64,000 nucleotides of DNA from Arthrospiribacter ruber (lineage in GTDB: Bacteria; Bacteroidota; Bacteroidia; Cytophagales; Cyclobacteriaceae). Positions 1 through 64,000 of this stretch are shown piece after piece. Numbering within the stretch: the first letter of the stretch is position 1; each line of letters begins with the position of its first letter. The notes under the pieces are model-generated. The model saw nothing but the letters and a program-made list of their open reading frames with translations, was not told where the DNA came from and searched no databases. The translations under genes were made by a program, and so were the position numbers. The stretch is taken from contig NZ_RPHB01000002.1 of NCBI RefSeq assembly GCF_019343195.1, positions 637,627 to 701,626 of the forward strand, given 5' to 3'.

Positions 1-61
1 CTACCTTTTGGGAAAAGATGATGGTCTCCAAAACTTTTTATTTCAAAAATAGTCAAAACAG

Positions 62-93
62 AATCCCGAAAGGCCATTTAGCCCTTCGGGATT
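62..93 (-). terminator. Terminator-like hairpin after the DAHP synthase gene
   Basis: An inverted repeat with arms AATCCCGAA and TTCGGGATT and one bulged base lies 10 bases past the stop codon of the minus-strand DAHP synthase-chorismate mutase gene. The T-rich run on the minus strand is short and interrupted, so termination strength is uncertain. Confidence 0.6.
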
Positions 94-102
94 TTATGAT
101 TT

Positions 103-1200
103 TTATTTTTTAATTGGATCCGCTTCGCGAAGTTGCTTTTCCTGCCTTTTTACTGATTCCTCATGGATACAATAAAGCAGCTCCTTCATGAATTTTTCGC
201 TGAGGTTTTTATTAACACCCTTCTGGGTTCTGGATTCCATCACATATTTCCACCTGTCAGACTGGAATACTGTGAGGTGATGCTCTCTCTTGTAAGCACC
301 TATCTGATCAATCATAGAAAAACGTTCCTGAAGGATATCCAAAAGTTGATCATCCAAATGGTCAATGGCATTTCTAAGGTCATTGAGTCTTTCACTAGGA
401 TTTTCTGTAGCTAAAGTATCTTTGAAATCGATCTTCGAAAGGATTTCTTTCAATCTACCTGGAGTAACTTGTTGCTTGGCATCTGACCAAGCCTTATCAG
501 GGTCATGATGGGTCTCGATCATCAATCCGTCCAATCCAAAATTGATTGCCCTTTGGGCGGTTTCCAAAATCCCTTCTCTATTGCCAACAATATGACTTGG
601 ATCGTTGATGACTTCCATTCCTTTCCACTCTCTTTTGAGGTGAATCGGCATGGACCAGTTGGGCTTGTTACGGAATCTCTTGTCATAAGAATCAGAAAAA
701 CCTCTATGGATCGCTGCCAGCTTGTTGATCCCAACTGCCTGAAGTCTTTCCAAAGCTCCCAGCCAAAGCTGAAGGTCCGGATTCATAGGGTTTTTCACCA
801 TCACAGGCACATCCACTCCACGAAGGGCTTCAGCGATTTCTTGTACTGCAAAAGGGTTGACCGTGGTCCTTGCTCCTATCCAAAGCACATCCACTTTGTG
901 CTTGAGTGCCATTTCCACATGGGCTGTATTGCCTACTTCTGTAGTAATAGGTATATTAAGGTGGTGCCTGACAATTTCCATCCATTTCAACCCATCTTCA
1001 CCTATACCTTCAAAGCTTCCTGGTCTCGTTCTTGGCTTCCAGATACCTGCCCTGAAAACATCAGGGATCATATTTTCTTCTTTCATAGCGAGACAGACTT
1101 TTTCGATCTGCTCTGGTGTCTCGGCGCTGCATGGGCCTGCGATAATGGTGTGGCCTTTCAGACCTAATCCCCAATCCTTGGTTTGTAAATGGTTTTCCAT
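103..1200 (-). CDS. Bifunctional DAHP synthase / chorismate mutase (paralogue 1)
   Basis: This 365-residue cytoplasmic enzyme joins two steps of aromatic amino-acid synthesis. The N-terminal part (about residues 15-260) is a KDO8P-synthase-like type I DAHP synthase that condenses phosphoenolpyruvate and erythrose 4-phosphate; the motifs GPCSAETPEQ, WKPRTRP, GARTTVNPFAVQ and HRGFS are visible. The C-terminal 100 residues form an AroQ-type chorismate mutase (RNAIDHLDDQLLDILQERF). This domain order is the one known in Bacteroidetes. The start at 1200 gives an N-terminus that aligns with the neighbouring paralogue. It lies 298 bp downstream of that paralogue and carries its own promoter, a Phe/Tyr-rich leader peptide and an attenuator, so I infer that this copy is repressed when Phe and Tyr are plentiful. 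Confidence 0.95.
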   Translation of the reverse strand: MENHLQTKDWGLGLKGHTIIAGPCSAETPEQIEKVCLAMKEENMIPDVFRAGIWKPRTRPGSFEGIGEDGLKWMEIVRHHLNIPITTEVGNTAHVEMALKHKVDVLWIGARTTVNPFAVQEIAEALRGVDVPVMVKNPMNPDLQLWLGALERLQAVGINKLAAIHRGFSDSYDKRFRNKPNWSMPIHLKREWKGMEVINDPSHIVGNREGILETAQRAINFGLDGLMIETHHDPDKAWSDAKQQVTPGRLKEILSKIDFKDTLATENPSERLNDLRNAIDHLDDQLLDILQERFSMIDQIGAYKREHHLTVFQSDRWKYVMESRTQKGVNKNLSEKFMKELLYCIHEESVKRQEKQLREADPIKK

Positions 1201-1219
1201 AATGGTGTTAGTTTAAAAG

Positions 1220-1248
1220 CAAAAAGCCCGACTCTCTCGAATCGGGCT
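1220..1248 (-). terminator. Attenuator terminator hairpin before DAHP synthase 1
   Basis: On the minus strand a 7-bp stem (AGCCCGA at 1248-1242 with TCGGGCT at 1231-1225) is followed directly by TTTTT. It lies between the leader peptide stop (1270) and the gene start (1200), where an attenuator terminator belongs. Its left arm overlaps the antiterminator segment 1245-1237. Confidence 0.8.
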
Positions 1249-1306
1249 CTTCACTTGGTTTATAATCTTTTAGTTTTTTACAAGGCAATAAGCAGCTCCG
1301 ATTCGA
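1237..1306 (-). promoter_or_regulatory. Antiterminator pairing of the Phe/Tyr attenuator
   Basis: The minus-strand segment TCGAATCGG (1306-1298, inside the leader ORF) is perfectly complementary over 9 bases to CCGATTCGA (1245-1237), which contains part of the left arm of the terminator. Segment 1306-1298 can also pair through TCGAA with TTCGA at 1319-1315, directly after the Phe/Tyr codons. The four mutually exclusive segments therefore reproduce the 1:2, 2:3 and 3:4 logic of classical amino-acid attenuators. Pairing was read by eye; no folding energies were computed. Confidence 0.75.
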
Positions 1307-1365
1307 TTTTTCATTCGAAAGTAAAAGTAAAAGAATGTAAAATATGCGAAGCCTGCGATTATCAT
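1270..1365 (-). CDS. Phe/Tyr-rich leader peptide (31 aa)
   Basis: A short ORF opens with ATG at 1365 and stops with TAA at 1272-1270. Codons 6-16 read FAYFTFFYFYF, so nine of eleven codons are Phe (6) or Tyr (3). This composition is the signature of a leader peptide whose translation senses charged tRNA-Phe and tRNA-Tyr. It sits just upstream of mutually exclusive hairpins and of a DAHP synthase gene. A TAnnTTTG box ends only 4 bases before the ATG, so the transcript may be nearly leaderless. The peptide itself probably has no other function. It would be missed by gene callers because of its length. Confidence 0.8.
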   Translation of the reverse strand: MIIAGFAYFTFFYFYFRMKNRIGAAYCLVKN

Positions 1366-1369
1366 GTCT

Positions 1370-1400
1370 CAAATGTAAAGGCACATTTTTTAAAAACAAA
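1370..1400 (-). promoter_or_regulatory. Bacteroidetes-type promoter of the leader-DAHP synthase 1 unit
   Basis: On the minus strand TTTG (1400-1397) is followed after exactly 19 bases by TACATTTG (1377-1370). This matches the -33 TTTG and -7 TAnnTTTG consensus described for Bacteroidetes housekeeping sigma factor. The leader peptide ATG begins 4 bases after the -7 box. Confidence 0.7.
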
Positions 1401-1439
1401 TCAATTTTTAAACATTTTTTTAATTTTTATGCAAAAACC

Positions 1440-1470
1440 CGCGACAATACTCCACTTTCAAGAAATGTCG
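1440..1470 (-). terminator. Possible weak terminator after DAHP synthase 2
   Basis: CGACA and TGTCG arms enclose about 19 bases and are followed on the minus strand by CGGGTTTTTG, 30-60 bases after the stop of the upstream paralogue. The stem is short, so this is only a candidate. Confidence 0.3.
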
Positions 1471-1498
1471 TACATAGAATGAGTTTTCACGAAATAAT

Positions 1499-2626
1499 CT
1501 ACTGTGGTTTTTCTAACTTTTCTGCACCTTCTATTTTACTTTCCATAATTTCTTCCTGTTTTTTGATCGACTCCGTATGGATCAACTGAAACATTTCCTT
1601 TACAAAGCCTTCTTCAAGTTGCAGGGATCTGCCCCATTCCGGTCTTGATTCAAAAACCGTCTTCCACCTTTCCATTTGGAAGATGGCCACATTGTTCAGC
1701 TTTTTGTATTCACCGGCTTTTTCCACCAGTCTAATCCTTCTGCTCAACACCTCCAGCAATTCACGGTCAACCTGGTCTATATGTTCCCTAATCGTATCCA
1801 ACTGAGACTGAAAAACCGGATTCTCCACCGAGACTTCTCTAATATGAAGCCCTGCAATCATGCCTCCCAATACTTCAGGTGTGATTTGTTGTGAGGCGTC
1901 AGACCAGGCCTTATCAGGATCTATGTGGGATTCGACGATCAAGCCCTCAAAATTCAAATCCATTGCCATCTGCGCGACCGAAGAAAGTAAATCCCTTCTT
2001 CCGCAGATATGGCTGGGATCATTGATAATGGGAAGGTTCGGGATTTTTGTTTTTAGCTCAAGAGGAATCTGCCAGGTCGGGCTATTTCTGTAAACCTGAT
2101 CGTTAAAGTTGGAAAAGCCTCTATGAATGGCCCCGATTTTTCTGATCCCTGCCTGATGTATCCTTTCCAATGCTCCAATCCAAAGTGCCAGGTCAGGATT
2201 AACCGGATTTTTGACTAAGACAGGAACATCAACCCCCTTCAGGCTGTCCGCAATATCCTGCACGGCAAATGGATTGACCGTAGTCCTGGCTCCAAGCCAA
2301 AGCACATCAATGCCAAACTCTAAAGCTTTTTCTACATGGTACGGACTTGCCACCTCTATGGCAAATTTGACTCCATACTTTTCTTTGACATCCTTGATCC
2401 AAGGCAAAGCAATATGCCCTACTCCTTCAAAACTATTAGGCCTGGTCCTAGGCTTCCATACTCCTCCCCTAACCACTGAAAAACCTTTCTCCACAAGGGC
2501 TGAAACAGTCCTGTCCAACTGTTCAGGAGTCTCCACGCTACATGGCCCTGCAATGACCAAGGGGGCTTTAGAACCCACTCCCCATTCGCTTATCGAAGCA
2601 ATATCAAATCCCTTTTCTTTTTCCAT
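1499..2626 (-). CDS. Bifunctional DAHP synthase / chorismate mutase (paralogue 2)
   Basis: A second, clearly homologous fusion enzyme of 375 residues with the same order: KDO8PS-like DAHP synthase (GPCSVETPEQ, WKPRTRP, GARTTVNPFAVQ, HRGFSNF) then AroQ chorismate mutase (IDQVDRELLEVLSRRIRLV). The frame is open to 2707, but the ATG at 2626 (MEKEKGFDIAS) matches the length and N-terminus of paralogue 1 and the extra 27 codons do not resemble the family. I see no aromatic leader peptide or attenuator upstream, in contrast to the other copy. The pair probably represents differently regulated isoenzymes feeding the shikimate pathway, as separate Phe-, Tyr- or Trp-sensitive DAHP synthases do elsewhere; this is inference. 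Confidence 0.93.
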   Translation of the reverse strand: MEKEKGFDIASISEWGVGSKAPLVIAGPCSVETPEQLDRTVSALVEKGFSVVRGGVWKPRTRPNSFEGVGHIALPWIKDVKEKYGVKFAIEVASPYHVEKALEFGIDVLWLGARTTVNPFAVQDIADSLKGVDVPVLVKNPVNPDLALWIGALERIHQAGIRKIGAIHRGFSNFNDQVYRNSPTWQIPLELKTKIPNLPIINDPSHICGRRDLLSSVAQMAMDLNFEGLIVESHIDPDKAWSDASQQITPEVLGGMIAGLHIREVSVENPVFQSQLDTIREHIDQVDRELLEVLSRRIRLVEKAGEYKKLNNVAIFQMERWKTVFESRPEWGRSLQLEEGFVKEMFQLIHTESIKKQEEIMESKIEGAEKLEKPQ

Positions 2627-2841
2627 TAATGAACAAACCAAGTTTACACCCTTTAAGTTTGGGCGACAAGTTAAGACAATTCCCTCATTGACCTTCAAGA
2701 CAAGCATCTGGTATGCCTGATTTTCTCTCAGTGCATCTTGTATGAATCTACTCCACTGGAAAGCCTAAAAAAGTCTTGGGAATATTTATGTCAACGGTCT
2801 GAAATAGCCAAACATAAGCCAAGCCCGTGGAGTTTTTTTGA

Positions 2842-2849
2842 TATATTTG
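2842..2849 (+). promoter_or_regulatory. Candidate -7 box for proline dehydrogenase
   Basis: TATATTTG matches TAnnTTTG and ends 19 bases before the ATG at 2869. No convincing TTTG was found at the usual upstream spacing, so support is moderate. Confidence 0.4.
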
Positions 2850-2868
2850 CAGCCAGAATTGACATGCT

Positions 2869-4065
2869 ATGCCAGTAAAACCCAATATTTCTTTTGAGAA
2901 CCTAGAAGTAGCTTTTGCCTCCAAGTCCGATGCTGAGCTTAAAAAGATGTACCTCATTTTCGCTACAGTCAACAGCAACCTTGCCGTAAGTGTGGGCACC
3001 AAGCTGGCCAATTGGTCATTTGCCTTGGGCCTTCCCATCAAGGGAATCATGAAAAAAACCATGTTTGGGCATTTTTGTGGTGGTGAAGACATTGAAGACT
3101 GTGAGAAAAACATCAAAGAGCTAGCCGACTTCAACATCCACACCATTCTTGATTATTCTGTGGAAGGCAAAGGCGATGAAGAAAGCTATGAAGCCACCAA
3201 ACAGGAAATCCTAAAAACTATTGCAAGATCGGCAGGTGATGACAGGATACCTTTTGCGGTATTTAAAGTTACAGGATTGGGGGATTATAAAATAATGACC
3301 AAAGTCCAGGCCGGGAAAAAGCTAAATGAAAAAGAGCAGGCAAGTTTTGAAAGAATGAAAGGAAGGGTGGATGAACTTTGTCGGGCAGCTTTTGACGCCA
3401 ATACGAAAATCCTTGTAGATGCTGAGGAGTCCTGGTTTCAGGACATCATAGATCAGATGACCTATGAAGCTATGGCAAAATACAATAAAGACACCTGCAT
3501 TGTGTACAACACATACCAAATGTACCGGCATGACATGTTGGACAGGCTCAAAAAAGCCCATAAAGAGGCAGAAAAAAAAGGGTATTGGCTAGGAGCAAAG
3601 TTGGTGAGAGGGGCTTACATGGAGAAAGAGAGAAAACGTGCGGAAGACAAAGGTTACCCCAGCCCAATCCAACCGGACAAAATCTCCTCAGACAGAGATT
3701 ATAATGCAGCCTTGGAATATTGTGTGGAACATATTGAATCAATCGGATTAGTTTCCGGTTCACACAATGAAAAAAGTAACATCTACCTTACTGAATTGAT
3801 CTCTGACCACAATATTGACCCTAAAGATGACAGGGTTTATTTTGCCCAGCTTTATGGAATGAGTGACAACATTTCATTCAACTTGGCAGATGCCGGCTAC
3901 AATGTAGTAAAATACGTCCCTTATGGTCCGGTGGAAAAAGTAATGCCCTATCTTTCCAGAAGAGCAGAAGAAAATACATCTGTCTCGGGACAAAGCAGCA
4001 GGGAGTTTGATCTGGTAAGAAGAGAAATGAGCAGAAGGAAAAACCTAAACGGTAAAAAAGCATAA
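2869..4065 (+). CDS. Proline dehydrogenase
   Basis: A 398-residue FAD enzyme of the PRODH/PutA family that oxidises L-proline to 1-pyrroline-5-carboxylate and passes electrons to the quinone pool. Diagnostic motifs are [12 protein letters not shown] (substrate and flavin region, about residue 243) and, near the C-terminus, [25 protein letters not shown] sequence whose RRAEEN arginines bind the proline carboxylate in characterised homologues. It is a stand-alone PRODH; no P5C dehydrogenase domain is fused or adjacent. The length is typical of the stand-alone Bacteroidetes form. Arginine deiminase lies 1.9 kb downstream, on the same strand beyond lysS, but a terminator after lysS argues against a single transcript. 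Confidence 0.95.
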
Positions 4066-4127
4066 AAAATAAAACTTTGGGAGGTGCGGATCTGAAGCAC
4101 CTTATAAAAATAAACACAACGCAAAAA

Positions 4128-5846
4128 ATGCAACTACTTAGCGAACAGGAGATAGAAAGAAGAAAAGACAGAGAAGAATTGATGAAATTAGGCATCAATC
4201 CATATCCTGCATCCTCTTTCCCTATCAATGTGACTGCGGAGGATATCCACAGAAATTACGAAAACAGAAAAAACGATTACAAAAACATCTCTATTGCCGG
4301 AAGGCTGATGACCCGGCGAATAATGGGCTCCGCATCTTTTGCGGAAATCCAGGACTCTACAGGGAGACTTCAGATCTATGTAAGAAGAGACGACATCTGC
4401 CCGGAGGAGGACAAGACCCTCTATAATACAGTGTTCAAAAAACTTCTCGGAATAGGTGATTTCATCGGCGTCAAAGGTTATATATTCACTACACAGACTG
4501 GGGAAATTTCTCTGCATGTAACTGAACTGACCATCCTTTCCAAAGCCGTAAAACCACTTCCTGTGGTAAAGCGAGACGATGAAGGAAATGTATATGATGG
4601 ATTTACCGATCCTGAACTTCGCTACAGACAACGCTATGTAGACCTCACAGTCAATCCTGAAGTAAAGCAGGTATTTATCACAAGGTCGAAAATCATCAGC
4701 AACATGCGGAGATATTTCGATAATCATGGTTGGTTGGAAGTGGAAACCCCCATCCTTCAGCAGGTTCATGGAGGAGCGGCTGCAAGGCCATTCCAGACCC
4801 ATCACAACACTTTGGACATGCCATTGTACCTAAGAATCGCCAATGAACTCTACCTCAAAAGACTGATTGTAGGTGGATTTGATGGAGTGTATGAGTTTGG
4901 GAAAATGTTCAGAAATGAAGGAATGGACAGGACCCACAACCCTGAATTCACTTCCATGGAGATCTATGTGGCCTACAAAGATTACATCTGGATGATGGAA
5001 ATGGTCGAAGAGCTGCTGGAAAAGGTAACGGCATCCATTCACGGCACCACCAAAGTTAAGGTAGGGGAAAAAGAGATTGATTTTGCAGGTCCTTACAGAC
5101 GCTTGAGCATGTATGATTCCATTAAGGAATATGCCGGCATAGATGTCAGTGAAATGGATGAGGAAGGCCTGAGAAAAGTATGTGCCGACCTTGGCATTGC
5201 AGTGGATGACAGCATGGGCAAAGGAAAGCTCATTGACGAAATATTCGGAGAAAAAGTAGAAGCCAACTTGGTACAGCCTACTTATATCACCGACTACCCT
5301 ATCGAAATGACCCCATTGGCCAAAAAGCACCGAAGCAAAGATGGCTTGGTAGAAAGGTTTGAGCTTTTTGTCAATGGCAAAGAAATCGCCAATGCTTACA
5401 CAGAGCTTAATGACCCTATCGATCAAAGAGAAAGGTTCGAGGACCAGTTGAAACTTGCAGCAAGAGGTGATGATGAAGCAATGGCCATGGACGAGGATTT
5501 CCTACGCGCCCTGGAATACGGCATGCCGCCCACTTCAGGGCTTGGAATTGGCATAGACAGATTGACCATGTTGCTCACCGACAATTCTACCATTCAGGAA
5601 GTGCTGTTTTTCCCTCAGATGAGACCGGAGAAAAAGGTCAAAATCGCATCTGATGAAGATTTGATGAAAGAAGGTATTCCGGAAGGCCTGATTCCGGTGA
5701 TCCGGGACCTGAATATCCATACCATCGAGCAACTTAAGGAAATGGATGCCAACAAGTTGTTTAACGATGTCTGTGGAAGAAGAAAAAAACTAAAGCTTCA
5801 AGTACCCAACCCTACCAAGGAAGAGGTAGAAGGCTGGCTTGCTTAA
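4128..5846 (+). CDS. lysS: Lysyl-tRNA synthetase, class II
   Basis: A 572-residue class II aminoacyl-tRNA synthetase that charges tRNA-Lys. An N-terminal OB-fold (about residues 50-160) contains [20 protein letters not shown]; the catalytic domain shows RYRQRYVDL, motif 2 (FEFGK-like [13 protein letters not shown]) and motif 3 ([13 protein letters not shown]). The frame is open from 4077, but ATG 4128 starts [15 protein letters not shown], the usual family N-terminus. About 70 residues follow motif 3 and its strand ([20 protein letters not shown] onwards), a C-terminal extension also known from other Bacteroidetes LysRS. A strong terminator follows. The window also carries a tRNA-Lys(UUU) gene at 62.9 kb. 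Confidence 0.97.
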
Positions 5847-5868
5847 AATACAAAAACCAATCAATCCT

Positions 5869-5903
5869 AAAACCGGAAAGCACATAGCTTCCGGTTTTTT
5901 TTT
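5869..5903 (+). terminator. Terminator after lysS
   Basis: Arms AAACCGGAA and TTCCGGTTT flank a short loop and run into TTTTTTTTT on the plus strand, 23 bases past the lysS stop. It is a convincing intrinsic terminator. Confidence 0.9.
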
Positions 5904-5946
5904 GATCATATTTTCAATAATTTACCGTATCCTTACAAATTAAGGT

Positions 5947-5954
5947 TAAATTTT
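5947..5954 (+). promoter_or_regulatory. Candidate -7 box for arginine deiminase
   Basis: TAAATTTT is one base from TAnnTTTG and ends 5 bases before the ATG at 5960. If it is used, the mRNA would be almost leaderless. Confidence 0.3.
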
Positions 5955-5959
5955 ACACC

Positions 5960-7174
5960 ATGAATCTCCGACTTAACTCCGAATTTGGCACTTTGAAGGC
6001 TGTACTGATGCACAGGCCTGCCAAAGAAATAGATAGACTTACTCCCTACAATAAAGAATACCTTCTTTTTGAAGATGTTCCATATTTGGAAGCCATGCAG
6101 AAAGAACATGATTTTTTCAGCAATCTTATCAAAGAAACTACTGGTGCAAGGGTTTACAGGCTACATGAACTGCTTATCCAAACGCTTACAAACAGAAAAA
6201 TACTCGAAGAATTGATGCTTCAGGCACTGAAACCTTCCAATCTTTCTTATCTCAAAGATCAGATACTGGATAGGCTGTCCACCGCCGAATGCGCCCTGGC
6301 ATTGACTGCAGGAATCAAAGTCCATGAACTGAAACGGAAAATCCCTAACCTTCAGGCCAATGAACTGATGGATTATGCCTTCATCATTCCTCCCAGCCCA
6401 AATCTATATTTCCAGAGAGACCCCATGGCCATTACTCCAGGAGGCATTGTGTTTTCCAGTATGAAAATGGAAGGAAGGCAGCGTGAAGCCAATATCCTTA
6501 AAGCCATTTTTGAAAATCATCCTGATTTCAAAGAAAATGTGAACCAAATTTACCCTTTGGAAGGTCAAAACTCCTCCCCAAGTATAGAAGGTGGAGATAT
6601 CATCATTTTATCCCAAAAAGCAGTTGCAATAGGAAATTCAGAGCGTACTGATGCCAAAGCCATATATCAGGTAGCCAAAGCTTTGCTGGCAGAGGGCACC
6701 GTAGAACGGGTCTATGAAGTACACCTTCCTGAGAGGCGAAACTACATGCATTTGGACACCGTGTTTACGATTCTGGATGAAAACCTGGTACTTACCTATC
6801 CCGATGCTCTCAATTCGGTGCTGCAAACTTCCCTTTATACCTTAAAGGAAATTCAGGAAGACAAAGTGCACATCAAAAGGCAAGTCCTAAAAGAGTCATT
6901 GCTGACGGTATTGGAAAGAGAAATCCCTCACCTTGAAATCTTGTCCACAGCAGATGGCAATCCTGATTACTCCATGAGAGAACAATGGTTTGATGGTGCA
7001 AATGTATTCGCCATCGGGCCGAGGCGGGTGATCTCATACAACCGAAACAAGCATACCAACACTGCCCTTCGAAATATGGGGGTTGAGGTGCTGGAAATCC
7101 CCTCTTCAGAGCTTTCCCGTGGACTTGGCGGACCTAGGTGCATGACCATGCCCATCAGTAGGTCAAAAATTTAG
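5960..7174 (+). CDS. arcA: Arginine deiminase
   Basis: A 404-residue guanidino-group hydrolase that converts L-arginine to citrulline and ammonia. Motifs of the family are all present: MHRPAKEIDRLTPYN, LFEDVPYLEAMQKEHD, FQRDPMA, the SIEGGD substrate loop, the histidine motif MHLDTVFT and the C-terminal GLGGPRCMTMPISR, in which Cys394 is the expected nucleophile. No ornithine carbamoyltransferase or carbamate kinase is adjacent, so the full arginine deiminase pathway is not encoded here. The gene stands alone between the lysS terminator and a repeat-filled intergenic stretch. Confidence 0.95.
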   Translation: MNLRLNSEFGTLKAVLMHRPAKEIDRLTPYNKEYLLFEDVPYLEAMQKEHDFFSNLIKETTGARVYRLHELLIQTLTNRKILEELMLQALKPSNLSYLKDQILDRLSTAECALALTAGIKVHELKRKIPNLQANELMDYAFIIPPSPNLYFQRDPMAITPGGIVFSSMKMEGRQREANILKAIFENHPDFKENVNQIYPLEGQNSSPSIEGGDIIILSQKAVAIGNSERTDAKAIYQVAKALLAEGTVERVYEVHLPERRNYMHLDTVFTILDENLVLTYPDALNSVLQTSLYTLKEIQEDKVHIKRQVLKESLLTVLEREIPHLEILSTADGNPDYSMREQWFDGANVFAIGPRRVISYNRNKHTNTALRNMGVEVLEIPSSELSRGLGGPRCMTMPISRSKI

Positions 7175-7192
7175 GGATTGGGTGAGGTGGAT

Positions 7193-7294
7193 TTTAGATT
7201 GAAGATTTTAGATTGAAGATTGAAGATTGGAGATTGGAGATTGGAGATTGGAGATTGGAGATTGGAGATTGGAGATTGGAGATTGGAGATTGGA
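7193..7294. repeat. Heptanucleotide tandem array, TNNAGAT family
   Basis: Fourteen uninterrupted 7-bp units run from 7193 to 7290: TTTAGAT, TGAAGAT, TTTAGAT, TGAAGAT, TGAAGAT, then nine identical copies of TGGAGAT, and the array ends in TGGA. It begins 19 bases after the arginine deiminase stop. A second array of the same unit family lies at 54856-54918. Copy number of the nine identical units is likely unstable. Confidence 0.95.
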
Positions 7295-7316
7295 CCAGCT
7301 TTCTGGTCATTTGTCT

Positions 7317-7562
7317 TGAATCTTGATGAATGACATTTACGAAGGACGATTTACGAGGCTGTTAGGTAATCTTACCTCCCGTCTGATCCTAAGCCGATAT
7401 TATCTCAAATTTCTTTCGCCAAAAACTTCTTGATTCATTATTCATCATTCTATATTCGAAATTTTGAATATCGAACATCGAACTTCCAATAATGAATTTC
7501 GAAGGAAATATGTCGTTATCTCTCTCTTCTCAACTCTCGCTTCTATTCTCTAACCTCTCCCC
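7317..7562. repeat. Degenerate 7-bp-period intergenic DNA
   Basis: No gene is visible here. Instead several blocks keep a 7-base period with different units: ACGANNN three times at 7339-7359; GAATATC, GAACATC, GAACTTC, CAATAAT, GAATTTC at 7466-7500; and TCTNNNN six times at 7521-7562, ending next to the stop codon of the following gene. Together with the array at 7193 this makes almost the whole 389-bp gap heptad-periodic. The origin is unknown to me. Confidence 0.7.
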
Positions 7563-7563
7563 A

Positions 7564-7941
7564 TCAATCTTCCGGATACGGAATATACACAAAGCTGGTA
7601 AAATCCTTGTCTACCACAAAAAGGCAACAAAACTCATCGGGATCTTTGTAGGCCTTTTCAAAATCTTCAATCAGTTCTTCGGAGACTAGCTTCCTCTGCA
7701 AAAATTCATCTATATAGGTGATGTAATAATTCCAATCCAGTTTCTTTTCATCTTTACCCAAAAGCAATTGACCTATGGGCTGCTCTTCTTTGGATATCGG
7801 AAAAATCGGATATTTGGAGAATTTTCTGCTCCTCACCTGATAAGAAGCTTCTTTGAGCACCTCTGAAACTTTGACAAAATCCTTGGTAATTGTCCCGAGG
7901 TATTTGCCATTCAATTCCGGATCATTAAAATCTGATATCAT
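7564..7941 (-). CDS. Conserved-looking hypothetical protein (125 aa)
   Basis: I do not recognise this family. The protein is 125 residues, acidic, without signal peptide or membrane segment. Aromatic and charged motifs stand out (YPIFPIS near the middle, LDWNYYITYIDEFLQRKLVS, and the C-terminal CCLFVVDKDFTSFVYIPYPED-like end). Its ATG at 7941 overlaps the rlmD stop codon by four bases (ATGA), so it is almost certainly translated from the rlmD transcript. Codon use looks like that of its neighbours. Function is unknown; tight coupling to rlmD suggests, but does not show, a cytoplasmic role linked to RNA or growth. Confidence 0.75.
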   Translation of the reverse strand: MISDFNDPELNGKYLGTITKDFVKVSEVLKEASYQVRSRKFSKYPIFPISKEEQPIGQLLLGKDEKKLDWNYYITYIDEFLQRKLVSEELIEDFEKAYKDPDEFCCLFVVDKDFTSFVYIPYPED

Positions 7942-9350
7942 AATCTTTTCAAAGTTAAGCGTACTACATTTTCCACATGATAAGTCTGAGGAAACATATC
8001 GACAGGCTGAATTTTATCTACTTGATATTTTTCCGAAAGCAAAGCCACATCCCGGGCCTGGGTAGCAGGGTTACAGCTTACATATACAATTTTCGGAGCT
8101 TCCAGCTTAAGCAGCATCTGAACTACATCATCATGCATTCCTGCCCTTGGAGGATCGGTAATGACCACATCAGGCCTTTCATGCTTGCTGATAAACTCTT
8201 CGGTGAGCATGTCTTTCATGTCTCCGGCATAAAACAGCGTATTTTCAAGGCCGTTGACCTCTGCATTGAGCTTCGCATCTTCAATGGCGGCTTCCACATA
8301 TTCGATTCCGATTACCTGCTTAGCCTGCTTGGCCACAAAATTGGCAATAGTCCCGGTGCCTGTATATAGGTCATATACCACTTCATCACCCTGCAGGTCT
8401 GCCATTTCCCTTGTTACCTTATACAACTCATAGGCCTGTGCGGAGTTGGTCTGGTAAAAAGACTTTGGACCAATCCTGAATTTCAGCCCCTCCATTTCTT
8501 CTTCAATGTAAGGTTTACCGACATAAGTCACCACTTCCAAATCATGAAAAGTTTCATTTTTCTTGAGGTTGATGATATAAAGTAATGAAGTGATCTGGGG
8601 GAATTTTTCATTCAAAAATACCATCACAGTCTCTATCTCTTCCTTATGGTCTGCACCAAACTGCACGATCACCATACTTTCTCCTGTACTGCTGGTACGG
8701 ATGATAAGGTTCCTGAGCAAACCTTCCTGATTGCGGATATCATAAAAACCAAGACCTTGCGCCAAAGCAAATTCACGCAGGCTATTTCTAACCTCATTGG
8801 AGATGTCATTCTGAAGGTAACAATGCTCAATGTCGACAATTTTGTCAAACATCTTTGGAATATGAAAACCAAGAGCATTTCTCTCAAACTGCTCCCCGGA
8901 ATTGATTTCCTCTCTGGTCAGCCACCTGTTGTTAGAAAAAGTAAAATCCAGTTTATTTCTGTAATACCGGGTATTTTCTGAACCTAAAATCGGAAGGACA
9001 TCCGGCATATTTTCCACTTTGGCTATGCGGTCAAACTGATCAATCACCTGCTGCCATTTATAATTTTTCTGAAGGTCATAGTGGATATGCTGCCATTTAC
9101 AGCCACCACAGACTCCAAAATGACTACAAAACGGTTCTACCCTGTCTTTGGAATATTCGTGAAAGGCAATAGGCTCACCTTCCATAAAAGAACTTTTTCC
9201 TTTGGTAATCCTCACATCTACCACATCTCCGGGCGCTACATCTTTAACAAACACGACTTTCCCTTCATGGTGGGCAACACATTTTCCTTCAGCTGCTATC
9301 CTTTCTATTTTCAGGTTGGAGACAACCTTGTTCTTCATCTTTCTTGACAT
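7938..9350 (-). CDS. rlmD: 23S rRNA (uracil-C5)-methyltransferase, RlmD/RumA family
   Basis: About 470 residues. An N-terminal TRAM-like beta domain (KIERIAAEGKCVAHHEGKVV) precedes the iron-sulfur cysteines (CSHFGVCGGCKWQ), then the SAM methyltransferase domain with YDLYTGTGTIANF, the TDPPRAGMH motif and the catalytic loop YVSCNPATQARD. The family methylates C5 of specific uridines in 23S rRNA. The frame is open to 9425, but ATG 9350 (MSRKMKNKVV) gives the common N-terminus; ATG 9338 is also possible. The four-base overlap with the 125-residue gene downstream indicates a two-gene operon. Whether it modifies U1939, U747 or both cannot be read from sequence. Confidence 0.93.
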   Translation of the reverse strand: MSRKMKNKVVSNLKIERIAAEGKCVAHHEGKVVFVKDVAPGDVVDVRITKGKSSFMEGEPIAFHEYSKDRVEPFCSHFGVCGGCKWQHIHYDLQKNYKWQQVIDQFDRIAKVENMPDVLPILGSENTRYYRNKLDFTFSNNRWLTREEINSGEQFERNALGFHIPKMFDKIVDIEHCYLQNDISNEVRNSLREFALAQGLGFYDIRNQEGLLRNLIIRTSSTGESMVIVQFGADHKEEIETVMVFLNEKFPQITSLLYIINLKKNETFHDLEVVTYVGKPYIEEEMEGLKFRIGPKSFYQTNSAQAYELYKVTREMADLQGDEVVYDLYTGTGTIANFVAKQAKQVIGIEYVEAAIEDAKLNAEVNGLENTLFYAGDMKDMLTEEFISKHERPDVVITDPPRAGMHDDVVQMLLKLEAPKIVYVSCNPATQARDVALLSEKYQVDKIQPVDMFPQTYHVENVVRLTLKRL

Positions 9351-9506
9351 GGTCGCAAAATTAAGAAAAAAGGAATAGCCCTTTAGAAATTCCCTATAAA
9401 TGCGCTCCATTTTCACGCTTAGCAATATTTATTTTTCCTTATCTAGCTTAAACATTTACTCCTCCCGCCTATATCTTTATCTTTAAGCCACAAAAGTCCA
9501 TTTGAA

Positions 9507-10319
9507 ATGAATTTGAAAGACAAAGTAGTGATCGTGACAGGTGCCACTTCTGGGATAGGGGAAGCATGTGCCCTCGCTTTTGGAAAAGAAGGTGCAAAGG
9601 TTGCCATTACGGGAAGGTCCCAAGTCAAAATCGACAACACCTTACACAGGCTTCAGCAACAAGGCATCACTGCAATAGGTATATTGGCAGATGCTTCCTC
9701 TGAAGAAGACAATGAAAAAGCAGCCATTGAGACTTTAAAAGCTTTTGGCCGGATTGATATCCTGATCAATAACGCCGGCATATCCATGAGGGCATTGTTC
9801 GAGGAGTTGGATCTCGATGTATTCAAAAAGGTAATGGATACCAATTTTTACGGATCTGTATATGCCACCAAATATTGTCTGCCTGAAATCCTGAAAAATA
9901 AAGGCAGCATCGTAGCCGTGTCTTCAATCAATGGATACAGGGGTACTCCTGCCAGGACGGCCTATACAGCCAGCAAGTATGCTATGAATGGTTTTTTTGA
10001 AGCACTACGGACGGAAGTAATGAAGCGTGGTGTCCACATCTTGGTGGCTTCACCTGGATTCACTTCATCCAACATCCGAAACAATGCCCTTACAGCCGAC
10101 GGCAATACACAAGGAGAATCACCTCGGCAAGAAGACAAGATGATGAGTGCAGACACTGTAGCCAAACACATCCTATCTGCTACATTGAAAAGAAAAAGAG
10201 ATATAGTACTTACCGGACAAGGTAAACTTGCCGTTTTCCTAAACAAGTGGATTCCCGGAACTATGGATTCCCTGGTTTACAAAACCATGGCAAAAGAAAA
10301 AGATTCGCCTTTCAAATAA
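9507..10319 (+). CDS. Short-chain dehydrogenase/reductase (SDR)
   Basis: A 270-residue classical SDR with the Rossmann cofactor motif TGATSGIG (residues 11-18), NNAG (88-91) and the catalytic triad Ser140 and Tyr153-x3-Lys157 (YTASK). The arginine after the second strand (TGRS) suggests NADP(H) preference. The overall look resembles the DHRS7/11-beta-HSD-like group found across Bacteroidetes, whose substrates are mostly unknown. The C-terminal segment after residue 215 has a hydrophobic stretch but no clear membrane helix. Only four bases separate its stop from the helicase start, so both are likely co-transcribed, although no functional link is known. Confidence 0.92.
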   Translation: MNLKDKVVIVTGATSGIGEACALAFGKEGAKVAITGRSQVKIDNTLHRLQQQGITAIGILADASSEEDNEKAAIETLKAFGRIDILINNAGISMRALFEELDLDVFKKVMDTNFYGSVYATKYCLPEILKNKGSIVAVSSINGYRGTPARTAYTASKYAMNGFFEALRTEVMKRGVHILVASPGFTSSNIRNNALTADGNTQGESPRQEDKMMSADTVAKHILSATLKRKRDIVLTGQGKLAVFLNKWIPGTMDSLVYKTMAKEKDSPFK

Positions 10320-10323
10320 GCCT

Positions 10324-13300
10324 ATGCTCAAAGTCACCCTTCAAACCTACCTCAACAGACTGGTAGACTTGTCTAGCAGAAATAGGTCACTGTACATGCC
10401 CAAGCTTCCGGCAAGTCAAATGATAGATTTGAAGGACCTGAATTTCCTAAACGGTAAGGAAGATTTTGACATCATCAGAAACCTGATAGGCAAAAAAAAA
10501 GACATTCCTATTTGCCCCATCTTGGATCAAAGGGACAAACAAAATAATCAGCAGTCCTTAAGGCTAAAGAAATTGGCAAACCTATCTGAAACCCTCGCCT
10601 CAGAAACAGGAGAAAAAAGCCTTTATATAGCTTGGCCCTTTGTAGAAGGAAAATTGATCAATGGACAGCTGCTGAGATGCCCACTCATCCTTTTCCCGGT
10701 AAGTTTGTCAAATGATGGCAAAACCTGGACCCTTAAAAGACCAACAGGGGAAGAACCTGAACTGAACCAAACTTTCTTACTGGCTCTTGCCAATGCCCTA
10801 TCCGAGGTTCCTGTCTCTTTTGATGAGCAAAATCCTCTAGCTGAGTTTGGAAAAGACCCTATAGAATTCCGAAATCAATTGTATGAATTCCTGAAAAAAA
10901 ACTTCCCGGTCAACTTCAGCCAGGAACTCTACGAAGATAAAATCATAGGCTTCCCTGATACAGGAAAAGCATTGGATGAAGAGAGGCTTGGATTGGGGCA
11001 AATGAAACTCAGACCCTATGCGGTATTGGGCCATTTTTCACAAAAAACAAGCTTTTTGATAGGAGATTACGAGCAACTGTTGGAGAGGGAAAACCATCCC
11101 GATCTCGAGCACTTGTTTGAAAGTAAATTCACATTAGATGAGGGAAGCAAAACCAACAGAGAGGAGCAGTTGTACACAGTATTTCCTGTAGATTCCAGTC
11201 AGGAAAAAGTATTGAAAGCTGCCCGGTCTGGGCATTCCTGCGTGGTAGAAGGGCCTCCCGGAACGGGCAAGTCACAACTGATTTCCAATCTTGCGGTAGA
11301 TTATATCAGCAGAGGTAAAAAAGTCCTGATTGTGTCCCAAAAAAGGGCAGCACTGGATGTGGTAGCCAAAAGACTCGCTGAAAAAGGATTCGGGGATTTT
11401 ATCGGTCTGGTGCATGATTTTAGAGCAGACAGGAAAACACTTTTTCAGAAAATCCATAAGCAAATCCAACAGATTGACCGCTATCAGGAACTCAACAGGT
11501 CAATAGACGCTATACAATTGGAGCGCGAATTCTCCCAACTTTCCCGAACTGTAAACAACCTCAATGAATATTTTGAAGATTACCGAAAGGCCCTTTTCAA
11601 CACAGAGGAATGCGGTATTCCTATCAAGGAGCTTTACCTAAGCTCCACACTTGAGGAGGAATCATTTGACCTTACCCAGCATTACAGGCACTTCACTTTT
11701 GACCAATCAAGTCAATTTGTAAGGAATATGAAAGAATTTGCTATTTATTACAGGCAATTTCAACAGCCGGATTCATTTTGGCTGCACAGGGTGGATTTCA
11801 GTAGCTTTGGCGCTAGCTCGCAGACCAGATTAAAGGAGGTGTTCGATGAGATTTCCAGCTTTAAAAAAGAGCTTGAGGCCAATTTCAGCATACATGGCGA
11901 TTTTGAACCTTCTTTTATATTTCATCTTTTGGAAAAAAGAGTAAAACTCGAGCACTTGATCAAATCACTTGAAGACCCTGAGGTAATGAAGACCTACCAA
12001 AACCTGCAGACATATGACTCTGGAGCATTTGATCTGTTGTGGCTTCAGCACAAGATCGATATTGTAAAAAAACTTCTAAGTCAGGAAGGTGTGGAATGGA
12101 GCTGTCCTGAAAAAGAAATAGAAGATTGCCTTTCATTGGCCCTGCAATACAAAGAAAGTAAAAAACGATGGTTTGGAAACTTCAGATGGCCTTGGCAAAA
12201 AAACCGATTTGAAAAAATCCAGGAATTACTGATAAAAAATGGGCTGAAGGATGATGATCAGGGAATACAAACACTGATCACCAAGTTGGAAAACCGGCTG
12301 AACCTCAACCATCAGCTCACTTTACTTTCAGGCAAGAAATGGCTAAGCCTTCCCTCCCAGCCTTTTGATTTTTTAGATTTCAATCACTTCGGGAGGATAC
12401 ATGAAGAAGCTGTAAAATCCAGGCTTCTTATTGAAGACTGGAATCTGACAGGTCAATTTATCAACCAACTGCTTTTGACTCAGGAAAAGGGGAAATTATC
12501 TATCCTGCTGGAAAAAACTTCAATTTTGGAAAGCAAATTGCCAGCTTGGTATGTTTATCTTTCCAAGATTCAGGTCCAGCACCTTTTCGTACAATCTTTG
12601 GGCAAAGATATCCAACAGCTCCTTGATTCTCTTCCCAAAATTTTTGATCAGTTGGTAGGATTTGACCAGCTCCGAAGCAGAATTGGCCATAGCGATAGGG
12701 AACTGATGGAAAAAGTTCTGGACCATTACCCGGAAAGGTCTATAGATGAAATTTGTAATGTATTTATTGCAGGTTTGAAAAAAGCATGGATTGATCATAT
12801 AGAAAAAAAATACCCTGTGTTAAGGGAAATCTGCACCCCTAAGTCCTCCAACCTTCAGCAAGAATTTATGGAAGCGGTCGAAAAAAAATGGCAGGTTTCC
12901 AGACACATTGTGGAGCTGAGGTTGAGAGAGCGGACATTCAAAAACTTAAAATTCAACAGGCTCGGAAATTTACTTACCTACAGGGAGCTTTCGCATCAGG
13001 TGAGTAAAAAGAAGCGGATATGGAGTGTCAGAAAACTGATAGCTGAATTTGAGACCGAAATTTTTGAATTGATGCCATGCTGGCTGGCTTCACCTGAGAC
13101 AGTATCTGCCATTTTCCCACTTGAGCAGCATTTTGATTTGGTGATTTTTGATGAATCTTCGCAATGCTATGTAGAAAGAGGCCTCCCGGCCATGTTGAGA
13201 GGGAAGCAGGTGGTGGTAGCTGGAGACTCTCAGCAGCTTCAGCCATTTGACCTTTACCAGGTCAGATTAGAAACAGAAGAGGAAGGTGTGGAATTAGAGA

Positions 13301-14250
13301 CGGATTCACTTTTAGACTTGAGCTCCAAATATTTTCAAAAGCACTGGCTTCAGGGACACTACAGGAGCCTTCAGCCTGAATTGATCCATTTTTCCAATCG
13401 GGAATTCTATGAAAACAAACTTGAGATGCTCAGCTCAAGAAAGCTTGTCAATCAAAACAGCATTCCATTTTCACTGCATAGAGCAGATGGCATTTGGGAC
13501 AATCAGACCAACAAAGAAGAAGCGGAGCATGTAGTGTCAATTTTGAAAGCACTGCAAAAAGAGGATCCAAAGGATCAGATCGGTATCATTACCTTCAATT
13601 TTTTCCAGATGGAACACATCCGTGAGCAAATAGAAAAAGACCATATGATACATCTCCAAAAGGTAAAAGTGAAAAACATTGAAAATGTACAGGGGGATGA
13701 ATTTGATCAGGTTATTTTTTCCATCGGATATGCCAAAAATAAAAAAGGCAAACTGATCGCCAACTTTGGAATGTTGTCCAAAAAAGGAGGGGTGAACAGG
13801 TTGAATGTTGCCATCACACGGGCAAGAAAAAAAATCCATCTGGTGACCAGCCTAAGTTCACAGGATTTTTCACCTAAGCAATTGAAAAACGAAGGAATTG
13901 CAAGCCTGAAAAACTACATAGAATTTGTCGAATCAGCTGTAAATGATGGGCAAATAACATACCCTGAACAGATATCCCAGGGATATGAGTACAGTTGGTT
14001 CTTGAAAAACAAATTGGAAGGACAAAATGGCACCTATACAATTTCCAAATACCCAGCTTCCCAATGGCTGGATCTTGTCTGGAAAAAAGGGTCTGAAATC
14101 GAGGGGGCCTACCTCACTGATGATCAGAGACTGTACAATGCCGTCAGTGCGAAAGAAGCATTTGTGTATCACCCTATTCAGCTCAAAGAAAAGGGCTGGC
14201 CCTACCAATTTGTCTTTAGCAGACAATATTGGCTGGGACAGCCATTATGA
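10324..14250 (+). CDS. Superfamily 1 (UPF1/Dna2-like) helicase, 1308 aa
   Basis: A large helicase-like ATPase. The N-terminal 300 residues resemble the DUF4011 region seen at the start of such proteins (LVDLSSRNRSLYMPK). Walker A is GPPGTGKS at 310-317, with TQxR-like region SQKRAALDVV following; Walker B is VIFDESSQ at 940-947, then AGDSQQLQPF; a C-terminal UvrD/AAA_12-type half carries NVQGDEFDQVIFS and LNVAITRARKK (1160-1170). Between the two lies a 600-residue helical, coiled-coil-prone insert, common in this family. The last 100 residues (YSWFLKNKLEGQ onwards) look like a small extra domain. It is probably a DNA or RNA helicase in repair or nucleic-acid surveillance; specific role unknown. 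Nothing defence-like surrounds it. Confidence 0.88.
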   Translation: MLKVTLQTYLNRLVDLSSRNRSLYMPKLPASQMIDLKDLNFLNGKEDFDIIRNLIGKKKDIPICPILDQRDKQNNQQSLRLKKLANLSETLASETGEKSLYIAWPFVEGKLINGQLLRCPLILFPVSLSNDGKTWTLKRPTGEEPELNQTFLLALANALSEVPVSFDEQNPLAEFGKDPIEFRNQLYEFLKKNFPVNFSQELYEDKIIGFPDTGKALDEERLGLGQMKLRPYAVLGHFSQKTSFLIGDYEQLLERENHPDLEHLFESKFTLDEGSKTNREEQLYTVFPVDSSQEKVLKAARSGHSCVVEGPPGTGKSQLISNLAVDYISRGKKVLIVSQKRAALDVVAKRLAEKGFGDFIGLVHDFRADRKTLFQKIHKQIQQIDRYQELNRSIDAIQLEREFSQLSRTVNNLNEYFEDYRKALFNTEECGIPIKELYLSSTLEEESFDLTQHYRHFTFDQSSQFVRNMKEFAIYYRQFQQPDSFWLHRVDFSSFGASSQTRLKEVFDEISSFKKELEANFSIHGDFEPSFIFHLLEKRVKLEHLIKSLEDPEVMKTYQNLQTYDSGAFDLLWLQHKIDIVKKLLSQEGVEWSCPEKEIEDCLSLALQYKESKKRWFGNFRWPWQKNRFEKIQELLIKNGLKDDDQGIQTLITKLENRLNLNHQLTLLSGKKWLSLPSQPFDFLDFNHFGRIHEEAVKSRLLIEDWNLTGQFINQLLLTQEKGKLSILLEKTSILESKLPAWYVYLSKIQVQHLFVQSLGKDIQQLLDSLPKIFDQLVGFDQLRSRIGHSDRELMEKVLDHYPERSIDEICNVFIAGLKKAWIDHIEKKYPVLREICTPKSSNLQQEFMEAVEKKWQVSRHIVELRLRERTFKNLKFNRLGNLLTYRELSHQVSKKKRIWSVRKLIAEFETEIFELMPCWLASPETVSAIFPLEQHFDLVIFDESSQCYVERGLPAMLRGKQVVVAGDSQQLQPFDLYQVRLETEEEGVELETDSLLDLSSKYFQKHWLQGHYRSLQPELIHFSNREFYENKLEMLSSRKLVNQNSIPFSLHRADGIWDNQTNKEEAEHVVSILKALQKEDPKDQIGIITFNFFQMEHIREQIEKDHMIHLQKVKVKNIENVQGDEFDQVIFSIGYAKNKKGKLIANFGMLSKKGGVNRLNVAITRARKKIHLVTSLSSQDFSPKQLKNEGIASLKNYIEFVESAVNDGQITYPEQISQGYEYSWFLKNKLEGQNGTYTISKYPASQWLDLVWKKGSEIEGAYLTDDQRLYNAVSAKEAFVYHPIQLKEKGWPYQFVFSRQYWLGQPL

Positions 14251-14259
14251 CATCGGCAA

Positions 14260-14703
14260 TTACTTGACTCTTTTCAGACCTACCGCTTCTATACCTTTTA
14301 GTTGGTCTACCCGCATATACTGGACAAAATGGATGCTTCTAAAATTTTCGCCTGATTCCAAAGGAAGGGTATCAAAGCGGGTATATGTATTTCCGAAGCC
14401 AGACCCAAGGGGTTTTCCGGAACTTTCGAAAAGCGGTATATTGATCAGTTGGGATTCAACCTCCTGACCCGTAGAATCAAGGAGAAAATACCTCAGATAG
14501 AGATTTCTAAACTCATAATCCTGATTGTACTTGACCGCGATAAGAGAAGATCTTGCTTCAAGCTCTTCGTCAAAATAAAAGGAAACGGTATCCTTCAAGT
14601 ACCAGGATTGACTTTCCATCCCCTTGTACTTTTCAAACAGGCGATCGCTGTCACATCCCAAAAGCAATGACAAGACCAATATCAATAAATACCTGAGCTT
14701 CAT
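14260..14703 (-). CDS. gldH: Gliding motility lipoprotein GldH
   Basis: A 147-residue lipoprotein: signal sequence MKLRYLLILVLSLLLGC with the lipobox cysteine at position 17, followed by a short beta-rich domain. GldH is a lipoprotein required for gliding motility and, with other Gld proteins, linked to the type IX secretion machinery in Flavobacterium; related genes also occur in non-gliding Bacteroidetes. Identity is supported by the family pattern (DSLFEKY-like start, WYLKDTVSFYF) and by position, one base after the ricT/PSP1 stop, an arrangement known in Bacteroidetes. A longer open frame extends upstream inside ricT but lacks a signal sequence at its start. Confidence 0.85.
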   Translation of the reverse strand: MKLRYLLILVLSLLLGCDSDRLFEKYKGMESQSWYLKDTVSFYFDEELEARSSLIAVKYNQDYEFRNLYLRYFLLDSTGQEVESQLINIPLFESSGKPLGSGFGNTYTRFDTLPLESGENFRSIHFVQYMRVDQLKGIEAVGLKRVK

Positions 14704-14704
14704 G

Positions 14705-16096
14705 TCACTGATCTTTGTTTTGGTCTCCCTTATTCCGTGGTGGGAATCTTCTTCTACCTCTGTTTTTTGGTTTGGTTGGATTATCCTTGTTGCTATTGTC
14801 CAGCTCCTGCTTTTTGGCCTGGGGCTTATTGGAATTCCTATTCTGTCCTTCGTTTGGATTTCTTCTTTTTGGCCTATTCCCTTTAGGATTTTGTCTTTCC
14901 CTTGCTGCATTTTCGGGTTTTTCTCTATCCTGTTTTCGGGTATCCTCCCTCCTATTGGACTCAGCTTGTTGATTTTCCTGCCCCCCTGGCCTTGGTTTTC
15001 TTTTTTTCTTTTTTTTCTTTTTAGCAAATTTCTTATCCAGTCTTTCCAGCTCAAGTGTAGACTTGATAGCCTCATCGTCAAACTCCTTGGCTTTGTCATG
15101 AAGTAGATCAAAAGGCACTATCCCTTTTTCATTGAGCTCTTGGATTTCCCTTGCCCTTTCACAAGAGATGCTGAACCAGTTATTGTCATTGTTGTAACTG
15201 AACCACATCAACTTTCTGAAAATATCCGTTTTCTGAAGCTTAGCAGTCCCGGATTCCGTTTGTAGTGGTTTGTCAATGGAAGGCACATCTTCCAATGCCT
15301 GCATGTAGGTATCGAGTTCATAGTTGAGGCAGCATTTTAACCTGCCACATTGACCTGAAAGTTTACTCGGGTTTAAGGAGAGATTCTGATACCTTGCAGC
15401 AGCGGTTGACACGCTTTTGAAATCATGGATCCAGGTTGAGCAGCACAGTTCCCTTCCACAAATCCCTATACCTCCAAGTCTTCCGGCTTCTTGCCTAAGG
15501 CTTATTTGTCTCATTTCGACCCTGATTTTGAATTCAGAAGCCAAGAGCTTGATCAGCTCTCTAAAATCAACCCTATCATCCGCAGAATAATAAAAAGTTG
15601 CCTTGGAATTATCTGCCTGAAACTCCACATCGGAAAGCTTCATTTTTAAACCAAGCTCATCTATGATCTGCTTACTTCTGTATATGGTGGGCACCTCTCT
15701 GTTTTTGGCTTCCTCCCATCTTTCTATATCCTTTTGAGTTGCTATTCTGTAAATTCTCAGAATATTGTCATCATTTTTGATTTTTCTTTTCTGCATCTGA
15801 AGCCGGACTAGCTCCCCCTGTAGAGAAACATAGCCTATATGGTGTCCATTCGGTACATCCAACACTACTGGATCACCGGTGGTCAGGTGGAGATGATCTA
15901 CATTTCTGTAGTACTCTTTCCTGCCTCCTTTGAATTTGATCTCCACTAAATCAGACTTATCTATTGTCGGTATGCCCATATGGGACAACCAATCAAAAGA
16001 ATTCATTTTATTACAATCACTCGTACCACAAGTGCCGTTGTTTTGGCACCCCCCACTGTTCCCTGAAGTGGTAGAGCAGCTACTACATCCTGCCAT
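14705..16096 (-). CDS. ricT: PSP1/RicT-domain protein with Cys-rich head and basic tail
   Basis: A 463-residue protein. Residues about 50-330 form the PSP1/RicT (YaaT) domain with the family cysteines (GICGRELCCSTW and LSGQCGRLKCCLNYE). In Bacillus, RicT with RicA and RicF forms an Fe-S-bearing complex affecting RNase Y and development. Two features flank it: a Cys/Gly/Ser-rich head of about 30 residues with six cysteines (CSSCSTTSGNSGGC onwards), and a 130-residue disordered, highly basic tail with a run of seven lysines, many Arg, Asn, Gln and Pro. The tail could bind RNA. The third gene of the recQ-purD-ricT-gldH run, it is followed by gldH after one base. Confidence 0.88.
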   Translation of the reverse strand: MAGCSSCSTTSGNSGGCQNNGTCGTSDCNKMNSFDWLSHMGIPTIDKSDLVEIKFKGGRKEYYRNVDHLHLTTGDPVVLDVPNGHHIGYVSLQGELVRLQMQKRKIKNDDNILRIYRIATQKDIERWEEAKNREVPTIYRSKQIIDELGLKMKLSDVEFQADNSKATFYYSADDRVDFRELIKLLASEFKIRVEMRQISLRQEAGRLGGIGICGRELCCSTWIHDFKSVSTAAARYQNLSLNPSKLSGQCGRLKCCLNYELDTYMQALEDVPSIDKPLQTESGTAKLQKTDIFRKLMWFSYNNDNNWFSISCERAREIQELNEKGIVPFDLLHDKAKEFDDEAIKSTLELERLDKKFAKKKKKKKRKPRPGGQENQQAESNRREDTRKQDREKPENAARERQNPKGNRPKRRNPNEGQNRNSNKPQAKKQELDNSNKDNPTKPKNRGRRRFPPRNKGDQNKDQ

Positions 16097-16138
16097 AATT
16101 ATATTAAGGGAGCTTTTTACTCCTCCTTTGATTTGGGT

Positions 16139-17437
16139 TTATTTGATTAGTTTCAATACGTCCTGACCAATATCCTTTCTAAAATATAGGTCATTCCAAC
16201 AAATCCCGGAAACTGTCCCATAGGCATTTTCCAAGGCTTCCTCTATACTACTTCCCATTCCAGTAACAGCCAATACCCTGCCACCATTGGTAAGCACATT
16301 TCCGTTTTCTGCCAATTTGGTTCCTGCATGAAACACTTCACTGCCTTCTCTGCTATATGCTTCTGACAAGCCTTCTATTTTATCACCTTTGTTGTATGAT
16401 TCCGGATAGCCTCCTGCAACCATAACTACAGTAGTCGAGGTAAAATCATGTAGCTCCAACACATAATTATCCAGTGTTTCATTACCCATGTGGATGAGCA
16501 TTTCCAGAAAATCCGATTTGATCCTTGGAAGCACTGCCTGGGTTTCTGGATCACCCATCCTTACATTGTATTCAATGACATAAGGTTCCCCTCCAATATT
16601 CATAAGGCCAATGAACAGAAAACCTCTGTACCTAATTTCTTCCTTATGCAATCCTTCTATAGACGGCTTCACGACTTTTTCCTCCACTTTGGAAAGGAAA
16701 GCTTTATCTGCAAAAGGAACAGGACTTACTGCTCCCATTCCACCTGTATTCAACCCTGCATCTTTTTCACCGATTCTCTTATAATCTTTTGCCTCTGGAA
16801 GTATCCTGTAGCTCTTTCCATCGGTAGCCACAAATACAGAAAGCTCGATTCCATCGAGAAATTGTTCCACCACTACTTTTTGGGAGGCCTCTCCAAATTT
16901 GGCATCCAGCAGCATTTCCTTAAAAGATGATTCTGCTTCTCCCAATGTCTCACAGATAAGGACACCTTTTCCAGCTGCAAGTCCATCAGCCTTTAGTACT
17001 ATTGGTAGTGTTTGGCTCTTTAGGTATTCCAAACCTTCCGAAAAAGTATCTTTGGTAAAAGTCTTAGAAGCCGCAGTAGGAACCCCATGTCTTTCCATAA
17101 ATTTTTTGGAAAAATCCTTGGAACCTTCCAAATGGGCACCTCTTTGACCTGGACCTATCACTGGAATGTGGCTGATTTTTTCATTTCCTTCAAAGTAATC
17201 CACTACGCCTCTTACCAGAGGTTCTTCAGGCCCCACTACCACAAGTTCTATGTTTTTTTCCAAAACAAAAGACTGGAGCTTTTCAAAATCTGTGGGGGAA
17301 ATGGCTACGTTTTCTGCTATTTGGGCCGTTCCGGCGTTTCCGGGGGCCACAAAAAGTTTGGTGCACTTTGGACTGTTTACAATCTTCCAAGCAAAGGCAT
17401 GTTCACGGCCTCCGCTACCTAACAATAATATATTCAT
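16139..17437 (-). CDS. purD: Phosphoribosylamine-glycine ligase
   Basis: A 432-residue ATP-grasp enzyme, normal length for PurD. It catalyses the second step of de novo purine synthesis, joining glycine to 5-phosphoribosylamine. Recognisable sequence includes the N-terminal LLLGSGGREHA, the ATP-grasp loops LKADGLAAGKGV and EQFLDGIELSVF, the PurD signature region (RMGDPETQ) and the N-x-GGMG motif (GLNTGGMGAVSP). It starts 15 bases after the recQ stop and precedes ricT by 42 bases, which places a purine gene within a mixed operon. Confidence 0.97.
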   Translation of the reverse strand: MNILLLGSGGREHAFAWKIVNSPKCTKLFVAPGNAGTAQIAENVAISPTDFEKLQSFVLEKNIELVVVGPEEPLVRGVVDYFEGNEKISHIPVIGPGQRGAHLEGSKDFSKKFMERHGVPTAASKTFTKDTFSEGLEYLKSQTLPIVLKADGLAAGKGVLICETLGEAESSFKEMLLDAKFGEASQKVVVEQFLDGIELSVFVATDGKSYRILPEAKDYKRIGEKDAGLNTGGMGAVSPVPFADKAFLSKVEEKVVKPSIEGLHKEEIRYRGFLFIGLMNIGGEPYVIEYNVRMGDPETQAVLPRIKSDFLEMLIHMGNETLDNYVLELHDFTSTTVVMVAGGYPESYNKGDKIEGLSEAYSREGSEVFHAGTKLAENGNVLTNGGRVLAVTGMGSSIEEALENAYGTVSGICWNDLYFRKDIGQDVLKLIK

Positions 17438-17452
17438 GGGTTGTTGTCTAAT

Positions 17453-19633
17453 TTAATTAGCGTGGTCTGAAATGAATTTGATTCTGTACACACGGATTTC
17501 TTCTTCTGCAAAATCCTCGTCTTCCAATTCATTTAATGCCACTCTTATATTGTCTGTATCAGCAGTCATAAAATAATCATGGAGGATATCTTCTCTTTCC
17601 TCATCCATGATATTTTCTATGTAGTAATTGATATTCAACTTGGTACCACTGTAGATGATTTGCTCGATTTCCTGGAGCAACTCCGACATGGACATATTGA
17701 GATTGTCCGCAATCTCATCCAAGTTGATTTTTCTATCCACCTGCTGAATAATGGATATTTTTACTTTAGAACGGCTTCCTGCTGTCTTCACGACCACATC
17801 CGAAGCAGTAATGATTTCATTTTCCTCTACATAATTTTCAATCAGTTTCAGAAAAGATGTACCAAATTTAGCGACTTTTCCCATACCGACACCGTTGATC
17901 TGTGCCAATTCTTCTCTTGAAGTAGGATATACGGTCGCCATTTCTTCCAAGGAAGGATCTTGGAATATCACATAAGGAGGAAGCCCTTTGGCTTTGGCTA
18001 CCTTTTTCCTCTCGGCTTTGAGGAGTTCAAAAAGCTTCTCATCATAGGCTTTACCTCCTCCGGCCGGAGCTTCTTCAGGGGTTTCATTTTCTATCATCCC
18101 TTCAAAGTCATGGTCTTTGTAAATAGGAAAGGCATATGGAGCTTTTAAGTATTCTTCTCCTTTTTTGGTAATCTTGATCACACCATAATTTTCGATGTCT
18201 TTTTCAAGAAAACCTCCGATCATGGCCTGTCTGATAACTGTCTTCCAAGTTCTCTCATCTTCATCTTTCCCTATACCAAACACCTTGAGCTTGTCATGCT
18301 TATAGCTGCTGATATAGTCATTGCTTTCTCCACGCACCACATTGACAATATGGTCCATATTAAAGCGGTTATTAGTCTCCTTTACAGCTCCAATCACAGC
18401 CTCCAAGTGCTCCATTCCTTCGAATTTCTCCTTTGGCTTCTTGCAGTTGTCGCAATGGCCACAATCTTCAGCCATCAACTCACCGAAGTAATGAAGGAGG
18501 AATTTTCTTCTACATATAGAGCTTTCCGCATAGGCAGCCATTTCCTGGAGAAGTACTCTGGCATTTTCACGCTCTGTTACTGGTTTGTCTTTATTGAATT
18601 TTTCCAGCTTGATGATATCATCATACTTGTAAAACATCAGACAATGCCCTTCTAATCCATCTCTACCTGCACGTCCTGTCTCCTGATAATACCCCTCAAG
18701 TGACTTTGGCACATCATAGTGAATGACATATCTGACATCAGGCTTATCTATTCCCATCCCAAATGCAATGGTAGCAACGATCACATCGACTTCTTCATTA
18801 AGAAAATCGTCCTGATTTTTGACCCTGACGTTTTGCTCCAGTCCGGCATGGTAAGGAGCAGCTTTGATGCCGTTTACCTTTAAGAGATCCGCAAGTTCCT
18901 GCACTTTTTTTCTGCTCAGGCAATAAATAATTCCGGACTTCCCTTTGTGAGATTTGATATATTTGATGATCTGTTTTTTGGTCTCATTTTTCACCTTAGG
19001 TCTTACTTCATAGAACAGGTTGGTTCTATTGAAGGAAGACTTGAAAATGTCGGCTTCTTCCATCTGCAAGTTGCGCTGTATGTCCTGCTGTACTTTAGGG
19101 GTAGCAGTAGCGGTCAATGCTACAATAGGGAGGTTGGAGCCGATCTGAGCGATAATGGACTTAATTTTACGGTACTCCGGACGGAAGTCATGCCCCCATT
19201 CAGAAATACAATGCGCTTCATCTATAGCCACAAAACTCAGCTTGGCATCTTTGAGAAAAAGAATATTGTCTTCTTTGGTGAGGGATTCAGGTGCCACATA
19301 GAGGAGTTTGGTTTTTCCTGCCAACACCTCTTTTTTCACCTTGGTCGTTTCAGATTTGTTCAATGTAGAATTGAGGAAGTGTGCATTGATCCCAAATGCA
19401 TTGAGTTGGTCCACCTGATTTTTCATCAACGCGATAAGAGGTGAAATGACTATAGCAGTACCATCTTGGATCACTGCAGGAAGCTGATAGCACAGGGATT
19501 TCCCCGCTCCTGTTGGCATGATGACGAAAGTATTGCTACCATTCAAAACATTATCAACAATTGCTTCTTGATTGCCTCTGAATTGAGAGAAGCCAAATAT
19601 TCTTTTAAGGTTTTCTTTGACGGTTTGATCCAC
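17453..19633 (-). CDS. recQ: ATP-dependent DNA helicase RecQ
   Basis: A 726-residue superfamily 2 helicase for recombination and replication-fork repair. Motifs: Walker A PTGAGKSLCYQLPA (40-53), the DEAH box in VAIDEAHCISEWGHDFRPEY, motif VI QETGRAGRDG, a RecQ zinc site (CRRKFLLHYFGE followed by CGHCDNC), a winged-helix RQC region and an HRDC domain around residues 525-600 (YDEKLFELLKAERKKVAK). About 110 further residues after the HRDC form an additional helical tail, which makes the protein longer than E. coli RecQ (about 610). It heads a minus-strand run with purD, ricT and gldH. Confidence 0.97.
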   Translation of the reverse strand: MDQTVKENLKRIFGFSQFRGNQEAIVDNVLNGSNTFVIMPTGAGKSLCYQLPAVIQDGTAIVISPLIALMKNQVDQLNAFGINAHFLNSTLNKSETTKVKKEVLAGKTKLLYVAPESLTKEDNILFLKDAKLSFVAIDEAHCISEWGHDFRPEYRKIKSIIAQIGSNLPIVALTATATPKVQQDIQRNLQMEEADIFKSSFNRTNLFYEVRPKVKNETKKQIIKYIKSHKGKSGIIYCLSRKKVQELADLLKVNGIKAAPYHAGLEQNVRVKNQDDFLNEEVDVIVATIAFGMGIDKPDVRYVIHYDVPKSLEGYYQETGRAGRDGLEGHCLMFYKYDDIIKLEKFNKDKPVTERENARVLLQEMAAYAESSICRRKFLLHYFGELMAEDCGHCDNCKKPKEKFEGMEHLEAVIGAVKETNNRFNMDHIVNVVRGESNDYISSYKHDKLKVFGIGKDEDERTWKTVIRQAMIGGFLEKDIENYGVIKITKKGEEYLKAPYAFPIYKDHDFEGMIENETPEEAPAGGGKAYDEKLFELLKAERKKVAKAKGLPPYVIFQDPSLEEMATVYPTSREELAQINGVGMGKVAKFGTSFLKLIENYVEENEIITASDVVVKTAGSRSKVKISIIQQVDRKINLDEIADNLNMSMSELLQEIEQIIYSGTKLNINYYIENIMDEEREDILHDYFMTADTDNIRVALNELEDEDFAEEEIRVYRIKFISDHAN

Positions 19634-19710
19634 AGTAAAATTGCTTTTTTAATGTTCCACCTAGAGGATAATCATTAAATGAATAAGGTTTTCTTTTTTT
19701 ACCTTTGGTA

Positions 19711-19718
19711 CAAATTTA
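19711..19718 (-). promoter_or_regulatory. Candidate -7 box for the recQ operon
   Basis: On the minus strand TAAATTTG matches TAnnTTTG, 77 bases upstream of the recQ ATG. No good TTTG at the usual spacing was found. Confidence 0.4.
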
Positions 19719-20026
19719 ATGATTCACAACAGTAATTTTGAAGTTAGTAAAAAATATTAAGAAAGCAGACAGAAAACCAAAGCAAGTCTAAATTGTTGAT
19801 TGATTTTCGGCCAATTTTTATTTTTACTTCTCTTACTCTTTCGTAATTTCAGGTGGCTGTAGTTTTGATAAAATCTCAGTTATACGCTCCATTCATTACA
19901 TCGCAAATAAATCAACCGAATAAAAACAAAAAGAACAAATATTCTCTGACAAGCCTTTAATGTTTCATCTATTTATTCAAAAGTGACTTTTGCATAAACA
20001 ATTGATGACTAACTTACCCTCCACAG
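19719..20026. other. Gene-free divergent region between recQ and manC
   Basis: AT-rich DNA without an ORF I would defend, between divergently transcribed recQ and manC. Promoters in both directions are expected. A TAACTTAC sequence close to the manC start is a weak -7 candidate. No palindrome or repeat stood out. Confidence 0.5.
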
Positions 20027-21100
20027 ATGCAAGAAAAAACCTATATCGTCATCATGGCCGGTGGAATCGGTTCCCGGTTTTGGCCATACAGCCGTAATAA
20101 TAAACCCAAACAATTTCTAGATATACTAGGCACAGGAAGAACGCTATTACAGATGACCTTTGATAGGTTTTCCCAAATTGCTCCTGCGGAGATGTTCTAT
20201 GTGGTAACTAACAAACATTACCTGACCCTGGTAAAAGAACAACTTCCTGACATTCCAGAAAACCAGATTCTCACCGAACCACTCCGCAGAAATACAGCCA
20301 CCTGTGTGGCTTATGCCAATTATAAAATCTCCAAAAATGATCCGCATGCCAAGGTAATCGTGACTCCGGCAGATCACCTGATCGTGAGAGAGGACAAATT
20401 CCATCAAAAGATCGAGTTGGCCTTAACAGCTTGTAATGGCAACAACAAATTGATCACCATAGGAATCAAACCAAACCGCCCCGAAACGGGCTATGGATAC
20501 ATCCAATATATTTCCGATCCCAACAATCATATAAAAAAAGTAAAAACCTTTACTGAAAAACCTAATCTGAAATTGGCCAAAACCTTTTTGGAAAGTGGGG
20601 ATTTTGTTTGGAACTCCGGCATGTTTGTATGGAAAGTGCAAAGTGCCTTATTTGCTTTTGGCAAATATATGCCAGAAGTAGCAGAGGTATTCGAAGAGGG
20701 AATGGCCTTCTACGACACAGAAAAGGAAGAAGAGTTTATCAAAAAAGCTTATTCTCTGGTCAAAAACACTTCAATTGATTATGGGATCATGGAAAAATCC
20801 GATGAAGTGTACATGGTACTGGGTGACTTCGGATGGTCTGACCTTGGTTCTTGGATGAGTCTACACGAAAACAGAAAAAAAGACCCTGACAACAATGTGG
20901 TTGAGGCAAACGCCATCCTCTATGAAACACAAAACTGCTATATCAAAGTAGACTCCCAAAAACTGGTAGTAGTTCAGGGACTTGACAATTATTTGGTAAA
21001 TGAAAGTGAAAATGTATTACTGATCTGTAAACTGGATGCAGAAAAAAAATTCAGGACATTTGTCAGTGATGCCAAAAACAAAGGAGAAGATTACGTCTGA
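20027..21100 (+). CDS. manC: Mannose-1-phosphate guanylyltransferase
   Basis: A 357-residue nucleotidyltransferase that makes GDP-mannose from mannose 1-phosphate and GTP for glycan, lipopolysaccharide or exopolysaccharide synthesis. The family signature at residues 11-29 (AGGIGSRFWPYSR then KPKQF) and the downstream motifs TEPLRRNTA, VTPADHLI and ETGYGYI are clear. It is the short form: there is no C-terminal phosphomannose isomerase domain. Its stop overlaps the next start by one base (TGATG), so translation of the MazG-like protein is probably coupled. Confidence 0.95.
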   Translation: MQEKTYIVIMAGGIGSRFWPYSRNNKPKQFLDILGTGRTLLQMTFDRFSQIAPAEMFYVVTNKHYLTLVKEQLPDIPENQILTEPLRRNTATCVAYANYKISKNDPHAKVIVTPADHLIVREDKFHQKIELALTACNGNNKLITIGIKPNRPETGYGYIQYISDPNNHIKKVKTFTEKPNLKLAKTFLESGDFVWNSGMFVWKVQSALFAFGKYMPEVAEVFEEGMAFYDTEKEEEFIKKAYSLVKNTSIDYGIMEKSDEVYMVLGDFGWSDLGSWMSLHENRKKDPDNNVVEANAILYETQNCYIKVDSQKLVVVQGLDNYLVNESENVLLICKLDAEKKFRTFVSDAKNKGEDYV

Positions 21101-21441
21101 TGAAAAACCAAGAAATCACCATATCCCAAGCCCAAAAACTTGTAGATGAATGGATCAATACTGTAGGCGTAAGGTACTTCAATGAACTTACCAATACCGC
21201 TATTCTGATGGAGGAAGTGGGCGAAGTAGCCAGGATCATGGCCAGAAAATATGGAGAACAATCCTTCAAAGATTCCGATAAAGATAAAGACCTAGCTGAT
21301 GAAATGGCAGACGTGCTATGGGTGCTGATCTGCCTCGCCAATCAGACGGGTGTGGACCTTACTCAAGCCCTCAAAAAAAACATGGAGAAAAAAAATGTAC
21401 GGGACAAAGACCGGCACCGGCAAAACAATAAACTCAAGTAG
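21100..21441 (+). CDS. MazG-like nucleotide pyrophosphohydrolase
   Basis: A 113-residue all-alpha NTP pyrophosphohydrolase. The metal-binding pattern EExxE then ExxD is visible in MEEVGEVARI and DLADEMADVLW. Family members hydrolyse noncanonical or damaged (d)NTPs to the monophosphate. The last 20 residues are basic and probably disordered (KKNVRDKDRHRQNN). It overlaps manC by one base and is followed after 35 bases by a lipoprotein gene. Confidence 0.9.
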   Translation: MKNQEITISQAQKLVDEWINTVGVRYFNELTNTAILMEEVGEVARIMARKYGEQSFKDSDKDKDLADEMADVLWVLICLANQTGVDLTQALKKNMEKKNVRDKDRHRQNNKLK

Positions 21442-21476
21442 CCGTTTTTCATTTGTGATCAACCTGGAATGATAAA

Positions 21477-22019
21477 ATGAAAATTCTCTATCCCATCCTC
21501 CTAGGAGCATTTTTTTTATTTATAATCTCTTCTTGTGGAGACAATCCCGAGGCTCCTCCGCGGTTTTATTATGGAAATTACAACCTGGAAGTAATCACAA
21601 TGGAGCAATCCATTGACCTCAATGATGACGGAGCATCATCCACCAATTTCAAAGATCAGGTTGCTTCTTTAACTGGTGAATTTAACGATAGAATGACTTT
21701 TTTACAGGGAGATGAAGATCAGATGTTTTTCTCCATATACCTTCCAAATGTACTTACAGAACAAGGAGGTGTCCCTATCATTCGTTACCCTGCCGAAAAT
21801 CTGACCTTGGAAGTGGCACTGGAAGAAGAGAATAACCAATTTCAATTACTCAGCCAACAACCGCCTAACCCGGATAATGGTGAAATTGTCTCCATCGAAC
21901 TTTTAGATCAACTACGCATAGAATTCAAGGTCAACAAATCCCTTTACGACTTTGAAGCCAATGAGTGGGTCGATGTGCAGGTCAATTATTTATTCGTTCG
22001 CGGCTTGATCGAAACATGA
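21477..22019 (+). CDS. Hypothetical lipoprotein (180 aa)
   Basis: A signal peptide with lipobox IISSC (Cys20) predicts a lipid-anchored envelope protein. The mature part is acidic and beta-rich, with a region resembling the lipocalin-like or immunoglobulin-like small lipoproteins common in Bacteroidetes (the phrase [14 protein letters not shown] followed by alternating strands). I cannot assign a function. It overlaps the DUF2256 gene by four bases (ATGA), so both are read from one transcript together with manC and mazG. Confidence 0.75.
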
Positions 22020-22162
22020 AAAAACAACACCTTCCTACAAAAATCTGCCCAGTCTGTAACCGTTCATTTATGTGGAGGAAGAAATGGGAAAAGAACTGGG
22101 AAATGGTAAAATACTGCTCAAAGAAATGTGCAGGAATAAAAAGTAATAAAGGGTTGACCTAA
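22016..22162 (+). CDS. DUF2256 zinc-ribbon protein (48 aa)
   Basis: A very small basic protein with the full DUF2256 pattern: [19 protein letters not shown] and YCSKKC, giving a four-cysteine zinc knuckle. ATG 22016 overlaps the preceding lipoprotein stop by four bases. In other bacteria DUF2256 genes often lie beside photolyase or cryptochrome genes; that is not the case here. Function is unknown. Its own stop codon is in the loop of the following terminator, so the left terminator arm is coding. Confidence 0.85.
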
Positions 22163-22180
22163 GCGTCAACCCTTTATTTT
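22148..22180. terminator. Bidirectional terminator overlapping the DUF2256 3' end
   Basis: A perfect 11-bp stem AAAGGGTTGAC / GTCAACCCTTT with a 6-base loop is followed by TATTTTTT on the plus strand and by TATTACTTTTTA on the minus strand. It separates two convergent genes; the loop holds the DUF2256 TAA (22160-22162). Confidence 0.9.
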
Positions 22181-22181
22181 T

Positions 22182-24614
22182 TCAAAATTCAAAATCACAG
22201 AAAATCTCATCAGAACCTATAGGTGCCCCATCCGGAACATTCAGAGAAGAGGGAGTAGACAGTTCCTCGGGCAATCTCAGGAAGGCTGTGATCTTATCTG
22301 ACAAATACTTGTCATGAGCAGAAATGCCTGATTTCCCTTTTTCTGTTTCGGATTTTCTATTTTTGATCTGGTCAAGTTTTGCTCTCACTTCCGCTTTCAC
22401 TAAAGAGCTCGCGCCGGCATCTTTGGATAGTTTGATCAGGTGATCCACCAGTTTGTTTTCAATCATCAAAGCAATCTGTCCTTGGTAATCTTCACTTATC
22501 TGATTTCTCACAAGAGAGGATGAAAGCTTATCCAGGTATGCCCCAAAAGACGGAAGACCGGATTCAAATGCTGCCTGCTGAGCAAGTCTGTTTGTCCTTC
22601 CAGCTTCAAGCATAAAGCCCAATGCCATATCCACCACATTTTCAGCCGGAGCAATAGGGTCAAAATTAAGCCCTGTCCGTGAAGGGAAGGTCTCCCTGTT
22701 TCTGGAGTACCCCATCGGTCGTGGCGGAATATGGTCTATGACCTGTTTGGGCAATACAAGGTTTTCAGGAGACAAAGCCTTAAGCAATGCATCAATCGCC
22801 TCATTTTGAACCGAAGCACTGAGCCTTTTCTGATTACGCTGATTATCTCCTTTGACCTTGTAAGTATAATCCAATCCTCCGATCAGTTTTGCGGCAGCCT
22901 CTATCTGATACCTGTGCATCAGGTAAAGTGGTACAAGAACTTCTTCCATCAGAGCCTCCGGTTGGCCATCTTCGATCGTATTTTTCCCGAAGGTTTCCAA
23001 CCTTGACTTTCTGATTTCCATCAGGCGCAGCAACTCTTCCGGAGCGGATTCACCATTGGACCAAAGGTGTGCTTTGGGGTGGCTTCCACTGGGATGCCTT
23101 GCGTCCACATCAGAAATAAAAGTATGTCCTGCAGCATAAGTATCTTCAAGGATCTGATTTAGGAATTTCTTCTCATCTTCCCCTTCCGGAGTGATGGCAT
23201 AGCCATATTTCACTGCCCATTTGTCCCAATCTCCTATTTTGTCATCATAGGCTTTGGAAAAATCCAGATTACCCGAACCATCCATAGTGATGTATGGATA
23301 GGGATAGTCCATTACTGAAGCCCTATCTGTTGGCGCTGAAGCGTAAGCATGTGCAAGTCCTATGGTATGGCCAATCTCATGAGCAGATAATTGTCTCAAG
23401 CGGGCCAAAGCCATTTCCAGCATTTTAGGGTCAGCTGGCTTTCCATCCTCAAAGGGCTGCAACAATCCTTGTGCAATAAGGTAATCCTGTCTTACCCTCA
23501 AAGATCCAAGAGAAACATGTCCCTTAATGATTTCACCTGTTCTTGGGTCTCTGACTGAAGACCCATAGGACCAGCCCCGAGTGGACCTATGCACCCATTG
23601 GATGACATTGTATCTTACATCCATCATATCTCCATCTTCCGGCATCAATTCTACTCGATAGGCATTTTTAAAACCTGCCGCCTCAAAGGCCTCGGCCCAC
23701 CAGTTCCCGCCTTCCAAAAGGGCTGATCTGACAGGTTCAGGTGTACCTCTATCCAAATAGTACACAATCGGCTTGATCGGTTCTGAGACCTCTGCATTGG
23801 GATCTTTCTTTTCGAGCCTGTGTCTTGAAATCAGCTTTCTCACTATTGGCTCTCCTATAGCTGTGGTGAAATCCATGTATGAAACATGAAAATATCCTGA
23901 TCTGGGATCAAATTCTCTTGGCTGATAACCATCATCAGGAAGTTCGATGAAGGAATGTCTTTGTCTTACAGTGACTGCTTCAGGAGATGGGGTAACAGAC
24001 CGGATATATCCACCACTAGGTGTACCTGTCAGGGTGACAATGGCCTCCACCTCAGAGTTCTTCGGAAAATTCTTGGTCATGGGATAATGAATCGCACTTC
24101 TCGACGCATCCGGCCTATAAGTTCCCTGTTTGGCATTACCCAATTTTTCACCCACCATATGGGCATCCTGTAGATAAAACGAAGTGGCATCTACCAAAAA
24201 TTTGCCTGAATTGTGATCTGCAATTTCAAAACCCCAAACTACAGATTCTGCAAATGCATCTTTCACTGCTTTGGTCTCATAAGGATTGTCCGTATGTGAA
24301 GCACGGAAGTCATAATTTTTGTGAACAAGAAGAATTTTGTTTCCCGCTTTTCTGAATTCTACCACTCGGGTCCTGCCCAACTGTCCACGATCAAGTCCAA
24401 GGTCATTGGATCCTACCCCGGCAGGCAAGGAATTTACATAGAGAAATTCATAGTCAAGCTTGTCAATTTCCAGATAAATCTTCCCTTTATCTTCATCGGT
24501 GTAAAAAGTGAAGAAACCCTCCTTTTTTTCAAGTTTGGACTTATCTATGGTCTGTGACAACACTGGCAGTGAGACCAGCAGCAGCAAATAAAATAGTATA
24601 AAGGTTTTTTTCAT
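22182..24614 (-). CDS. Secreted zinc metalloprotease (metzincin, DUF5117/DUF4953-like)
   Basis: An 810-residue protein with signal peptide (MKKTFILFYLLLLVSLPVLS, cleavage near residue 20). A metzincin zinc site HEIGHTIGLAH lies at 412-422, followed by the Met-turn SVMDYP about 15 residues later. The flanking regions resemble the Bacteroidetes families DUF5117 (N-terminal) and DUF4953 (protease). About 300 helical residues follow. Related proteins are exported zinc proteases of unknown substrate. No C-terminal type IX secretion domain is obvious. It is the last of four envelope genes on the minus strand, 64 bases after the helix-hairpin-helix gene. Confidence 0.88.
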   Translation of the reverse strand: MKKTFILFYLLLLVSLPVLSQTIDKSKLEKKEGFFTFYTDEDKGKIYLEIDKLDYEFLYVNSLPAGVGSNDLGLDRGQLGRTRVVEFRKAGNKILLVHKNYDFRASHTDNPYETKAVKDAFAESVVWGFEIADHNSGKFLVDATSFYLQDAHMVGEKLGNAKQGTYRPDASRSAIHYPMTKNFPKNSEVEAIVTLTGTPSGGYIRSVTPSPEAVTVRQRHSFIELPDDGYQPREFDPRSGYFHVSYMDFTTAIGEPIVRKLISRHRLEKKDPNAEVSEPIKPIVYYLDRGTPEPVRSALLEGGNWWAEAFEAAGFKNAYRVELMPEDGDMMDVRYNVIQWVHRSTRGWSYGSSVRDPRTGEIIKGHVSLGSLRVRQDYLIAQGLLQPFEDGKPADPKMLEMALARLRQLSAHEIGHTIGLAHAYASAPTDRASVMDYPYPYITMDGSGNLDFSKAYDDKIGDWDKWAVKYGYAITPEGEDEKKFLNQILEDTYAAGHTFISDVDARHPSGSHPKAHLWSNGESAPEELLRLMEIRKSRLETFGKNTIEDGQPEALMEEVLVPLYLMHRYQIEAAAKLIGGLDYTYKVKGDNQRNQKRLSASVQNEAIDALLKALSPENLVLPKQVIDHIPPRPMGYSRNRETFPSRTGLNFDPIAPAENVVDMALGFMLEAGRTNRLAQQAAFESGLPSFGAYLDKLSSSLVRNQISEDYQGQIALMIENKLVDHLIKLSKDAGASSLVKAEVRAKLDQIKNRKSETEKGKSGISAHDKYLSDKITAFLRLPEELSTPSSLNVPDGAPIGSDEIFCDFEF

Positions 24615-24678
24615 AATTCGGTGGTTTTATGCCCAATTTATCAAAAAACATCTTTTACATATTTACCGATTGTAGAAA

Positions 24679-26772
24679 TTATCTATTGAACTGATACCTC
24701 ACCTGAAAAACGGTTTCAGTAAGCCGATTGCCTGACACCTGCTGCAGCCCGGTACCTATACTTTCCCGGTCTGTATATTGGGTTCTTGAAAATCTAGCCC
24801 AAAGCGTAAGCTTATTGCTCAACTTATACTGCCCCAAAATATAATACCGCAAGCCCTGCCCATGCAGAGCTGGTATAGAAAACAACCAGAGGACATTTCT
24901 TTCGAATAAAAATTGTCGGTTGTCAAAATCATCCGTATCAAAAAGCGCAAAACGAGTGCTGATTCTCCATCGTTGAAAATCAGCATTCAGGTCCTGAGAG
25001 ATGGCAAACCCTGAAGTCCTTCGTTGATTGAATTGGAAAGAAGAACCCATAACCCTTGACTTGATACTCCAATTGGGATGTAAACCATAGTCTAGGTTGA
25101 ATACATAGTTCCATCTCCTACCCTGATCGAGCAAATATGGAGACTGAAATCCGGGATAATCACTGATATTGCGGGCTTTGGATTCTTCTCTGATCTGAAA
25201 AAAGAGCAGGGCTTTTCGCTGAGGGCTATAGGAAATCCTACTGAGCCATTCGTAGCCTTTTGAAGGGGCATAGGTACGGAACCTCAGCCATGGAAATGTA
25301 AACTGATCGTAGTAAAATGACCAGTTGAATTTCCGGTCCGGTTTAAAATTTAGTCCTAGGTATAAACCTCGCTCATTGATGGGCCTGGAACCTTCCGTGA
25401 AAGCATTACCGTAAAAGCTATGAAAATCCCGATCAAAATCCCTCCACAAAACTGACATGGAAAGCTTGGGGTGAAGACTTCCCATCATCCCCAACACAGT
25501 CCCTCTGCCCCCACTTTTTGATTGTGCCGTCTCACCAAAAAAGAAATAGTTTTGATAATTGTAAGCAAAATACAAGCTGTAGAGGTGGTTTTCCCTTCCA
25601 ATGAACTCGAATTGATTGTACACCTGAGGCCTTCTTTCAAAGGCTTGACTGAATCTGGTCGCGAGGACATTGGCTCCCAGTTGCAAGTTTTTCCTTTTAT
25701 TTTGAAAATGCACATTTGAACCTATATTCTGTTCTCTTGCCTGTCTTCGGTAGCTTATCTCAGTCGGGGTTCGATGCAGGCCAGAACTCTGAAGTGAGGT
25801 TATAATTGCTTCTTCTCTCTCAAGGGTATCCAACCTTACCGCCACATTTCCATCCCTAGGCGCGTCAGAAGCCATTAAGGTGAGAGAAATGGGGCCCATT
25901 TGATAAGTTGCTGCTCCTCCCCTGAAAAACCCAAATTCCAGCGCTGAGGTGTATGGCCTGATTCCGACAGTACTCCTCCTGACTGTGGTAATGGTTTCAC
26001 CACCTTTCCCCACCGCGAATCCGGCTCCAAAAACCAGACCTTGTCCTGTCTGCATCTGATAATCACCTAGTGTGACAGCCTTCCATTTACCTTGGTTATA
26101 AACAGTGAAATGGTAGGAAAAAAAGTTAAACCCATACCTTCTTGTAGCCGGTTCCCAAATGAACTGTTCCCCCGGATCTTTATCCAAAGTAAAACCAAGG
26201 CTGAAATCTTTGCTATGCTGGATCCTGAACCTGGCGTATAGGTTATTGGGATCACCCAAATACCTGCTGGTAAGTCTACCATTGCTTAGCGTATCAGGAG
26301 GAGTAAAACCTCTTCTTGTTTCCCAAACCCTGTTTTGCCTAAAAATAAAGTAGGCGTCACGGCTATTTGCAATCCTCTCCCAAAGTGATCCCTGATGTTT
26401 TTCTGAACTTTCCAAAATGACAAATGGAAGTATTTTTTGGATAGTCTCAAGGTCGAACCCGGGAATAGCCTGTAATTCATATAAGGAAATCAGATCTCCT
26501 AAGTGATCTCGGTATTCGAAAAAGCTATTGACCTGAGCTGGACTGAGTATAAAAATTGACTTAAGCTCTTCAGGATTAGTCTTGTTGAGATTGATTGGAT
26601 TGAGCAAGAGCTGGAGAATATTTTCATACAAATCTTCATAATCCTGATCTTCTCTCTGCATACCAAACAGGTCTTCCACAAGCATCTCTGTGTTGATCTC
26701 GCCTTTTCGGTAAGTCTGTGCAGATACCAGGCAATAACAAAAAACCAGCGTCAAAGTCAGCCAGAGTTTCAT
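24679..26772 (-). CDS. Exported helix-hairpin-helix protein with outer-membrane barrel
   Basis: A 697-residue protein: signal peptide (to about AQ at 19), then two ComEA-like helix-hairpin-helix repeats at about 55-115 (NPINLNKTNPEELKSIFILS and LYELQAIPGFDLETIQKIL), then about 550 residues of alternating amphipathic, aromatic-rich strands that end in an aromatic-containing terminus (FQVRYQFNR), as outer-membrane beta barrels do. The HhH repeats suggest DNA contact in the periplasm, but the family is uncharacterised as far as I know. Its start overlaps the preceding PorV/PorQ-like gene by four bases, so the two are probably made together. Confidence 0.8.
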   Translation of the reverse strand: MKLWLTLTLVFCYCLVSAQTYRKGEINTEMLVEDLFGMQREDQDYEDLYENILQLLLNPINLNKTNPEELKSIFILSPAQVNSFFEYRDHLGDLISLYELQAIPGFDLETIQKILPFVILESSEKHQGSLWERIANSRDAYFIFRQNRVWETRRGFTPPDTLSNGRLTSRYLGDPNNLYARFRIQHSKDFSLGFTLDKDPGEQFIWEPATRRYGFNFFSYHFTVYNQGKWKAVTLGDYQMQTGQGLVFGAGFAVGKGGETITTVRRSTVGIRPYTSALEFGFFRGGAATYQMGPISLTLMASDAPRDGNVAVRLDTLEREEAIITSLQSSGLHRTPTEISYRRQAREQNIGSNVHFQNKRKNLQLGANVLATRFSQAFERRPQVYNQFEFIGRENHLYSLYFAYNYQNYFFFGETAQSKSGGRGTVLGMMGSLHPKLSMSVLWRDFDRDFHSFYGNAFTEGSRPINERGLYLGLNFKPDRKFNWSFYYDQFTFPWLRFRTYAPSKGYEWLSRISYSPQRKALLFFQIREESKARNISDYPGFQSPYLLDQGRRWNYVFNLDYGLHPNWSIKSRVMGSSFQFNQRRTSGFAISQDLNADFQRWRISTRFALFDTDDFDNRQFLFERNVLWLFSIPALHGQGLRYYILGQYKLSNKLTLWARFSRTQYTDRESIGTGLQQVSGNRLTETVFQVRYQFNR

Positions 26773-27584
26773 TTCTTTGAAAAAAGATAGTTAAATGAAA
26801 AATGCTGAGTGCTACCCAAATATGGGTTCTGGTTGACAGCAAAATCTATATGAAAAAGCCTGTTTTTGAAGCCAACACCAAAACAAAGCCTACTGGGGTG
26901 ATTGTTGACACCTGCTCTTGCCCATATCTTCTCATGGATACTGTATTCAAGGCCGACTCTGAGAACCGGAGGCAACAAGAGATCTTTTTCAGCTTCTATA
27001 TTTACCGTCACGGAAGTAGAGGGACGGTAAGAAATGCCTGCCTGAACAGTGGTCGGTAGCTGATCCTCAGAATTATTACCGAATTTTGACCCGGTAAGAT
27101 TGTAAATATGTGCTCCAAAAAACAACTCAGGTGTAAGCTCTGCCACTCCTCCAAATTCCACCACAGCCGATCTTCCTGTACCAAATCCTTCTATACTGGT
27201 CTGAAAATAACTGACTTTTGCTCCTACACTGGCGATTCCTAGCCGTTGGGAAACACCCATTCCTATCTGGCTTTGGGAAAACCACTCCTCACCATATGTC
27301 GACATTGAAATTCCATAGGCCAGCTTTTCAGTCTTGAATACTGCACCTGCTGCCAAAGTAGTAAGTTCACTCAATTGACCCCTATGATCGTATGCAAAAA
27401 ATACCTGGGAATGGTCTATACCTGATAAAGCACCAATATTATTGAAAATGCTCCAGGCATCCTGTAAGGTCACGTGAGCATTCCCCATTCCCATACTTCT
27501 TCCGCCTTTGGGCAAAAGGTCAGATTGGGCATAAACCAAATGAACAATAGACATCAACCAATATGTCAAAAAGTATTTTGCCAT
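26769..27584 (-). CDS. PorV/PorQ-like outer-membrane protein
   Basis: A 271-residue protein with a signal peptide (cleavage after VYAQ, about residue 20) and a mature beta-barrel pattern. The start of the mature part (GGRSMGMGNAHVTLQDAWSI then FNNIGAL) is the typical beginning of FadL/PorV/PorQ-like barrels in Bacteroidetes. PorV and PorQ act in type IX secretion in Porphyromonas and Flavobacterium, but many paralogues have no known role. It is translationally coupled to the HhH-barrel gene by an ATGA overlap. Confidence 0.75.
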   Translation of the reverse strand: MAKYFLTYWLMSIVHLVYAQSDLLPKGGRSMGMGNAHVTLQDAWSIFNNIGALSGIDHSQVFFAYDHRGQLSELTTLAAGAVFKTEKLAYGISMSTYGEEWFSQSQIGMGVSQRLGIASVGAKVSYFQTSIEGFGTGRSAVVEFGGVAELTPELFFGAHIYNLTGSKFGNNSEDQLPTTVQAGISYRPSTSVTVNIEAEKDLLLPPVLRVGLEYSIHEKIWARAGVNNHPSRLCFGVGFKNRLFHIDFAVNQNPYLGSTQHFSFNYLFSKK

Positions 27585-27652
27585 AAAAAATCCATTGAAA
27601 AATGAATTTAGGTGATATTTTTTTAGGTAAAAAAATATAAACGGATAGTAAA

Positions 27653-27666
27653 CGGATAATTATCCG
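27653..27666. promoter_or_regulatory. Perfect 14-bp palindrome between envelope genes
   Basis: CGGATAATTATCCG is a perfect palindrome directly downstream of the POTRA-barrel gene stop and 69 bases upstream of the PorV/PorQ-like start on the minus strand. A further ACGGATA lies 10 bases away at 27641-27647, so three CGGATA half-sites are present. It could be an operator or a weak terminator. Confidence 0.45.
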
Positions 27667-27668
27667 GA

Positions 27669-29117
27669 TCAGAACGGGGCCCTTATATTCAGGAAAAATG
27701 CTCCTTCATTCTGACTATTGATGGAGTATTCGAGTCGAAATACCATATCGTAAAGCGTCACCAAGTCCAATCCCAGACCATAGCCAAAGAGGTATTGATT
27801 GGTAAGTCTAACATTTTCGGGAATATTATTCCTGTCATTGACATAGCCATGGTCAAAGTTGGCTGAGAGATACAGTTTGATCGGGAAATAGGCAAATTCT
27901 TCCAAAGGCACAAAATCCCCGATATTATAGCCCAAATCCAGAAATTTAAACCTAAGGCTGTTTTTATGGACCAATACCTGTTGACCTTCCACCACATTCA
28001 ATTCGTACCCCCGGATAAAATATGGGTTATACCCTATCCCCCTTACCAAAGTGAAAGGCTGCCTTTGACCAAAAAAAGCATTGAACGAAAGACCACTGAC
28101 CAAGTGAATTTTATCGTTGAACTTGGTGTATTTATTGGCATTCATGGTGAACTCCCAATCCTGCACATCATCTCCTCCAAATAGTCCATACCTGGTCAAA
28201 GCCAGGTTGAGCAACTGTCCTTGGGTGGCATATAGGATATTGTCCCTTTTATCATGTCTGTAATTGTACCTCAGCGCAAAATACTCCAAGGAATTGGACC
28301 CGTGGATAAAAAAGTCAGGGTTCTGGGTAAAAACATCATCGTCAATCCAGGTATTGGTATAACCTGCTGTGACATAATGAAAGTTGTAAAAACTTCCCCT
28401 GTAAGTATAAGTAAGAGAAGCTGACCTGTTCCTTCTTAGAATATCCTCATCTTCATTGCTGTAAAAAATCTGCCTGTTATCAGAAGACCTAACCTGAAGA
28501 TTTCTTTGGGTAAAATACATACCCTGAATGGCAAGCCCGTGTTTTTGTTTTTTGTCAATGTAGGGCTTGCTGTAGAGCACCTCGAAGGTTCTGATGAAGC
28601 CCATCTGCCCTCCTATCCTTAGTCTCTCATTTCTTCCTCCCACATTATTATGGACAAGTCTTCCACCGTAGTTGATCCGGGACAAATCCCTGTTTTGGTT
28701 GGTCCACCATTCCGCCAGATTTCGGTCTGCAAGGTTGAGGATTATATTCGGTATAATGTACCAGCGCTCGGTGACCGAGACGAGCAATTCTATCTGTTCG
28801 GTATCGGTAAACAAAGGAGTGATCTCTACTTTATTGAAAAGCTGAAGGTTATACACCTTCTTTTGATCTTCCTGCACCAAAGAAATAAATTCTTCCCAGT
28901 CATACTCTATTCCTCTTTGCAGATCTATTTCCCTTAAAATGATGTTTCTTTTGGTCTTTTTGTTGCCAATTACAAAAATGTTGTTGATGACTACTTTGTC
29001 TGGTGTTTCAGCTGGAAAAGCAGGTGCCTCATTTTGTCCAATTGCAATAAATGGCAATAACCAACCCAGCCAGATGACTGAAATCAATTTAAAATATGGA
29101 CGCAAAGAATTTATCAC
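27669..29117 (-). CDS. POTRA-containing Omp85-like outer-membrane protein
   Basis: A 482-residue protein with a signal peptide (cleavage after AIGQ, about residue 28), one POTRA-like domain at about 40-115 (VVINNIFVIGNKKTKRNIIL is the classical POTRA start) and a C-terminal 16-strand-type barrel of the bacterial surface antigen (BamA/TamA) superfamily, including LVRGIGYNPYFIRGYE, which matches the RGY/RGF strand motif of Omp85 proteins, and the terminal ANF-type NIRAPF. With only one POTRA it is too small for BamA and more like TamA or FhaC/TpsB-type members. It heads the envelope gene run on this strand. Confidence 0.85.
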   Translation of the reverse strand: MINSLRPYFKLISVIWLGWLLPFIAIGQNEAPAFPAETPDKVVINNIFVIGNKKTKRNIILREIDLQRGIEYDWEEFISLVQEDQKKVYNLQLFNKVEITPLFTDTEQIELLVSVTERWYIIPNIILNLADRNLAEWWTNQNRDLSRINYGGRLVHNNVGGRNERLRIGGQMGFIRTFEVLYSKPYIDKKQKHGLAIQGMYFTQRNLQVRSSDNRQIFYSNEDEDILRRNRSASLTYTYRGSFYNFHYVTAGYTNTWIDDDVFTQNPDFFIHGSNSLEYFALRYNYRHDKRDNILYATQGQLLNLALTRYGLFGGDDVQDWEFTMNANKYTKFNDKIHLVSGLSFNAFFGQRQPFTLVRGIGYNPYFIRGYELNVVEGQQVLVHKNSLRFKFLDLGYNIGDFVPLEEFAYFPIKLYLSANFDHGYVNDRNNIPENVRLTNQYLFGYGLGLDLVTLYDMVFRLEYSINSQNEGAFFLNIRAPF

Positions 29118-29186
29118 CTACTTTGTTTATGTTTACTCGGGAACTTAATTAGCTAGGATTCCTTTTTGTTTTCAAATACTATCATC

Positions 29187-29408
29187 TTGAAGACCCTAAT
29201 CAGAAAGATCGCCATTTTACCGGTATTGTTTTACCAATATCTGATTTCCCCCCTATTCCCTCCTGCTTGCAGGTATACTCCTACCTGCAGCCAATATACG
29301 AAGGAGGCCATCTTAAAGCATGGTATCTTCAAAGGAGGCTGGCTGGGTATTAAGCGCATCGCCAGTTGTCACCCTTGGGGCGGCCATGGTCATGATCCCG
29401 TTCCTTGA
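29187..29408 (+). CDS. yidD: Membrane protein insertion efficiency factor YidD
   Basis: A 73-residue YidD protein that assists YidC-dependent insertion of inner-membrane proteins. The family block [26 protein letters not shown] and [11 protein letters not shown] is intact. There is no ATG. The TTG at 29187 gives [13 protein letters not shown], the usual family start; another TTG at 29166 would add seven residues. The 3' end overlaps the convergent lgt gene by 19 bases. It is divergent to the Omp85-like gene. Confidence 0.9.
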
Positions 29409-30514
29409 GTATTTTCAGGTTTTAGCCCTTTTTTCAAAGCCAAAACTACCAGAACAAGCCCACCAACAACCAAAGGTATACTCAGCGTCTGTCCCATATT
29501 GAACTGAAGCCCTTCCTCAAATTCCACCTGATTTTCTTTGAGAAATTCCCAGATAAACCGCATTCCAAAAACTGTAATCAGGAAAAATCCCAAAAACAAA
29601 CCATCCGGAATTCTGGATTGATAACGGTACCAGGCAGCAAATAATATTAAAAATATAATGAAGTATGATGCAGCTTCATAAATCTGGGTAGGGTGCCGTG
29701 CCACGCCGAATGTATAAATGGTAGCCATGTAATGATCTCCCTTATCCTGTACCTGAAAATTGAGAGGGGTGTCCGGATTTTCCGCAAGGTATTTTTGCGA
29801 ACTCCTAAACCTTGTCAGGACATATTTAACATCCGTTTCCAGAGTCCTTTTGAGATCTGCTTCTTCGTAAGCACCTTTTTCTATTTTGATGTCAAAATTT
29901 ACCGGAACAATACCGCTCCCTTTCAATTCTCCTTTTCTTTCTTCTGGTTTGTAAGCATTTACATCTACCACTGGGATACGCAATGTTTCAAGAATCTCTT
30001 CTGCGTCTCTGGCAAACACAAAGCCACTATCACTCTCTGTAGGTTTACCTCCAATTTCGGAATTCATCAGATTGCCTATACGGATCATGGCACCGACCAT
30101 CGCAGTAACAATGACTATCCTGTCTACTACCCAAAGGTAACTCTGGGTAGGGATCTTTCTGGCATATAAGTACAAAGCGATAAGAATGGCTATTGCCGCA
30201 CCATGACTGGCCAATCCCCCTTCCCAGACTTTCAAGATATCAATGGGGTTGCTGAGGTACTTTTCTGGCTCATAAAACAAAACATGCCCTAGACGCGCAC
30301 CTATGATGGTAGACAATACCATATAAATCGTCAATCTGTCAACCAATCTTGGATCCTGACCTTCCTTCTTGTAGAAGTAAATCATAATCTGTTGAGAAAT
30401 GATAAAACCTAGGGCAAAGAGTAAACTGTACCATCGCAATCTATCAAAACCCGAAAAAACAGCAGGATTGGGACTCCAGACAATATAATTAAGTACACTT
30501 TGTATGCTTAGCAT
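29390..30514 (-). CDS. lgt: Prolipoprotein diacylglyceryl transferase
   Basis: A 374-residue polytopic inner-membrane enzyme that attaches diacylglycerol to the lipobox cysteine of prolipoproteins, the first step for all lipoproteins in this window. Signature sequence: [39 protein letters not shown] and RHPTQIYEA. Between the last two, where E. coli Lgt has about 40 residues, this protein has over 100, a charged periplasmic-type insert (about 165-270). Similar insertions are known in Bacteroidetes Lgt. It ends in a 19-base overlap with yidD and lies 42 bases after nadE. Confidence 0.95.
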
Positions 30515-30556
30515 GATTCAAATTTTAGGATTCTTATGCTGTGAAATTACCTTATT

Positions 30557-32404
30557 TTAATAATTATCCAATTCTTTTAACTCTTCTTCAAACCCTCCTG
30601 AAAGGATTGGGAACCTATACCAGGTTTTGGGGTCTACATTGAATTCATCCAAATGAAAGGAAGGAGCAAGTCTTTCTCTTTTCCATTGATTTCTGGACCA
30701 AAGTCTGAAAAACTTTCTTACATAGTCTTTCAGAACTGAAGATTCCACCTCCAGCTCATCTTTCAGAATCAGGTAAACGTCCATTGGGGACCTTCTGTCA
30801 CGAATTGCCAATTTTTCTATTTCTACTATTACTGAATAAGGCATCAAATCCTTTTCATCAGTCTGTTGATTGTCAGAGGGCCTTAGCTCGGCGGTCGGCT
30901 GAAGGTTGTTGACTTTATGCAAGCCTTTGTAGCCCAAAGTTACTTCCGCCCATTTCAGCCACTGAATGACAAAGTACTTGTCCACTGCGGCGATGGGGGA
31001 AATACTCCCGCTCGTATCTCCATCCATAGTAGTATAGCCTACATCTCCTTCGCTTCTGTTGGATGTACTGAGAAGTAAAGCCTGATTAATATTTGCAAGC
31101 ATCCAGATAATCGGAGATCTTGCCCTGGCCTGAATATTTTGAAGGGTAATGTCATCAGTTTTCCAGTGAAGCCTTCTTCCGATGGCCTTTTCAATTTTTT
31201 CCGTATAACCCTTCACTTCATCACTGATTTCCCAATGCCTGAAAACCGCCCCGATACTTTCCGCCAATGTTTTGGCAGATTGAAAGGTAGCAAAAGATGA
31301 GTTTTCAGATGCCTGATATGCAGTGGTAAGTAATTTTCCTACGATTTCTTTTTTGGTATTTTCGCTAGTAGGAATGTATGTCAGTCCAAGCTTGTTCATA
31401 AAAACCGTTAGACCCAGTTCTTCTATTCCACGCCTGACCATTTCGGCTACCAAAACCGCAATAGTCGAGGAATCTGCACCTCCGCTCAAAGAGAGAACGA
31501 AGCCTTTACTCTTACTCTTTCTCAGGTAATCAAAAAGACCTAAAGAAGCTGCTTGGACAAACTCCTCATTCTTATCCACTTCGGACTCTAAAGACAGATC
31601 AGATTGAATTCCTTTAGGTACCTCAAAATATTTCACTTGGAAATCCTTGAAGGACAAAAGGGTATTCTTGAGCAGAAGCCTCCCTTTGTCAGCTACCATT
31701 ATCTCTCCATCGAAAATCATTCTTCCGGATTCATTACCCAAAAGATTGACATAGAAATAAGTCGCATTAAACAGCTGAGAGCTCTTACAGACCAATTCTT
31801 CCCTCAGCTTGGTCTTACCCATGGCAAAATGACTAGCAGAAGGATTAAATATCAACTGGACATTTCTGTCCCTTAATCTAAAGCCTGGTCTGACGTCTCC
31901 TCTCCAAGCATCCTCGCAAATTTCAAAACCGTATTTATAACCGCCCTTTTCAAAAACCAAATCGCCCATAGGTACAGAATGACCAAGGAAATCAAAAGAA
32001 ATTACTTCACCGGCCTGCCAAGGCGTAAACCACCGGAATTCGTAATGCACACCATCAATGGCCATGAATTGTTTGGCAACAATCCCTTTGAGCTGATGGT
32101 CTTCGATGATGGCCATGCAGTTGTAAACCTTTTCCTGTATTCTGATCGGAAGACCAACTGCCACGGTGATACCTCCACAAAAAGGCAGCAGTTTTTCCAG
32201 CTGCTTTACAGCTTTCTGAGGAAACCAATAACTCAAAAAGAGGTCTTCACTTCCGTATCCTGTAATGGCCAGTTCGGGAAAACATATCAGGTCTGTGTTG
32301 TCTGCTTTTGCCTCCTTGATGGCGGATTTGATATGTTCCAGGTTACCCTTCCAGTCCAGAGGAGTTTGATTGAGGGTAGCACAGGCTATTTTAATACTTG
32401 ACAT
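30557..32404 (-). CDS. nadE: Glutamine-dependent NAD+ synthetase
   Basis: A 615-residue two-domain enzyme making NAD+ from nicotinate adenine dinucleotide. The N-terminal nitrilase-type glutaminase domain shows CFPELAITGYGSEDLF and the nucleophile region YGFEICEDAW (Cys near 163); the C-terminal synthetase shows the ATP-pyrophosphatase loop LSLSGGADSS (about 303-312) and STSNRSEGDVGY. Glutamine can therefore be the nitrogen donor, with ammonia channelled between domains. It lies between rnc and lgt with short gaps and may be transcribed with them. Confidence 0.96.
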   Translation of the reverse strand: MSSIKIACATLNQTPLDWKGNLEHIKSAIKEAKADNTDLICFPELAITGYGSEDLFLSYWFPQKAVKQLEKLLPFCGGITVAVGLPIRIQEKVYNCMAIIEDHQLKGIVAKQFMAIDGVHYEFRWFTPWQAGEVISFDFLGHSVPMGDLVFEKGGYKYGFEICEDAWRGDVRPGFRLRDRNVQLIFNPSASHFAMGKTKLREELVCKSSQLFNATYFYVNLLGNESGRMIFDGEIMVADKGRLLLKNTLLSFKDFQVKYFEVPKGIQSDLSLESEVDKNEEFVQAASLGLFDYLRKSKSKGFVLSLSGGADSSTIAVLVAEMVRRGIEELGLTVFMNKLGLTYIPTSENTKKEIVGKLLTTAYQASENSSFATFQSAKTLAESIGAVFRHWEISDEVKGYTEKIEKAIGRRLHWKTDDITLQNIQARARSPIIWMLANINQALLLSTSNRSEGDVGYTTMDGDTSGSISPIAAVDKYFVIQWLKWAEVTLGYKGLHKVNNLQPTAELRPSDNQQTDEKDLMPYSVIVEIEKLAIRDRRSPMDVYLILKDELEVESSVLKDYVRKFFRLWSRNQWKRERLAPSFHLDEFNVDPKTWYRFPILSGGFEEELKELDNY

Positions 32405-32449
32405 AAAATCTTCGGAAAACCAAAAAACACCAAATCCAAAGATAGTGTT

Positions 32450-33199
32450 CTAGCTGGCGATATTAAGTTTTTCACAGGCATTTTTAGCAGCTTCCTGTTC
32501 AGCTTTTTTCTTTGTGGCACCTTTTCCTTCAGCAATGGCGTCTCCATTAATACAAAGCTCGACCACAAACTCTTTGAACCTTTGATTCCCTCTTACTGTA
32601 ACCATTTTAAAATCCACTTCTTTACTTTCCTTCTGTGACCACTCAATGATCTTACTTTTAAAGTTGGTAGTGGTACTGATGATATCATCCACATCAAAAT
32701 GTATGATGATTCTCTTTAGAATGAATTTTTTACAAAAATAATAACCTCGGTCCAAATAGACGGCACCTACAAGTGCCTCCAAGGTATCTCCAAAAATCGA
32801 CTTATGGGCACTGAGATTTTTTCCTTTGTATTCCTTTTCAATAATTTTAGAAAGGCCAATCTTGATGGCAATCTGATTGAGGGCTTCTCTATTGACCATT
32901 CTGGATCTTGTCTCCGTCAGAAAACCTTCATCTCTGAAAGGGAATTTCAAAAATAAAAATTCAGCTACTACAGTTCCGAGGACAGCATCTCCAAGGTATT
33001 CAAGCCTTTCGTTTGAAATTTTAAGTCCATTGATACTTTCATCTGAAACCGAAGCGTGCTTTAATGCAAGTTTATACAGGTTCAAATTAAAAGGCTTGCT
33101 GCCCACCATATGTTTGATGGAGGCAGCAAGCCATTTGTCATGTTTGGAATAAAATATCGCTTGTAATCGGAGTAATCTGGATAGTCTCAATTTACTCAC
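32450..33199 (-). CDS. rnc: Ribonuclease III
   Basis: A 249-residue double-strand-specific endoribonuclease for rRNA and mRNA processing. The RNase III signature NERLEYLGDAVLG (63-75) and second acidic motif GDTLEALVGAVYLD are followed by a C-terminal dsRNA-binding domain (about 175-245, ending ATKKKAEQEAAKNACEKL). The start overlaps fabF by eight bases. The order acpP-fabF-rnc is widely conserved in bacteria and confirms the assignment. Confidence 0.97.
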   Translation of the reverse strand: MSKLRLSRLLRLQAIFYSKHDKWLAASIKHMVGSKPFNLNLYKLALKHASVSDESINGLKISNERLEYLGDAVLGTVVAEFLFLKFPFRDEGFLTETRSRMVNREALNQIAIKIGLSKIIEKEYKGKNLSAHKSIFGDTLEALVGAVYLDRGYYFCKKFILKRIIIHFDVDDIISTTTNFKSKIIEWSQKESKEVDFKMVTVRGNQRFKEFVVELCINGDAIAEGKGATKKKAEQEAAKNACEKLNIAS

Positions 33200-34445
33200 T
33201 TATTTTTTTGAAAATGATGGAGGCATTGTGTCCACCAAATCCAAATGTATTGCTTAGTGCAGCCCTGACTTCCCTATTTTGCGCTTTGTTGAATGTCAGG
33301 TTCAGTTTAGGGTCAAATTCCTCATCATCGGTAAAGTGATTGATGGTAGGAGGTACAAGACTGTGTTGAATTGCCAGAATAGAAGCTATAGCTTCTACTG
33401 CACCGGCTGCACCCAACAAATGACCTGTCATTGATTTGGTACTGCTGATGTTGAGATTATATGCGTGCTCTCCGAATACTTTTTGGATGGCTTTGATTTC
33501 ACTGACGTCGCCCAAAGGAGTAGAAGTACCATGCACGTTGACATAATCTATATCTTCGGCCTTAAGGCCTGCATCTTCCAGGGCAGCGTTCATCACATTG
33601 CTTGCACCTGCACCTTCCGGATGAGGGGCAGTCATGTGATATGCATCAGCGGTCATTCCTCCACCTACCATTTCGGCGTAGATTTTGGCACCACGGGCTT
33701 TTGCATGCTCATAGTCTTCCAAAATCAAACAACCAGCCCCTTCACCTAAGACAAAACCATCTCTGTCTTTGTCAAAAGGCCTTGAAGCTGTAGTAGGGGA
33801 ATCATTTCTTTGCGAAAGGGCTTTTAGGGCATTGAAACCTCCAACTCCTGCTTCTGTGATGGTGGCTTCAGTACCACCGGTCACAAAGACATCCGCCTTG
33901 CCCAATCTGATGTAATTAAATGCATCAATGATGGCATGTGTGGCGGAAGCACAGGCTGAAACGGTCACAAAATTAGGACCCATAAAGCCGTATTTTATTG
34001 AAATAAAACCTGCACAAATATCGGCGATCATTTTAGGGATGAAGAAAGGATTGAACCTCGGGGTTCCATCTCCTTTTACGAAATCAGTCACCTCGTCCTG
34101 AAAAGAACGAAGTCCTCCGATTCCCGATCCCATGATTACACCAGCACGGTGAAGGTTGGTTTTTTCTAGATCAAGTCCTGAATCAACGATTGCCTGATCT
34201 GCGGCAATCATACCCATCTGGGTAAAAAGATCCATTTTTCTCGCCTCTTTTCTATCAATGAACTGGTCAATTTCAAGTCCTTTGACTTCACAGGCGAATT
34301 GTGTTTTGAAAAGAGAGGCATCGAATCTAGTAATAGGCGCAGCACCGCTCACACCATTTGACAGACCGTTCCAATATTCATCGACGGTATTGCCAATTGG
34401 TGTAAGGGCACCTAAACCTGTTACTACAACTCTTCTTAAATTCAT
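33192..34445 (-). CDS. fabF: Beta-ketoacyl-ACP synthase II
   Basis: A 417-residue condensing enzyme of fatty-acid elongation. Catalytic residues are Cys165 in TVSACASATHA and histidines in VNVHGTSTPLGD and SMTGHLLGAAGAV, the Cys-His-His triad of KAS I/II. Length and motifs are typical. It follows acpP by 21 bases and overlaps rnc. Confidence 0.97.
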   Translation of the reverse strand: MNLRRVVVTGLGALTPIGNTVDEYWNGLSNGVSGAAPITRFDASLFKTQFACEVKGLEIDQFIDRKEARKMDLFTQMGMIAADQAIVDSGLDLEKTNLHRAGVIMGSGIGGLRSFQDEVTDFVKGDGTPRFNPFFIPKMIADICAGFISIKYGFMGPNFVTVSACASATHAIIDAFNYIRLGKADVFVTGGTEATITEAGVGGFNALKALSQRNDSPTTASRPFDKDRDGFVLGEGAGCLILEDYEHAKARGAKIYAEMVGGGMTADAYHMTAPHPEGAGASNVMNAALEDAGLKAEDIDYVNVHGTSTPLGDVSEIKAIQKVFGEHAYNLNISSTKSMTGHLLGAAGAVEAIASILAIQHSLVPPTINHFTDDEEFDPKLNLTFNKAQNREVRAALSNTFGFGGHNASIIFKKISE

Positions 34446-34466
34446 AAATGAATTGTAAGTGATTTA

Positions 34467-34703
34467 TTATTTAACGTTTGCTTCCAGATAGCTGATAGCT
34501 TGGCCAACAGTGCCGATTTGCTCAGCTTGATCGTCCGGAATGGAAATGTTGAATTCTTTTTCGAATTCCATGATGAGCTCTACAGTATCTAGAGAGTCAG
34601 CACCTAGGTCGTTGGTGAAGCTTGCCTCAGGAGTTACTTCAGATTCTTCAACGCCCAACTTATCTACGATAATGGCTTTTACTTTTTGTGCTATTTCAGA
34701 CAT
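34467..34703 (-). CDS. acpP: Acyl carrier protein
   Basis: A 78-residue acidic protein with the phosphopantetheine attachment site [13 protein letters not shown]; Ser37 is the modified residue. It carries acyl intermediates for FabF and the other fatty-acid enzymes. First gene of acpP-fabF-rnc on the minus strand. Confidence 0.98.
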
Positions 34704-34825
34704 TTTTTGAACAGTTTAATTTAAAACACTTCGCAAAGAAATATATTTATAACCTTATTGCCAAAAAAATAGGGGAAGTAAATTCAAGTTGGCCCTAGCA
34801 TCCGCAAAAGTTAAGGGAATATTTC

Positions 34826-34833
34826 TACCTTTG
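34826..34833 (+). promoter_or_regulatory. Candidate -7 box for the IPExxxVDY-pyk operon
   Basis: TACCTTTG is a perfect TAnnTTTG, 22 bases before the ATG at 34856. The -33 region is not evident. Confidence 0.45.
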
Positions 34834-34855
34834 TTTTTTACCAATTCTTCCTTCA

Positions 34856-35284
34856 ATGAAGAAAATTAAACTTGTAGTCGAACACCAATTTGATTTTGAA
34901 CTTTTGGGTATAGTGGCACCGCTCAAAGACTATAAGATGGCTTGGGTGATCAATCATGTTTTGGACCTAAAACTGATAAAAGCCCAGGATCTGGTGCTGG
35001 AGTTTATAGAAGATCCCAAGATTGAAATATCCAAATACATGGAAAAAATGGATCATGGCTTCGTCCAGTTGCTCAAGAACAAATCCATCTCCAAAAGAAC
35101 AAATGCTGCTTACCTGATACCCGAACTCAAAATCATGGATTACTTTCTTCTGCTACAGGATCAGACCTTCGAATTGGATATTAATGTGTATATTGAGCGC
35201 TTAAGTGAAAGCCCACATATTCAAAATGTAGTTAAATTGGATGTTTCCAAAATCAAATCAAAAGAAAATCTACTTACCTATTAA
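34856..35284 (+). CDS. IPExxxVDY family protein
   Basis: A 142-residue cytoplasmic protein. It carries a variant of the name-giving motif, IPELKIMDYF (residues about 88-97), and the usual beginning KKIKLVVEHQFDFELLGI. The family is restricted to Bacteroidetes and has no established function. Its position 13 bases before pyruvate kinase is conserved in the phylum and implies co-expression; a role in pyruvate kinase or central metabolism is only inference. Confidence 0.85.
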   Translation: MKKIKLVVEHQFDFELLGIVAPLKDYKMAWVINHVLDLKLIKAQDLVLEFIEDPKIEISKYMEKMDHGFVQLLKNKSISKRTNAAYLIPELKIMDYFLLLQDQTFELDINVYIERLSESPHIQNVVKLDVSKIKSKENLLTY

Positions 35285-35297
35285 TTCTTAAATTAAC

Positions 35298-36728
35298 ATG
35301 AGTATTGCACTTTACAACAAAACAAAAATCTTAGCAACTATAGGCCCAGCTTCCAATAACCCTGATACTTTGGCCAGTCTGGCAAGCGCCGGAGCAAATG
35401 TCTTCCGCTTGAATTTTTCGCATGGAGATCATAAAATACATGCCTCAGTCGTCAAAATGATCAGAAAGCTCAACAAGGAAAAAAGCCTCAACCTGGGCAT
35501 ACTTCAAGACCTTCAAGGACCAAAGATTCGTGTCGGTGAAATGGAAAACGGGGGCGTAGCGATCAAAGCCGGCCAAAAAATAACCATTACCAACGACCCT
35601 GTTGTGGGAAATGCTGAGCTGGTAAGCACCGTGTACCAAAACCTGCCCAATGATGTAAAAGCCGGGGACAGAATCCTGATCGACGATGGCAACATAGAGT
35701 TGGCAGTAAATAATACAGATGGCAAAAATGTAAGGTGCGTGGTTATCCATGGAGGTTTGCTAAAATCAAGAAAAGGCATCAACCTTCCAAACACCAAAGT
35801 GTCTGCACCTTCTCTTACAGAAAAGGACATTGCTGATCTTGAATTCGGACTGAAGCAAGATGTGGACTGGATTGCTCTTTCCTTTGTAAGGTCAGCTGAT
35901 GATATCAAAGACTTAAGAGAAAGAATCAAAGCAGCAGGGAAAGACTGCAAGATTGTAGCTAAAATCGAAAAACCGGAAGCACTCAAAAACATTGATGCTA
36001 TCATAGAAGCTACAGATGCCATTATGGTTGCCAGGGGTGACCTAGGTGTAGAAGTCCCTATGGAAACAGTTCCACTTTGGCAGAAGCAGATGGTACAAAA
36101 ATGTAAGCTTGCCTGCAAGCCTGTGATCATTGCCACCCAAATGTTGGAAAGTATGACCACACACCCTCGGCCAACTAGAGCTGAAACTAATGATGTCGCT
36201 ACCGCTGTCTTGGACGGTGCAGATGCAGTAATGCTATCTGCTGAAACTGCATCGGGTGAATTCCCCGTCAACGCAGTAAAAGCCATGAGCAGCATCATTA
36301 ATTATATAGAGAACAACCATGATGTATTCCATCATTTATACAAAATCCCAGAAGATGATGCTAATTTCTATTCCAAAAACCTGACTTTAATGGCGGCACG
36401 TCTCTCAAGAAATGTAAAAGCAAAAGCCCTTGTAGGGATCACCTCCTCAGGAATGACGGCTTTGAGACTGGCATCTTTCCGACCTTTAGCCAATCTACTG
36501 GTCTTCACCCGAAACAAGAAACTGATGACACAGCTGAGCTTGGTATGGGGTGTGAAATCTTACCATTATGAAAGCAACGTTTCTACCGATGCCACCTTCA
36601 TGGATATCCAAAATCAGCTAAAGAAGGACGGCTATGTAAAAAATGGCGACATCATCATCAATACTGCCAGTATGCCATTGAAGGCAAAAGGAAGAACGAA
36701 CATGTTGAAAATCCACGAAGTGGAATAA
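35298..36728 (+). CDS. pyk: Pyruvate kinase
   Basis: A 476-residue glycolytic enzyme converting phosphoenolpyruvate and ADP to pyruvate and ATP. Visible motifs are KILATIGPAS at the N-terminus, the substrate and metal region IVAKIEKPEAL, the signature MVARGDLGVEVP and the helix ATQMLESM, then PTRAETNDVA. A C-terminal regulatory domain of about 120 residues (ALVGITSSGMTALRLASFRP onwards) is complete. The gene ends just before a strong terminator. Confidence 0.97.
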   Translation: MSIALYNKTKILATIGPASNNPDTLASLASAGANVFRLNFSHGDHKIHASVVKMIRKLNKEKSLNLGILQDLQGPKIRVGEMENGGVAIKAGQKITITNDPVVGNAELVSTVYQNLPNDVKAGDRILIDDGNIELAVNNTDGKNVRCVVIHGGLLKSRKGINLPNTKVSAPSLTEKDIADLEFGLKQDVDWIALSFVRSADDIKDLRERIKAAGKDCKIVAKIEKPEALKNIDAIIEATDAIMVARGDLGVEVPMETVPLWQKQMVQKCKLACKPVIIATQMLESMTTHPRPTRAETNDVATAVLDGADAVMLSAETASGEFPVNAVKAMSSIINYIENNHDVFHHLYKIPEDDANFYSKNLTLMAARLSRNVKAKALVGITSSGMTALRLASFRPLANLLVFTRNKKLMTQLSLVWGVKSYHYESNVSTDATFMDIQNQLKKDGYVKNGDIIINTASMPLKAKGRTNMLKIHEVE

Positions 36729-36749
36729 TCCGAAATGAATATTGATCAA

Positions 36750-36782
36750 AAAAGCTGTCAATTTAATTGGCAGCTTTTTTTG
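36750..36782 (+). terminator. Terminator after pyk
   Basis: Arms AAAAGCTGTCAAT and ATTGGCAGCTTTT (one G-T pair) with a short loop run into TTTTTTG, 20 bases after the pyk stop. Confidence 0.9.
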
Positions 36783-36854
36783 TTTCCTGCCAAATTCCAG
36801 AGACTAATCCAACCATTATAATTGATTGTTTTCACAGGATTTATTAGTCAAAAT

Positions 36855-36885
36855 TTTGTTTGCTCAAAGGATTTCCCTAACTTTT
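36855..36885 (+). promoter_or_regulatory. Promoter of the small tail-anchored protein gene
   Basis: TTTG (36855-36858), 19 bases, then TAACTTTT (36878-36885; one base from TAnnTTTG). The ATG at 36889 starts three bases later, so a leaderless transcript is predicted. Confidence 0.5.
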
Positions 36886-36888
36886 AGC

Positions 36889-37131
36889 ATGGCTTCTGGA
36901 AATAAACACCATATTAGAACGGAAAAATCCATGGACGCAAGGTCCATGAATGATAGTGTGCAATCCAGAAAGAACTTGCAATTCCATAATTTTTCCGTCA
37001 TGAATGAGCATGTCCCGGAGATGTTTGCAGAGGACTTAGAGCAGCAGGAAGAAAGCGGTAGCAACAATTACTTGGTTTTGGCTTTTTTTGCGCTGTTAGT
37101 CATCCTTTCCGCTTCGCTATTTTTCTTATAA
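36889..37131 (+). CDS. Small tail-anchored membrane protein (80 aa)
   Basis: Not a family I recognise. About 55 polar residues, rich in Ser, Asn, His and acidic residues, are followed by one C-terminal hydrophobic helix (YLVLAFFALLVILSASLFFL), so a tail-anchored inner-membrane protein with a cytoplasmic head is likely. ATG 36889 is chosen over the TTG at 36826 because a promoter-like sequence covers the codons between them. It stands alone between the pyk terminator and a YdcF-like gene. Confidence 0.55.
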   Translation: MASGNKHHIRTEKSMDARSMNDSVQSRKNLQFHNFSVMNEHVPEMFAEDLEQQEESGSNNYLVLAFFALLVILSASLFFL

Positions 37132-37193
37132 TTTGCACTGAAATTTGTTAACGTTTTTTTTTGTGAGGCTTATATTGCGAGAAATTTACTCAC

Positions 37194-37964
37194 ATGTTCT
37201 TTTACCTTTCCCAATTTTTGAGTTTCCTGGCCATGCCCCTCACCATTATCGTGGCTTTGTTGGCAATAGGTCTCATATTTTATAAAAAATCATTTTCCAG
37301 AAGACTCCTTTTGATGGGTTTTGCTCTTTTATTGTTTTTCACCAATCCATTTATTTCCAACCTGAGTATGCTGGCTTGGGAGCCGGATTTCAAGCCTTTT
37401 GATACGCTCCCTGAATACGAGCTGGGAATCGTACTAACAGGAGTCACCAACTTAAGCAAAACAGCTTATGACAGAACTTTCTTTGACAAAGGGGCCGACA
37501 GGGTCACTCACGCCATACAGCTTTACAAGCTAGGAAAAATCAAAAAAATACTCATCACTGGTGGACAAGGATTAAATCCTGTCAATACGAATACAGAAGC
37601 TGAATGGCTGAGAGATGTGATGCTTTTGGCAGAAATCCCTGCAGAAGATATTTTAATAGAAAATCAAGCCAAAAACACCTACCAAAATGCGGTACTGGCA
37701 AAGGAAACTTTAGAAATTGTTGGATACAGACCGGATCAAGAGCATTTGTTGATCACTTCTGCATTTCACATGAGAAGGGCCAAAGGTTGTTTTAATAAAG
37801 TGGGGCTTAGGACTGTGACTTTTCCGGTAGATTATTACACCCACGATATCAAGATTGATATCCCAAATCTACTTTACCCTGATCCAAAAAGCATGGCTAC
37901 ATGGCACACGCTCTTTAAAGAATGGATCGGAATTACTGTGTATAAAATTGCAGGCTACATTTAA
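37194..37964 (+). CDS. YdcF/ElyC-like DUF218 membrane protein
   Basis: A 256-residue protein with two N-terminal membrane helices (about 3-30 and 37-55) and a DUF218 domain: GIVLTGV, ADRVTHAIQLYKLGKIKKIL, ITGGQG, NTYQNAVLAKE and TSAFHMRRAKGCF. E. coli ElyC and SanA/YdcF belong to this family, which is linked to envelope maintenance and antibiotic sensitivity; the biochemical activity is unclear. It overlaps the end of the convergent DUF4221-type gene by four bases. Confidence 0.85.
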   Translation: MFFYLSQFLSFLAMPLTIIVALLAIGLIFYKKSFSRRLLLMGFALLLFFTNPFISNLSMLAWEPDFKPFDTLPEYELGIVLTGVTNLSKTAYDRTFFDKGADRVTHAIQLYKLGKIKKILITGGQGLNPVNTNTEAEWLRDVMLLAEIPAEDILIENQAKNTYQNAVLAKETLEIVGYRPDQEHLLITSAFHMRRAKGCFNKVGLRTVTFPVDYYTHDIKIDIPNLLYPDPKSMATWHTLFKEWIGITVYKIAGYI

Positions 37965-39103
37965 TCTAGCTCTACTCTTTCAATCAATCTAAAGGTCAGA
38001 AACTCCTCATCCAGCTCAGGATTATTTCCATGTGCAGTACTGTACCACACCCCCTTGCTGTTTTCGATCATATAATTTGGATTGGATTGGTTTTCAGGAA
38101 GCAAGATCTCTCCTATCAATTCTAAATCAGAATTCAAAATCACCAAACCCCATTTGGACTGAATAAACTGCCTCATATCTGTCTGGCTTTCATCCGGAAC
38201 TTCTTCAAATTTGGCTATTCTGATATATATTTGATTTTCAGGGAAATATTGGATCCCTTCATAAATATCCGAATAACTCACAATCCTCATGATCTCTTTC
38301 ATATCCTCAAACATAGACTTGTTTGAGATGGGAGGGTGATTTTTAAAAGCTGAAAGCAGGGCTAGATATTTACTTGTTTCACCCTGATCATGTACATAGA
38401 TATTTTTAAAATTATGATTGATCAGCACTTCTTGGCCTTTGCCTTTGAAAATCGTAGGAAGGATAAGTTTATTGAGATTGGTACCCAGAAACTCACTGTC
38501 ATAATTACTCAGTTTAATGATTTCATTGCTTTCCAAATCAAAAGAAACAAGGTTTGGCATTTCCGAAATTTCTGAAGGAGAATGCACTGTCCAATCAAAC
38601 GACAAAGGCATCACTGGCAGATATATCTTATCCCCAACTTTGACAAAAGAAAATGTCATCAAGGATAGCCCCTCTTCCATCAAGTCCTCTGAGCTTAATT
38701 CCCAAGTCTTTACAATCTTCAAGTCCCTATTTAATTGGTAAAGAATGTCAGCGGGAGACATAATCCAAAAAATCCCATCTTCATCAACCCAAAGATCTGC
38801 TATCCCACCTTTGATTCCTTCTGGCCCCTCTGTCTGAACTTCACGTACCAATGACAATTGCAAAGTATTTCTATCATATTCAGCCAGCGAATTTCTACTT
38901 GGATCAAATAGGTATACATTACTGGAATTTGAAAGCATCCTATGACCAAAATGCCCCCATCCCTCTGGAAGTTTCAGGTCAAAAGTTTCTTCAGAAATCT
39001 GGAATTTATTAAGATTACTTTTATCAGCATTATTTTCAGAACCAGCACAAGCATTCAATACCGTGAGTAAAATCAAAAGGGGGAAGAAATATTTACAAGA
39101 CAT
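37961..39103 (-). CDS. DUF4221-type / 6-bladed beta-propeller lipoprotein
   Basis: A 380-residue lipoprotein: signal sequence with lipobox LNAC (Cys19), then a beta-propeller-like mature domain built from repeated strands (NSLAEYDRNTLQL, LWVDEDGIFWIMSPADILYQL, WYSTAHGN). The size, Cys-anchored start and phrase patterns fit the DUF4221 family, numerous in Cytophagales, with unknown function. Five bases upstream of the ATG lies a 14-bp hairpin made of a 10-mer that occurs three times, so expression is probably regulated. Confidence 0.7.
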   Translation of the reverse strand: MSCKYFFPLLILLTVLNACAGSENNADKSNLNKFQISEETFDLKLPEGWGHFGHRMLSNSSNVYLFDPSRNSLAEYDRNTLQLSLVREVQTEGPEGIKGGIADLWVDEDGIFWIMSPADILYQLNRDLKIVKTWELSSEDLMEEGLSLMTFSFVKVGDKIYLPVMPLSFDWTVHSPSEISEMPNLVSFDLESNEIIKLSNYDSEFLGTNLNKLILPTIFKGKGQEVLINHNFKNIYVHDQGETSKYLALLSAFKNHPPISNKSMFEDMKEIMRIVSYSDIYEGIQYFPENQIYIRIAKFEEVPDESQTDMRQFIQSKWGLVILNSDLELIGEILLPENQSNPNYMIENSKGVWYSTAHGNNPELDEEFLTFRLIERVELD

Positions 39104-39108
39104 ATTTT

Positions 39109-39163
39109 AAAATTTAGTCAGACCATACAAGTCTACTAAATTTTTAACAATAAACTAAATTTT
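39109..39163. promoter_or_regulatory. Hairpin and triple 10-mer upstream of the DUF4221-type gene
   Basis: AAAATTTAGT at 39109-39118 pairs perfectly with ACTAAATTTT at 39135-39144; the stem continues with AGAC/GTCT after one bulged base, leaving a 7-base loop. A third identical ACTAAATTTT lies at 39154-39163. The set occupies the short gap between CBS gene stop and DUF4221-type start on the minus strand, suggesting operators, a 5' RNA structure, or a terminator. Confidence 0.6.
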
Positions 39164-39218
39164 CTTACTTAAGATGGATTTTTTGGCTTACACTCGATTC
39201 GAAAAGCTTTCTTCCTTT

Positions 39219-39677
39219 CTACCAAGTGGTTTCACGAAGCTTAGGAAAAGCCCTTATGATATCTGAGAGACTTATCTGTCCTACCAATTGCCCATCTTTG
39301 AGAACTGGAAACCTTCTGATTTTCATTTCTAGAAATTTTTGTGCCGCATCGAAAAGGGACATTTCTGGAGAAAGTGTCATTACATTCTCAGTCATGTGTT
39401 CTGATACTTTTCCCGGAAAAGAAGGTGTATTAGAATACTTTCCTTTTATGATTTCTTTGAGGCAATCCACCTCAGAAATAATTCCGACAAGCTTTCCATC
39501 ATGGTTGACTACGGGAGCTCCGGAAATTTTCCTTTTTGTGAGCATATCCAGCACGTGATCTATAGAGTCCTCAGGATGAAAAGTAACCAAATTGGTACTC
39601 ATATGGTCCTGGACCATAATTGGGGCAGCGGTCTTTTTGGGTTCTACGACCCTGACACCTTGAAAACTTTTTACCAT
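39219..39677 (-). CDS. Tandem CBS-domain protein
   Basis: A 152-residue soluble protein consisting only of two CBS domains (VQDHMSTNLVTFHPEDSIDH and VSEHMTENVMTLSPEMSLFD each begin one). CBS pairs bind adenosine nucleotides such as AMP, ATP or SAM and usually serve as energy sensors. The stand-alone form probably regulates a partner that cannot be identified here. Confidence 0.93.
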   Translation of the reverse strand: MVKSFQGVRVVEPKKTAAPIMVQDHMSTNLVTFHPEDSIDHVLDMLTKRKISGAPVVNHDGKLVGIISEVDCLKEIIKGKYSNTPSFPGKVSEHMTENVMTLSPEMSLFDAAQKFLEMKIRRFPVLKDGQLVGQISLSDIIRAFPKLRETTW

Positions 39678-39790
39678 GGCAATTTTGAGTTTATGTGAGT
39701 CGAATAAATTAACACCAAAACCTTAAAAATCAAAATGCTATTTCACAAATTATACATTAAAAAAAATTATACAACTGAAATAACTTGAAC

Positions 39791-41326
39791 CTAAAAATTG
39801 TTTTCGAGATAAACATAAGGAACCCAATCTCCCATTGGAAAAGCTCTGGAGGTGGAAAAATCAAAACAACCCAATATCAAATCCTTCTTCCCATTCCCTG
39901 AAATATCAGCAGCATCCATGGTCATTAAATTATACTTGCCCAAATCATCTTTTTTATAAATATCAAAATTCAAACTTCCGGCATTCTCTAGATACAGAAA
40001 ATTATTTCTTTGTCCGTTTTCCCTTTCAGGAAAATAAGACAACACTGCCAAATCAAGCCTTCCGTTAAGATTAAAGTCTTCTACCAAAAGGGCACTTGCT
40101 CCATGAAAAGGTTGAAAATAGGATTCGGTGAATTTATTTTGGCCATCATTCTTATAAATCCTCACACCATGATAAGGCTTAGGAATGATTGAAAGATCTG
40201 CATTGTCCCCTGATACCAGTATGATGTCTTTGTAGCCATCTCCATCCATGTCTTCAAAAAACATATCCGAAGCCCCGAAAAGCGGTTGGAATCCCAACCA
40301 TTTTTCTTCCCTGAATTTCCCTTTGCCTTGATTGAGGTAAACATACACCCCTTCATAGGCCTGAGTCATCAAGGCTATAACATCCGGAAGTCCATCTCCA
40401 TTAATGTCTTCTATAGTCGCCTTTCTTGCACCTGGCCTGTTATTAAAGTATCTTTTGATGTATCCGCTTTCCTTTTGCTCGTACCAGACCAATTGACCGA
40501 CATGATGTCCAAATTCAGAGATGACAATATCTTGCCTTCCGTCTTGATTGAGATCTTCATAAACAAAGTGTACTGGTCTAGTGAGACTATCCAAAACGGG
40601 ACTAACTCTTTTATCCGAAAAATTACTATATGACTCCAACTTACCGATAGAGGTATTGGAAGGATCCATTACCCCCGTAGTGAGAAGGTCAAACCTATCT
40701 TTTCCATAGAAATAGATATCCGAAGCAGGACTTGAAATCCTAATAGAATCTTTGAGATCATTGCGCAAGACATCTGCCTTAAAAACCTGCCTAAATCTAT
40801 CCCCGAAATAAAGGACACCTTCTTCCGCCTCCCATCTTAAAAAGGTGGTGAAATTAGGTCTTTGTTTCCCTGTCTTGGGCACTTTGATTTTCCAATTTTC
40901 AGCCTCTTTAATTGACTGAAAATCAAGGCCATTACCCGGCAAACTCTCGGGAGAATTTTCCAAATAATAGGATTCCATCACTTTCCATTCGCTAAGAGAA
41001 ATCAATGCCTGCTTGGCATAAACCCCTTCAGGAGCATCAATATCAGCGCCTACCGCATGTCCAAAATCCTCTTCTGTAATCAAGCCCATCCTTCTTCTCA
41101 TATCCGGCAGAACAGAGTTTCTCCAAGTAGCCTTGTCCAACAATGCCGGATCGGGTTTAAGGTGACAAGCACCACAATATGCATCCGTAAGGGTTTTTCC
41201 ATCCATCACCTCTTCATCCAGACTTATAGAAGCGACATGGTCGAGGTCAGACTTTTCACTTTCAATTCTTTTGGAACAAGCAAATAAAAAAAAACAGAGC
41301 AGTAAAAAAGTGGAGATATTTTGCAT
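39791..41326 (-). CDS. Lipoprotein with c-type heme motif and FG-GAP/VCBS repeats
   Basis: A 511-residue lipoprotein. The frame is open to 41404, but ATG 41326 starts a lipoprotein signal (lipobox LFAC, Cys17). Shortly after comes a single CGACH (residues 51-55), a CxxCH heme c attachment motif in a cytochrome-like segment of about 110 residues. Then a propeller of FG-GAP/VCBS repeats with calcium-type loops: DLNQDGRQDIVI, DINGDGLPDVIA, DMDGDGYKDIIL, DFNLNGRLDLAV and DISGNGKKDLIL. Such proteins are common in Bacteroidetes and Planctomycetes; partner and substrate are unknown. A gap of 86 bases separates it from the acetyltransferase gene upstream. Confidence 0.82.
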   Translation of the reverse strand: MQNISTFLLLCFFLFACSKRIESEKSDLDHVASISLDEEVMDGKTLTDAYCGACHLKPDPALLDKATWRNSVLPDMRRRMGLITEEDFGHAVGADIDAPEGVYAKQALISLSEWKVMESYYLENSPESLPGNGLDFQSIKEAENWKIKVPKTGKQRPNFTTFLRWEAEEGVLYFGDRFRQVFKADVLRNDLKDSIRISSPASDIYFYGKDRFDLLTTGVMDPSNTSIGKLESYSNFSDKRVSPVLDSLTRPVHFVYEDLNQDGRQDIVISEFGHHVGQLVWYEQKESGYIKRYFNNRPGARKATIEDINGDGLPDVIALMTQAYEGVYVYLNQGKGKFREEKWLGFQPLFGASDMFFEDMDGDGYKDIILVSGDNADLSIIPKPYHGVRIYKNDGQNKFTESYFQPFHGASALLVEDFNLNGRLDLAVLSYFPERENGQRNNFLYLENAGSLNFDIYKKDDLGKYNLMTMDAADISGNGKKDLILGCFDFSTSRAFPMGDWVPYVYLENNF

Positions 41327-41412
41327 TTGGGATTTGATTTTCACTAGAAAAATAGTGTCAAATTTACAGTTAAACCACCTCTTTGGGATAAATGGAAAAA
41401 TCAATATGCCAA

Positions 41413-41994
41413 TCAGGATAATTCCCTGATAACTTTTGCGGGGCTTCCCATGGCCAGAACATTGGCTGGAATATCTTTTGCAACCAAAGACCCAGCGGCA
41501 ATGGTGGTATTCTCACCTATGCTTACCCCAGGAAGAATCACAGAATTCCCTCCTATCCAGCAGTTGTCACCAATACTGACCGGTAAAGCTTTGGTTAGGT
41601 ATGGTGCATAATCAGGCTCCTGATTCAGTATAACGCGTTCTTTGGCCGAAAGGGGATGGGTAGCAGTATAAACCTGCACATTAGGACCTATAAGCACATT
41701 TTGACCAATCATTATTTTAGCACAGTCAAGCAAAACAGCTCCTGTATTGATAAAAGTATTTCCCCCTATTTCAATGTGCATCCCATAATCACAGTAAAAA
41801 GGTGCTTCTATCCAGACTCCCTCATCTAACTTTCCAAAAAGCTCCCTCAACAATAAAACTTTTCCTTCAGTATCTCTGGAAGACAAAGCATGCCATTTTT
41901 GCAAAAGCTCCTTGGCCCTATGGTAACATTCCAAAAGTTCAGGATCCCTGGAATTGTAAAAATGCCCCCTTTCCAGTTTTTCTCTTTCTGTCAT
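41413..41994 (-). CDS. Sugar O-acetyltransferase (maltose acetyltransferase-like)
   Basis: A 193-residue left-handed beta-helix acyltransferase. The hexapeptide repeats and the Maa/NodL/LacA core are plain (IGGNTFINTGAVLLDC, IGPNVQVYTATHPL, IGDNCWIGGNSVILPGV, NTTIAAGSLVAKDIP, MGSPAKVIREL); the histidine in ATHPL is the expected catalytic base. It acetylates sugars using acetyl-CoA. It abuts cutC directly (41994/41995), as third gene of the glycosylasparaginase-cutC unit. Confidence 0.92.
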   Translation of the reverse strand: MTEREKLERGHFYNSRDPELLECYHRAKELLQKWHALSSRDTEGKVLLLRELFGKLDEGVWIEAPFYCDYGMHIEIGGNTFINTGAVLLDCAKIMIGQNVLIGPNVQVYTATHPLSAKERVILNQEPDYAPYLTKALPVSIGDNCWIGGNSVILPGVSIGENTTIAAGSLVAKDIPANVLAMGSPAKVIRELS

Positions 41995-42735
41995 TTAGCT
42001 TATCGCCTTTTTAAATTTCAACACTTCAAATTCATCAACAGTCAGGACCTTTTTAAACATTTCAGGATCTGAGGAAAGGCTGACTTTTGAATACACAAAC
42101 CGGCTTTTTGAAGGTCTGAATCCCTTACAACTGGCATGAATCTCTTGAAATGCTGAATGATTTTTGAACTCATGAACATGTTCGGATCTGGATCCACCAC
42201 CTGGCATGATGATAATCCTTTCTGCTGCCCAATCCATGTAGGATTTGATATTCTCCAGTCCCAAGCTAACTGTATTTTCTCCTCCGGAAGTAAGTATCCT
42301 CTTAAATCCAAGGGATACAATTTCCTCCAGTGCTATCTTTTTGTCCACCGTAATGTCAAAAGCCCTGTGAAATGTGCAGGGCAATCCTTCTGCAGCTTCC
42401 AGCAAATACTGACAGGCTGCTTTGTCTACCTGACCAACTTCATCCAAAACCCCGAAAACAAAACCCTCAGCTCCATGAGATTTCAGGATCTGAATATCAT
42501 TGCGCATTGCTACCAATTCTTCTTGCTCATATACGAAATCCCCCCCTCTTAGTCTTATCATCACAAAGACAGGGGTATTGATTTTTGATTTGATCAGCTT
42601 AAGCAGTCCTGCGCTGGGGGTAGTACCACCCTCGCCAAAATCCGCACACAATTCCAGCCTATCAATCCCAAATGCTGATGCCCTCAATGCCGCTTCAACT
42701 GTATAGACAGGAGCTTCCAAAAGTATTTTTCTCAT
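41995..42735 (-). CDS. cutC: CutC family protein
   Basis: A 246-residue TIM-barrel protein with the full CutC pattern (LEAPVYTVEAAL, IDRLELCADFGEGGTTPS, VMIRLRGGDFVY, TFHRAFDIT, LTSGGENTV, IMPGGGSR). CutC was named for copper homeostasis, but its real role is doubtful and an enzymatic function fits the fold better. Its ATG overlaps the glycosylasparaginase stop by four bases, and it touches an acetyltransferase gene, so a sugar or amino-sugar role is a reasonable inference here. Confidence 0.93.
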   Translation of the reverse strand: MRKILLEAPVYTVEAALRASAFGIDRLELCADFGEGGTTPSAGLLKLIKSKINTPVFVMIRLRGGDFVYEQEELVAMRNDIQILKSHGAEGFVFGVLDEVGQVDKAACQYLLEAAEGLPCTFHRAFDITVDKKIALEEIVSLGFKRILTSGGENTVSLGLENIKSYMDWAAERIIIMPGGGSRSEHVHEFKNHSAFQEIHASCKGFRPSKSRFVYSKVSLSSDPEMFKKVLTVDEFEVLKFKKAIS

Positions 42736-43721
42736 TTAAACCAAGATTTAGAATCTACCAATACTTTCTCCTGTTGATTGTGTCTGGCAAAGTTAAAACC
42801 AGGGTGTACTGCAAAAGCCCCTGATTCTCCATCCTTATTGATGGCCAAAAATCCCGCCTGAATATCTTTAATATCTTTGCTGTTTTTGGCTACCAGTCTT
42901 CTTACCGCTTCTTCGCATGCTTCCTGGGGTGTCCTTCCTTGACGCATCAGTTCAACAATCAAAAAACTTCCACAAATTCTAATAATTGACTCCCCCAATC
43001 CTGTGGCAGTGGCAGCCCCGACTTCATCATCCACATACAAACCCGCACCTATGATAGGACTGTCCCCTACCCTACCGTGCATTTTGAATGCAAGACCAGA
43101 AGTAGTACAAGAACCTGCCATTTTCCCGTTTGCATCAATTCCGATCATTCCTATCGTATCATGATTTTCTATATTGATGATTGGCTTGTATTTTGACTCT
43201 ACTTTCCACTCCTTATACATTTCCTCAGCTTTGGGGCTTAGTGTTTCCTCTTCCATAGGGAAGCCCTGCGCAATGGCAAACTGACGTGCTCCTTCCCCCG
43301 CCAGCATCACATGGGGCGTTTCTTCCATAACCCTTCTGGCCAAAGAAATCGGATGCCGTACCTGCCTCACAAAGGCAACTGTTCCACAGGAGCCATCCCC
43401 TTTCATAATAGATGCATCCAAAGTGGGGATACCCTCTCTATCAGGAAGCCCCTGAAGTCCCACAGATAAGTTGTCCATATCTAGCTCTGTCACTTTCACA
43501 CCTTCCTCCACTGCATCTACCAAGTTTCCGGACTGCATCAAAACCTCCCAAGCCCTATCATTGGCCGGCATGCCGTGCTCCCAGGTACTTAAGATAAGGG
43601 GTTTTTGACTTTGTGATTTTTTGGAAAAAGTGAAAGCTTCACCGGCTTTCAAAATTCCCGAAGGGAGCATCAATGACGTCCCTAATAATGAGGTTTTGAG
43701 GAATGACCTTCTGTTAGACAT
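42732..43721 (-). CDS. Exported N4-(beta-N-acetylglucosaminyl)-L-asparaginase
   Basis: A 329-residue Ntn hydrolase of the glycosylasparaginase family, which splits the GlcNAc-Asn bond left after N-glycoprotein breakdown. Self-cleavage is expected before Thr189 in NHDTIGMIG, and the substrate loop GDSPIIGAGLYVDDEVGA is conserved. The N-terminus MSNRRSFLKTSLLGTSLMLP is a Tat signal, so the folded enzyme is exported to the periplasm. The closest characterised relatives are the Flavobacterium (Elizabethkingia) enzyme and human AGA. It heads an overlapping trio with cutC and an acetyltransferase. Confidence 0.93.
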   Translation of the reverse strand: MSNRRSFLKTSLLGTSLMLPSGILKAGEAFTFSKKSQSQKPLILSTWEHGMPANDRAWEVLMQSGNLVDAVEEGVKVTELDMDNLSVGLQGLPDREGIPTLDASIMKGDGSCGTVAFVRQVRHPISLARRVMEETPHVMLAGEGARQFAIAQGFPMEEETLSPKAEEMYKEWKVESKYKPIINIENHDTIGMIGIDANGKMAGSCTTSGLAFKMHGRVGDSPIIGAGLYVDDEVGAATATGLGESIIRICGSFLIVELMRQGRTPQEACEEAVRRLVAKNSKDIKDIQAGFLAINKDGESGAFAVHPGFNFARHNQQEKVLVDSKSWFK

Positions 43722-44084
43722 GGGGTTCTATATTTTTAGATATTATCATGAACAAATCAATGTGGCAACAATATCATAAAAATATCAAGGACTTCTTTAA
43801 ACTTTAATAAAAAAATTAAAAAAGTATCGACCATTGGTAAAAGACTATTTACGCATTTCGAAAAACAATCTTAATTTTAATCTTGCTTAAAAGTCTAACC
43901 TGCCAGGTTTTACCTAATATTTTGGTTTAAATTATTTAGATTTATTAACCTGGCAGGTTTTAAGCTTATTTTAGATTCTGAATATCGGTGTGCAATAAAA
44001 AAACAAGATTTTTAATGGCTACTGACATCATTCCGGATCTACTTATCTTAGACTATACAAAATTATATACCAAACATAAAGCCC
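43722..44084. other. Gene-free AT-rich divergent region with palindromic repeats
   Basis: 363 bases between divergent genes without a credible ORF. Apart from the two 17-bp palindromic repeats (listed separately) the region is plain AT-rich DNA. Confidence 0.6.
43896..43962. repeat. Pair of 17-bp palindromic repeats, TAACCTGNCAGGTTTTA
   Basis: TAACCTGCCAGGTTTTA (43896-43912) and TAACCTGGCAGGTTTTA (43946-43962) differ only in the central base and are exactly 50 bases apart. Each contains the 13-bp palindrome AACCTG-N-CAGGTT. Related half-sites (GTCAGGTTA at 44872-44880, CCAGGTTT at 44901-44908) and another 13-bp palindrome (TAGGTCAGACCTA, 44855-44867) lie behind the next gene. Confidence 0.8.
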
Positions 44085-44846
44085 ATGAGACCTTATATAC
44101 TTGCTGAAAACAACTGGAAGAACCTCAAAACAGAACGTTTTGAACTGGCAGTTCTTCCTTGGGGAGCAACTGAAGCCCACAATTACCACATGCCTTATGG
44201 TACGGACATATTTGAGGCGGATGCCATTTCCGGTGAGGCCGGTAGAATTGCCTGGGAAAAAGGCGCAAAAGTTACAGTGCTGCCTACTATCCCTTTTGGT
44301 GTAAATACTGGCCAACATGACATCTACTTGGATATCAACATGAATCCAAGTACCCAAATAGCCATTATCAGGGACATTCTCACTGTACTCAACAGACAGG
44401 GAGTCAAGAAATTTCTGATTGTCAACAGTCATGGAGGTAATCATTTTAAAACCATGCTCAGGGAACTGGGACTTGAATTTCCGGAAATGTTGTTGATGAC
44501 CTGCAACTGGTTTCAGGCTTTGGACAAAAGCAAATATTTTGAGGAAGCCGGAGACCATGCTGATGAAATGGAAACCAGCCTGATCATGCATTTACACCCG
44601 GAATTGGTAGGTCCTTTGGAAGAGGCCGGAGACGGAAAAGAAAAAATGCCGAAGATCGAAAGTCTAAAGGAAAAATGGGCTTGGGCAGAGAGACGATGGT
44701 CACAGGTCACAGAAGATACCGGTATTGGCAATCCTAAAAAAGCAAGCGCAGAAAAAGGCAAAAGGTATTTTGATGACGTTTGCCACAAAGTGGCCAAGCT
44801 GATGGTTGAGATTTGCGAGGCAGATACAAATGACCTCTATGGGTAA
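44085..44846 (+). CDS. Creatininase family amidohydrolase
   Basis: A 253-residue metal-dependent amidohydrolase of the creatininase/MftE-like superfamily. Ligand motifs are LPWGATEAHNYHMPYGTD (24-41), IVNSHGGNH and GDHADEMETS, giving Glu, His, Asp and further metal ligands. Known members include creatininase, the FAPy deformylase ArfB and the mycofactocin peptidase MftE, so substrate cannot be fixed. It is flanked by palindromic sequences and precedes a PhyH-like dioxygenase by 247 bases, which contain no defendable gene. Confidence 0.88.
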   Translation: MRPYILAENNWKNLKTERFELAVLPWGATEAHNYHMPYGTDIFEADAISGEAGRIAWEKGAKVTVLPTIPFGVNTGQHDIYLDINMNPSTQIAIIRDILTVLNRQGVKKFLIVNSHGGNHFKTMLRELGLEFPEMLLMTCNWFQALDKSKYFEEAGDHADEMETSLIMHLHPELVGPLEEAGDGKEKMPKIESLKEKWAWAERRWSQVTEDTGIGNPKKASAEKGKRYFDDVCHKVAKLMVEICEADTNDLYG

Positions 44847-44854
44847 AAGATCCA

Positions 44855-44867
44855 TAGGTCAGACCTA
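44855..44867. repeat. 13-bp palindrome after the creatininase-like gene
   Basis: TAGGTC-A-GACCTA is a perfect hyphenated palindrome nine bases after the stop codon, followed by CAGGTTA and CCAGGTTT half-sites that resemble the repeats at 43896 and 43946. Confidence 0.5.
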
Positions 44868-45093
44868 CTTTGTCAGGTTAGAAAATGACAAAAAAAATCG
44901 CCAGGTTTCTTTTTGAAATGATAAATAATAAATCTGTTTTGGCTTCTACACCTGGAAGGTATGACCCAAACTGCTTTTTTGACAATTTAGGATTAGTTAA
45001 CTACGCCATTGTCTTCACAATCGTTGTATTTATTAATCCCAAAATCAATTGAATACAACTAATTAAGATCCCGCATAAAAACCCCAAAATATC

Positions 45094-45972
45094 ATGCAAG
45101 ACCTATCCCAAATCCATCAACCAATCAGTGATTTATTCCCATGGCCCCAATCCGAAAAAGAATGGGAGCAGTATAAACTAAGTCAAGACCAACTGGATTT
45201 CTTTCATGAATACGGCTATCTCAGCGGCATCAAATTGCTGGATGAGCGTCAAATAGAAGTTTTGCGAACAGAACTTGAAAAACTACAAGACCCAGAACAT
45301 CCCCTCAACCACCTTTTCCACGAATACCACAGCAACGAATCCTCAGATCCCAATACCGTGCTTTTCCATTCATTGGGACATTGGAGAATTTCAGAAGCTT
45401 TCCATGATGCCATATGGAACCCTGCTTTTGTTATGGCCGCACATCAACTTTTGGGAGAAAGGGGCTTAAGATTTTGGCACGATCAGCTGTTCTGCAAGCC
45501 TGCCAAACATGGTGGTGTAGTGGCTTGGCATCAGGATTATTCCTACTGGACCAGAACGATCAAAATGCAGCACTTGACCTGTTGGTGCGGGTTGGATGAT
45601 GCTGACGAAGAAAATGGCTGTCTGCATTACATCCCCAAAAGCCATACTTGGGGCTTATTGGAAAAGCCTGCTTTGGCTGGAGATATGGATGGTCTGAAAG
45701 CTTTTATGACAGAAGATCAGCTGAAAGATTTTAATCCGGTAGCCATTCCATTGAAGGCTGGCCATGCAACGTTTCACCATCCTTTGATGGTGCATGGCAG
45801 TTATCCCAATCACTCCGAAAGAAGCAGAAGGGCATTTGTGCTCAATGTTTTTGCGGACGGCACAATTTCAAATACAGATGAAGAATTGTTGAAAGGTGTT
45901 CCTGTGATACCCAAAGGTCAAAAAATGGAAGGGCAATTTTTTCCATTGCTTTTTTCATCTAATTTGGTGTGA
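45094..45972 (+). CDS. Phytanoyl-CoA dioxygenase (PhyH) family protein
   Basis: A 292-residue Fe(II)/2-oxoglutarate oxygenase. The iron ligands His146-x-Asp148 sit in WHQDYSYW and the distal histidine in HHPLMVHGSYPNHS, with RRAFVLNVF carrying the 2-oxoglutarate-binding arginine. The family hydroxylates many small molecules, not only phytanoyl-CoA; substrate is unknown. The gene ends 12 bases before the fused E1 gene, so the two are probably an operon. An 8-bp inverted repeat (GTTGTATT / AATACAAC, 45023-45059) precedes it. Confidence 0.88.
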   Translation: MQDLSQIHQPISDLFPWPQSEKEWEQYKLSQDQLDFFHEYGYLSGIKLLDERQIEVLRTELEKLQDPEHPLNHLFHEYHSNESSDPNTVLFHSLGHWRISEAFHDAIWNPAFVMAAHQLLGERGLRFWHDQLFCKPAKHGGVVAWHQDYSYWTRTIKMQHLTCWCGLDDADEENGCLHYIPKSHTWGLLEKPALAGDMDGLKAFMTEDQLKDFNPVAIPLKAGHATFHHPLMVHGSYPNHSERSRRAFVLNVFADGTISNTDEELLKGVPVIPKGQKMEGQFFPLLFSSNLV

Positions 45973-45984
45973 AAATTCACAGAT

Positions 45985-47991
45985 ATGACCCAGATAAAAA
46001 CCGCAGAAAATCTCTTCCAGTTTGACATTGGAGGAATAAGCAAAGAAACCCACCTACAACTCTACGAATCTCTTCTGATGCCCAGAAGGATTGAAGAAAA
46101 AATGCTTATTCTGTTAAGGCAGGGAAAAATTTCAAAATGGTTTAGCGGCTGGGGTCAGGAAGCCATTTCTATCGGTGTGGTCAATGCCTTGGAAAAAGAC
46201 GAATTCATCCTGCCCATGCACCGGAATCTTGGAATATTCACAGGCCGGGACATTCCATTGTCAAGACTTTTTGCACAGTTTCAGGGTAAGAAAACCGGAT
46301 TTACCAAAGGCCGGGACCGTTCTTTTCATTTTGGTTCTATTGAGCACCATATAGTAGGGATGATTTCCCATTTAGGCCCTCAAATGGCCATTGCTGACGG
46401 AATTGGCTTGGCACATAAACTATCCAATGAAAAAAAAGTCTGCCTGGTATTTTCGGGAGACGGGGCAAGTTCAGAGGGAGACTTTCATGAAGGACTCAAT
46501 GTTGCTGCGGTATGGAAACTTCCTGTCATTTTTGTTGTAGAGCACAACGGCTATGGGCTTTCTACTCCCAGTGAAGAGCAGTTTGCCTTTACGAATTTTA
46601 CGGACAAGGGTCCCGGATACGGAATAGAAAGCTACAGAATTGATGGAAACAATGTAGCAGAAGTATATTCCATGATCAAAAAACTGGCTGAAGGAATCAG
46701 AGAGAACCCAAGACCTATTTTAGTCGAAGCCATGACATTCAGAATGCGCGGACACGAAGAAGCTTCCGGCACCAAGTATGTCCCAAAAGATTTGATGGAA
46801 TCCTGGGCCATAAAAGACCCTGTCCTCAATTATGAGAAATTTTTGCTGGACCGGGGCATTCTCAGCGAATCCATATTAAAAGAACTGAATACCAAGATCA
46901 AAAAACTGATCAATGAAGGGCTGGACGAAGCTTTTTCGGAAAGTTCAATCACAGCTGATAGCCAAGAGGAACTTTCTGATTTATACGCTCCTTTTTCTCA
47001 GGTTCCAATATCCCCAAATTCCGGTAATTCCAGAGAATTGAGATTTGTAGATGCCATCTCGGATGCGCTGAAACAATCCATGCAAAAGTTCCCAAATCTG
47101 GTATTGATGGGTCAGGATATCGGAACCTACGGTGGGGTATTTAAAATCACCGATGGATTTGTCGAGGCCTTCGGCAAAGAAAGGGTAAGAAACACACCAC
47201 TTTGTGAAAGTGCAATTATCGGAGCTGCACTTGGGCTTTCCATCAAAGGATATAAAGCCATGGTAGAAATGCAGTTTGCAGATTTTGTGTCAGTAGGATT
47301 CAATCAGATAGTTAACAACCTTGCAAAAATTCACTACCGCTGGGGGCAAAATGCAGATGTGGTTGTCAGGATGCCTACAGGTGCGGGAGTTGCTGCGGGC
47401 CCATTTCATTCCCAGTCAAACGAAGCATGGTTTTTCCATACTCCAGGGCTGAAAATTGTATATCCATCTAACCCGTATGACGCTAAAGGTCTGCTTAATG
47501 CTGCCTTAGAAGATCCCAACCCCTATTTGTACTTCGAGCACAAGGCGCTTTACAGGTCTCTCACTGGAGAAGTCCCTGATGACTATTATACCTTACCAAT
47601 TGGCCAGGCAAAATTAGTCACAGAAGGCAGCGAGGTATCCATTATCACCTATGGAATGGGGGTACATTGGGCAAAATCTACAGCTGAATCCCTAGGCTGC
47701 AAGGCAGATATTCTGGATTTGAGAACCTTATTGCCATGGGACAAAGATGCCGTTGAAAAAACTGTGAGAAAAACAGGCAAGGTTATTTTCCTGCAGGAGG
47801 ATTGTCTAACAGGAGGTATTGGTGGGGAAATTTGTGCATGGATAGCAGAACATTGCTTCCAATATCTGGATGCTCCCGTAATGAGGGAAGGAAGCTTGGA
47901 CACTCCAGTACCATTTGCACCCCCATTGGAAAAAAACTTTCTTCCTGTGGAGCGATTTTCCGATAAGCTAAAGAATTTACTGGAGTATTAA
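45985..47991 (+). CDS. 2-oxoacid dehydrogenase E1, alpha and beta subunits fused
   Basis: A 668-residue thiamin diphosphate enzyme with E1-alpha (about 1-320; TPP motif FSGDGASSEGDFHEGLN from about residue 157 through VEHNGYGLST) joined to E1-beta (about 350-668; LMGQDIGTYGGVFKIT, GAALGLSIKGYKAMVEMQF, RMPTGAGVAAGPFHSQSNE). Such fusions decarboxylate branched-chain or related 2-oxoacids within lipoamide-dependent complexes. No E2 or E3 gene is nearby, so it either uses a shared E2/E3 or works with another acceptor. It follows a PhyH-like dioxygenase by 12 bases and is closed by a strong terminator. Confidence 0.92.
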   Translation: MTQIKTAENLFQFDIGGISKETHLQLYESLLMPRRIEEKMLILLRQGKISKWFSGWGQEAISIGVVNALEKDEFILPMHRNLGIFTGRDIPLSRLFAQFQGKKTGFTKGRDRSFHFGSIEHHIVGMISHLGPQMAIADGIGLAHKLSNEKKVCLVFSGDGASSEGDFHEGLNVAAVWKLPVIFVVEHNGYGLSTPSEEQFAFTNFTDKGPGYGIESYRIDGNNVAEVYSMIKKLAEGIRENPRPILVEAMTFRMRGHEEASGTKYVPKDLMESWAIKDPVLNYEKFLLDRGILSESILKELNTKIKKLINEGLDEAFSESSITADSQEELSDLYAPFSQVPISPNSGNSRELRFVDAISDALKQSMQKFPNLVLMGQDIGTYGGVFKITDGFVEAFGKERVRNTPLCESAIIGAALGLSIKGYKAMVEMQFADFVSVGFNQIVNNLAKIHYRWGQNADVVVRMPTGAGVAAGPFHSQSNEAWFFHTPGLKIVYPSNPYDAKGLLNAALEDPNPYLYFEHKALYRSLTGEVPDDYYTLPIGQAKLVTEGSEVSIITYGMGVHWAKSTAESLGCKADILDLRTLLPWDKDAVEKTVRKTGKVIFLQEDCLTGGIGGEICAWIAEHCFQYLDAPVMREGSLDTPVPFAPPLEKNFLPVERFSDKLKNLLEY

Positions 47992-47999
47992 AAAAAAGA

Positions 48000-48032
48000 A
48001 ACCCCTGAAAAACGCTTTCAGGGGTTGTTTTG
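48000..48032 (+). terminator. Terminator after the fused E1 gene
   Basis: Perfect 11-bp stem AACCCCTGAAA / TTTCAGGGGTT with a 5-base loop, followed by GTTTTG, nine bases past the stop. Confidence 0.9.
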
Positions 48033-48091
48033 CAAGCAAAGAGTGAAAGATTTGTTTACGATATTTCAAAAGTAATCAAAGTCAAAGGATT

Positions 48092-48820
48092 ATGAAAATC
48101 TTCCAATGGATATATACAGCCTATGCTGCATTGCTGTTCGTCCTTTTGATGATTATCTTTGGGCTTTTTATCATTTTACCCTTGGTTTTAAGCCCCAGGG
48201 GAGGAAAAGTATCATTTATATTTATAAGGTTATGGGCTAGGATTTGGTCATTATTGACCGGAATCAGGTATGAAGTGCATGGAAGACAGCACATTGACCC
48301 CAAACAAGCCTACATTTACATTTTCAATCACCGTTCATTTATAGATGCACCAGTCATTCCTATAGCTATTCGTCAGGAAGTGAGAGCTATAGGAAAAAAG
48401 GAACTCTCAAAAATCCCGATCTTTGGTTTGATCGTATCAAGAGTTGCCGTTTGGGTAGACAGAAAGGATACCGCTTCCAGAAAAGCCTCTGTAGAAATTT
48501 TAAAGGAGATCCTTGCCAAAGGTATTTCCATAGTAGTGGCTCCTGAAGGCACACGCAACGATACAGGACAAACACTTTTACCTTTTCAAAAAGGCGCATT
48601 TAGGATCGCTGTGGAAACAGGCACCTCTATCATGCCCATGGCTGTGTTAGGTGCAGACAAAATAATGAAAAGAGGATCCTTGCTTATGAAGCCGGGTAAG
48701 GTCAGGATTTACTTCTCCTCCCCCATTTCCCCTGAACAATACCAAAAAGATGAAGGTTATATTCAATTATCGGACAAATGTTTCAACAGGCTAGAAGCAA
48801 TGATCCTAACTCATGAATAA
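48092..48820 (+). CDS. 1-acyl-sn-glycerol-3-phosphate acyltransferase
   Basis: A 242-residue membrane-associated PlsC-type enzyme of phospholipid synthesis. An N-terminal helix (about 8-35) precedes the catalytic NHRSFIDAP (H-x4-D) and the substrate motif VAPEGTRND. It is followed after 15 bases by an outer-membrane barrel gene. Confidence 0.93.
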   Translation: MKIFQWIYTAYAALLFVLLMIIFGLFIILPLVLSPRGGKVSFIFIRLWARIWSLLTGIRYEVHGRQHIDPKQAYIYIFNHRSFIDAPVIPIAIRQEVRAIGKKELSKIPIFGLIVSRVAVWVDRKDTASRKASVEILKEILAKGISIVVAPEGTRNDTGQTLLPFQKGAFRIAVETGTSIMPMAVLGADKIMKRGSLLMKPGKVRIYFSSPISPEQYQKDEGYIQLSDKCFNRLEAMILTHE

Positions 48821-48835
48821 AGTAAAAAACCGAAC

Positions 48836-50302
48836 ATGCCCTTTTTAAAGCAGAGCACCTTTTATCTAATTCTGTTTTTTTTACCATCTCTTGTCAAGGC
48901 GCAAAACGACACTTTACCCTTTTCCATCAGTGAAAAACGCAGGATCTCTGAACAAAAGTTAGAATCAAAAAGAGAAGGATGGTACCTTACCGGCCTCCCC
49001 AAAATAGGATATGATCCAATACAAGGTTTTGGCTTTGGGGCTGAAGGTGAAATCTTCAACAATGGCAAAAGGGAGGATCCTTTCTTTGCTTATACGCCTT
49101 ACAGAAGTAAAATCAGTTTTTCAGCTTCTTACACCCAATTCGGTAAAGTTTCAGCCGGTCTGGGCCTGGACATGCCCTATTTTCTGGATACAAAATGGCG
49201 GCTAAGGGCCAGCTTTTCATTCTCAGACAATCCCAACAAGATCTATTTCTCTCCTGGAGAGGCTTCCATGCAAGCACTCGAATATACGGACAGAGTAACA
49301 GGAGAAAGGGTTACCAATGCCCAATTTAACGATTATCGAAGAGCACTTTCTGTAGTGAGAGGGCCCAATCCATGGGAAGGGGAAGTCCCAGGAGTATTAT
49401 ACACTGACCGCAATTTCAATTACAACCGCTACACCAAATATGCATTAGATGTGATTTTGGAAAGGACTTATCTCGATGGTGACCTTAGGGTGGTATTTGC
49501 GGGAGGAATAGTCAATCTAAGTTACAATCCATATGACTTTGATGTGGAAAGTCGGGCTTTGGACCGTGATGGCAACCGGATTGAGGCTGTCAATGGAATA
49601 ACCCAGATTACCAGAGATTTTCAACAAGCTGAGCGGGGGAATCCTGATTCCTTCTGGCTGCAGAACAATATTGTAGGATATGACGGTGGTTTTTCTGTAA
49701 AGTTAAAAGGAGGTCTAATATATGACACTAGAGATTTTGAGCCCAATCCAGCTAAAGGAACCTTATTGGAATACTCCATGGGATACACTGCTCCTTGGTT
49801 GGGATCAGACTTCAACTATAGCAGGCATCAGGTACAATGGATGCAGTTTGGACAGGTTTTTGGATTCATGCCCAACAAAAACATTTTGGCTGGCCGATTG
49901 ATGTTCAGCACCATCGGTGGTCAGTCCGTATTTTTCAGAGAAGTATTTGACATCTGGAGTGCCAGTCAAGGAAGAATCGGAGTACTCGGAGGGGAAGATA
50001 CCATGCGGGGTTTTAAAAAATTCAGATTTGGAGGCATGGCCATGGGAATGGGCAATATTGAGCTGAGAAGTCAGATCAGCTCATTTTCAAGCTGGAATCA
50101 GGATTTTGAAATAGACCTAGTACCCTTTTTTGACTTTGGCAGAGTTTGGGACGGCTTGAACAGCATCCGTCTTTCAGGATTCAAATACAATCCCGGGCTT
50201 GGAGCTAGAGTGATTTGGAACCAGTCTACTGTTATCCGCCTGGACTACGCCAGATCAGTAGAGGACTCCCAGTTCTTTTTGGTTTTCGGCCAGTTGTTTT
50301 AG
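48836..50302 (+). CDS. Omp85/surface-antigen-like outer-membrane barrel protein
   Basis: A 488-residue exported protein (signal peptide to about residue 22, LVKAQ). It lacks POTRA domains; after a short leader (WYLTGLPKIGYDPIQGFGFG) the rest is a barrel with the Omp85-type late segment GGEDTMRGFKKFRFGGMA and a terminal FLVFGQLF ending in Phe. This matches the short surface-antigen group with a DUF5982-like N-terminus. Function is unknown; it probably sits in the outer membrane. It shares a transcript with the acyltransferase. Confidence 0.82.
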   Translation: MPFLKQSTFYLILFFLPSLVKAQNDTLPFSISEKRRISEQKLESKREGWYLTGLPKIGYDPIQGFGFGAEGEIFNNGKREDPFFAYTPYRSKISFSASYTQFGKVSAGLGLDMPYFLDTKWRLRASFSFSDNPNKIYFSPGEASMQALEYTDRVTGERVTNAQFNDYRRALSVVRGPNPWEGEVPGVLYTDRNFNYNRYTKYALDVILERTYLDGDLRVVFAGGIVNLSYNPYDFDVESRALDRDGNRIEAVNGITQITRDFQQAERGNPDSFWLQNNIVGYDGGFSVKLKGGLIYDTRDFEPNPAKGTLLEYSMGYTAPWLGSDFNYSRHQVQWMQFGQVFGFMPNKNILAGRLMFSTIGGQSVFFREVFDIWSASQGRIGVLGGEDTMRGFKKFRFGGMAMGMGNIELRSQISSFSSWNQDFEIDLVPFFDFGRVWDGLNSIRLSGFKYNPGLGARVIWNQSTVIRLDYARSVEDSQFFLVFGQLF

Positions 50303-50421
50303 ACAATCGGCTTACATTTTCAAATCTGCATATTTTTTTTGCATAAATACCTACCCAATATTTTTTCCAGCTAAAAAATCATTACTTTTTATTCACAATC
50401 CGAACCCGAAATTCCAGAATT

Positions 50422-51750
50422 ATGAGAAAGCCAATTCTAATCTGCTTGATTCTATCGCTTTTATTCTCCAATCATGAGGTTTTTTCTCAAAAAGACTACC
50501 AGCCATCCCCGGAAAATCTTAAAAACAGAGAATGGTTTCAGGACAACAAGTATGGACTCTTTGTCCATTGGGGGGTCTACTCTGTCATGGCAGGTGGTGG
50601 GGACATGGGAATTGCCGAATGGATTATGAACCAAAAACAGATTCCCATAGTGGCTTATGAAAATTTGCCGGGATTTTTCAACCCCATTGAATTTGATGCT
50701 GAAGAATGGGTAGCAATGGTTAAAAAAGCCGGAATGCGATACATCACCATCACCTCTAAGCATCATGATGGATTTGCGATGTACGACTCCAAAGCTTCTG
50801 ATTACAACATAGTCAAAAAGACACCATTCAAGCGAGACGTACTTAAAGAACTCAAAGATGCCTGTGACAAGGAAGGCATCAAGCTTTTCTTCTATTACTC
50901 CCAGCTGGATTGGCACCATCCCGATTACTTTCCAAGAGGAAGTACAGGTAGAGGATATACAGGCAGACCTGATTCCGGAGAATGGAGAAAGTACATAGAT
51001 TATATGAAAGACCAACTGACTGAATTGCTGACCAACTATGGAGAAATCGGTGGGATTTGGTTCGATGGTCAATGGGACAAATATGATGAAAATTGGTACT
51101 TGGACGAAATCTACAGCCATATACATAACTTACAGCCAGGAGCCCTAATAGGCTCCAATCATCACTTGGCACCCTTTCCTGGTGAAGATTTTCAGATGTT
51201 TGAAAGAGATTTGCCAGGCGAAAACACCATGGGATTCAATAAAGGTGCTGAAATTTCCCAGGAACTGCCTCTGGAAATGTGCGAAACCATGAACGGCAGC
51301 TGGGGTTACAATATCAAGGACAGAAGGTTCAAAAGTTCCAGTCAGTTATTGGAAACTATGATCAGAGCTGCTGGATATGGTGCCAATTTCCTACTGAACA
51401 CAGGACCTCTGCCCAATGGAAAAATCCAATCTGAAAATGTAGACACCCTTATGGTGATGGCGAATTGGTTGGAGAAAAACGGGGAAACTATTTATGGAAC
51501 CAGAAAAGGGCCAATTGAACCAAGACCTTGGGGTGTTACCACACAAAAGGACAATAAGGTGTATGTTCACATGCTGGCTTGGAAGGATGAATCTATATTG
51601 ATTCCTACTGTAGGAAAAAAAGTGAAGTCTGCCACGCTTTTTGGAGACAAGAGTAAAATCCGATTTTCCGAAACCAAAGACGGAATACTATTAACTGTGC
51701 CTTACGATAAAAGAAAACCCTTGGAAACTATAGTGGTATTGGAATTGTAA
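50422..51750 (+). CDS. Alpha-L-fucosidase (GH29)
   Basis: A 442-residue exported glycoside hydrolase of family GH29 with signal peptide (cleavage after VFSQ, about residue 23). Key motifs: GLFVHWGVYS, YITITSKHHDGFAMYDS, and IWFDGQWD with Asp215 as the likely nucleophile; LLNTGPLPNGKI follows. It removes alpha-linked fucose from glycans in the periplasm. It stands alone, not in a SusCD locus. Together with the glycosylasparaginase 8 kb away it may point to glycoprotein glycan use, which is inference. Confidence 0.94.
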   Translation: MRKPILICLILSLLFSNHEVFSQKDYQPSPENLKNREWFQDNKYGLFVHWGVYSVMAGGGDMGIAEWIMNQKQIPIVAYENLPGFFNPIEFDAEEWVAMVKKAGMRYITITSKHHDGFAMYDSKASDYNIVKKTPFKRDVLKELKDACDKEGIKLFFYYSQLDWHHPDYFPRGSTGRGYTGRPDSGEWRKYIDYMKDQLTELLTNYGEIGGIWFDGQWDKYDENWYLDEIYSHIHNLQPGALIGSNHHLAPFPGEDFQMFERDLPGENTMGFNKGAEISQELPLEMCETMNGSWGYNIKDRRFKSSSQLLETMIRAAGYGANFLLNTGPLPNGKIQSENVDTLMVMANWLEKNGETIYGTRKGPIEPRPWGVTTQKDNKVYVHMLAWKDESILIPTVGKKVKSATLFGDKSKIRFSETKDGILLTVPYDKRKPLETIVVLEL

Positions 51751-51848
51751 GAATTTAGAATCAGGGAAAGGATTTATTGAAATAGCCCAGCTTTTTATTT
51801 CATTGGAGATTCATAATTTTATGAAATCACCAATCTAGCTCAATAACA

Positions 51849-52070
51849 ATGAAAAAATCAAAAAGCTTCAAGTCGATTCTTTCGCTTGTGCTTGCGTTTG
51901 GATTTCTATTTGCTGTAGCCACTACATCTTGTGGACCAAAGAAATCAGAATCCGATACTGAACAAGTAGAGGAGCATCCTGCTGAAGAGGAGCATCCAAC
52001 CGAGGGAGGAGAGCATCCATCAAGTAGTGAGCACCCATCCGGAGGAGGAGATCACCCTTCAAATGATTAA
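51849..52070 (+). CDS. Small His-rich lipoprotein with repeated EHP units
   Basis: A 73-residue lipoprotein (lipobox ATTSC, Cys28). The mature tail is low complexity, with five HP pairs in near-tandem: EEHPAEE, EHPTEGG, EHPSSS, EHPSGGG, DHPS. The regular His and acidic spacing would suit weak metal binding, but no family is known to me. A rhodanese lipoprotein follows after 100 bases. Confidence 0.65.
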   Translation: MKKSKSFKSILSLVLAFGFLFAVATTSCGPKKSESDTEQVEEHPAEEEHPTEGGEHPSSSEHPSGGGDHPSND

Positions 52071-52170
52071 TTTAAAGGGACCCAAATGGTTGCCTTTTTT
52101 AATTTTACACAATTTATACGAATGGATATTTTTTAATAAGTTTACAAAAACCGAAAAACAAAGACTTAAT

Positions 52171-52581
52171 ATGCATTCAAAAAAAATCAAGGCATTAGTT
52201 TTTATCATGATGATCTCGCTAACGTGGACAAGCTGCACAAGCGAAAAACAGAAGCGTGATGATCAGACGATAGTACAGGTTGACAATGCTACTTTTCAAA
52301 AATTGATCACAGAAGGCGATGGTATTTTAATTGATGTGAGAACGGAAGAAGAAATAGCTAACGGGGTCATAGATAATCCCCTCAAAATCGATTTCAGCAG
52401 TTCGGATTTCTCAGAAAAATTGGATCAATTGCCTAAAGACTCTGAAATCTACATATACTGTGCTGTAGGGGGGAGAAGCGGAAAGGCAGCTGAAATCCTG
52501 AAGGACAAAGGCTATAGCAAAATCTACAACCTCGAAGGTGGGTATGAGCAATGGAAAAAAGAAGGATTTCCTATAAACTAA
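52171..52581 (+). CDS. Rhodanese-domain lipoprotein
   Basis: A 136-residue lipoprotein: signal sequence with lipobox TWTSC (start ATG 52171; the frame opens earlier at 52027 but only this start gives a signal), then one rhodanese domain with the active-site loop YCAVGGRSGKA, Cys97 being the persulfide-forming residue. Such periplasmic single-domain rhodaneses handle sulfane sulfur or act as sulfur carriers. The terminator starts immediately behind the stop. Confidence 0.88.
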   Translation: MHSKKIKALVFIMMISLTWTSCTSEKQKRDDQTIVQVDNATFQKLITEGDGILIDVRTEEEIANGVIDNPLKIDFSSSDFSEKLDQLPKDSEIYIYCAVGGRSGKAAEILKDKGYSKIYNLEGGYEQWKKEGFPIN

Positions 52582-52608
52582 AAAAAGCCGGCTTAAGACC
52601 GGCTTTTT
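52582..52608. terminator. Bidirectional terminator between rhodanese and DUF1080 genes
   Basis: Perfect 10-bp stem AAAAAGCCGG / CCGGCTTTTT with a 7-base loop. Poly-T follows on either strand, serving both convergent genes. Confidence 0.92.
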
Positions 52609-52613
52609 CTATT

Positions 52614-53345
52614 TTAGAGTTCTTTTACTCGGATATTTCTGAACCACACTTCATCTCCATGATCTTGAAGGGCTATTTTCCCTTTTCTGTACTTGCCAAA
52701 ACCCGGCATGTCTTTGAATTTGGAATTGGCTACCATCTCTTCCCATTCCGGTGTCCATAGGCTTGTAGAGACCACCATCACCCCATTGAGATGCAGTTGC
52801 AATTCACCTTGGTTAACAATAATTTCTGCAAGGTTCCATTCACCAATTGGCTTCACAGTCTCTTCGCTTGATTCGATAAGATCATATAGATCTCCCGCTC
52901 GATGGGTTCTGATTTTTGCATCAGGATGTCCGTCATTGTCCAAAACCTGCATTTCCAGACCTGTCATCCATGGATAAGAATATTCTTCTGATTCATGTAC
53001 AAGGAAAATGATTCCGCTATTTCCATTCTCTGCAATTTTCCATTCCAATTGAAAATGGAAATTCTCAAATTCGTCTACGGTAACGATATCTCCTGCATCT
53101 CCTTGCTCCCAATTTTCCTTGTTGGCTGCATCAAGATATAAGGTACCATCCTTGATTTTCCAGGCATTACCAACTTCTCCGCCACCATATTTTTTCCAGC
53201 CATCAAAAGATGTCCCGTCAAATAGCTCCACCCATTCGTTTTCTTCAACCTCCACTTCTACCGTTTCGGCAGATTGTTCGGAAGAACCACCACAGGAAAA
53301 GCTTAAAGTCGCAGAAACCATTAGTAAGTATCCTAAATTTTTCAT
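52614..53345 (-). CDS. DUF1080 lipoprotein (3-keto-disaccharide hydrolase family)
   Basis: A 243-residue lipoprotein (lipobox FSC, Cys18) with a concanavalin-like DUF1080 domain: WVELFDGTSFDGWKKYGG, FQLEWKIAENGNSGIIFLV, GLEMQVLDNDGHPDA and the C-terminal IALQDHGDEVWFRNIRV. Members of this family are now known to cleave 3-keto-glycosides formed by C3 oxidation. The gene is last in a minus-strand run Gfo/Idh, TIM barrel, cytochrome c, DUF1080 with gaps of 3-95 bases, opposite a GMC dehydrogenase operon, which fits that role. Confidence 0.9.
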   Translation of the reverse strand: MKNLGYLLMVSATLSFSCGGSSEQSAETVEVEVEENEWVELFDGTSFDGWKKYGGGEVGNAWKIKDGTLYLDAANKENWEQGDAGDIVTVDEFENFHFQLEWKIAENGNSGIIFLVHESEEYSYPWMTGLEMQVLDNDGHPDAKIRTHRAGDLYDLIESSEETVKPIGEWNLAEIIVNQGELQLHLNGVMVVSTSLWTPEWEEMVANSKFKDMPGFGKYRKGKIALQDHGDEVWFRNIRVKEL

Positions 53346-53348
53346 TTT

Positions 53349-53777
53349 TTATTTTTTAAGTAGTAAGACATACTTGACTATGGTTTCCACATCATCAGTG
53401 TCCAAATGCGGATGAGCAGGCATAGGTACTTCGCCCCACTCACCTACGTTTCCTTTGATTACCCTGGAAGTAAGAAGCTCTACATTTTCAGGTGTATTGT
53501 CATATTTAGCCGCTACATCTGCGTAAGATGGGCCTACGATTTTTCTTTCTACCATGTGGCAAGCAGTACATCCAGCCTCTTTGGCTTTGGAGGATCCTGC
53601 TACAAATACAGGATCATCTTTGTACTTGTCCTCCAAGCTTTGGGAAGCTGCAGGAGCTGATGAAGAAGTTGATGTTGTGGTTTCGGAGCTGGAAGAACTT
53701 GATCCTCCACCTCCACATGCGTAAGCAAGGGAAGCAATAGCTACCATTCCCAATGCCATCGATTTAATTGTTTTCAT
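53349..53777 (-). CDS. Lipoprotein cytochrome c
   Basis: A 142-residue lipid-anchored monoheme cytochrome (lipobox AYAC, Cys21). A Gly/Ser/Thr-rich linker of about 30 residues precedes the class I domain with heme site CTACH (70-74) and the methionine ligand in EVPMPAHPHL. It is three bases from the DUF1080 gene. It could accept electrons from the GMC dehydrogenase encoded across the divergent region; this is inferred from neighbourhood. Confidence 0.9.
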   Translation of the reverse strand: MKTIKSMALGMVAIASLAYACGGGGSSSSSSETTTSTSSSAPAASQSLEDKYKDDPVFVAGSSKAKEAGCTACHMVERKIVGPSYADVAAKYDNTPENVELLTSRVIKGNVGEWGEVPMPAHPHLDTDDVETIVKYVLLLKK

Positions 53778-53791
53778 GTTACTGGAATTAA

Positions 53792-54844
53792 TTAGATACC
53801 TAAAATTTTCTTGTTAAATGCTTCATCAGCACCGGTTCCCGCAAAATCGTCAAAGGCTTTTTCGGTTACCCTAATGATATGGTCAGCAATGAATTGAGCA
53901 CCTTCTATGGCTCCCTGCTCAGGATGCTTGATGGCACATTCCCACTCCAAGACTGCCCATCCATCAAAGTCGTACTGCGAAAGTTTGCTAAAGATACCAC
54001 TAAAATCCACTTGACCATCACCCAAAGAACGGAATCTTCCTGCTCTGTCGACCCATCCTTGGAAGCCTCCATACACGCCCTGCTTGCCTGTTGGGTTGAA
54101 TTCTGCATCCTTCACATGGAACATTTTGATTCTATCATGATAAAAATCAATAAATTGAAGGTAATCCAAACACTGCAAAACAAAGTGACTTGGATCGTAA
54201 AGGATATTCGCACGTTTGTGGTTATTTACCTTTTCCAAAAACATCTCAAAGGTAATCCCATCATGTAGGTCTTCTCCGGGGTGGAGTTCATAACAGACAT
54301 CCACACCATATTGATCAAACTCATCAAGAATCGGAGTCCAGCGCTTTGCAAGCTCAGTAAATCCGGTTTCGACCAAACCTGCCGGTCTTTGTGGCCATGG
54401 ATATACGGTATGCCACATCAAAGCTCCAGAGAAAGTTGCGTGTGCACTAAGCCCAAGGTTAGATGAAGCCTTGGCTGCATACTTTAGTTGCTGGGTTGCC
54501 CATTCTGTCTTTCCTTTCAGGTTTCCTGCAAGGTTTGCAGGTGCAAATCCATCAAAAAGCTCATTGTACGCTGGATGTACCGCTACCAACTGGCCCTGAA
54601 GGTGGGTAGAAAGCTCGGTGATTTCAAGACCTGCCTCATTGACAGTTCCTTTGATTTCATCTGCATAATCCTTGCTCTCGGCAGCTTTTTGAAGATCTAT
54701 CATTCTTGGATCCCAAGAGGGAATCTGAACGCCTTTATATCCTACATTGGCCATCCACTCACAAATGGATTTGAGGGAATTAAACGGGGCTGCATCATCT
54801 GCAAACTGGGCCAAAAATATCGCTGGTCCTTTAATGGTTTTCAT
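53792..54844 (-). CDS. Sugar phosphate isomerase/epimerase-like TIM barrel
   Basis: A 350-residue xylose-isomerase-like TIM barrel (AP endonuclease family 2) without signal peptide. Metal-ligand patterns are visible: ELSTHLQGQLVAVHPAY, YELHPGEDLHD, YDPSHFVLQCLDY, MFHVKDAEF, VLEWECAIKHP. In related clusters such proteins epimerise or isomerise 3-keto sugars. It lies between the Gfo/Idh gene and cytochrome c gene. Confidence 0.88.
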   Translation of the reverse strand: MKTIKGPAIFLAQFADDAAPFNSLKSICEWMANVGYKGVQIPSWDPRMIDLQKAAESKDYADEIKGTVNEAGLEITELSTHLQGQLVAVHPAYNELFDGFAPANLAGNLKGKTEWATQQLKYAAKASSNLGLSAHATFSGALMWHTVYPWPQRPAGLVETGFTELAKRWTPILDEFDQYGVDVCYELHPGEDLHDGITFEMFLEKVNNHKRANILYDPSHFVLQCLDYLQFIDFYHDRIKMFHVKDAEFNPTGKQGVYGGFQGWVDRAGRFRSLGDGQVDFSGIFSKLSQYDFDGWAVLEWECAIKHPEQGAIEGAQFIADHIIRVTEKAFDDFAGTGADEAFNKKILGI

Positions 54845-54855
54845 AGGTTTATTAT

Positions 54856-54918
54856 TTTAGATTGTAGATTGTTGATTGTAGATTTAAGATTGTAGATTGA
54901 AAATTGAAGATTTTAGAT
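54856..54918. repeat. Heptanucleotide tandem array, second locus
   Basis: Nine consecutive 7-bp units: TTTAGAT, TGTAGAT, TGTTGAT, TGTAGAT, TTAAGAT, TGTAGAT, TGAAAAT, TGAAGAT, TTTAGAT. The consensus TNNAGAT is that of the array at 7193-7294. It fills most of the 95-bp gap between two genes transcribed in the same direction. Confidence 0.92.
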
Positions 54919-54939
54919 TTTTGGGAAAGAGATTTTTGA

Positions 54940-56109
54940 TTATTTTTCCACTATAAATGGCGTCCATTTTTGATCGGATTCAGAGCTGGCGAGCACATGG
55001 TCAATAAAGGCCATACCCCTGATTCCATCTTCTGCACCTGGAAAATCCCACCATTCTGCCTTGGGCTCTTCTCCATTCCTCAAATCATAGATACACCTTG
55101 CAAAATTCCTGTATATATTGGCAAATGCTTCTATGTATCCTTCAGGGTGTCCGGCAGGAGTTCTGGTGTTTTCATTGGCCAAAGACCCAAGATACCCGGT
55201 ACCCGCTCTCCAGACCTCTGCAGGTCGGTTTGGCCATCTTGCGATCAGACTATTGTTATCTTCCTGCTGCCACTCTAAGCCTCCCTTATCCCCATAAACT
55301 CTGATTTTAAGGTTGTTTTCACAACCTGTATCCACTTGGGAAGCAGTGAGAATACCGGAGGCATTGTTTTCAAAACGCATCAAAACTGCTCCATCATCAT
55401 CAATAGGTCTTCCCTCCACCTTAATATCAAGATCAGCACAGATTTTCGTGACATGAAGCCCGGTCACATATTCCGCCAGATTGAAGGCATGAGTACCTAT
55501 ATCACCAAAACAACCGGCCTTCCCGTTTCTGGCAGGGTCTGTCCTCCATTCTGCCTGCTTGTTATTTTCATGCTCCAACAACTTATATAGCCAGCCTTGT
55601 GGATATTCAACATACACTTTTTTGATGATCCCTATATCTCCGTTGGCTATCATCTGCTTCATCTGTTTGATCATGGGATAACCAGTATAGGTATGTGTCA
55701 AGCAGAATAGTTTATCACTTTTTTTAATGATTTTATAAAGCGTTTTAGCTTCCTCATAATTAAGAGTCAATGGTTTATCCAGTACTACATGGAAGCCGTT
55801 TTCAAGGGCCTTTTTTGTAGGGTCAAAATGGACATTGTTGGGAGTAACGATACTGATGATATCGATTCGTTCTTCTTCAGGAAGCTTCAGTTCCTTTTGA
55901 ATCATCTCATCATAGGAAGCGTAAACTCTGGAAGGGTCCAACATCAGTTCTTCTCCAGCTTGTCTGGATTTTTCGGAATTACTGCTAAATGCCCCTGCGG
56001 AAAGTTCAATCAGGCCATCCATCAGGGCTGCATTCCTGTGAATCGCTCCAATAAAGGCCCCGGGACCTCCCCCGACCATTCCCATTTTGAGTTTTTTTCG
56101 TATTGCCAT
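54940..56109 (-). CDS. Gfo/Idh/MocA family oxidoreductase
   Basis: A 389-residue NAD(P)-dependent oxidoreductase: Rossmann fold at the N-terminus (GMVGGGPGAFIGAIHRNAAL), the signature LDKPLTLNYEEAK and the catalytic-region GDIGTHAFNLAEY. Members act on sugars and inositols, including 3-keto sugars. No signal peptide, hence cytoplasmic. First gene on the minus side of the divergent locus; the next gene is reached through a heptad repeat array. Confidence 0.93.
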   Translation of the reverse strand: MAIRKKLKMGMVGGGPGAFIGAIHRNAALMDGLIELSAGAFSSNSEKSRQAGEELMLDPSRVYASYDEMIQKELKLPEEERIDIISIVTPNNVHFDPTKKALENGFHVVLDKPLTLNYEEAKTLYKIIKKSDKLFCLTHTYTGYPMIKQMKQMIANGDIGIIKKVYVEYPQGWLYKLLEHENNKQAEWRTDPARNGKAGCFGDIGTHAFNLAEYVTGLHVTKICADLDIKVEGRPIDDDGAVLMRFENNASGILTASQVDTGCENNLKIRVYGDKGGLEWQQEDNNSLIARWPNRPAEVWRAGTGYLGSLANENTRTPAGHPEGYIEAFANIYRNFARCIYDLRNGEEPKAEWWDFPGAEDGIRGMAFIDHVLASSESDQKWTPFIVEK

Positions 56110-56198
56110 TTTTTTAGGTTTAATAGTGTCAGTTAATATTATACTTTAGGTTAATTTCCCTGTAAGATAATTTATCAAATTCATTCACTTAAAAAGCA

Positions 56199-56319
56199 CT
56201 TTAAATAATTGATCAATTGCCGTAAGATGTTATGAATGGTAAAGAAATACCTGCTCAATTGATTTATTTGCCACAGATTGGAACATTTAAAATTAAGGTA
56301 AAAAACCTTTAAATTAAAG
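56199..56319. promoter_or_regulatory. Divergent control region with operator-like palindromes
   Basis: Between the two divergent sugar operons lie CTTTAAAT (56199-56206), the perfect palindrome AATTGATCAATT (56207-56218), TCAATTGA (56255-56262), the AAGGT/ACCTT pair (56295-56309) and the 13-bp palindrome CTTTAA-A-TTAAAG (56307-56319), the last just upstream of a -7-like TATACTTTG. No regulator gene is in the locus. Confidence 0.45.
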
Positions 56320-56379
56320 TACAAATTCTATACTTTGCCCGACAGATCCGGATCTTTCAATCCTCAATACACCTATCTT

Positions 56380-57630
56380 ATGCCCCTGGCCACCCGAATT
56401 AAGCTATCATTAATGATGTTCCTTGAGTTTTTCATTTGGGGATCTTGGTTTGTTACCATGGGCACTTTTTTGGGGTACAATCTTCAGGCTACCGGAGCAC
56501 AGACAAGTGCCGCATTCTCGACCCAGTCATTTGGCGCAATCATCGCCCCATTTGTAATTGGGCTGATTGCAGACAGGTACTTCAATGCTGAAAAGATCCT
56601 TGGCCTGCTCCACTTAGCTGGAGCTGCCTTGATGTACATGATGTATATTTCAGACAGCTTTCAGCTTTTTTACCCAGCAGTATTTTTATATATGATTCTT
56701 TTCATGCCTACATTGGCTTTGGTCAATTCTGTTTCTTTCCGGCAATTGAATGACCCTGAAAAAGAATTTGCACCGATCAGGGTCTGGGGAACTATAGGTT
56801 GGATTTCTGCAGGGCTAGTAATCAGCTATTTATTCCATTGGGATTCTTCTGAAGGTATGTCACAAGGCCTGCTAAGAAACACTTTCCTAATGGCTTCTTT
56901 AGCTTCTCTGGCATTAGGGATTTTTAGTTTTTCTCTTCCAAAAACACCTCCTAGAGCCGAAAAAGGCCAACAAGTATCCATTTGGAATATAATGGGCCTG
57001 GATGCTTTGAAGCTTTTAAAAGACAGAAATTACCTGGTTTTCTTTATTTCCTCGATATTGATCTGTATTCCTTTGGCGTTCTATTATCAAAACGCCAACC
57101 CTTTTCTGGCCGAAATTGGCGTAAGTGATCCAACCGGGAAAATGACCATTGGCCAAGTTTCTGAGGCTTTGTTTTTGCTTCTTTTACCGATGTTTTTCAA
57201 GCGATTTGGATTCAAAGCCACACTACTTGTGGGAATGATTGCCTGGGCATTGAGATATACCTTATTTGCATTTGGAGATGCCGAAGGAGGACTGTGGATG
57301 CTGATAGTGGGAATAGCCTTACATGGTATCTGTTATGACTTTTTCTTTGTATCGGGACAGATATACACAGATTCCAAAGCAGACACCAAAATCCAATCTG
57401 CCGCCCAAGGAATGATCACCCTTGCCACTTATGGAGTAGGCATGTTGATCGGTTTTGCTATTGCCGGACAGGTCACTGACATCTATTTACAGGCAGATGG
57501 ATTACATGATTGGAATTCTATATGGTTGATTCCCGCAGGGATTGCTATATTAGTGGTTCTATTTTTCCTTGTACTTTTCAAAAATGAAGTTTTAAGGAAA
57601 AAATCAGAATCTCAAACCGTTAAACAATGA
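56380..57630 (+). CDS. MFS permease, nucleoside:H+ symporter-like
   Basis: A 416-residue, 12-helix transporter resembling the NHS (NupG/XapB) group, with the typical opening MMFLEFFIWGSWFVTMG. In Bacteroidetes such permeases often occur next to Gfo/Idh and GMC genes, where they probably carry sugars or sugar derivatives. ATG 56380 is preferred to the TTG at 56335 because the added residues are not hydrophobic and overlap the promoter-like sequence. The stop overlaps the following gene (ATGA). Confidence 0.88.
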   Translation: MPLATRIKLSLMMFLEFFIWGSWFVTMGTFLGYNLQATGAQTSAAFSTQSFGAIIAPFVIGLIADRYFNAEKILGLLHLAGAALMYMMYISDSFQLFYPAVFLYMILFMPTLALVNSVSFRQLNDPEKEFAPIRVWGTIGWISAGLVISYLFHWDSSEGMSQGLLRNTFLMASLASLALGIFSFSLPKTPPRAEKGQQVSIWNIMGLDALKLLKDRNYLVFFISSILICIPLAFYYQNANPFLAEIGVSDPTGKMTIGQVSEALFLLLLPMFFKRFGFKATLLVGMIAWALRYTLFAFGDAEGGLWMLIVGIALHGICYDFFFVSGQIYTDSKADTKIQSAAQGMITLATYGVGMLIGFAIAGQVTDIYLQADGLHDWNSIWLIPAGIAILVVLFFLVLFKNEVLRKKSESQTVKQ

Positions 57631-58499
57631 CCAAAATAACCAGAAGAAACATTCTCAAAAAAATGGCGCTAGGGTCAGCAACCTTAAGTGTTATGCCTAT
57701 TGCTGGTTGCTTGACAGCGACATCATCAGATTCCCTTAAAGGAAATATAAACCATGCCGTTTGCCACTGGCCATTTAACCCAATGAGCTTAGAGGATCTT
57801 TGTCTAGCTATCAAAAAAATCGGATTCAATGCCATCGACTTAGTTGGTCCAAACAACTGGCACATTCTTAAAAAACATGGGGTAGAGTGTTCCATGTGTA
57901 ATGGAGCTGAATTGGGAATAGAAAAAGGATGGAACGACCCTCAGTACCATAGAGAGCTTATTGCCAGATATAGCGACATCATTCCCAAAGTAGCAGAAGC
58001 AGGATACAAAAACCTGATCTGCTTTAGCGGAAACAGGAATGGAATGGATGATGAAACAGGAATGAAAAACTGTGCGGAAGGCTTAAAAAAAATCACAGGA
58101 CTTGCTGAGAAACATAATGTAACTTTGATTATGGAACTGCTCAACAGCCGGGTAGACCACCCTGATTACATGTGTGACAAAAGCGCTTGGGGAATTGAGC
58201 TTTGTAAAATGGTAGGTTCAGAAAGTTTCAAACTCCTATATGATATCTATCACATGCAGATCATGGAAGGGGACATCATCAGATCAATCAAAAACAACCA
58301 TAAATATTTCGGTCATTACCATACTGCAGGTAATCCAGGTCGAAACGAAATAAATGACAGCCAAGAAATAAATTACCCAGCTGTGGTAAAAGCTGTTTTA
58401 GATACCGGATACAAGGGTTATTTCTGTCAGGAGTTCATTCCTACAAGGCAGGATAAAATTGCCTCTTTGGAAGAGGCAATAAAAATTTGTGATATATAA
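57627..58499 (+). CDS. Exported hydroxypyruvate isomerase-like TIM barrel
   Basis: A 290-residue xylose-isomerase-like barrel with an N-terminal Tat/lipoprotein signal (TRRNILKK, lipobox IAGC, Cys28). Characteristic segments are NLICFSGNRNGMDDE, MELLNSRVDHPDYMCD, LYDIYHMQIMEGDI and FCQEFIPTRQD, which match the Hyi-like subgroup. The periplasmic location next to an exported GMC dehydrogenase system suggests action on an oxidised sugar. Confidence 0.88.
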   Translation: MTKITRRNILKKMALGSATLSVMPIAGCLTATSSDSLKGNINHAVCHWPFNPMSLEDLCLAIKKIGFNAIDLVGPNNWHILKKHGVECSMCNGAELGIEKGWNDPQYHRELIARYSDIIPKVAEAGYKNLICFSGNRNGMDDETGMKNCAEGLKKITGLAEKHNVTLIMELLNSRVDHPDYMCDKSAWGIELCKMVGSESFKLLYDIYHMQIMEGDIIRSIKNNHKYFGHYHTAGNPGRNEINDSQEINYPAVVKAVLDTGYKGYFCQEFIPTRQDKIASLEEAIKICDI

Positions 58500-58522
58500 T
58501 AAACTCAATATTTAATTTAATT

Positions 58523-60202
58523 ATGGCGGATAATTCGTATGATGCTATCGTTGTCGGGTCCGGAATCAGTGGAGGTTGGGCAGCGAAAGAATTGACAGAA
58601 AAAGGGCTTAAAGTCCTTTTGTTGGAAAGGGGTCAGAATGTGGAGCATGTCAAAGACTATAAGAATGCTACTCAAGCTCCTTGGGAAATACCTCACAGAG
58701 GCAGAAGAACAGTCGAAATGACTGAAAATCATCCCAACCTTAGAAGGGATTATGTACTGAATGAACAAAATCTTGACTGGTGGGCACAGGAATCTGACTC
58801 GCCCTATGTGGAGAAAAAGCCATTCACATGGTTTAGAGGATATCAAGTCGGTGGAAGGTCACTACTTTGGGGAAGGCAGAGTTATAGACTGGCTGACATT
58901 GACTTCGAAGCCAATCTGAAAGAAGGTATAGCTGTAGATTGGCCTATTAGGTACAAAGACATTGCACCATGGTACAGTTATGTGGAGAAATTTGCCGGTA
59001 TTTCCGGTAACAAAGATGGTCTGGCTATTCTACCTGATGGAGAATTCCAGCCACCGATGCCTCTCAACTGTGTGGAAAAAGATGTAGCGGAAAGGGTAAA
59101 GAAGGCTTTTGACAATAAAAGGCACATTATAATTGGCCGTCCGGCAAATATCACCCAGCCATTGGAAGGTAGGGTACAGTGTCAGTACAGAAACAAATGT
59201 TGGCTAGGATGTCCTTTTGGAGGGTATTTCAGTACACAATCTTCCACTCTTCCGGCAGCCATGAAAACCGGTAACCTTACCTTAAGACCATGGTCTATTG
59301 TCAACAAACTCATTTATGACAAAGACAGCAAGAAAGCAACAGGTGTGGAAGTTGTGGATGCCGAAACCAATAAAACCTATGAATTCAATGCAAAGATCAT
59401 TTTCCTTTGTGCTTCTGCATTCAATTCTACAGCAATATTAATGCGATCTGCGACAGACGTATGGCCAGAAGGATTGGGAAGCAGTTCGGGTGAACTTGGC
59501 CACAATGTGATGGACCATCATTTCAGGTTAGGAGCCAACGGTATCGCCGAAGGATATGAAGACAAGTATTACTTCGGACGAAGGCCAACTGGTATTTACA
59601 TTCCTAGATTCAGGAATATCGATGGAGACAAAAGAGATTACGTCAGAGGTTTTGGATATCAGGGAGCTGCCAGCAGGTCCGGCTGGAGCCGCAATGTCGC
59701 TGAGGTAAACTTTGGAGCTCCTTTGAAAGAAGCTCTCAGCGAGCCAGGACCTTGGAGCATGGGCATCACTGCATTTGGTGAAATCCTGCCATACCACGAA
59801 AACACCATTAAGCTGAGCAAAGATGTCAAGGATAAATGGGGCCTTTCTGTATTGGAAATGAATGCAGAAATCAAGGAGAACGAAAAGAAAATGAGGGTTG
59901 ACATGATGAACGATGCAGCTGAAATGCTAGAAGCTGCCGGCCTCAAAAATGTAAACACCTATGATGCAGGATACACATTTGGACAAGGTATACATGAAAT
60001 GGGAACTGCAAGGATGGGAAGAGATCCCAAAACCTCAGTTCTTAATGGGAACAATCAAGTATGGGATGCCAAAAATGTATTTGTCACTGACGGTGCCTGT
60101 ATGACTTCGGCAGCAGCCCAGAACCCTTCACTCACATATATGGCCTTGACTGCAAGAGCAGCAGATTTTGCTGTCAGTGAATTGAAAAAAGGCAACTTAT
60201 AA
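58523..60202 (+). CDS. GMC family FAD oxidoreductase (large subunit)
   Basis: A 559-residue flavoprotein: FAD-binding GSGISGG (12-18), KVLLLERG, the substrate region GGRSLLWGRQSYR, a Cys motif CQYRNKCWLGCPFGG, and the C-terminal GMC block GTARMGRDPK with VTDGACMTSAAAQNPSLT carrying the catalytic His/Asn zone. It has no signal of its own; in related two-subunit sugar dehydrogenases the small subunit carries the Tat signal for both. The small subunit gene follows after 19 bases. C3 oxidation of glycosides is the likely reaction, by analogy. Confidence 0.93.
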   Translation: MADNSYDAIVVGSGISGGWAAKELTEKGLKVLLLERGQNVEHVKDYKNATQAPWEIPHRGRRTVEMTENHPNLRRDYVLNEQNLDWWAQESDSPYVEKKPFTWFRGYQVGGRSLLWGRQSYRLADIDFEANLKEGIAVDWPIRYKDIAPWYSYVEKFAGISGNKDGLAILPDGEFQPPMPLNCVEKDVAERVKKAFDNKRHIIIGRPANITQPLEGRVQCQYRNKCWLGCPFGGYFSTQSSTLPAAMKTGNLTLRPWSIVNKLIYDKDSKKATGVEVVDAETNKTYEFNAKIIFLCASAFNSTAILMRSATDVWPEGLGSSSGELGHNVMDHHFRLGANGIAEGYEDKYYFGRRPTGIYIPRFRNIDGDKRDYVRGFGYQGAASRSGWSRNVAEVNFGAPLKEALSEPGPWSMGITAFGEILPYHENTIKLSKDVKDKWGLSVLEMNAEIKENEKKMRVDMMNDAAEMLEAAGLKNVNTYDAGYTFGQGIHEMGTARMGRDPKTSVLNGNNQVWDAKNVFVTDGACMTSAAAQNPSLTYMALTARAADFAVSELKKGNL

Positions 60203-60221
60203 TCCTTAAAAGAATCTAACT

Positions 60222-60782
60222 ATGGCAATGAATAGAAGAGACGCAATCAAGAGCTTCGCCCTAATGATGGGAGGAGCCATGGTAGGTGCTAATGCCATCC
60301 TTACTGGATGTGCTCCTGATGACCAAATTCAAGGATTGGAATTCTCCGAAAAAGACATCGCATTTCTGGATGAAATCGGAGAAGCGATTATTCCTACTAC
60401 AGATACACCAGGAGCTAAAGCGACTGAAATCGGGACCTTTATGGTGATGATGGTAAAAGATACCTACAATTCTGAGCAGCAGCAGTCTTTTGTAGACGGA
60501 TTGAATTTCATCAAAAAAGACTTCAAAGATCAAAAAGGTAAAGACTTCATGGATGCTTCCACAGAAGAAAGGACTGCCTATCTCAATGAATTGAAAGCAA
60601 GAGCTGGAGAATTGGAGGATCAGTCAGCCAAAGCCATTATCGGAATGGTACAGGACCTGACTGTCTTGGGTTATTTCACTTCAGAAATCGGTGCTACCCA
60701 GCAACTAAGGTATTATGAAGCCCCTGGAAGATTCGATCCCTGCATCGATTATAAACCAGGTGACAAGGCTTATGCCATCTAA
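60222..60782 (+). CDS. Gluconate 2-dehydrogenase subunit 3 family protein
   Basis: A 186-residue small subunit with a twin-arginine signal (MAMNRRDAIKSFALM) and lipobox LTGC (Cys30). The mature domain (FSEKDIAFLDEIGEAIIPTT, PGRFDPCIDYKPGDKAYA) is the family core. It partners the preceding GMC subunit, helping its Tat export and electron transfer. A terminator follows. Confidence 0.93.
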   Translation: MAMNRRDAIKSFALMMGGAMVGANAILTGCAPDDQIQGLEFSEKDIAFLDEIGEAIIPTTDTPGAKATEIGTFMVMMVKDTYNSEQQQSFVDGLNFIKKDFKDQKGKDFMDASTEERTAYLNELKARAGELEDQSAKAIIGMVQDLTVLGYFTSEIGATQQLRYYEAPGRFDPCIDYKPGDKAYAI

Positions 60783-60802
60783 ACATGTTGTAAAATCTGA
60801 AT

Positions 60803-60834
60803 AAAGGACTGTCTTTTGGGCAGTCCTTATTTAT
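60803..60834 (+). terminator. Terminator after the small dehydrogenase subunit
   Basis: Stem AAGGACTG / CAGTCCTT (60804-60811 with 60821-60828) followed by ATTTATT. It has few consecutive T residues, so partial read-through into the next gene is plausible. Confidence 0.65.
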
Positions 60835-60848
60835 TGAACCCCAACACT

Positions 60849-61751
60849 ATGACAAACAGAAGAAAATTTATTCAAATGAGCGCCATCCTGGGAGCTGGAG
60901 CGCTACTTCCATTACAGTTTTGTAATCCAAAAAGAGAAGAATCCAAGAGGTCTACTGAGGCAAGCATCGGAAGTTCAGAGGGCACATTAAATGATTTTGG
61001 TCTCCAGTTATATTCTGTAAAAGAAAACATGGCCCAAGATGCAAAAGAAACCATAAGGGCAATTGCTGGATTTGGTTACACACAAATTGAAGGATTTGAT
61101 GGAGGAAAAGGGATTTTCTGGGGCATGTCCAACAAAGACTTCAAATCCTTTGTGGATGACCTAGGACTGGACTTTATCGCCTCCCATTGCAATACTTTCG
61201 AAAACTTAGAGAAATTGGCAGAGGAAGCTGGAGAAATCGGCATGAAATACCTCATCAATCCTTACATAGGACCTCAAAAGTCCATTGATGAATACAAAAG
61301 AATGGCTGACGCCTTCAACAAACAAGGTGAAATCTGCAAGCAAAACGGACTAAGGTTTGCCTATCATAACCATGGCTATACATTTACCGAGCTAGAAGGT
61401 GAAGTGCCACAAAATATCCTGATGGACAATACAGATCCAGATCTGGTAGATTTTGAAATGGATACTTATTGGGTCTATACAGCTGGATATGACCCTGAAG
61501 AATATATCAAAAAGTATCCGGGCAGATTTACTTTAGGGCATGTCAAAGACAAGTCTGGAGACCTCCCCTTTGAGGAAGCAAATGGATCCACATTGATTGG
61601 GAATGGCATTATGGACTTCAGTTCAATCCTGAGGACAGGCAAAGACAATGGAATGGAATTTTTTATCGTGGAGCAGGAAAGGTTTGAAGGAACCACTCCG
61701 ATGGAAGCAGCAGAAAAAAATGCAGCCTACATGAAAAGCTTCAATTTCTAA
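60849..61751 (+). CDS. Exported sugar phosphate isomerase/epimerase-like TIM barrel
   Basis: A 300-residue xylose-isomerase-like barrel with a Tat-type signal (MTNRRKFIQMSAILGAG) and lipobox LQFC (Cys25). Typical metal-site segments: GLQLYSVKENM, IASHCNTFENL, AYHNHGYTF, DFEMDTYWV, LGHVKDKSG, FIVEQERFEG. It is the third such barrel in the locus and the second with export signals. ATG 60849 gives the signal; an upstream ATG at 60816 would not. Confidence 0.9.
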   Translation: MTNRRKFIQMSAILGAGALLPLQFCNPKREESKRSTEASIGSSEGTLNDFGLQLYSVKENMAQDAKETIRAIAGFGYTQIEGFDGGKGIFWGMSNKDFKSFVDDLGLDFIASHCNTFENLEKLAEEAGEIGMKYLINPYIGPQKSIDEYKRMADAFNKQGEICKQNGLRFAYHNHGYTFTELEGEVPQNILMDNTDPDLVDFEMDTYWVYTAGYDPEEYIKKYPGRFTLGHVKDKSGDLPFEEANGSTLIGNGIMDFSSILRTGKDNGMEFFIVEQERFEGTTPMEAAEKNAAYMKSFNF

Positions 61752-61785
61752 AAAATAGCCCCAAAAATTTGGGGCTATTTTTTTA
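61751..61785. terminator. Bidirectional terminator closing the sugar locus
   Basis: A perfect stem of about 14 bp, AAAATAGCCCCAAA / TTTGGGGCTATTTT, ends in TTTTTTA. It overlaps the stop codons of both convergent genes. Confidence 0.93.
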
Positions 61786-62430
61786 TATCTCGTTGGAAAC
61801 CGACTTTGAAGAGTAAATCAAAAAATAAATGATACCCAGTAATATGATCAAAGCCGCGAGTTCAAACTGCGACCAAATTTTAGACCTATTTACTACTTTA
61901 TCAGAGTTCATCGCCAATTTTTGACCTTCATTAACCTGTATCTGGGACAGTTTTTCAAGATCCCTAAGAGCCCTTTCGATATAGGAATTGTACTCTTTTA
62001 CCTTCTGTTCATTGATACCTTTTTCTACCGAGTATAGTAAGGTGTAATCAGCTATCCTTAAGTTGTCACTGATAATTCTTTTAAAATCATTGAGAAACTG
62101 TTCTTCCGTGGTGGTCAGTTGAGTTTTTTCAAATTCTTTAACCAATCTCAATATCCTTTGCTCATAATCGCTTATTTCCTGGACAGTGTTGGTATAATCA
62201 CTCTCAAACTCACAATGGTTGATCAATAATTTGATTCTAAAAAGCTTCTCAGAAATAGAAAAAATATAACTCTCCACAACAAGCCGGTCCTCGTAAAATG
62301 AAATAAAACTGTCTCCCAACTCATTGAAATTTTTACGTTCAAACAAATTTTTACCAAAAATTATTATCACCAAAAACGTCAGGACTAAAGCAATTTTGAC
62401 TTTGGCACTTTGGATTTTTCTTCTCCTCAT
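61783..62430 (-). CDS. Four-helix-bundle (4HB_MCP-like) membrane sensor without output domain
   Basis: A 215-residue protein with two membrane helices (about 10-26 and 188-207) enclosing about 160 helical residues, the layout of the 4HB_MCP sensor of chemoreceptors and histidine kinases. The cytoplasmic remainder is only about nine residues, so no HAMP, kinase or methyl-accepting domain is present. It may work with a separate protein or be a truncated receptor. The reading frame ends cleanly at the terminator. Confidence 0.65.
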   Translation of the reverse strand: MRRRKIQSAKVKIALVLTFLVIIIFGKNLFERKNFNELGDSFISFYEDRLVVESYIFSISEKLFRIKLLINHCEFESDYTNTVQEISDYEQRILRLVKEFEKTQLTTTEEQFLNDFKRIISDNLRIADYTLLYSVEKGINEQKVKEYNSYIERALRDLEKLSQIQVNEGQKLAMNSDKVVNRSKIWSQFELAALIILLGIIYFLIYSSKSVSNEI

Positions 62431-62455
62431 TATTGATGCTGGTTAATTACATTAT

Positions 62456-62689
62456 ATGAATATACGGAACTTTACAAGTGATGAAATTAAGCTTGGATTT
62501 TCAGCTCAAATCGATATTAATTGATATTTCGATATCGTAAATGTTGTTTTGGAACACCCATTTGTATCAGAAATTGAGGCTACTGGTAAAGAGGCATATA
62601 ATCATGTTACATTATCAGAAAAAGCAAATAGTAAAGTGTTAATTATTGCCCTTCCTTATTTAATTACAAGTAAGATTTTTGTCAGTTAA
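62456..62689 (+). pseudogene. Decayed small ORF with in-frame stop
   Basis: An ATG at 62456 opens 22 codons (MNIRNFTSDEIKLGFSAQI start), then a TGA at 62522-62524, after which the same frame is open for a further 54 codons to a TAA at 62687-62689 (segments NVVLEHPFVSEIEATGKEAY and EKANSKVLIIALPYL). The continuation in one frame suggests a 77-codon gene broken by a point mutation. I cannot name the family. Confidence 0.4.
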
Positions 62690-62783
62690 TAACCTAAAAA
62701 AATGAAGCAATTTTAGGGATAAACCTATTTTCAATTACTCCTCACCCAGAATTAGTCCTATCGCCTGAAAAACATCTGGATTA

Positions 62784-62886
62784 AAAATAAAAAAAACCTC
62801 CGATATAGAGGTTTTTTTATGTGATCCCGCTGGAGCTTCCCGATAAGGACTTGCTTCGCGCGTCCAACCGGGATAAACTTCTCACC
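62784..62886. repeat. Repeat R1: terminator plus damaged tRNA-Lys 3' end
   Basis: A 103-base unit nearly identical to 63132-63233 (about four differences). It holds a terminator hairpin, a copy of the tRNA-Lys 3' end (TGATCCCGCTGGAGCT), and a nested hairpin (TCCCG/CGGGA around GGAC/GTCC, 62838-62873). Confidence 0.88.
62792..62816. terminator. Terminator after tRNA-Lys
   Basis: Stem AAAAACCTC / GAGGTTTTT with loop CGATATA and T-runs on both strands, downstream of the tRNA-Lys gene on the minus strand. The same hairpin occurs at 63139-63163. Confidence 0.85.
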
Positions 62887-62910
62887 CTTTGGCGCTGTTC
62901 CCAACTTTTG

Positions 62911-62983
62911 TGATCCCGCTGGGGCTCGAACCCAGGACCCTAACATTAAAAGTGTTATGCTCTACCAGCTGAGCTACGGAATC
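62911..62983 (-). tRNA. tRNA-Lys (anticodon UUU)
   Basis: A 73-nt cloverleaf on the minus strand: acceptor GATTCCG / CGGGATC, D-arm with GCTCAGCTGGTAGAGC, anticodon stem TAACA / TGTTA around CTTTTAA (anticodon TTT), T-arm CTGGGTTCGAGCCCCAG, discriminator A at 62911. CCA is not encoded. It decodes AAA and probably AAG. Confidence 0.95.
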
Positions 62984-63001
62984 AATTCTTCATTAATAAT
63001 G

Positions 63002-63028
63002 AGAGCATCTCCTTGCGAGAGATGCTCT
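63002..63028. terminator. 10-bp hairpin between tRNA-Lys and the broken tRNA
   Basis: AGAGCATCTC / GAGATGCTCT with a 7-base loop. On the minus strand it lies after the damaged tRNA and before tRNA-Lys; no T-run follows, so it may be a processing signal rather than a terminator. Confidence 0.5.
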
Positions 63029-63037
63029 TCGGCATTG

Positions 63038-63109
63038 TGATCCTGTCAGGACTCGAACCTGAAACCTTCCCGATTAGTCGGGATGCTCTATCCAGTTGAA
63101 ACCTAGTTC
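63038..63109 (-). pseudogene. Damaged tRNA-like gene (tRNA-Arg-type)
   Basis: The minus strand keeps CAACTGGATAGAGCA (D-arm), an intact T-arm (TCAGGTTCGAGTCCTGA) and a 3' acceptor CAGGATCA. The anticodon region reads TCCCGACTAATCGGGA, with a six-base loop that lacks bases compared with the usual GACTTCTAATC of tRNA-Arg(TCU), and no 5' acceptor strand GATCCTG is present. It therefore cannot fold as a tRNA. Identity as Arg is by resemblance. Confidence 0.7.
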
Positions 63110-63131
63110 GTACCCTTCTTCCAAACCTTAC

Positions 63132-63233
63132 AAAATAAAAAAACCTCCGATATAGAGGTTTTTTTATGTGATCCCGCTGGGGCTTCCTGATAAGGACTTG
63201 CTTAGCGCGTCCAACCGGGATAAACTTCTCACC
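63132..63233. repeat. Repeat R2: second copy of the terminator/tRNA-end unit
   Basis: A 102-base near copy of R1 (62784-62886) with the same hairpin (63139-63163), a better-preserved tRNA-Lys 3' end (TGATCCCGCTGGGGCT) and the nested TCC..GGA hairpin region. The IS3-like element begins a few bases after it. Confidence 0.88.
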
Positions 63234-63239
63234 TGGATT

Positions 63240-64000
63240 TGCAACAAAAAACTGGACAACATATTAAGCTGCTATTTTTTGATTTAAGTTTTCAAACTGT
63301 TCAGGAGTCATATACTTCAAATAAGAATGCTTCCTTTTTTTGTTGTACCAAATTTCTATAAATTCAAATATTGCAACCTTTGCCTCGGGTATTGTTTTAA
63401 ATAAAGAATGATATACCATTTCAGATTTGATTATTTTAAAGAAGTTCTCAGCCACAGCATTGTCCCAGCAATTTCCTTTTCTGCTCATACTCTGGCTGAT
63501 GTTGTAACGGCCTAAATAAGCTCTGAATTGATTACAGGCATATTGGACACCTCTGTCAGAATGAAAGATCAGTTCAAATGGATTGACAGGTCTGTTCTTT
63601 ATTGCCATTTTAAATGCTGCTATTACAGTTGACTCTGCATCCATACCATGGCTCATGGACCATCCGATTATCTTTCTGTCGTAGAGATCCATGATAATAG
63701 TCAGATATAACCAACCCTGTAAAGTCCTGACATAAGTGATGTCTGACACCCATTTCTGTCCTTTCCTTTCCGCTGTAAAATCCCTTTCCAGAAGATTCGG
63801 GGATATGCTGAATGAATGATCTGAATCAGTTGTTACAACTTTGAATTTCTTGGAAATAATACTCCTTATCCCCATTTTCTTCATAATTCTGGCTACTCTG
63901 GGACGTGATACAAAGATTCCCCTATCCCTGAGATCTATTGTAAGTTTTGGACTACCGGAACGGCCCTTGCTCAGTTCGTACAAGGATTTTATTTCTTCTT
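63240..64000 (-). mobile_element. IS3-family insertion sequence, partial
   Basis: One end of an IS3-type element. The terminal sequence beyond the transposase stop is TGCAACAAAAAACTGGACA on the plus strand, which starts with TG as IS3-family ends do. The exact boundary near 63240 and the other end are not proven, since the element leaves the window. Confidence 0.7.
63264..64000 (-). CDS. IS3-family transposase OrfB, cut by the window end
   Basis: The C-terminal 245 residues of a DDE transposase. A helix-turn-helix segment (SPKLTIDLRDRGIFVS) precedes the integrase core with the catalytic triad: Asp in WVSDITYVRT, Asp in FHSDRGVQY and Glu in AVAENFFK. The TTG at 63983 is not the start: the frame remains open to 64000 (EEIKSLYELSKG). 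The visible part has no stops or frameshifts, so the element may be active. OrfA would lie outside the window. Confidence 0.93.
   Translation of the reverse strand, partial: EEIKSLYELSKGRSGSPKLTIDLRDRGIFVSRPRVARIMKKMGIRSIISKKFKVVTTDSDHSFSISPNLLERDFTAERKGQKWVSDITYVRTLQGWLYLTIIMDLYDRKIIGWSMSHGMDAESTVIAAFKMAIKNRPVNPFELIFHSDRGVQYACNQFRAYLGRYNISQSMSRKGNCWDNAVAENFFKIIKSEMVYHSLFKTIPEAKVAIFEFIEIWYNKKRKHSYLKYMTPEQFENLNQKIAA

Follow-up and report, generated by a model that had tools for sequence, protein, structure and literature searches.

Transcription attenuators of the kind described below are already known from Escherichia coli pheA and Corynebacterium glutamicum aroR. The E. coli pheA leader carries a Shine-Dalgarno sequence and lacks a Tyr run, and we know of no chorismate mutase fused to the C. 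glutamicum aroF DAHP synthase. Like the leader analysed here, that of pheA (pheL) combines a Phe-rich peptide with a terminator, attenuation being by charged tRNA-Phe (PMC11802643). In C. glutamicum, an actinobacterium, the aroR leader peptide likewise precedes a DAHP synthase gene, and ribosome stalling raises transcription, as we propose below; the aromatic stretch of aroR is Phe-Tyr-Phe only, as against nine aromatic residues here, and it is reported to respond to Phe and not to Tyr (PMC11802643, PMC4046766). The ilvBNC leader peptide of C. glutamicum is described as being made without a ribosome binding site, a precedent from another phylum that concerns branched-chain amino acids rather than Phe/Tyr (PMC4046766), and a leaderless start is therefore not new by itself. 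In the same phylum as our locus, Flavobacterium psychrophilum offers strong clues for leader-peptide attenuation at amino-acid biosynthesis operons, the main text naming no Phe case among the candidates (PMC9723704). Upstream ORFs notable for Phe/Tyr are recorded at shikimate metabolism genes among five genomes, in a figure legend (Fig. 6) that names no host for them, and the text consulted mentions no Cyclobacteriaceae (PMC6429828). In the open-licence PubMed Central literature, as far as its text was accessible, we found general hints and no case of a Phe/Tyr attenuator in Cytophagales; there are few records of amino-acid sensing through ribosome stalling in Bacteroidota. Vitreschak et al. 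(2004) reportedly list some attenuators in Bacteroidetes/Chlorobi. As far as this search extends, the 5′-anchored topology, the distinction between Phe/Tyr and Tyr coding, and the lineage are new.

Here we describe a leader on the minus strand of the Arthrospiribacter ruber window (the whole 64,000-nucleotide stretch of DNA that was analysed), which is very probably a transcription attenuator, its gene predicted to be ON when charged tRNA-Phe or tRNA-Tyr is short (Table 1). Phe/Tyr attenuation of this gene, proposed in a preliminary description, is strongly supported by comparison, in that leaders and terminators are kept, the antiterminator covaries (pairing of strands 2 and 3, hereafter 2:3) and the codons follow the pathway product. 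The 31-codon ORF with nine Phe/Tyr codons reported there is borne out by minus-strand translation of 1365..1270, which ends in a stop codon and reads MIIAGFAYFTFFYFYFRMKNRIGAAYCLVKN; these codons lie among codons 6-16 (F6, Y8, F9, F11, F12, Y13, F14, Y15 and F16). The terminator hairpin stands as well, with arms AGCCCGA (1248-1242) and TCGGGCT (1231-1225), the last base of the latter being the first of five T; the hairpin is predicted at 1256-1217 with 18 pairs, and the fold of 1400-1205 lies 4.5 s.d. below dinucleotide shuffles. The nine-base antiterminator match (1306-1298 with 1245-1237) is exact, and it is longer by three pairs beyond one bulged A (GCT 1296-1294 with AGC 1248-1246). The five-base 1:2 pairing proposed at the end of the Phe/Tyr codons, TTCGA (1319-1315) with TCGAA (1306-1302), is present, but its covariation is absent in a first set of leaders and weak in a second (see below). 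The −33 element is conserved as judged by eye in an alignment of 29 leaders. The leader thus has the parts that characterize an attenuator: an ORF rich in codons for the product, an intrinsic terminator, mutually exclusive 2:3 and 3:4 pairings, and a 1:2 pairing that competes with 2:3.

Table 1 Features of the leader and its gene in the window
Feature	Position	Strand	Remarks
−33 element TTTG	1397..1400	−	19 nt 5′ of −7 box; from sequence
−7 box TACATTTG	1370..1377	−	Bacteroidota sigma-A type TAnnTTTG; 4 nt from leader ATG
Leader peptide ORF, 31 codons + stop	1270..1365	−	Predicted transcription start is its A, 1365
Strand 1 (1a)	1347..1363	−	Last base of start codon to first base of codon 7; contains F6 codon
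1a:2 helix	1363-1347 with 1300-1287	−	14 bp, two bulges; from listed pairs and strand-swap tests
Core Phe/Tyr codons Y8-F16	1318..1344	−	Within loop of 1:2
Strand 2	1287..1306	−	1306-1294 pairs with strand 3; 1300-1287 with strand 1
Leader stop codon	1270..1272	−	Within loop of 2:3
Strand 3	1237..1248	−	Left arm of terminator and right arm of antiterminator
Intrinsic terminator hairpin + T run (strands 3:4)	1217..1256	−	16 nt 5′ of gene
DAHP synthase / chorismate mutase gene	103..1200	−	Pfam DAHP_synth_1 129.1 bits, CM_2 73.6 bits

By its Pfam domains, the controlled gene encodes a type I DAHP synthase fused to a type II chorismate mutase (DAHPS-CM); a search of solved structures with the enzyme returned distant DAHP synthases only. 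The gene may be monocistronic, because an inverted repeat lies at its 3′ side (about 62-95, by eye). A second DAHPS-CM gene (1499..2707; 48% identity to the first) adjoins it, and no aromatic leader or attenuator was seen in the 163 nt upstream of this second gene. The proposal that the first committed step of the shikimate pathway would be induced on Phe or Tyr shortage needs that qualifier. A phylogeny of 34 proteins places the 25 attenuated genes included in a single clade with support 100/100, and the product of 1499..2707 groups with the seven genes that have no such leader. An orthologue of 1499..2707 at >55% identity is present within the fetched stretch of 22 of the 80 named loci introduced below.

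Ninety-four leaders were compared, comprising that of the window, those of 80 named loci (the best 80 of 111 confirmed stretches, at 81-96% protein identity, from Belliella, Algoriphagus, Cyclobacterium, Echinicola and kin) and those of 13 divergent orthologues. A fold search found a terminator between leader ORF and gene in all 94. Upstream of the orthologues from related genera the Phe/Tyr ORF is kept: the run YF(T/S)FFYFYF or a close form is found in 80 of the 81 near leaders (the window plus the named loci), and all 13 divergent orthologues of the same family (54-65% protein identity) have a Phe/Tyr-rich leader and a terminator in largely different sequence. The sole exception among the near leaders is L076 from Nitritalea, in which the run is interrupted by a frame change. 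Seven genes at 49-54% identity have no aromatic leader upstream. Leaders are 19 to 31 codons long (52 in L076), and one, L094, is displaced by about 90 bases. The best Phe/Tyr score per nine residues is 8 in 82 leaders, 7 in eight, 6 in three and 5 in one; upstream of 475 other long ORFs of the same loci, scored by the Phe/Tyr count in nine residues of ATG-started short ORFs, the top score was 6, reached once (of 479 controls listed, four were the DAHPS-CM gene read from an in-frame start farther upstream and were taken out). In L076, strands 2, 3 and 4 are retained despite the broken run.

A second part of the peptide, RIGA(A/V)YC or a close form, is also retained in most of the 81 near leaders, which is what would be expected if the peptide itself acted through its conserved RIGAAYC part, as an arresting nascent chain or as a free peptide. 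We regard this as highly improbable: the divergent and operon leaders have, by eye, only the aromatic run in common, and the RIGAAY residues are encoded by strand 2, which takes part in both pairings. Less credible again, and the least so of the alternatives weighed here, is that the leader serves as a free small RNA or is bound by a protein or metabolite (T-box, riboswitch or Bacteroides sRNA type), with an ORF present by chance; against it, the codons are conserved and track the product. A weak Rfam match to BTnc231 (27.7 bits, cut-off 80.4) speaks for such a reading, but by eye it aligns best over the terminator, and no family reaches its gathering score in the leader; the weak matches to BTnc231, Thr_leader and NrrF were all rejected, and a T-box is not among the Rfam matches of the leader. 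The Rfam family of the E. coli pheA type, Phe_leader (RF01859), was not matched (20.1 bits, cut-off 55). In its consensus the paired 5′ strand is a U-rich stretch, which we read as Phe codons, whereas the Cyclobacteriaceae leader has its core run in the loop, downstream of strand 1.

Pairing was examined by strand-swap tests, chosen to avoid reliance on a fixed alignment, in which duplex energies were computed for strands belonging to one leader and compared with those for strands exchanged between species (20,000 permutations). For 2:3 in the 13 divergent leaders, own strands gave −16.8 kcal/mol and swapped strands −14.1 kcal/mol, a value as low being found in 0 of 20,000 permutations (3 of 20,000 in another run). 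Pairing between the 5′ end of the leader and strand 2 (1a:2) gave −11.6 against −7.6 kcal/mol, with none of 20,000 as low; before the boundary of strand 1 was moved in L114 and L121 the energies were −11.1 and −7.2 kcal/mol, and the count was 0/20,000 either way. The 1:2 pairing first proposed, with strand 1 at the end of the Phe/Tyr codons (TTCGA:TCGAA), showed no covariation in the same leaders (−5.70 versus −5.68 kcal/mol; 9,520/20,000 as low) and had to be given up. Larger sets gave the same picture: 1a:2 and 2:3 each scored 0/20,000 both in 31 spread leaders and in all 94, in which TTCGA:TCGAA scored 8,060/20,000 and 3,571/20,000, respectively. In a second set of 13 model-found leaders (L163-L173, L178 and L179: ten operon heads, one second DAHPS-CM copy and two hydroxylase genes), the counts were 50/20,000 for 1a:2, 1/20,000 for 2:3 and a weak 822/20,000 for TTCGA:TCGAA, and in a third set of 13 distinct hydroxylase-gene leaders, two of which are common to the second set, they were 14/20,000 for 1a:2 and 280/20,000 for 2:3. 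Covariation of the antiterminator between species was thus found in three swap sets. The covarying strand 1 comprises codons 1-7 at the predicted 5′ end of the mRNA and precedes the core Phe/Tyr run; in the window leader, 1a:2 and 2:3 both use 1300-1294. Some single leaders have a weak 1a:2 (L165, −2.6; L179, −5.2; L197, −5.3; L114, −5.6 kcal/mol), and own strands were at or under the median swap in only 11 of the 13 divergent leaders. Applied to 18 near leaders, RNAalifold returned only the terminator and a hairpin containing the TTCGA:TCGAA pairing; it misses 1a:2 because the near sequences vary little and because 1a:2 slides by one codon between clades.

A box of the form TAnnTTT plus one base ends 4 nt 5′ of the leader ATG in 83 of the 94 leaders (82 if the eighth base is held to G/A and the most upstream in-frame ATG is taken), with a 5-nt gap in four further leaders by either count; among the divergent leaders the gap is 4 nt in 8 of 13. 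Other long ORFs of the same loci, scored with the stricter box TAnnTTTG, have one within 120 nt in 73 of 409 cases, and in these 73 the gap to the ATG is 4 nt in none, 5 nt in one and 13-30 nt in 45. As the −7 box is described at −12 to −5 in F. psychrophilum (PMC9723704), we place +1 at the A of the leader ATG, and from the 4-nt gap the leader mRNA is predicted to be leaderless. Leaderless mRNAs are given as 5.5% in F. psychrophilum (PMC9723704) and 5′ UTRs of <10 nt as about 3.7% in B. thetaiotaomicron (PMC7366714); Flavobacteria lack Shine-Dalgarno sequences and, according to the same F. psychrophilum source, Bacteroidota at large seem to as well (PMC9723704). Among 24 operon and hydroxylase leaders (see below), 13 have a recognised −7 box that precedes the nearest ATG by 4-9 nt, the gap being 4 or 5 nt in seven of them; the other 11 have none in the stretch shown, which counts against the proposal. 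In L137, L139 and L140, from other families of the same order, the nearest box lies farther upstream by eye, and these are not leaderless.

Codons, terminator, spacing of the −7 box and pairing partners are all conserved, and the following mechanism would account for their arrangement. Transcription would begin at the A of the leader ATG, and a ribosome would load at the 5′ end of the leaderless RNA. With ample Phe and Tyr, it would translate as far as the stop codon, strand 1 would re-pair with strand 2 behind it, strand 3 would be left free, and the 3:4 terminator would stop transcription. A ribosome stalled on the Phe/Tyr run would instead occupy the loop of the 1:2 hairpin and so prevent 1:2; 2:3 would then pair, the terminator would be excluded and the gene would be read. 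A ribosome at the stop codon would occupy the 2:3 loop and block 2:3. We propose that the ribosome acts by loop occupancy because the 1:2 hairpin has the core run in its loop and the 2:3 hairpin the stop codon. The order of folding in time that we infer was compared with predicted folds of 93 leaders (L076, for which the bounds of the run were set by hand elsewhere, was left out). In nascent RNA before strand 3, 1:2 forms (at least four expected pairs) in 88 of 93, and it is stronger than with a codon-shuffled strand 1 in 81 of 93. When the transcript extends through strand 3, 2:3 is formed in 89 of 93 even in the absence of a ribosome; when it extends through strand 4, the same holds for 3:4 whether or not a ribosome is stalled (93 and 92 of 93). 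As modelled, folding at equilibrium is by itself not enough to yield the switch; later pairing tends to replace earlier pairing, and the decision must therefore be kinetic.

Two results count against this mechanism. When the ribosome at the stop codon is represented by a simple footprint, 76 of 93 leaders, that of the window included, still form 2:3 and 17 do not, strand 2 being uncovered in leaders of the window type; among the divergent leaders 2:3 is prevented in 9 of 13 and persists in 4 of 13. In addition, 88 of 94 leaders have 14-25 nt between the stop codon and the terminator, and an E. coli ribosome at such distances is described as able to hinder a terminator, the full effect being seen only at >27 nt (PMC4824070). 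The latter spacing would suit a pyrBI-like arrangement, in which the terminator is the default and the ribosome acts mainly through its distance from it, rather than through a 2:3 antiterminator. We consider it very unlikely, although the least so of the three alternatives: it would turn the gene ON when Phe/Tyr are plentiful, which we take to be the wrong sense for a biosynthetic gene, and it leaves the covariation of 2:3 and 1a:2 without a reason. If its RNA is leaderless, the proposed attenuator would bring initiation, sensing and termination together within the first 150 nt of a single transcript.

A covariance model built from 17 leaders was run with stricter filters on 148 genomes of the family. 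It matched directly upstream of the DAHPS-CM orthologue (at least 54% identity) in 51 genomes, coordinates being compared by eye; the 17 model sequences are among these leaders, and many of the 51 genomes belong to organisms of the named loci. The one exception was G065, whose orthologue (54% identity) has no leader upstream. Among further DAHPS-CM upstreams sampled in the order, 3 of 20 have an aromatic leader and terminator. Among the matches listed, nine genomes also have weaker ones that share the strand of the other DAHPS-CM paralogue and precede it by 2.1-3.3 kb. At these sites a Phe/Tyr leader with terminator heads operons for prephenate dehydratase, aminotransferase and prephenate dehydrogenase, or for the latter two (leaders L163-L171 and L179; genes assigned by Pfam at L163-L165 and by eye from N-terminal stretches at L166-L171 and L179). 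Two more leaders, L173 and L178, precede a Biopterin_H gene, an aromatic amino-acid hydroxylase that we take for Phe hydroxylase (phhA). Among 20 further model-search sites, L174-L177, L181 and L182 are not aromatic leaders, and L180, before a prephenate dehydratase gene, has at best two F/Y/W/H in nine residues of any short ORF starting with ATG, GTG or TTG.

Biopterin_H matches were found in 102 of the 148 genomes. Forty-four hydroxylase upstreams were inspected, a non-random sample of 30 best protein matches and 14 picked by hand (L215-L217 for a model match there). Twelve pass a mechanical rule, comprising ten Tyr runs, one mixed run and one chance ORF, and four more have, by eye, four-Tyr leaders with a terminator. 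The leaders with Tyr runs, of up to seven consecutive Tyr, are L173, L178, L187-L189, L193, L197, L201, L203, L206, L207, L215-L217, L222 and L223, where L193 is the same place as L173 and L201 the same place as L178. Nine-residue cores contain 277 Y and 458 F in the 94 DAHPS-CM leaders, 40 Y and 34 F in the ten operon leaders, and 66 Y and 3 F in 13 distinct hydroxylase leaders (without L206, its peptide being identical to that of L197, and without the mixed L185 and the chance L192). Because Tyr runs were the criterion by which these 13 were chosen, a fair comparison uses the mechanical set of 12, with L185 and L192 included, which has 58 Y and 11 F (p = 0.002 versus the operon leaders). In the A. 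ruber genome, a Trp leader, MKSIKATYWWWHMTSQIGENH, with a terminator precedes a Chorismate_bind gene, likely trpE (L161, C1:490500-491800); no leader was found there before the prephenate dehydratase and hydroxylase genes. With Phe/Tyr, Tyr-only and Trp leaders at matching genes, the leader codons track the pathway product.

On balance, and with modest confidence, we favour an aromatic regulon of the Cyclobacteriaceae built from leaderless or nearly leaderless, 5′-anchored attenuators. The strand at the start codon would serve as the anti-antiterminator, the sensing codons would lie in the loop to be occupied by the stalled ribosome, and Phe plus Tyr, Tyr-only and Trp runs would separately address DAHP synthase and pheA-tyrA, the aromatic hydroxylase and trpE. 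Such leaders amount to natural reporters, with single codon bases separating Phe from Tyr sensing. Other residues occur in some of the runs. His codons lie inside or beside the aromatic run in L166, L170, L189, L203, L207, L216 and L222, and the Phe/Tyr run of L171 includes Trp. Trp codons are also part of the runs of L137, L139 and L140 (YYFYWFYF, YFSFYYFWY), and all three aromatic amino acids may therefore be sensed in other families of the order.
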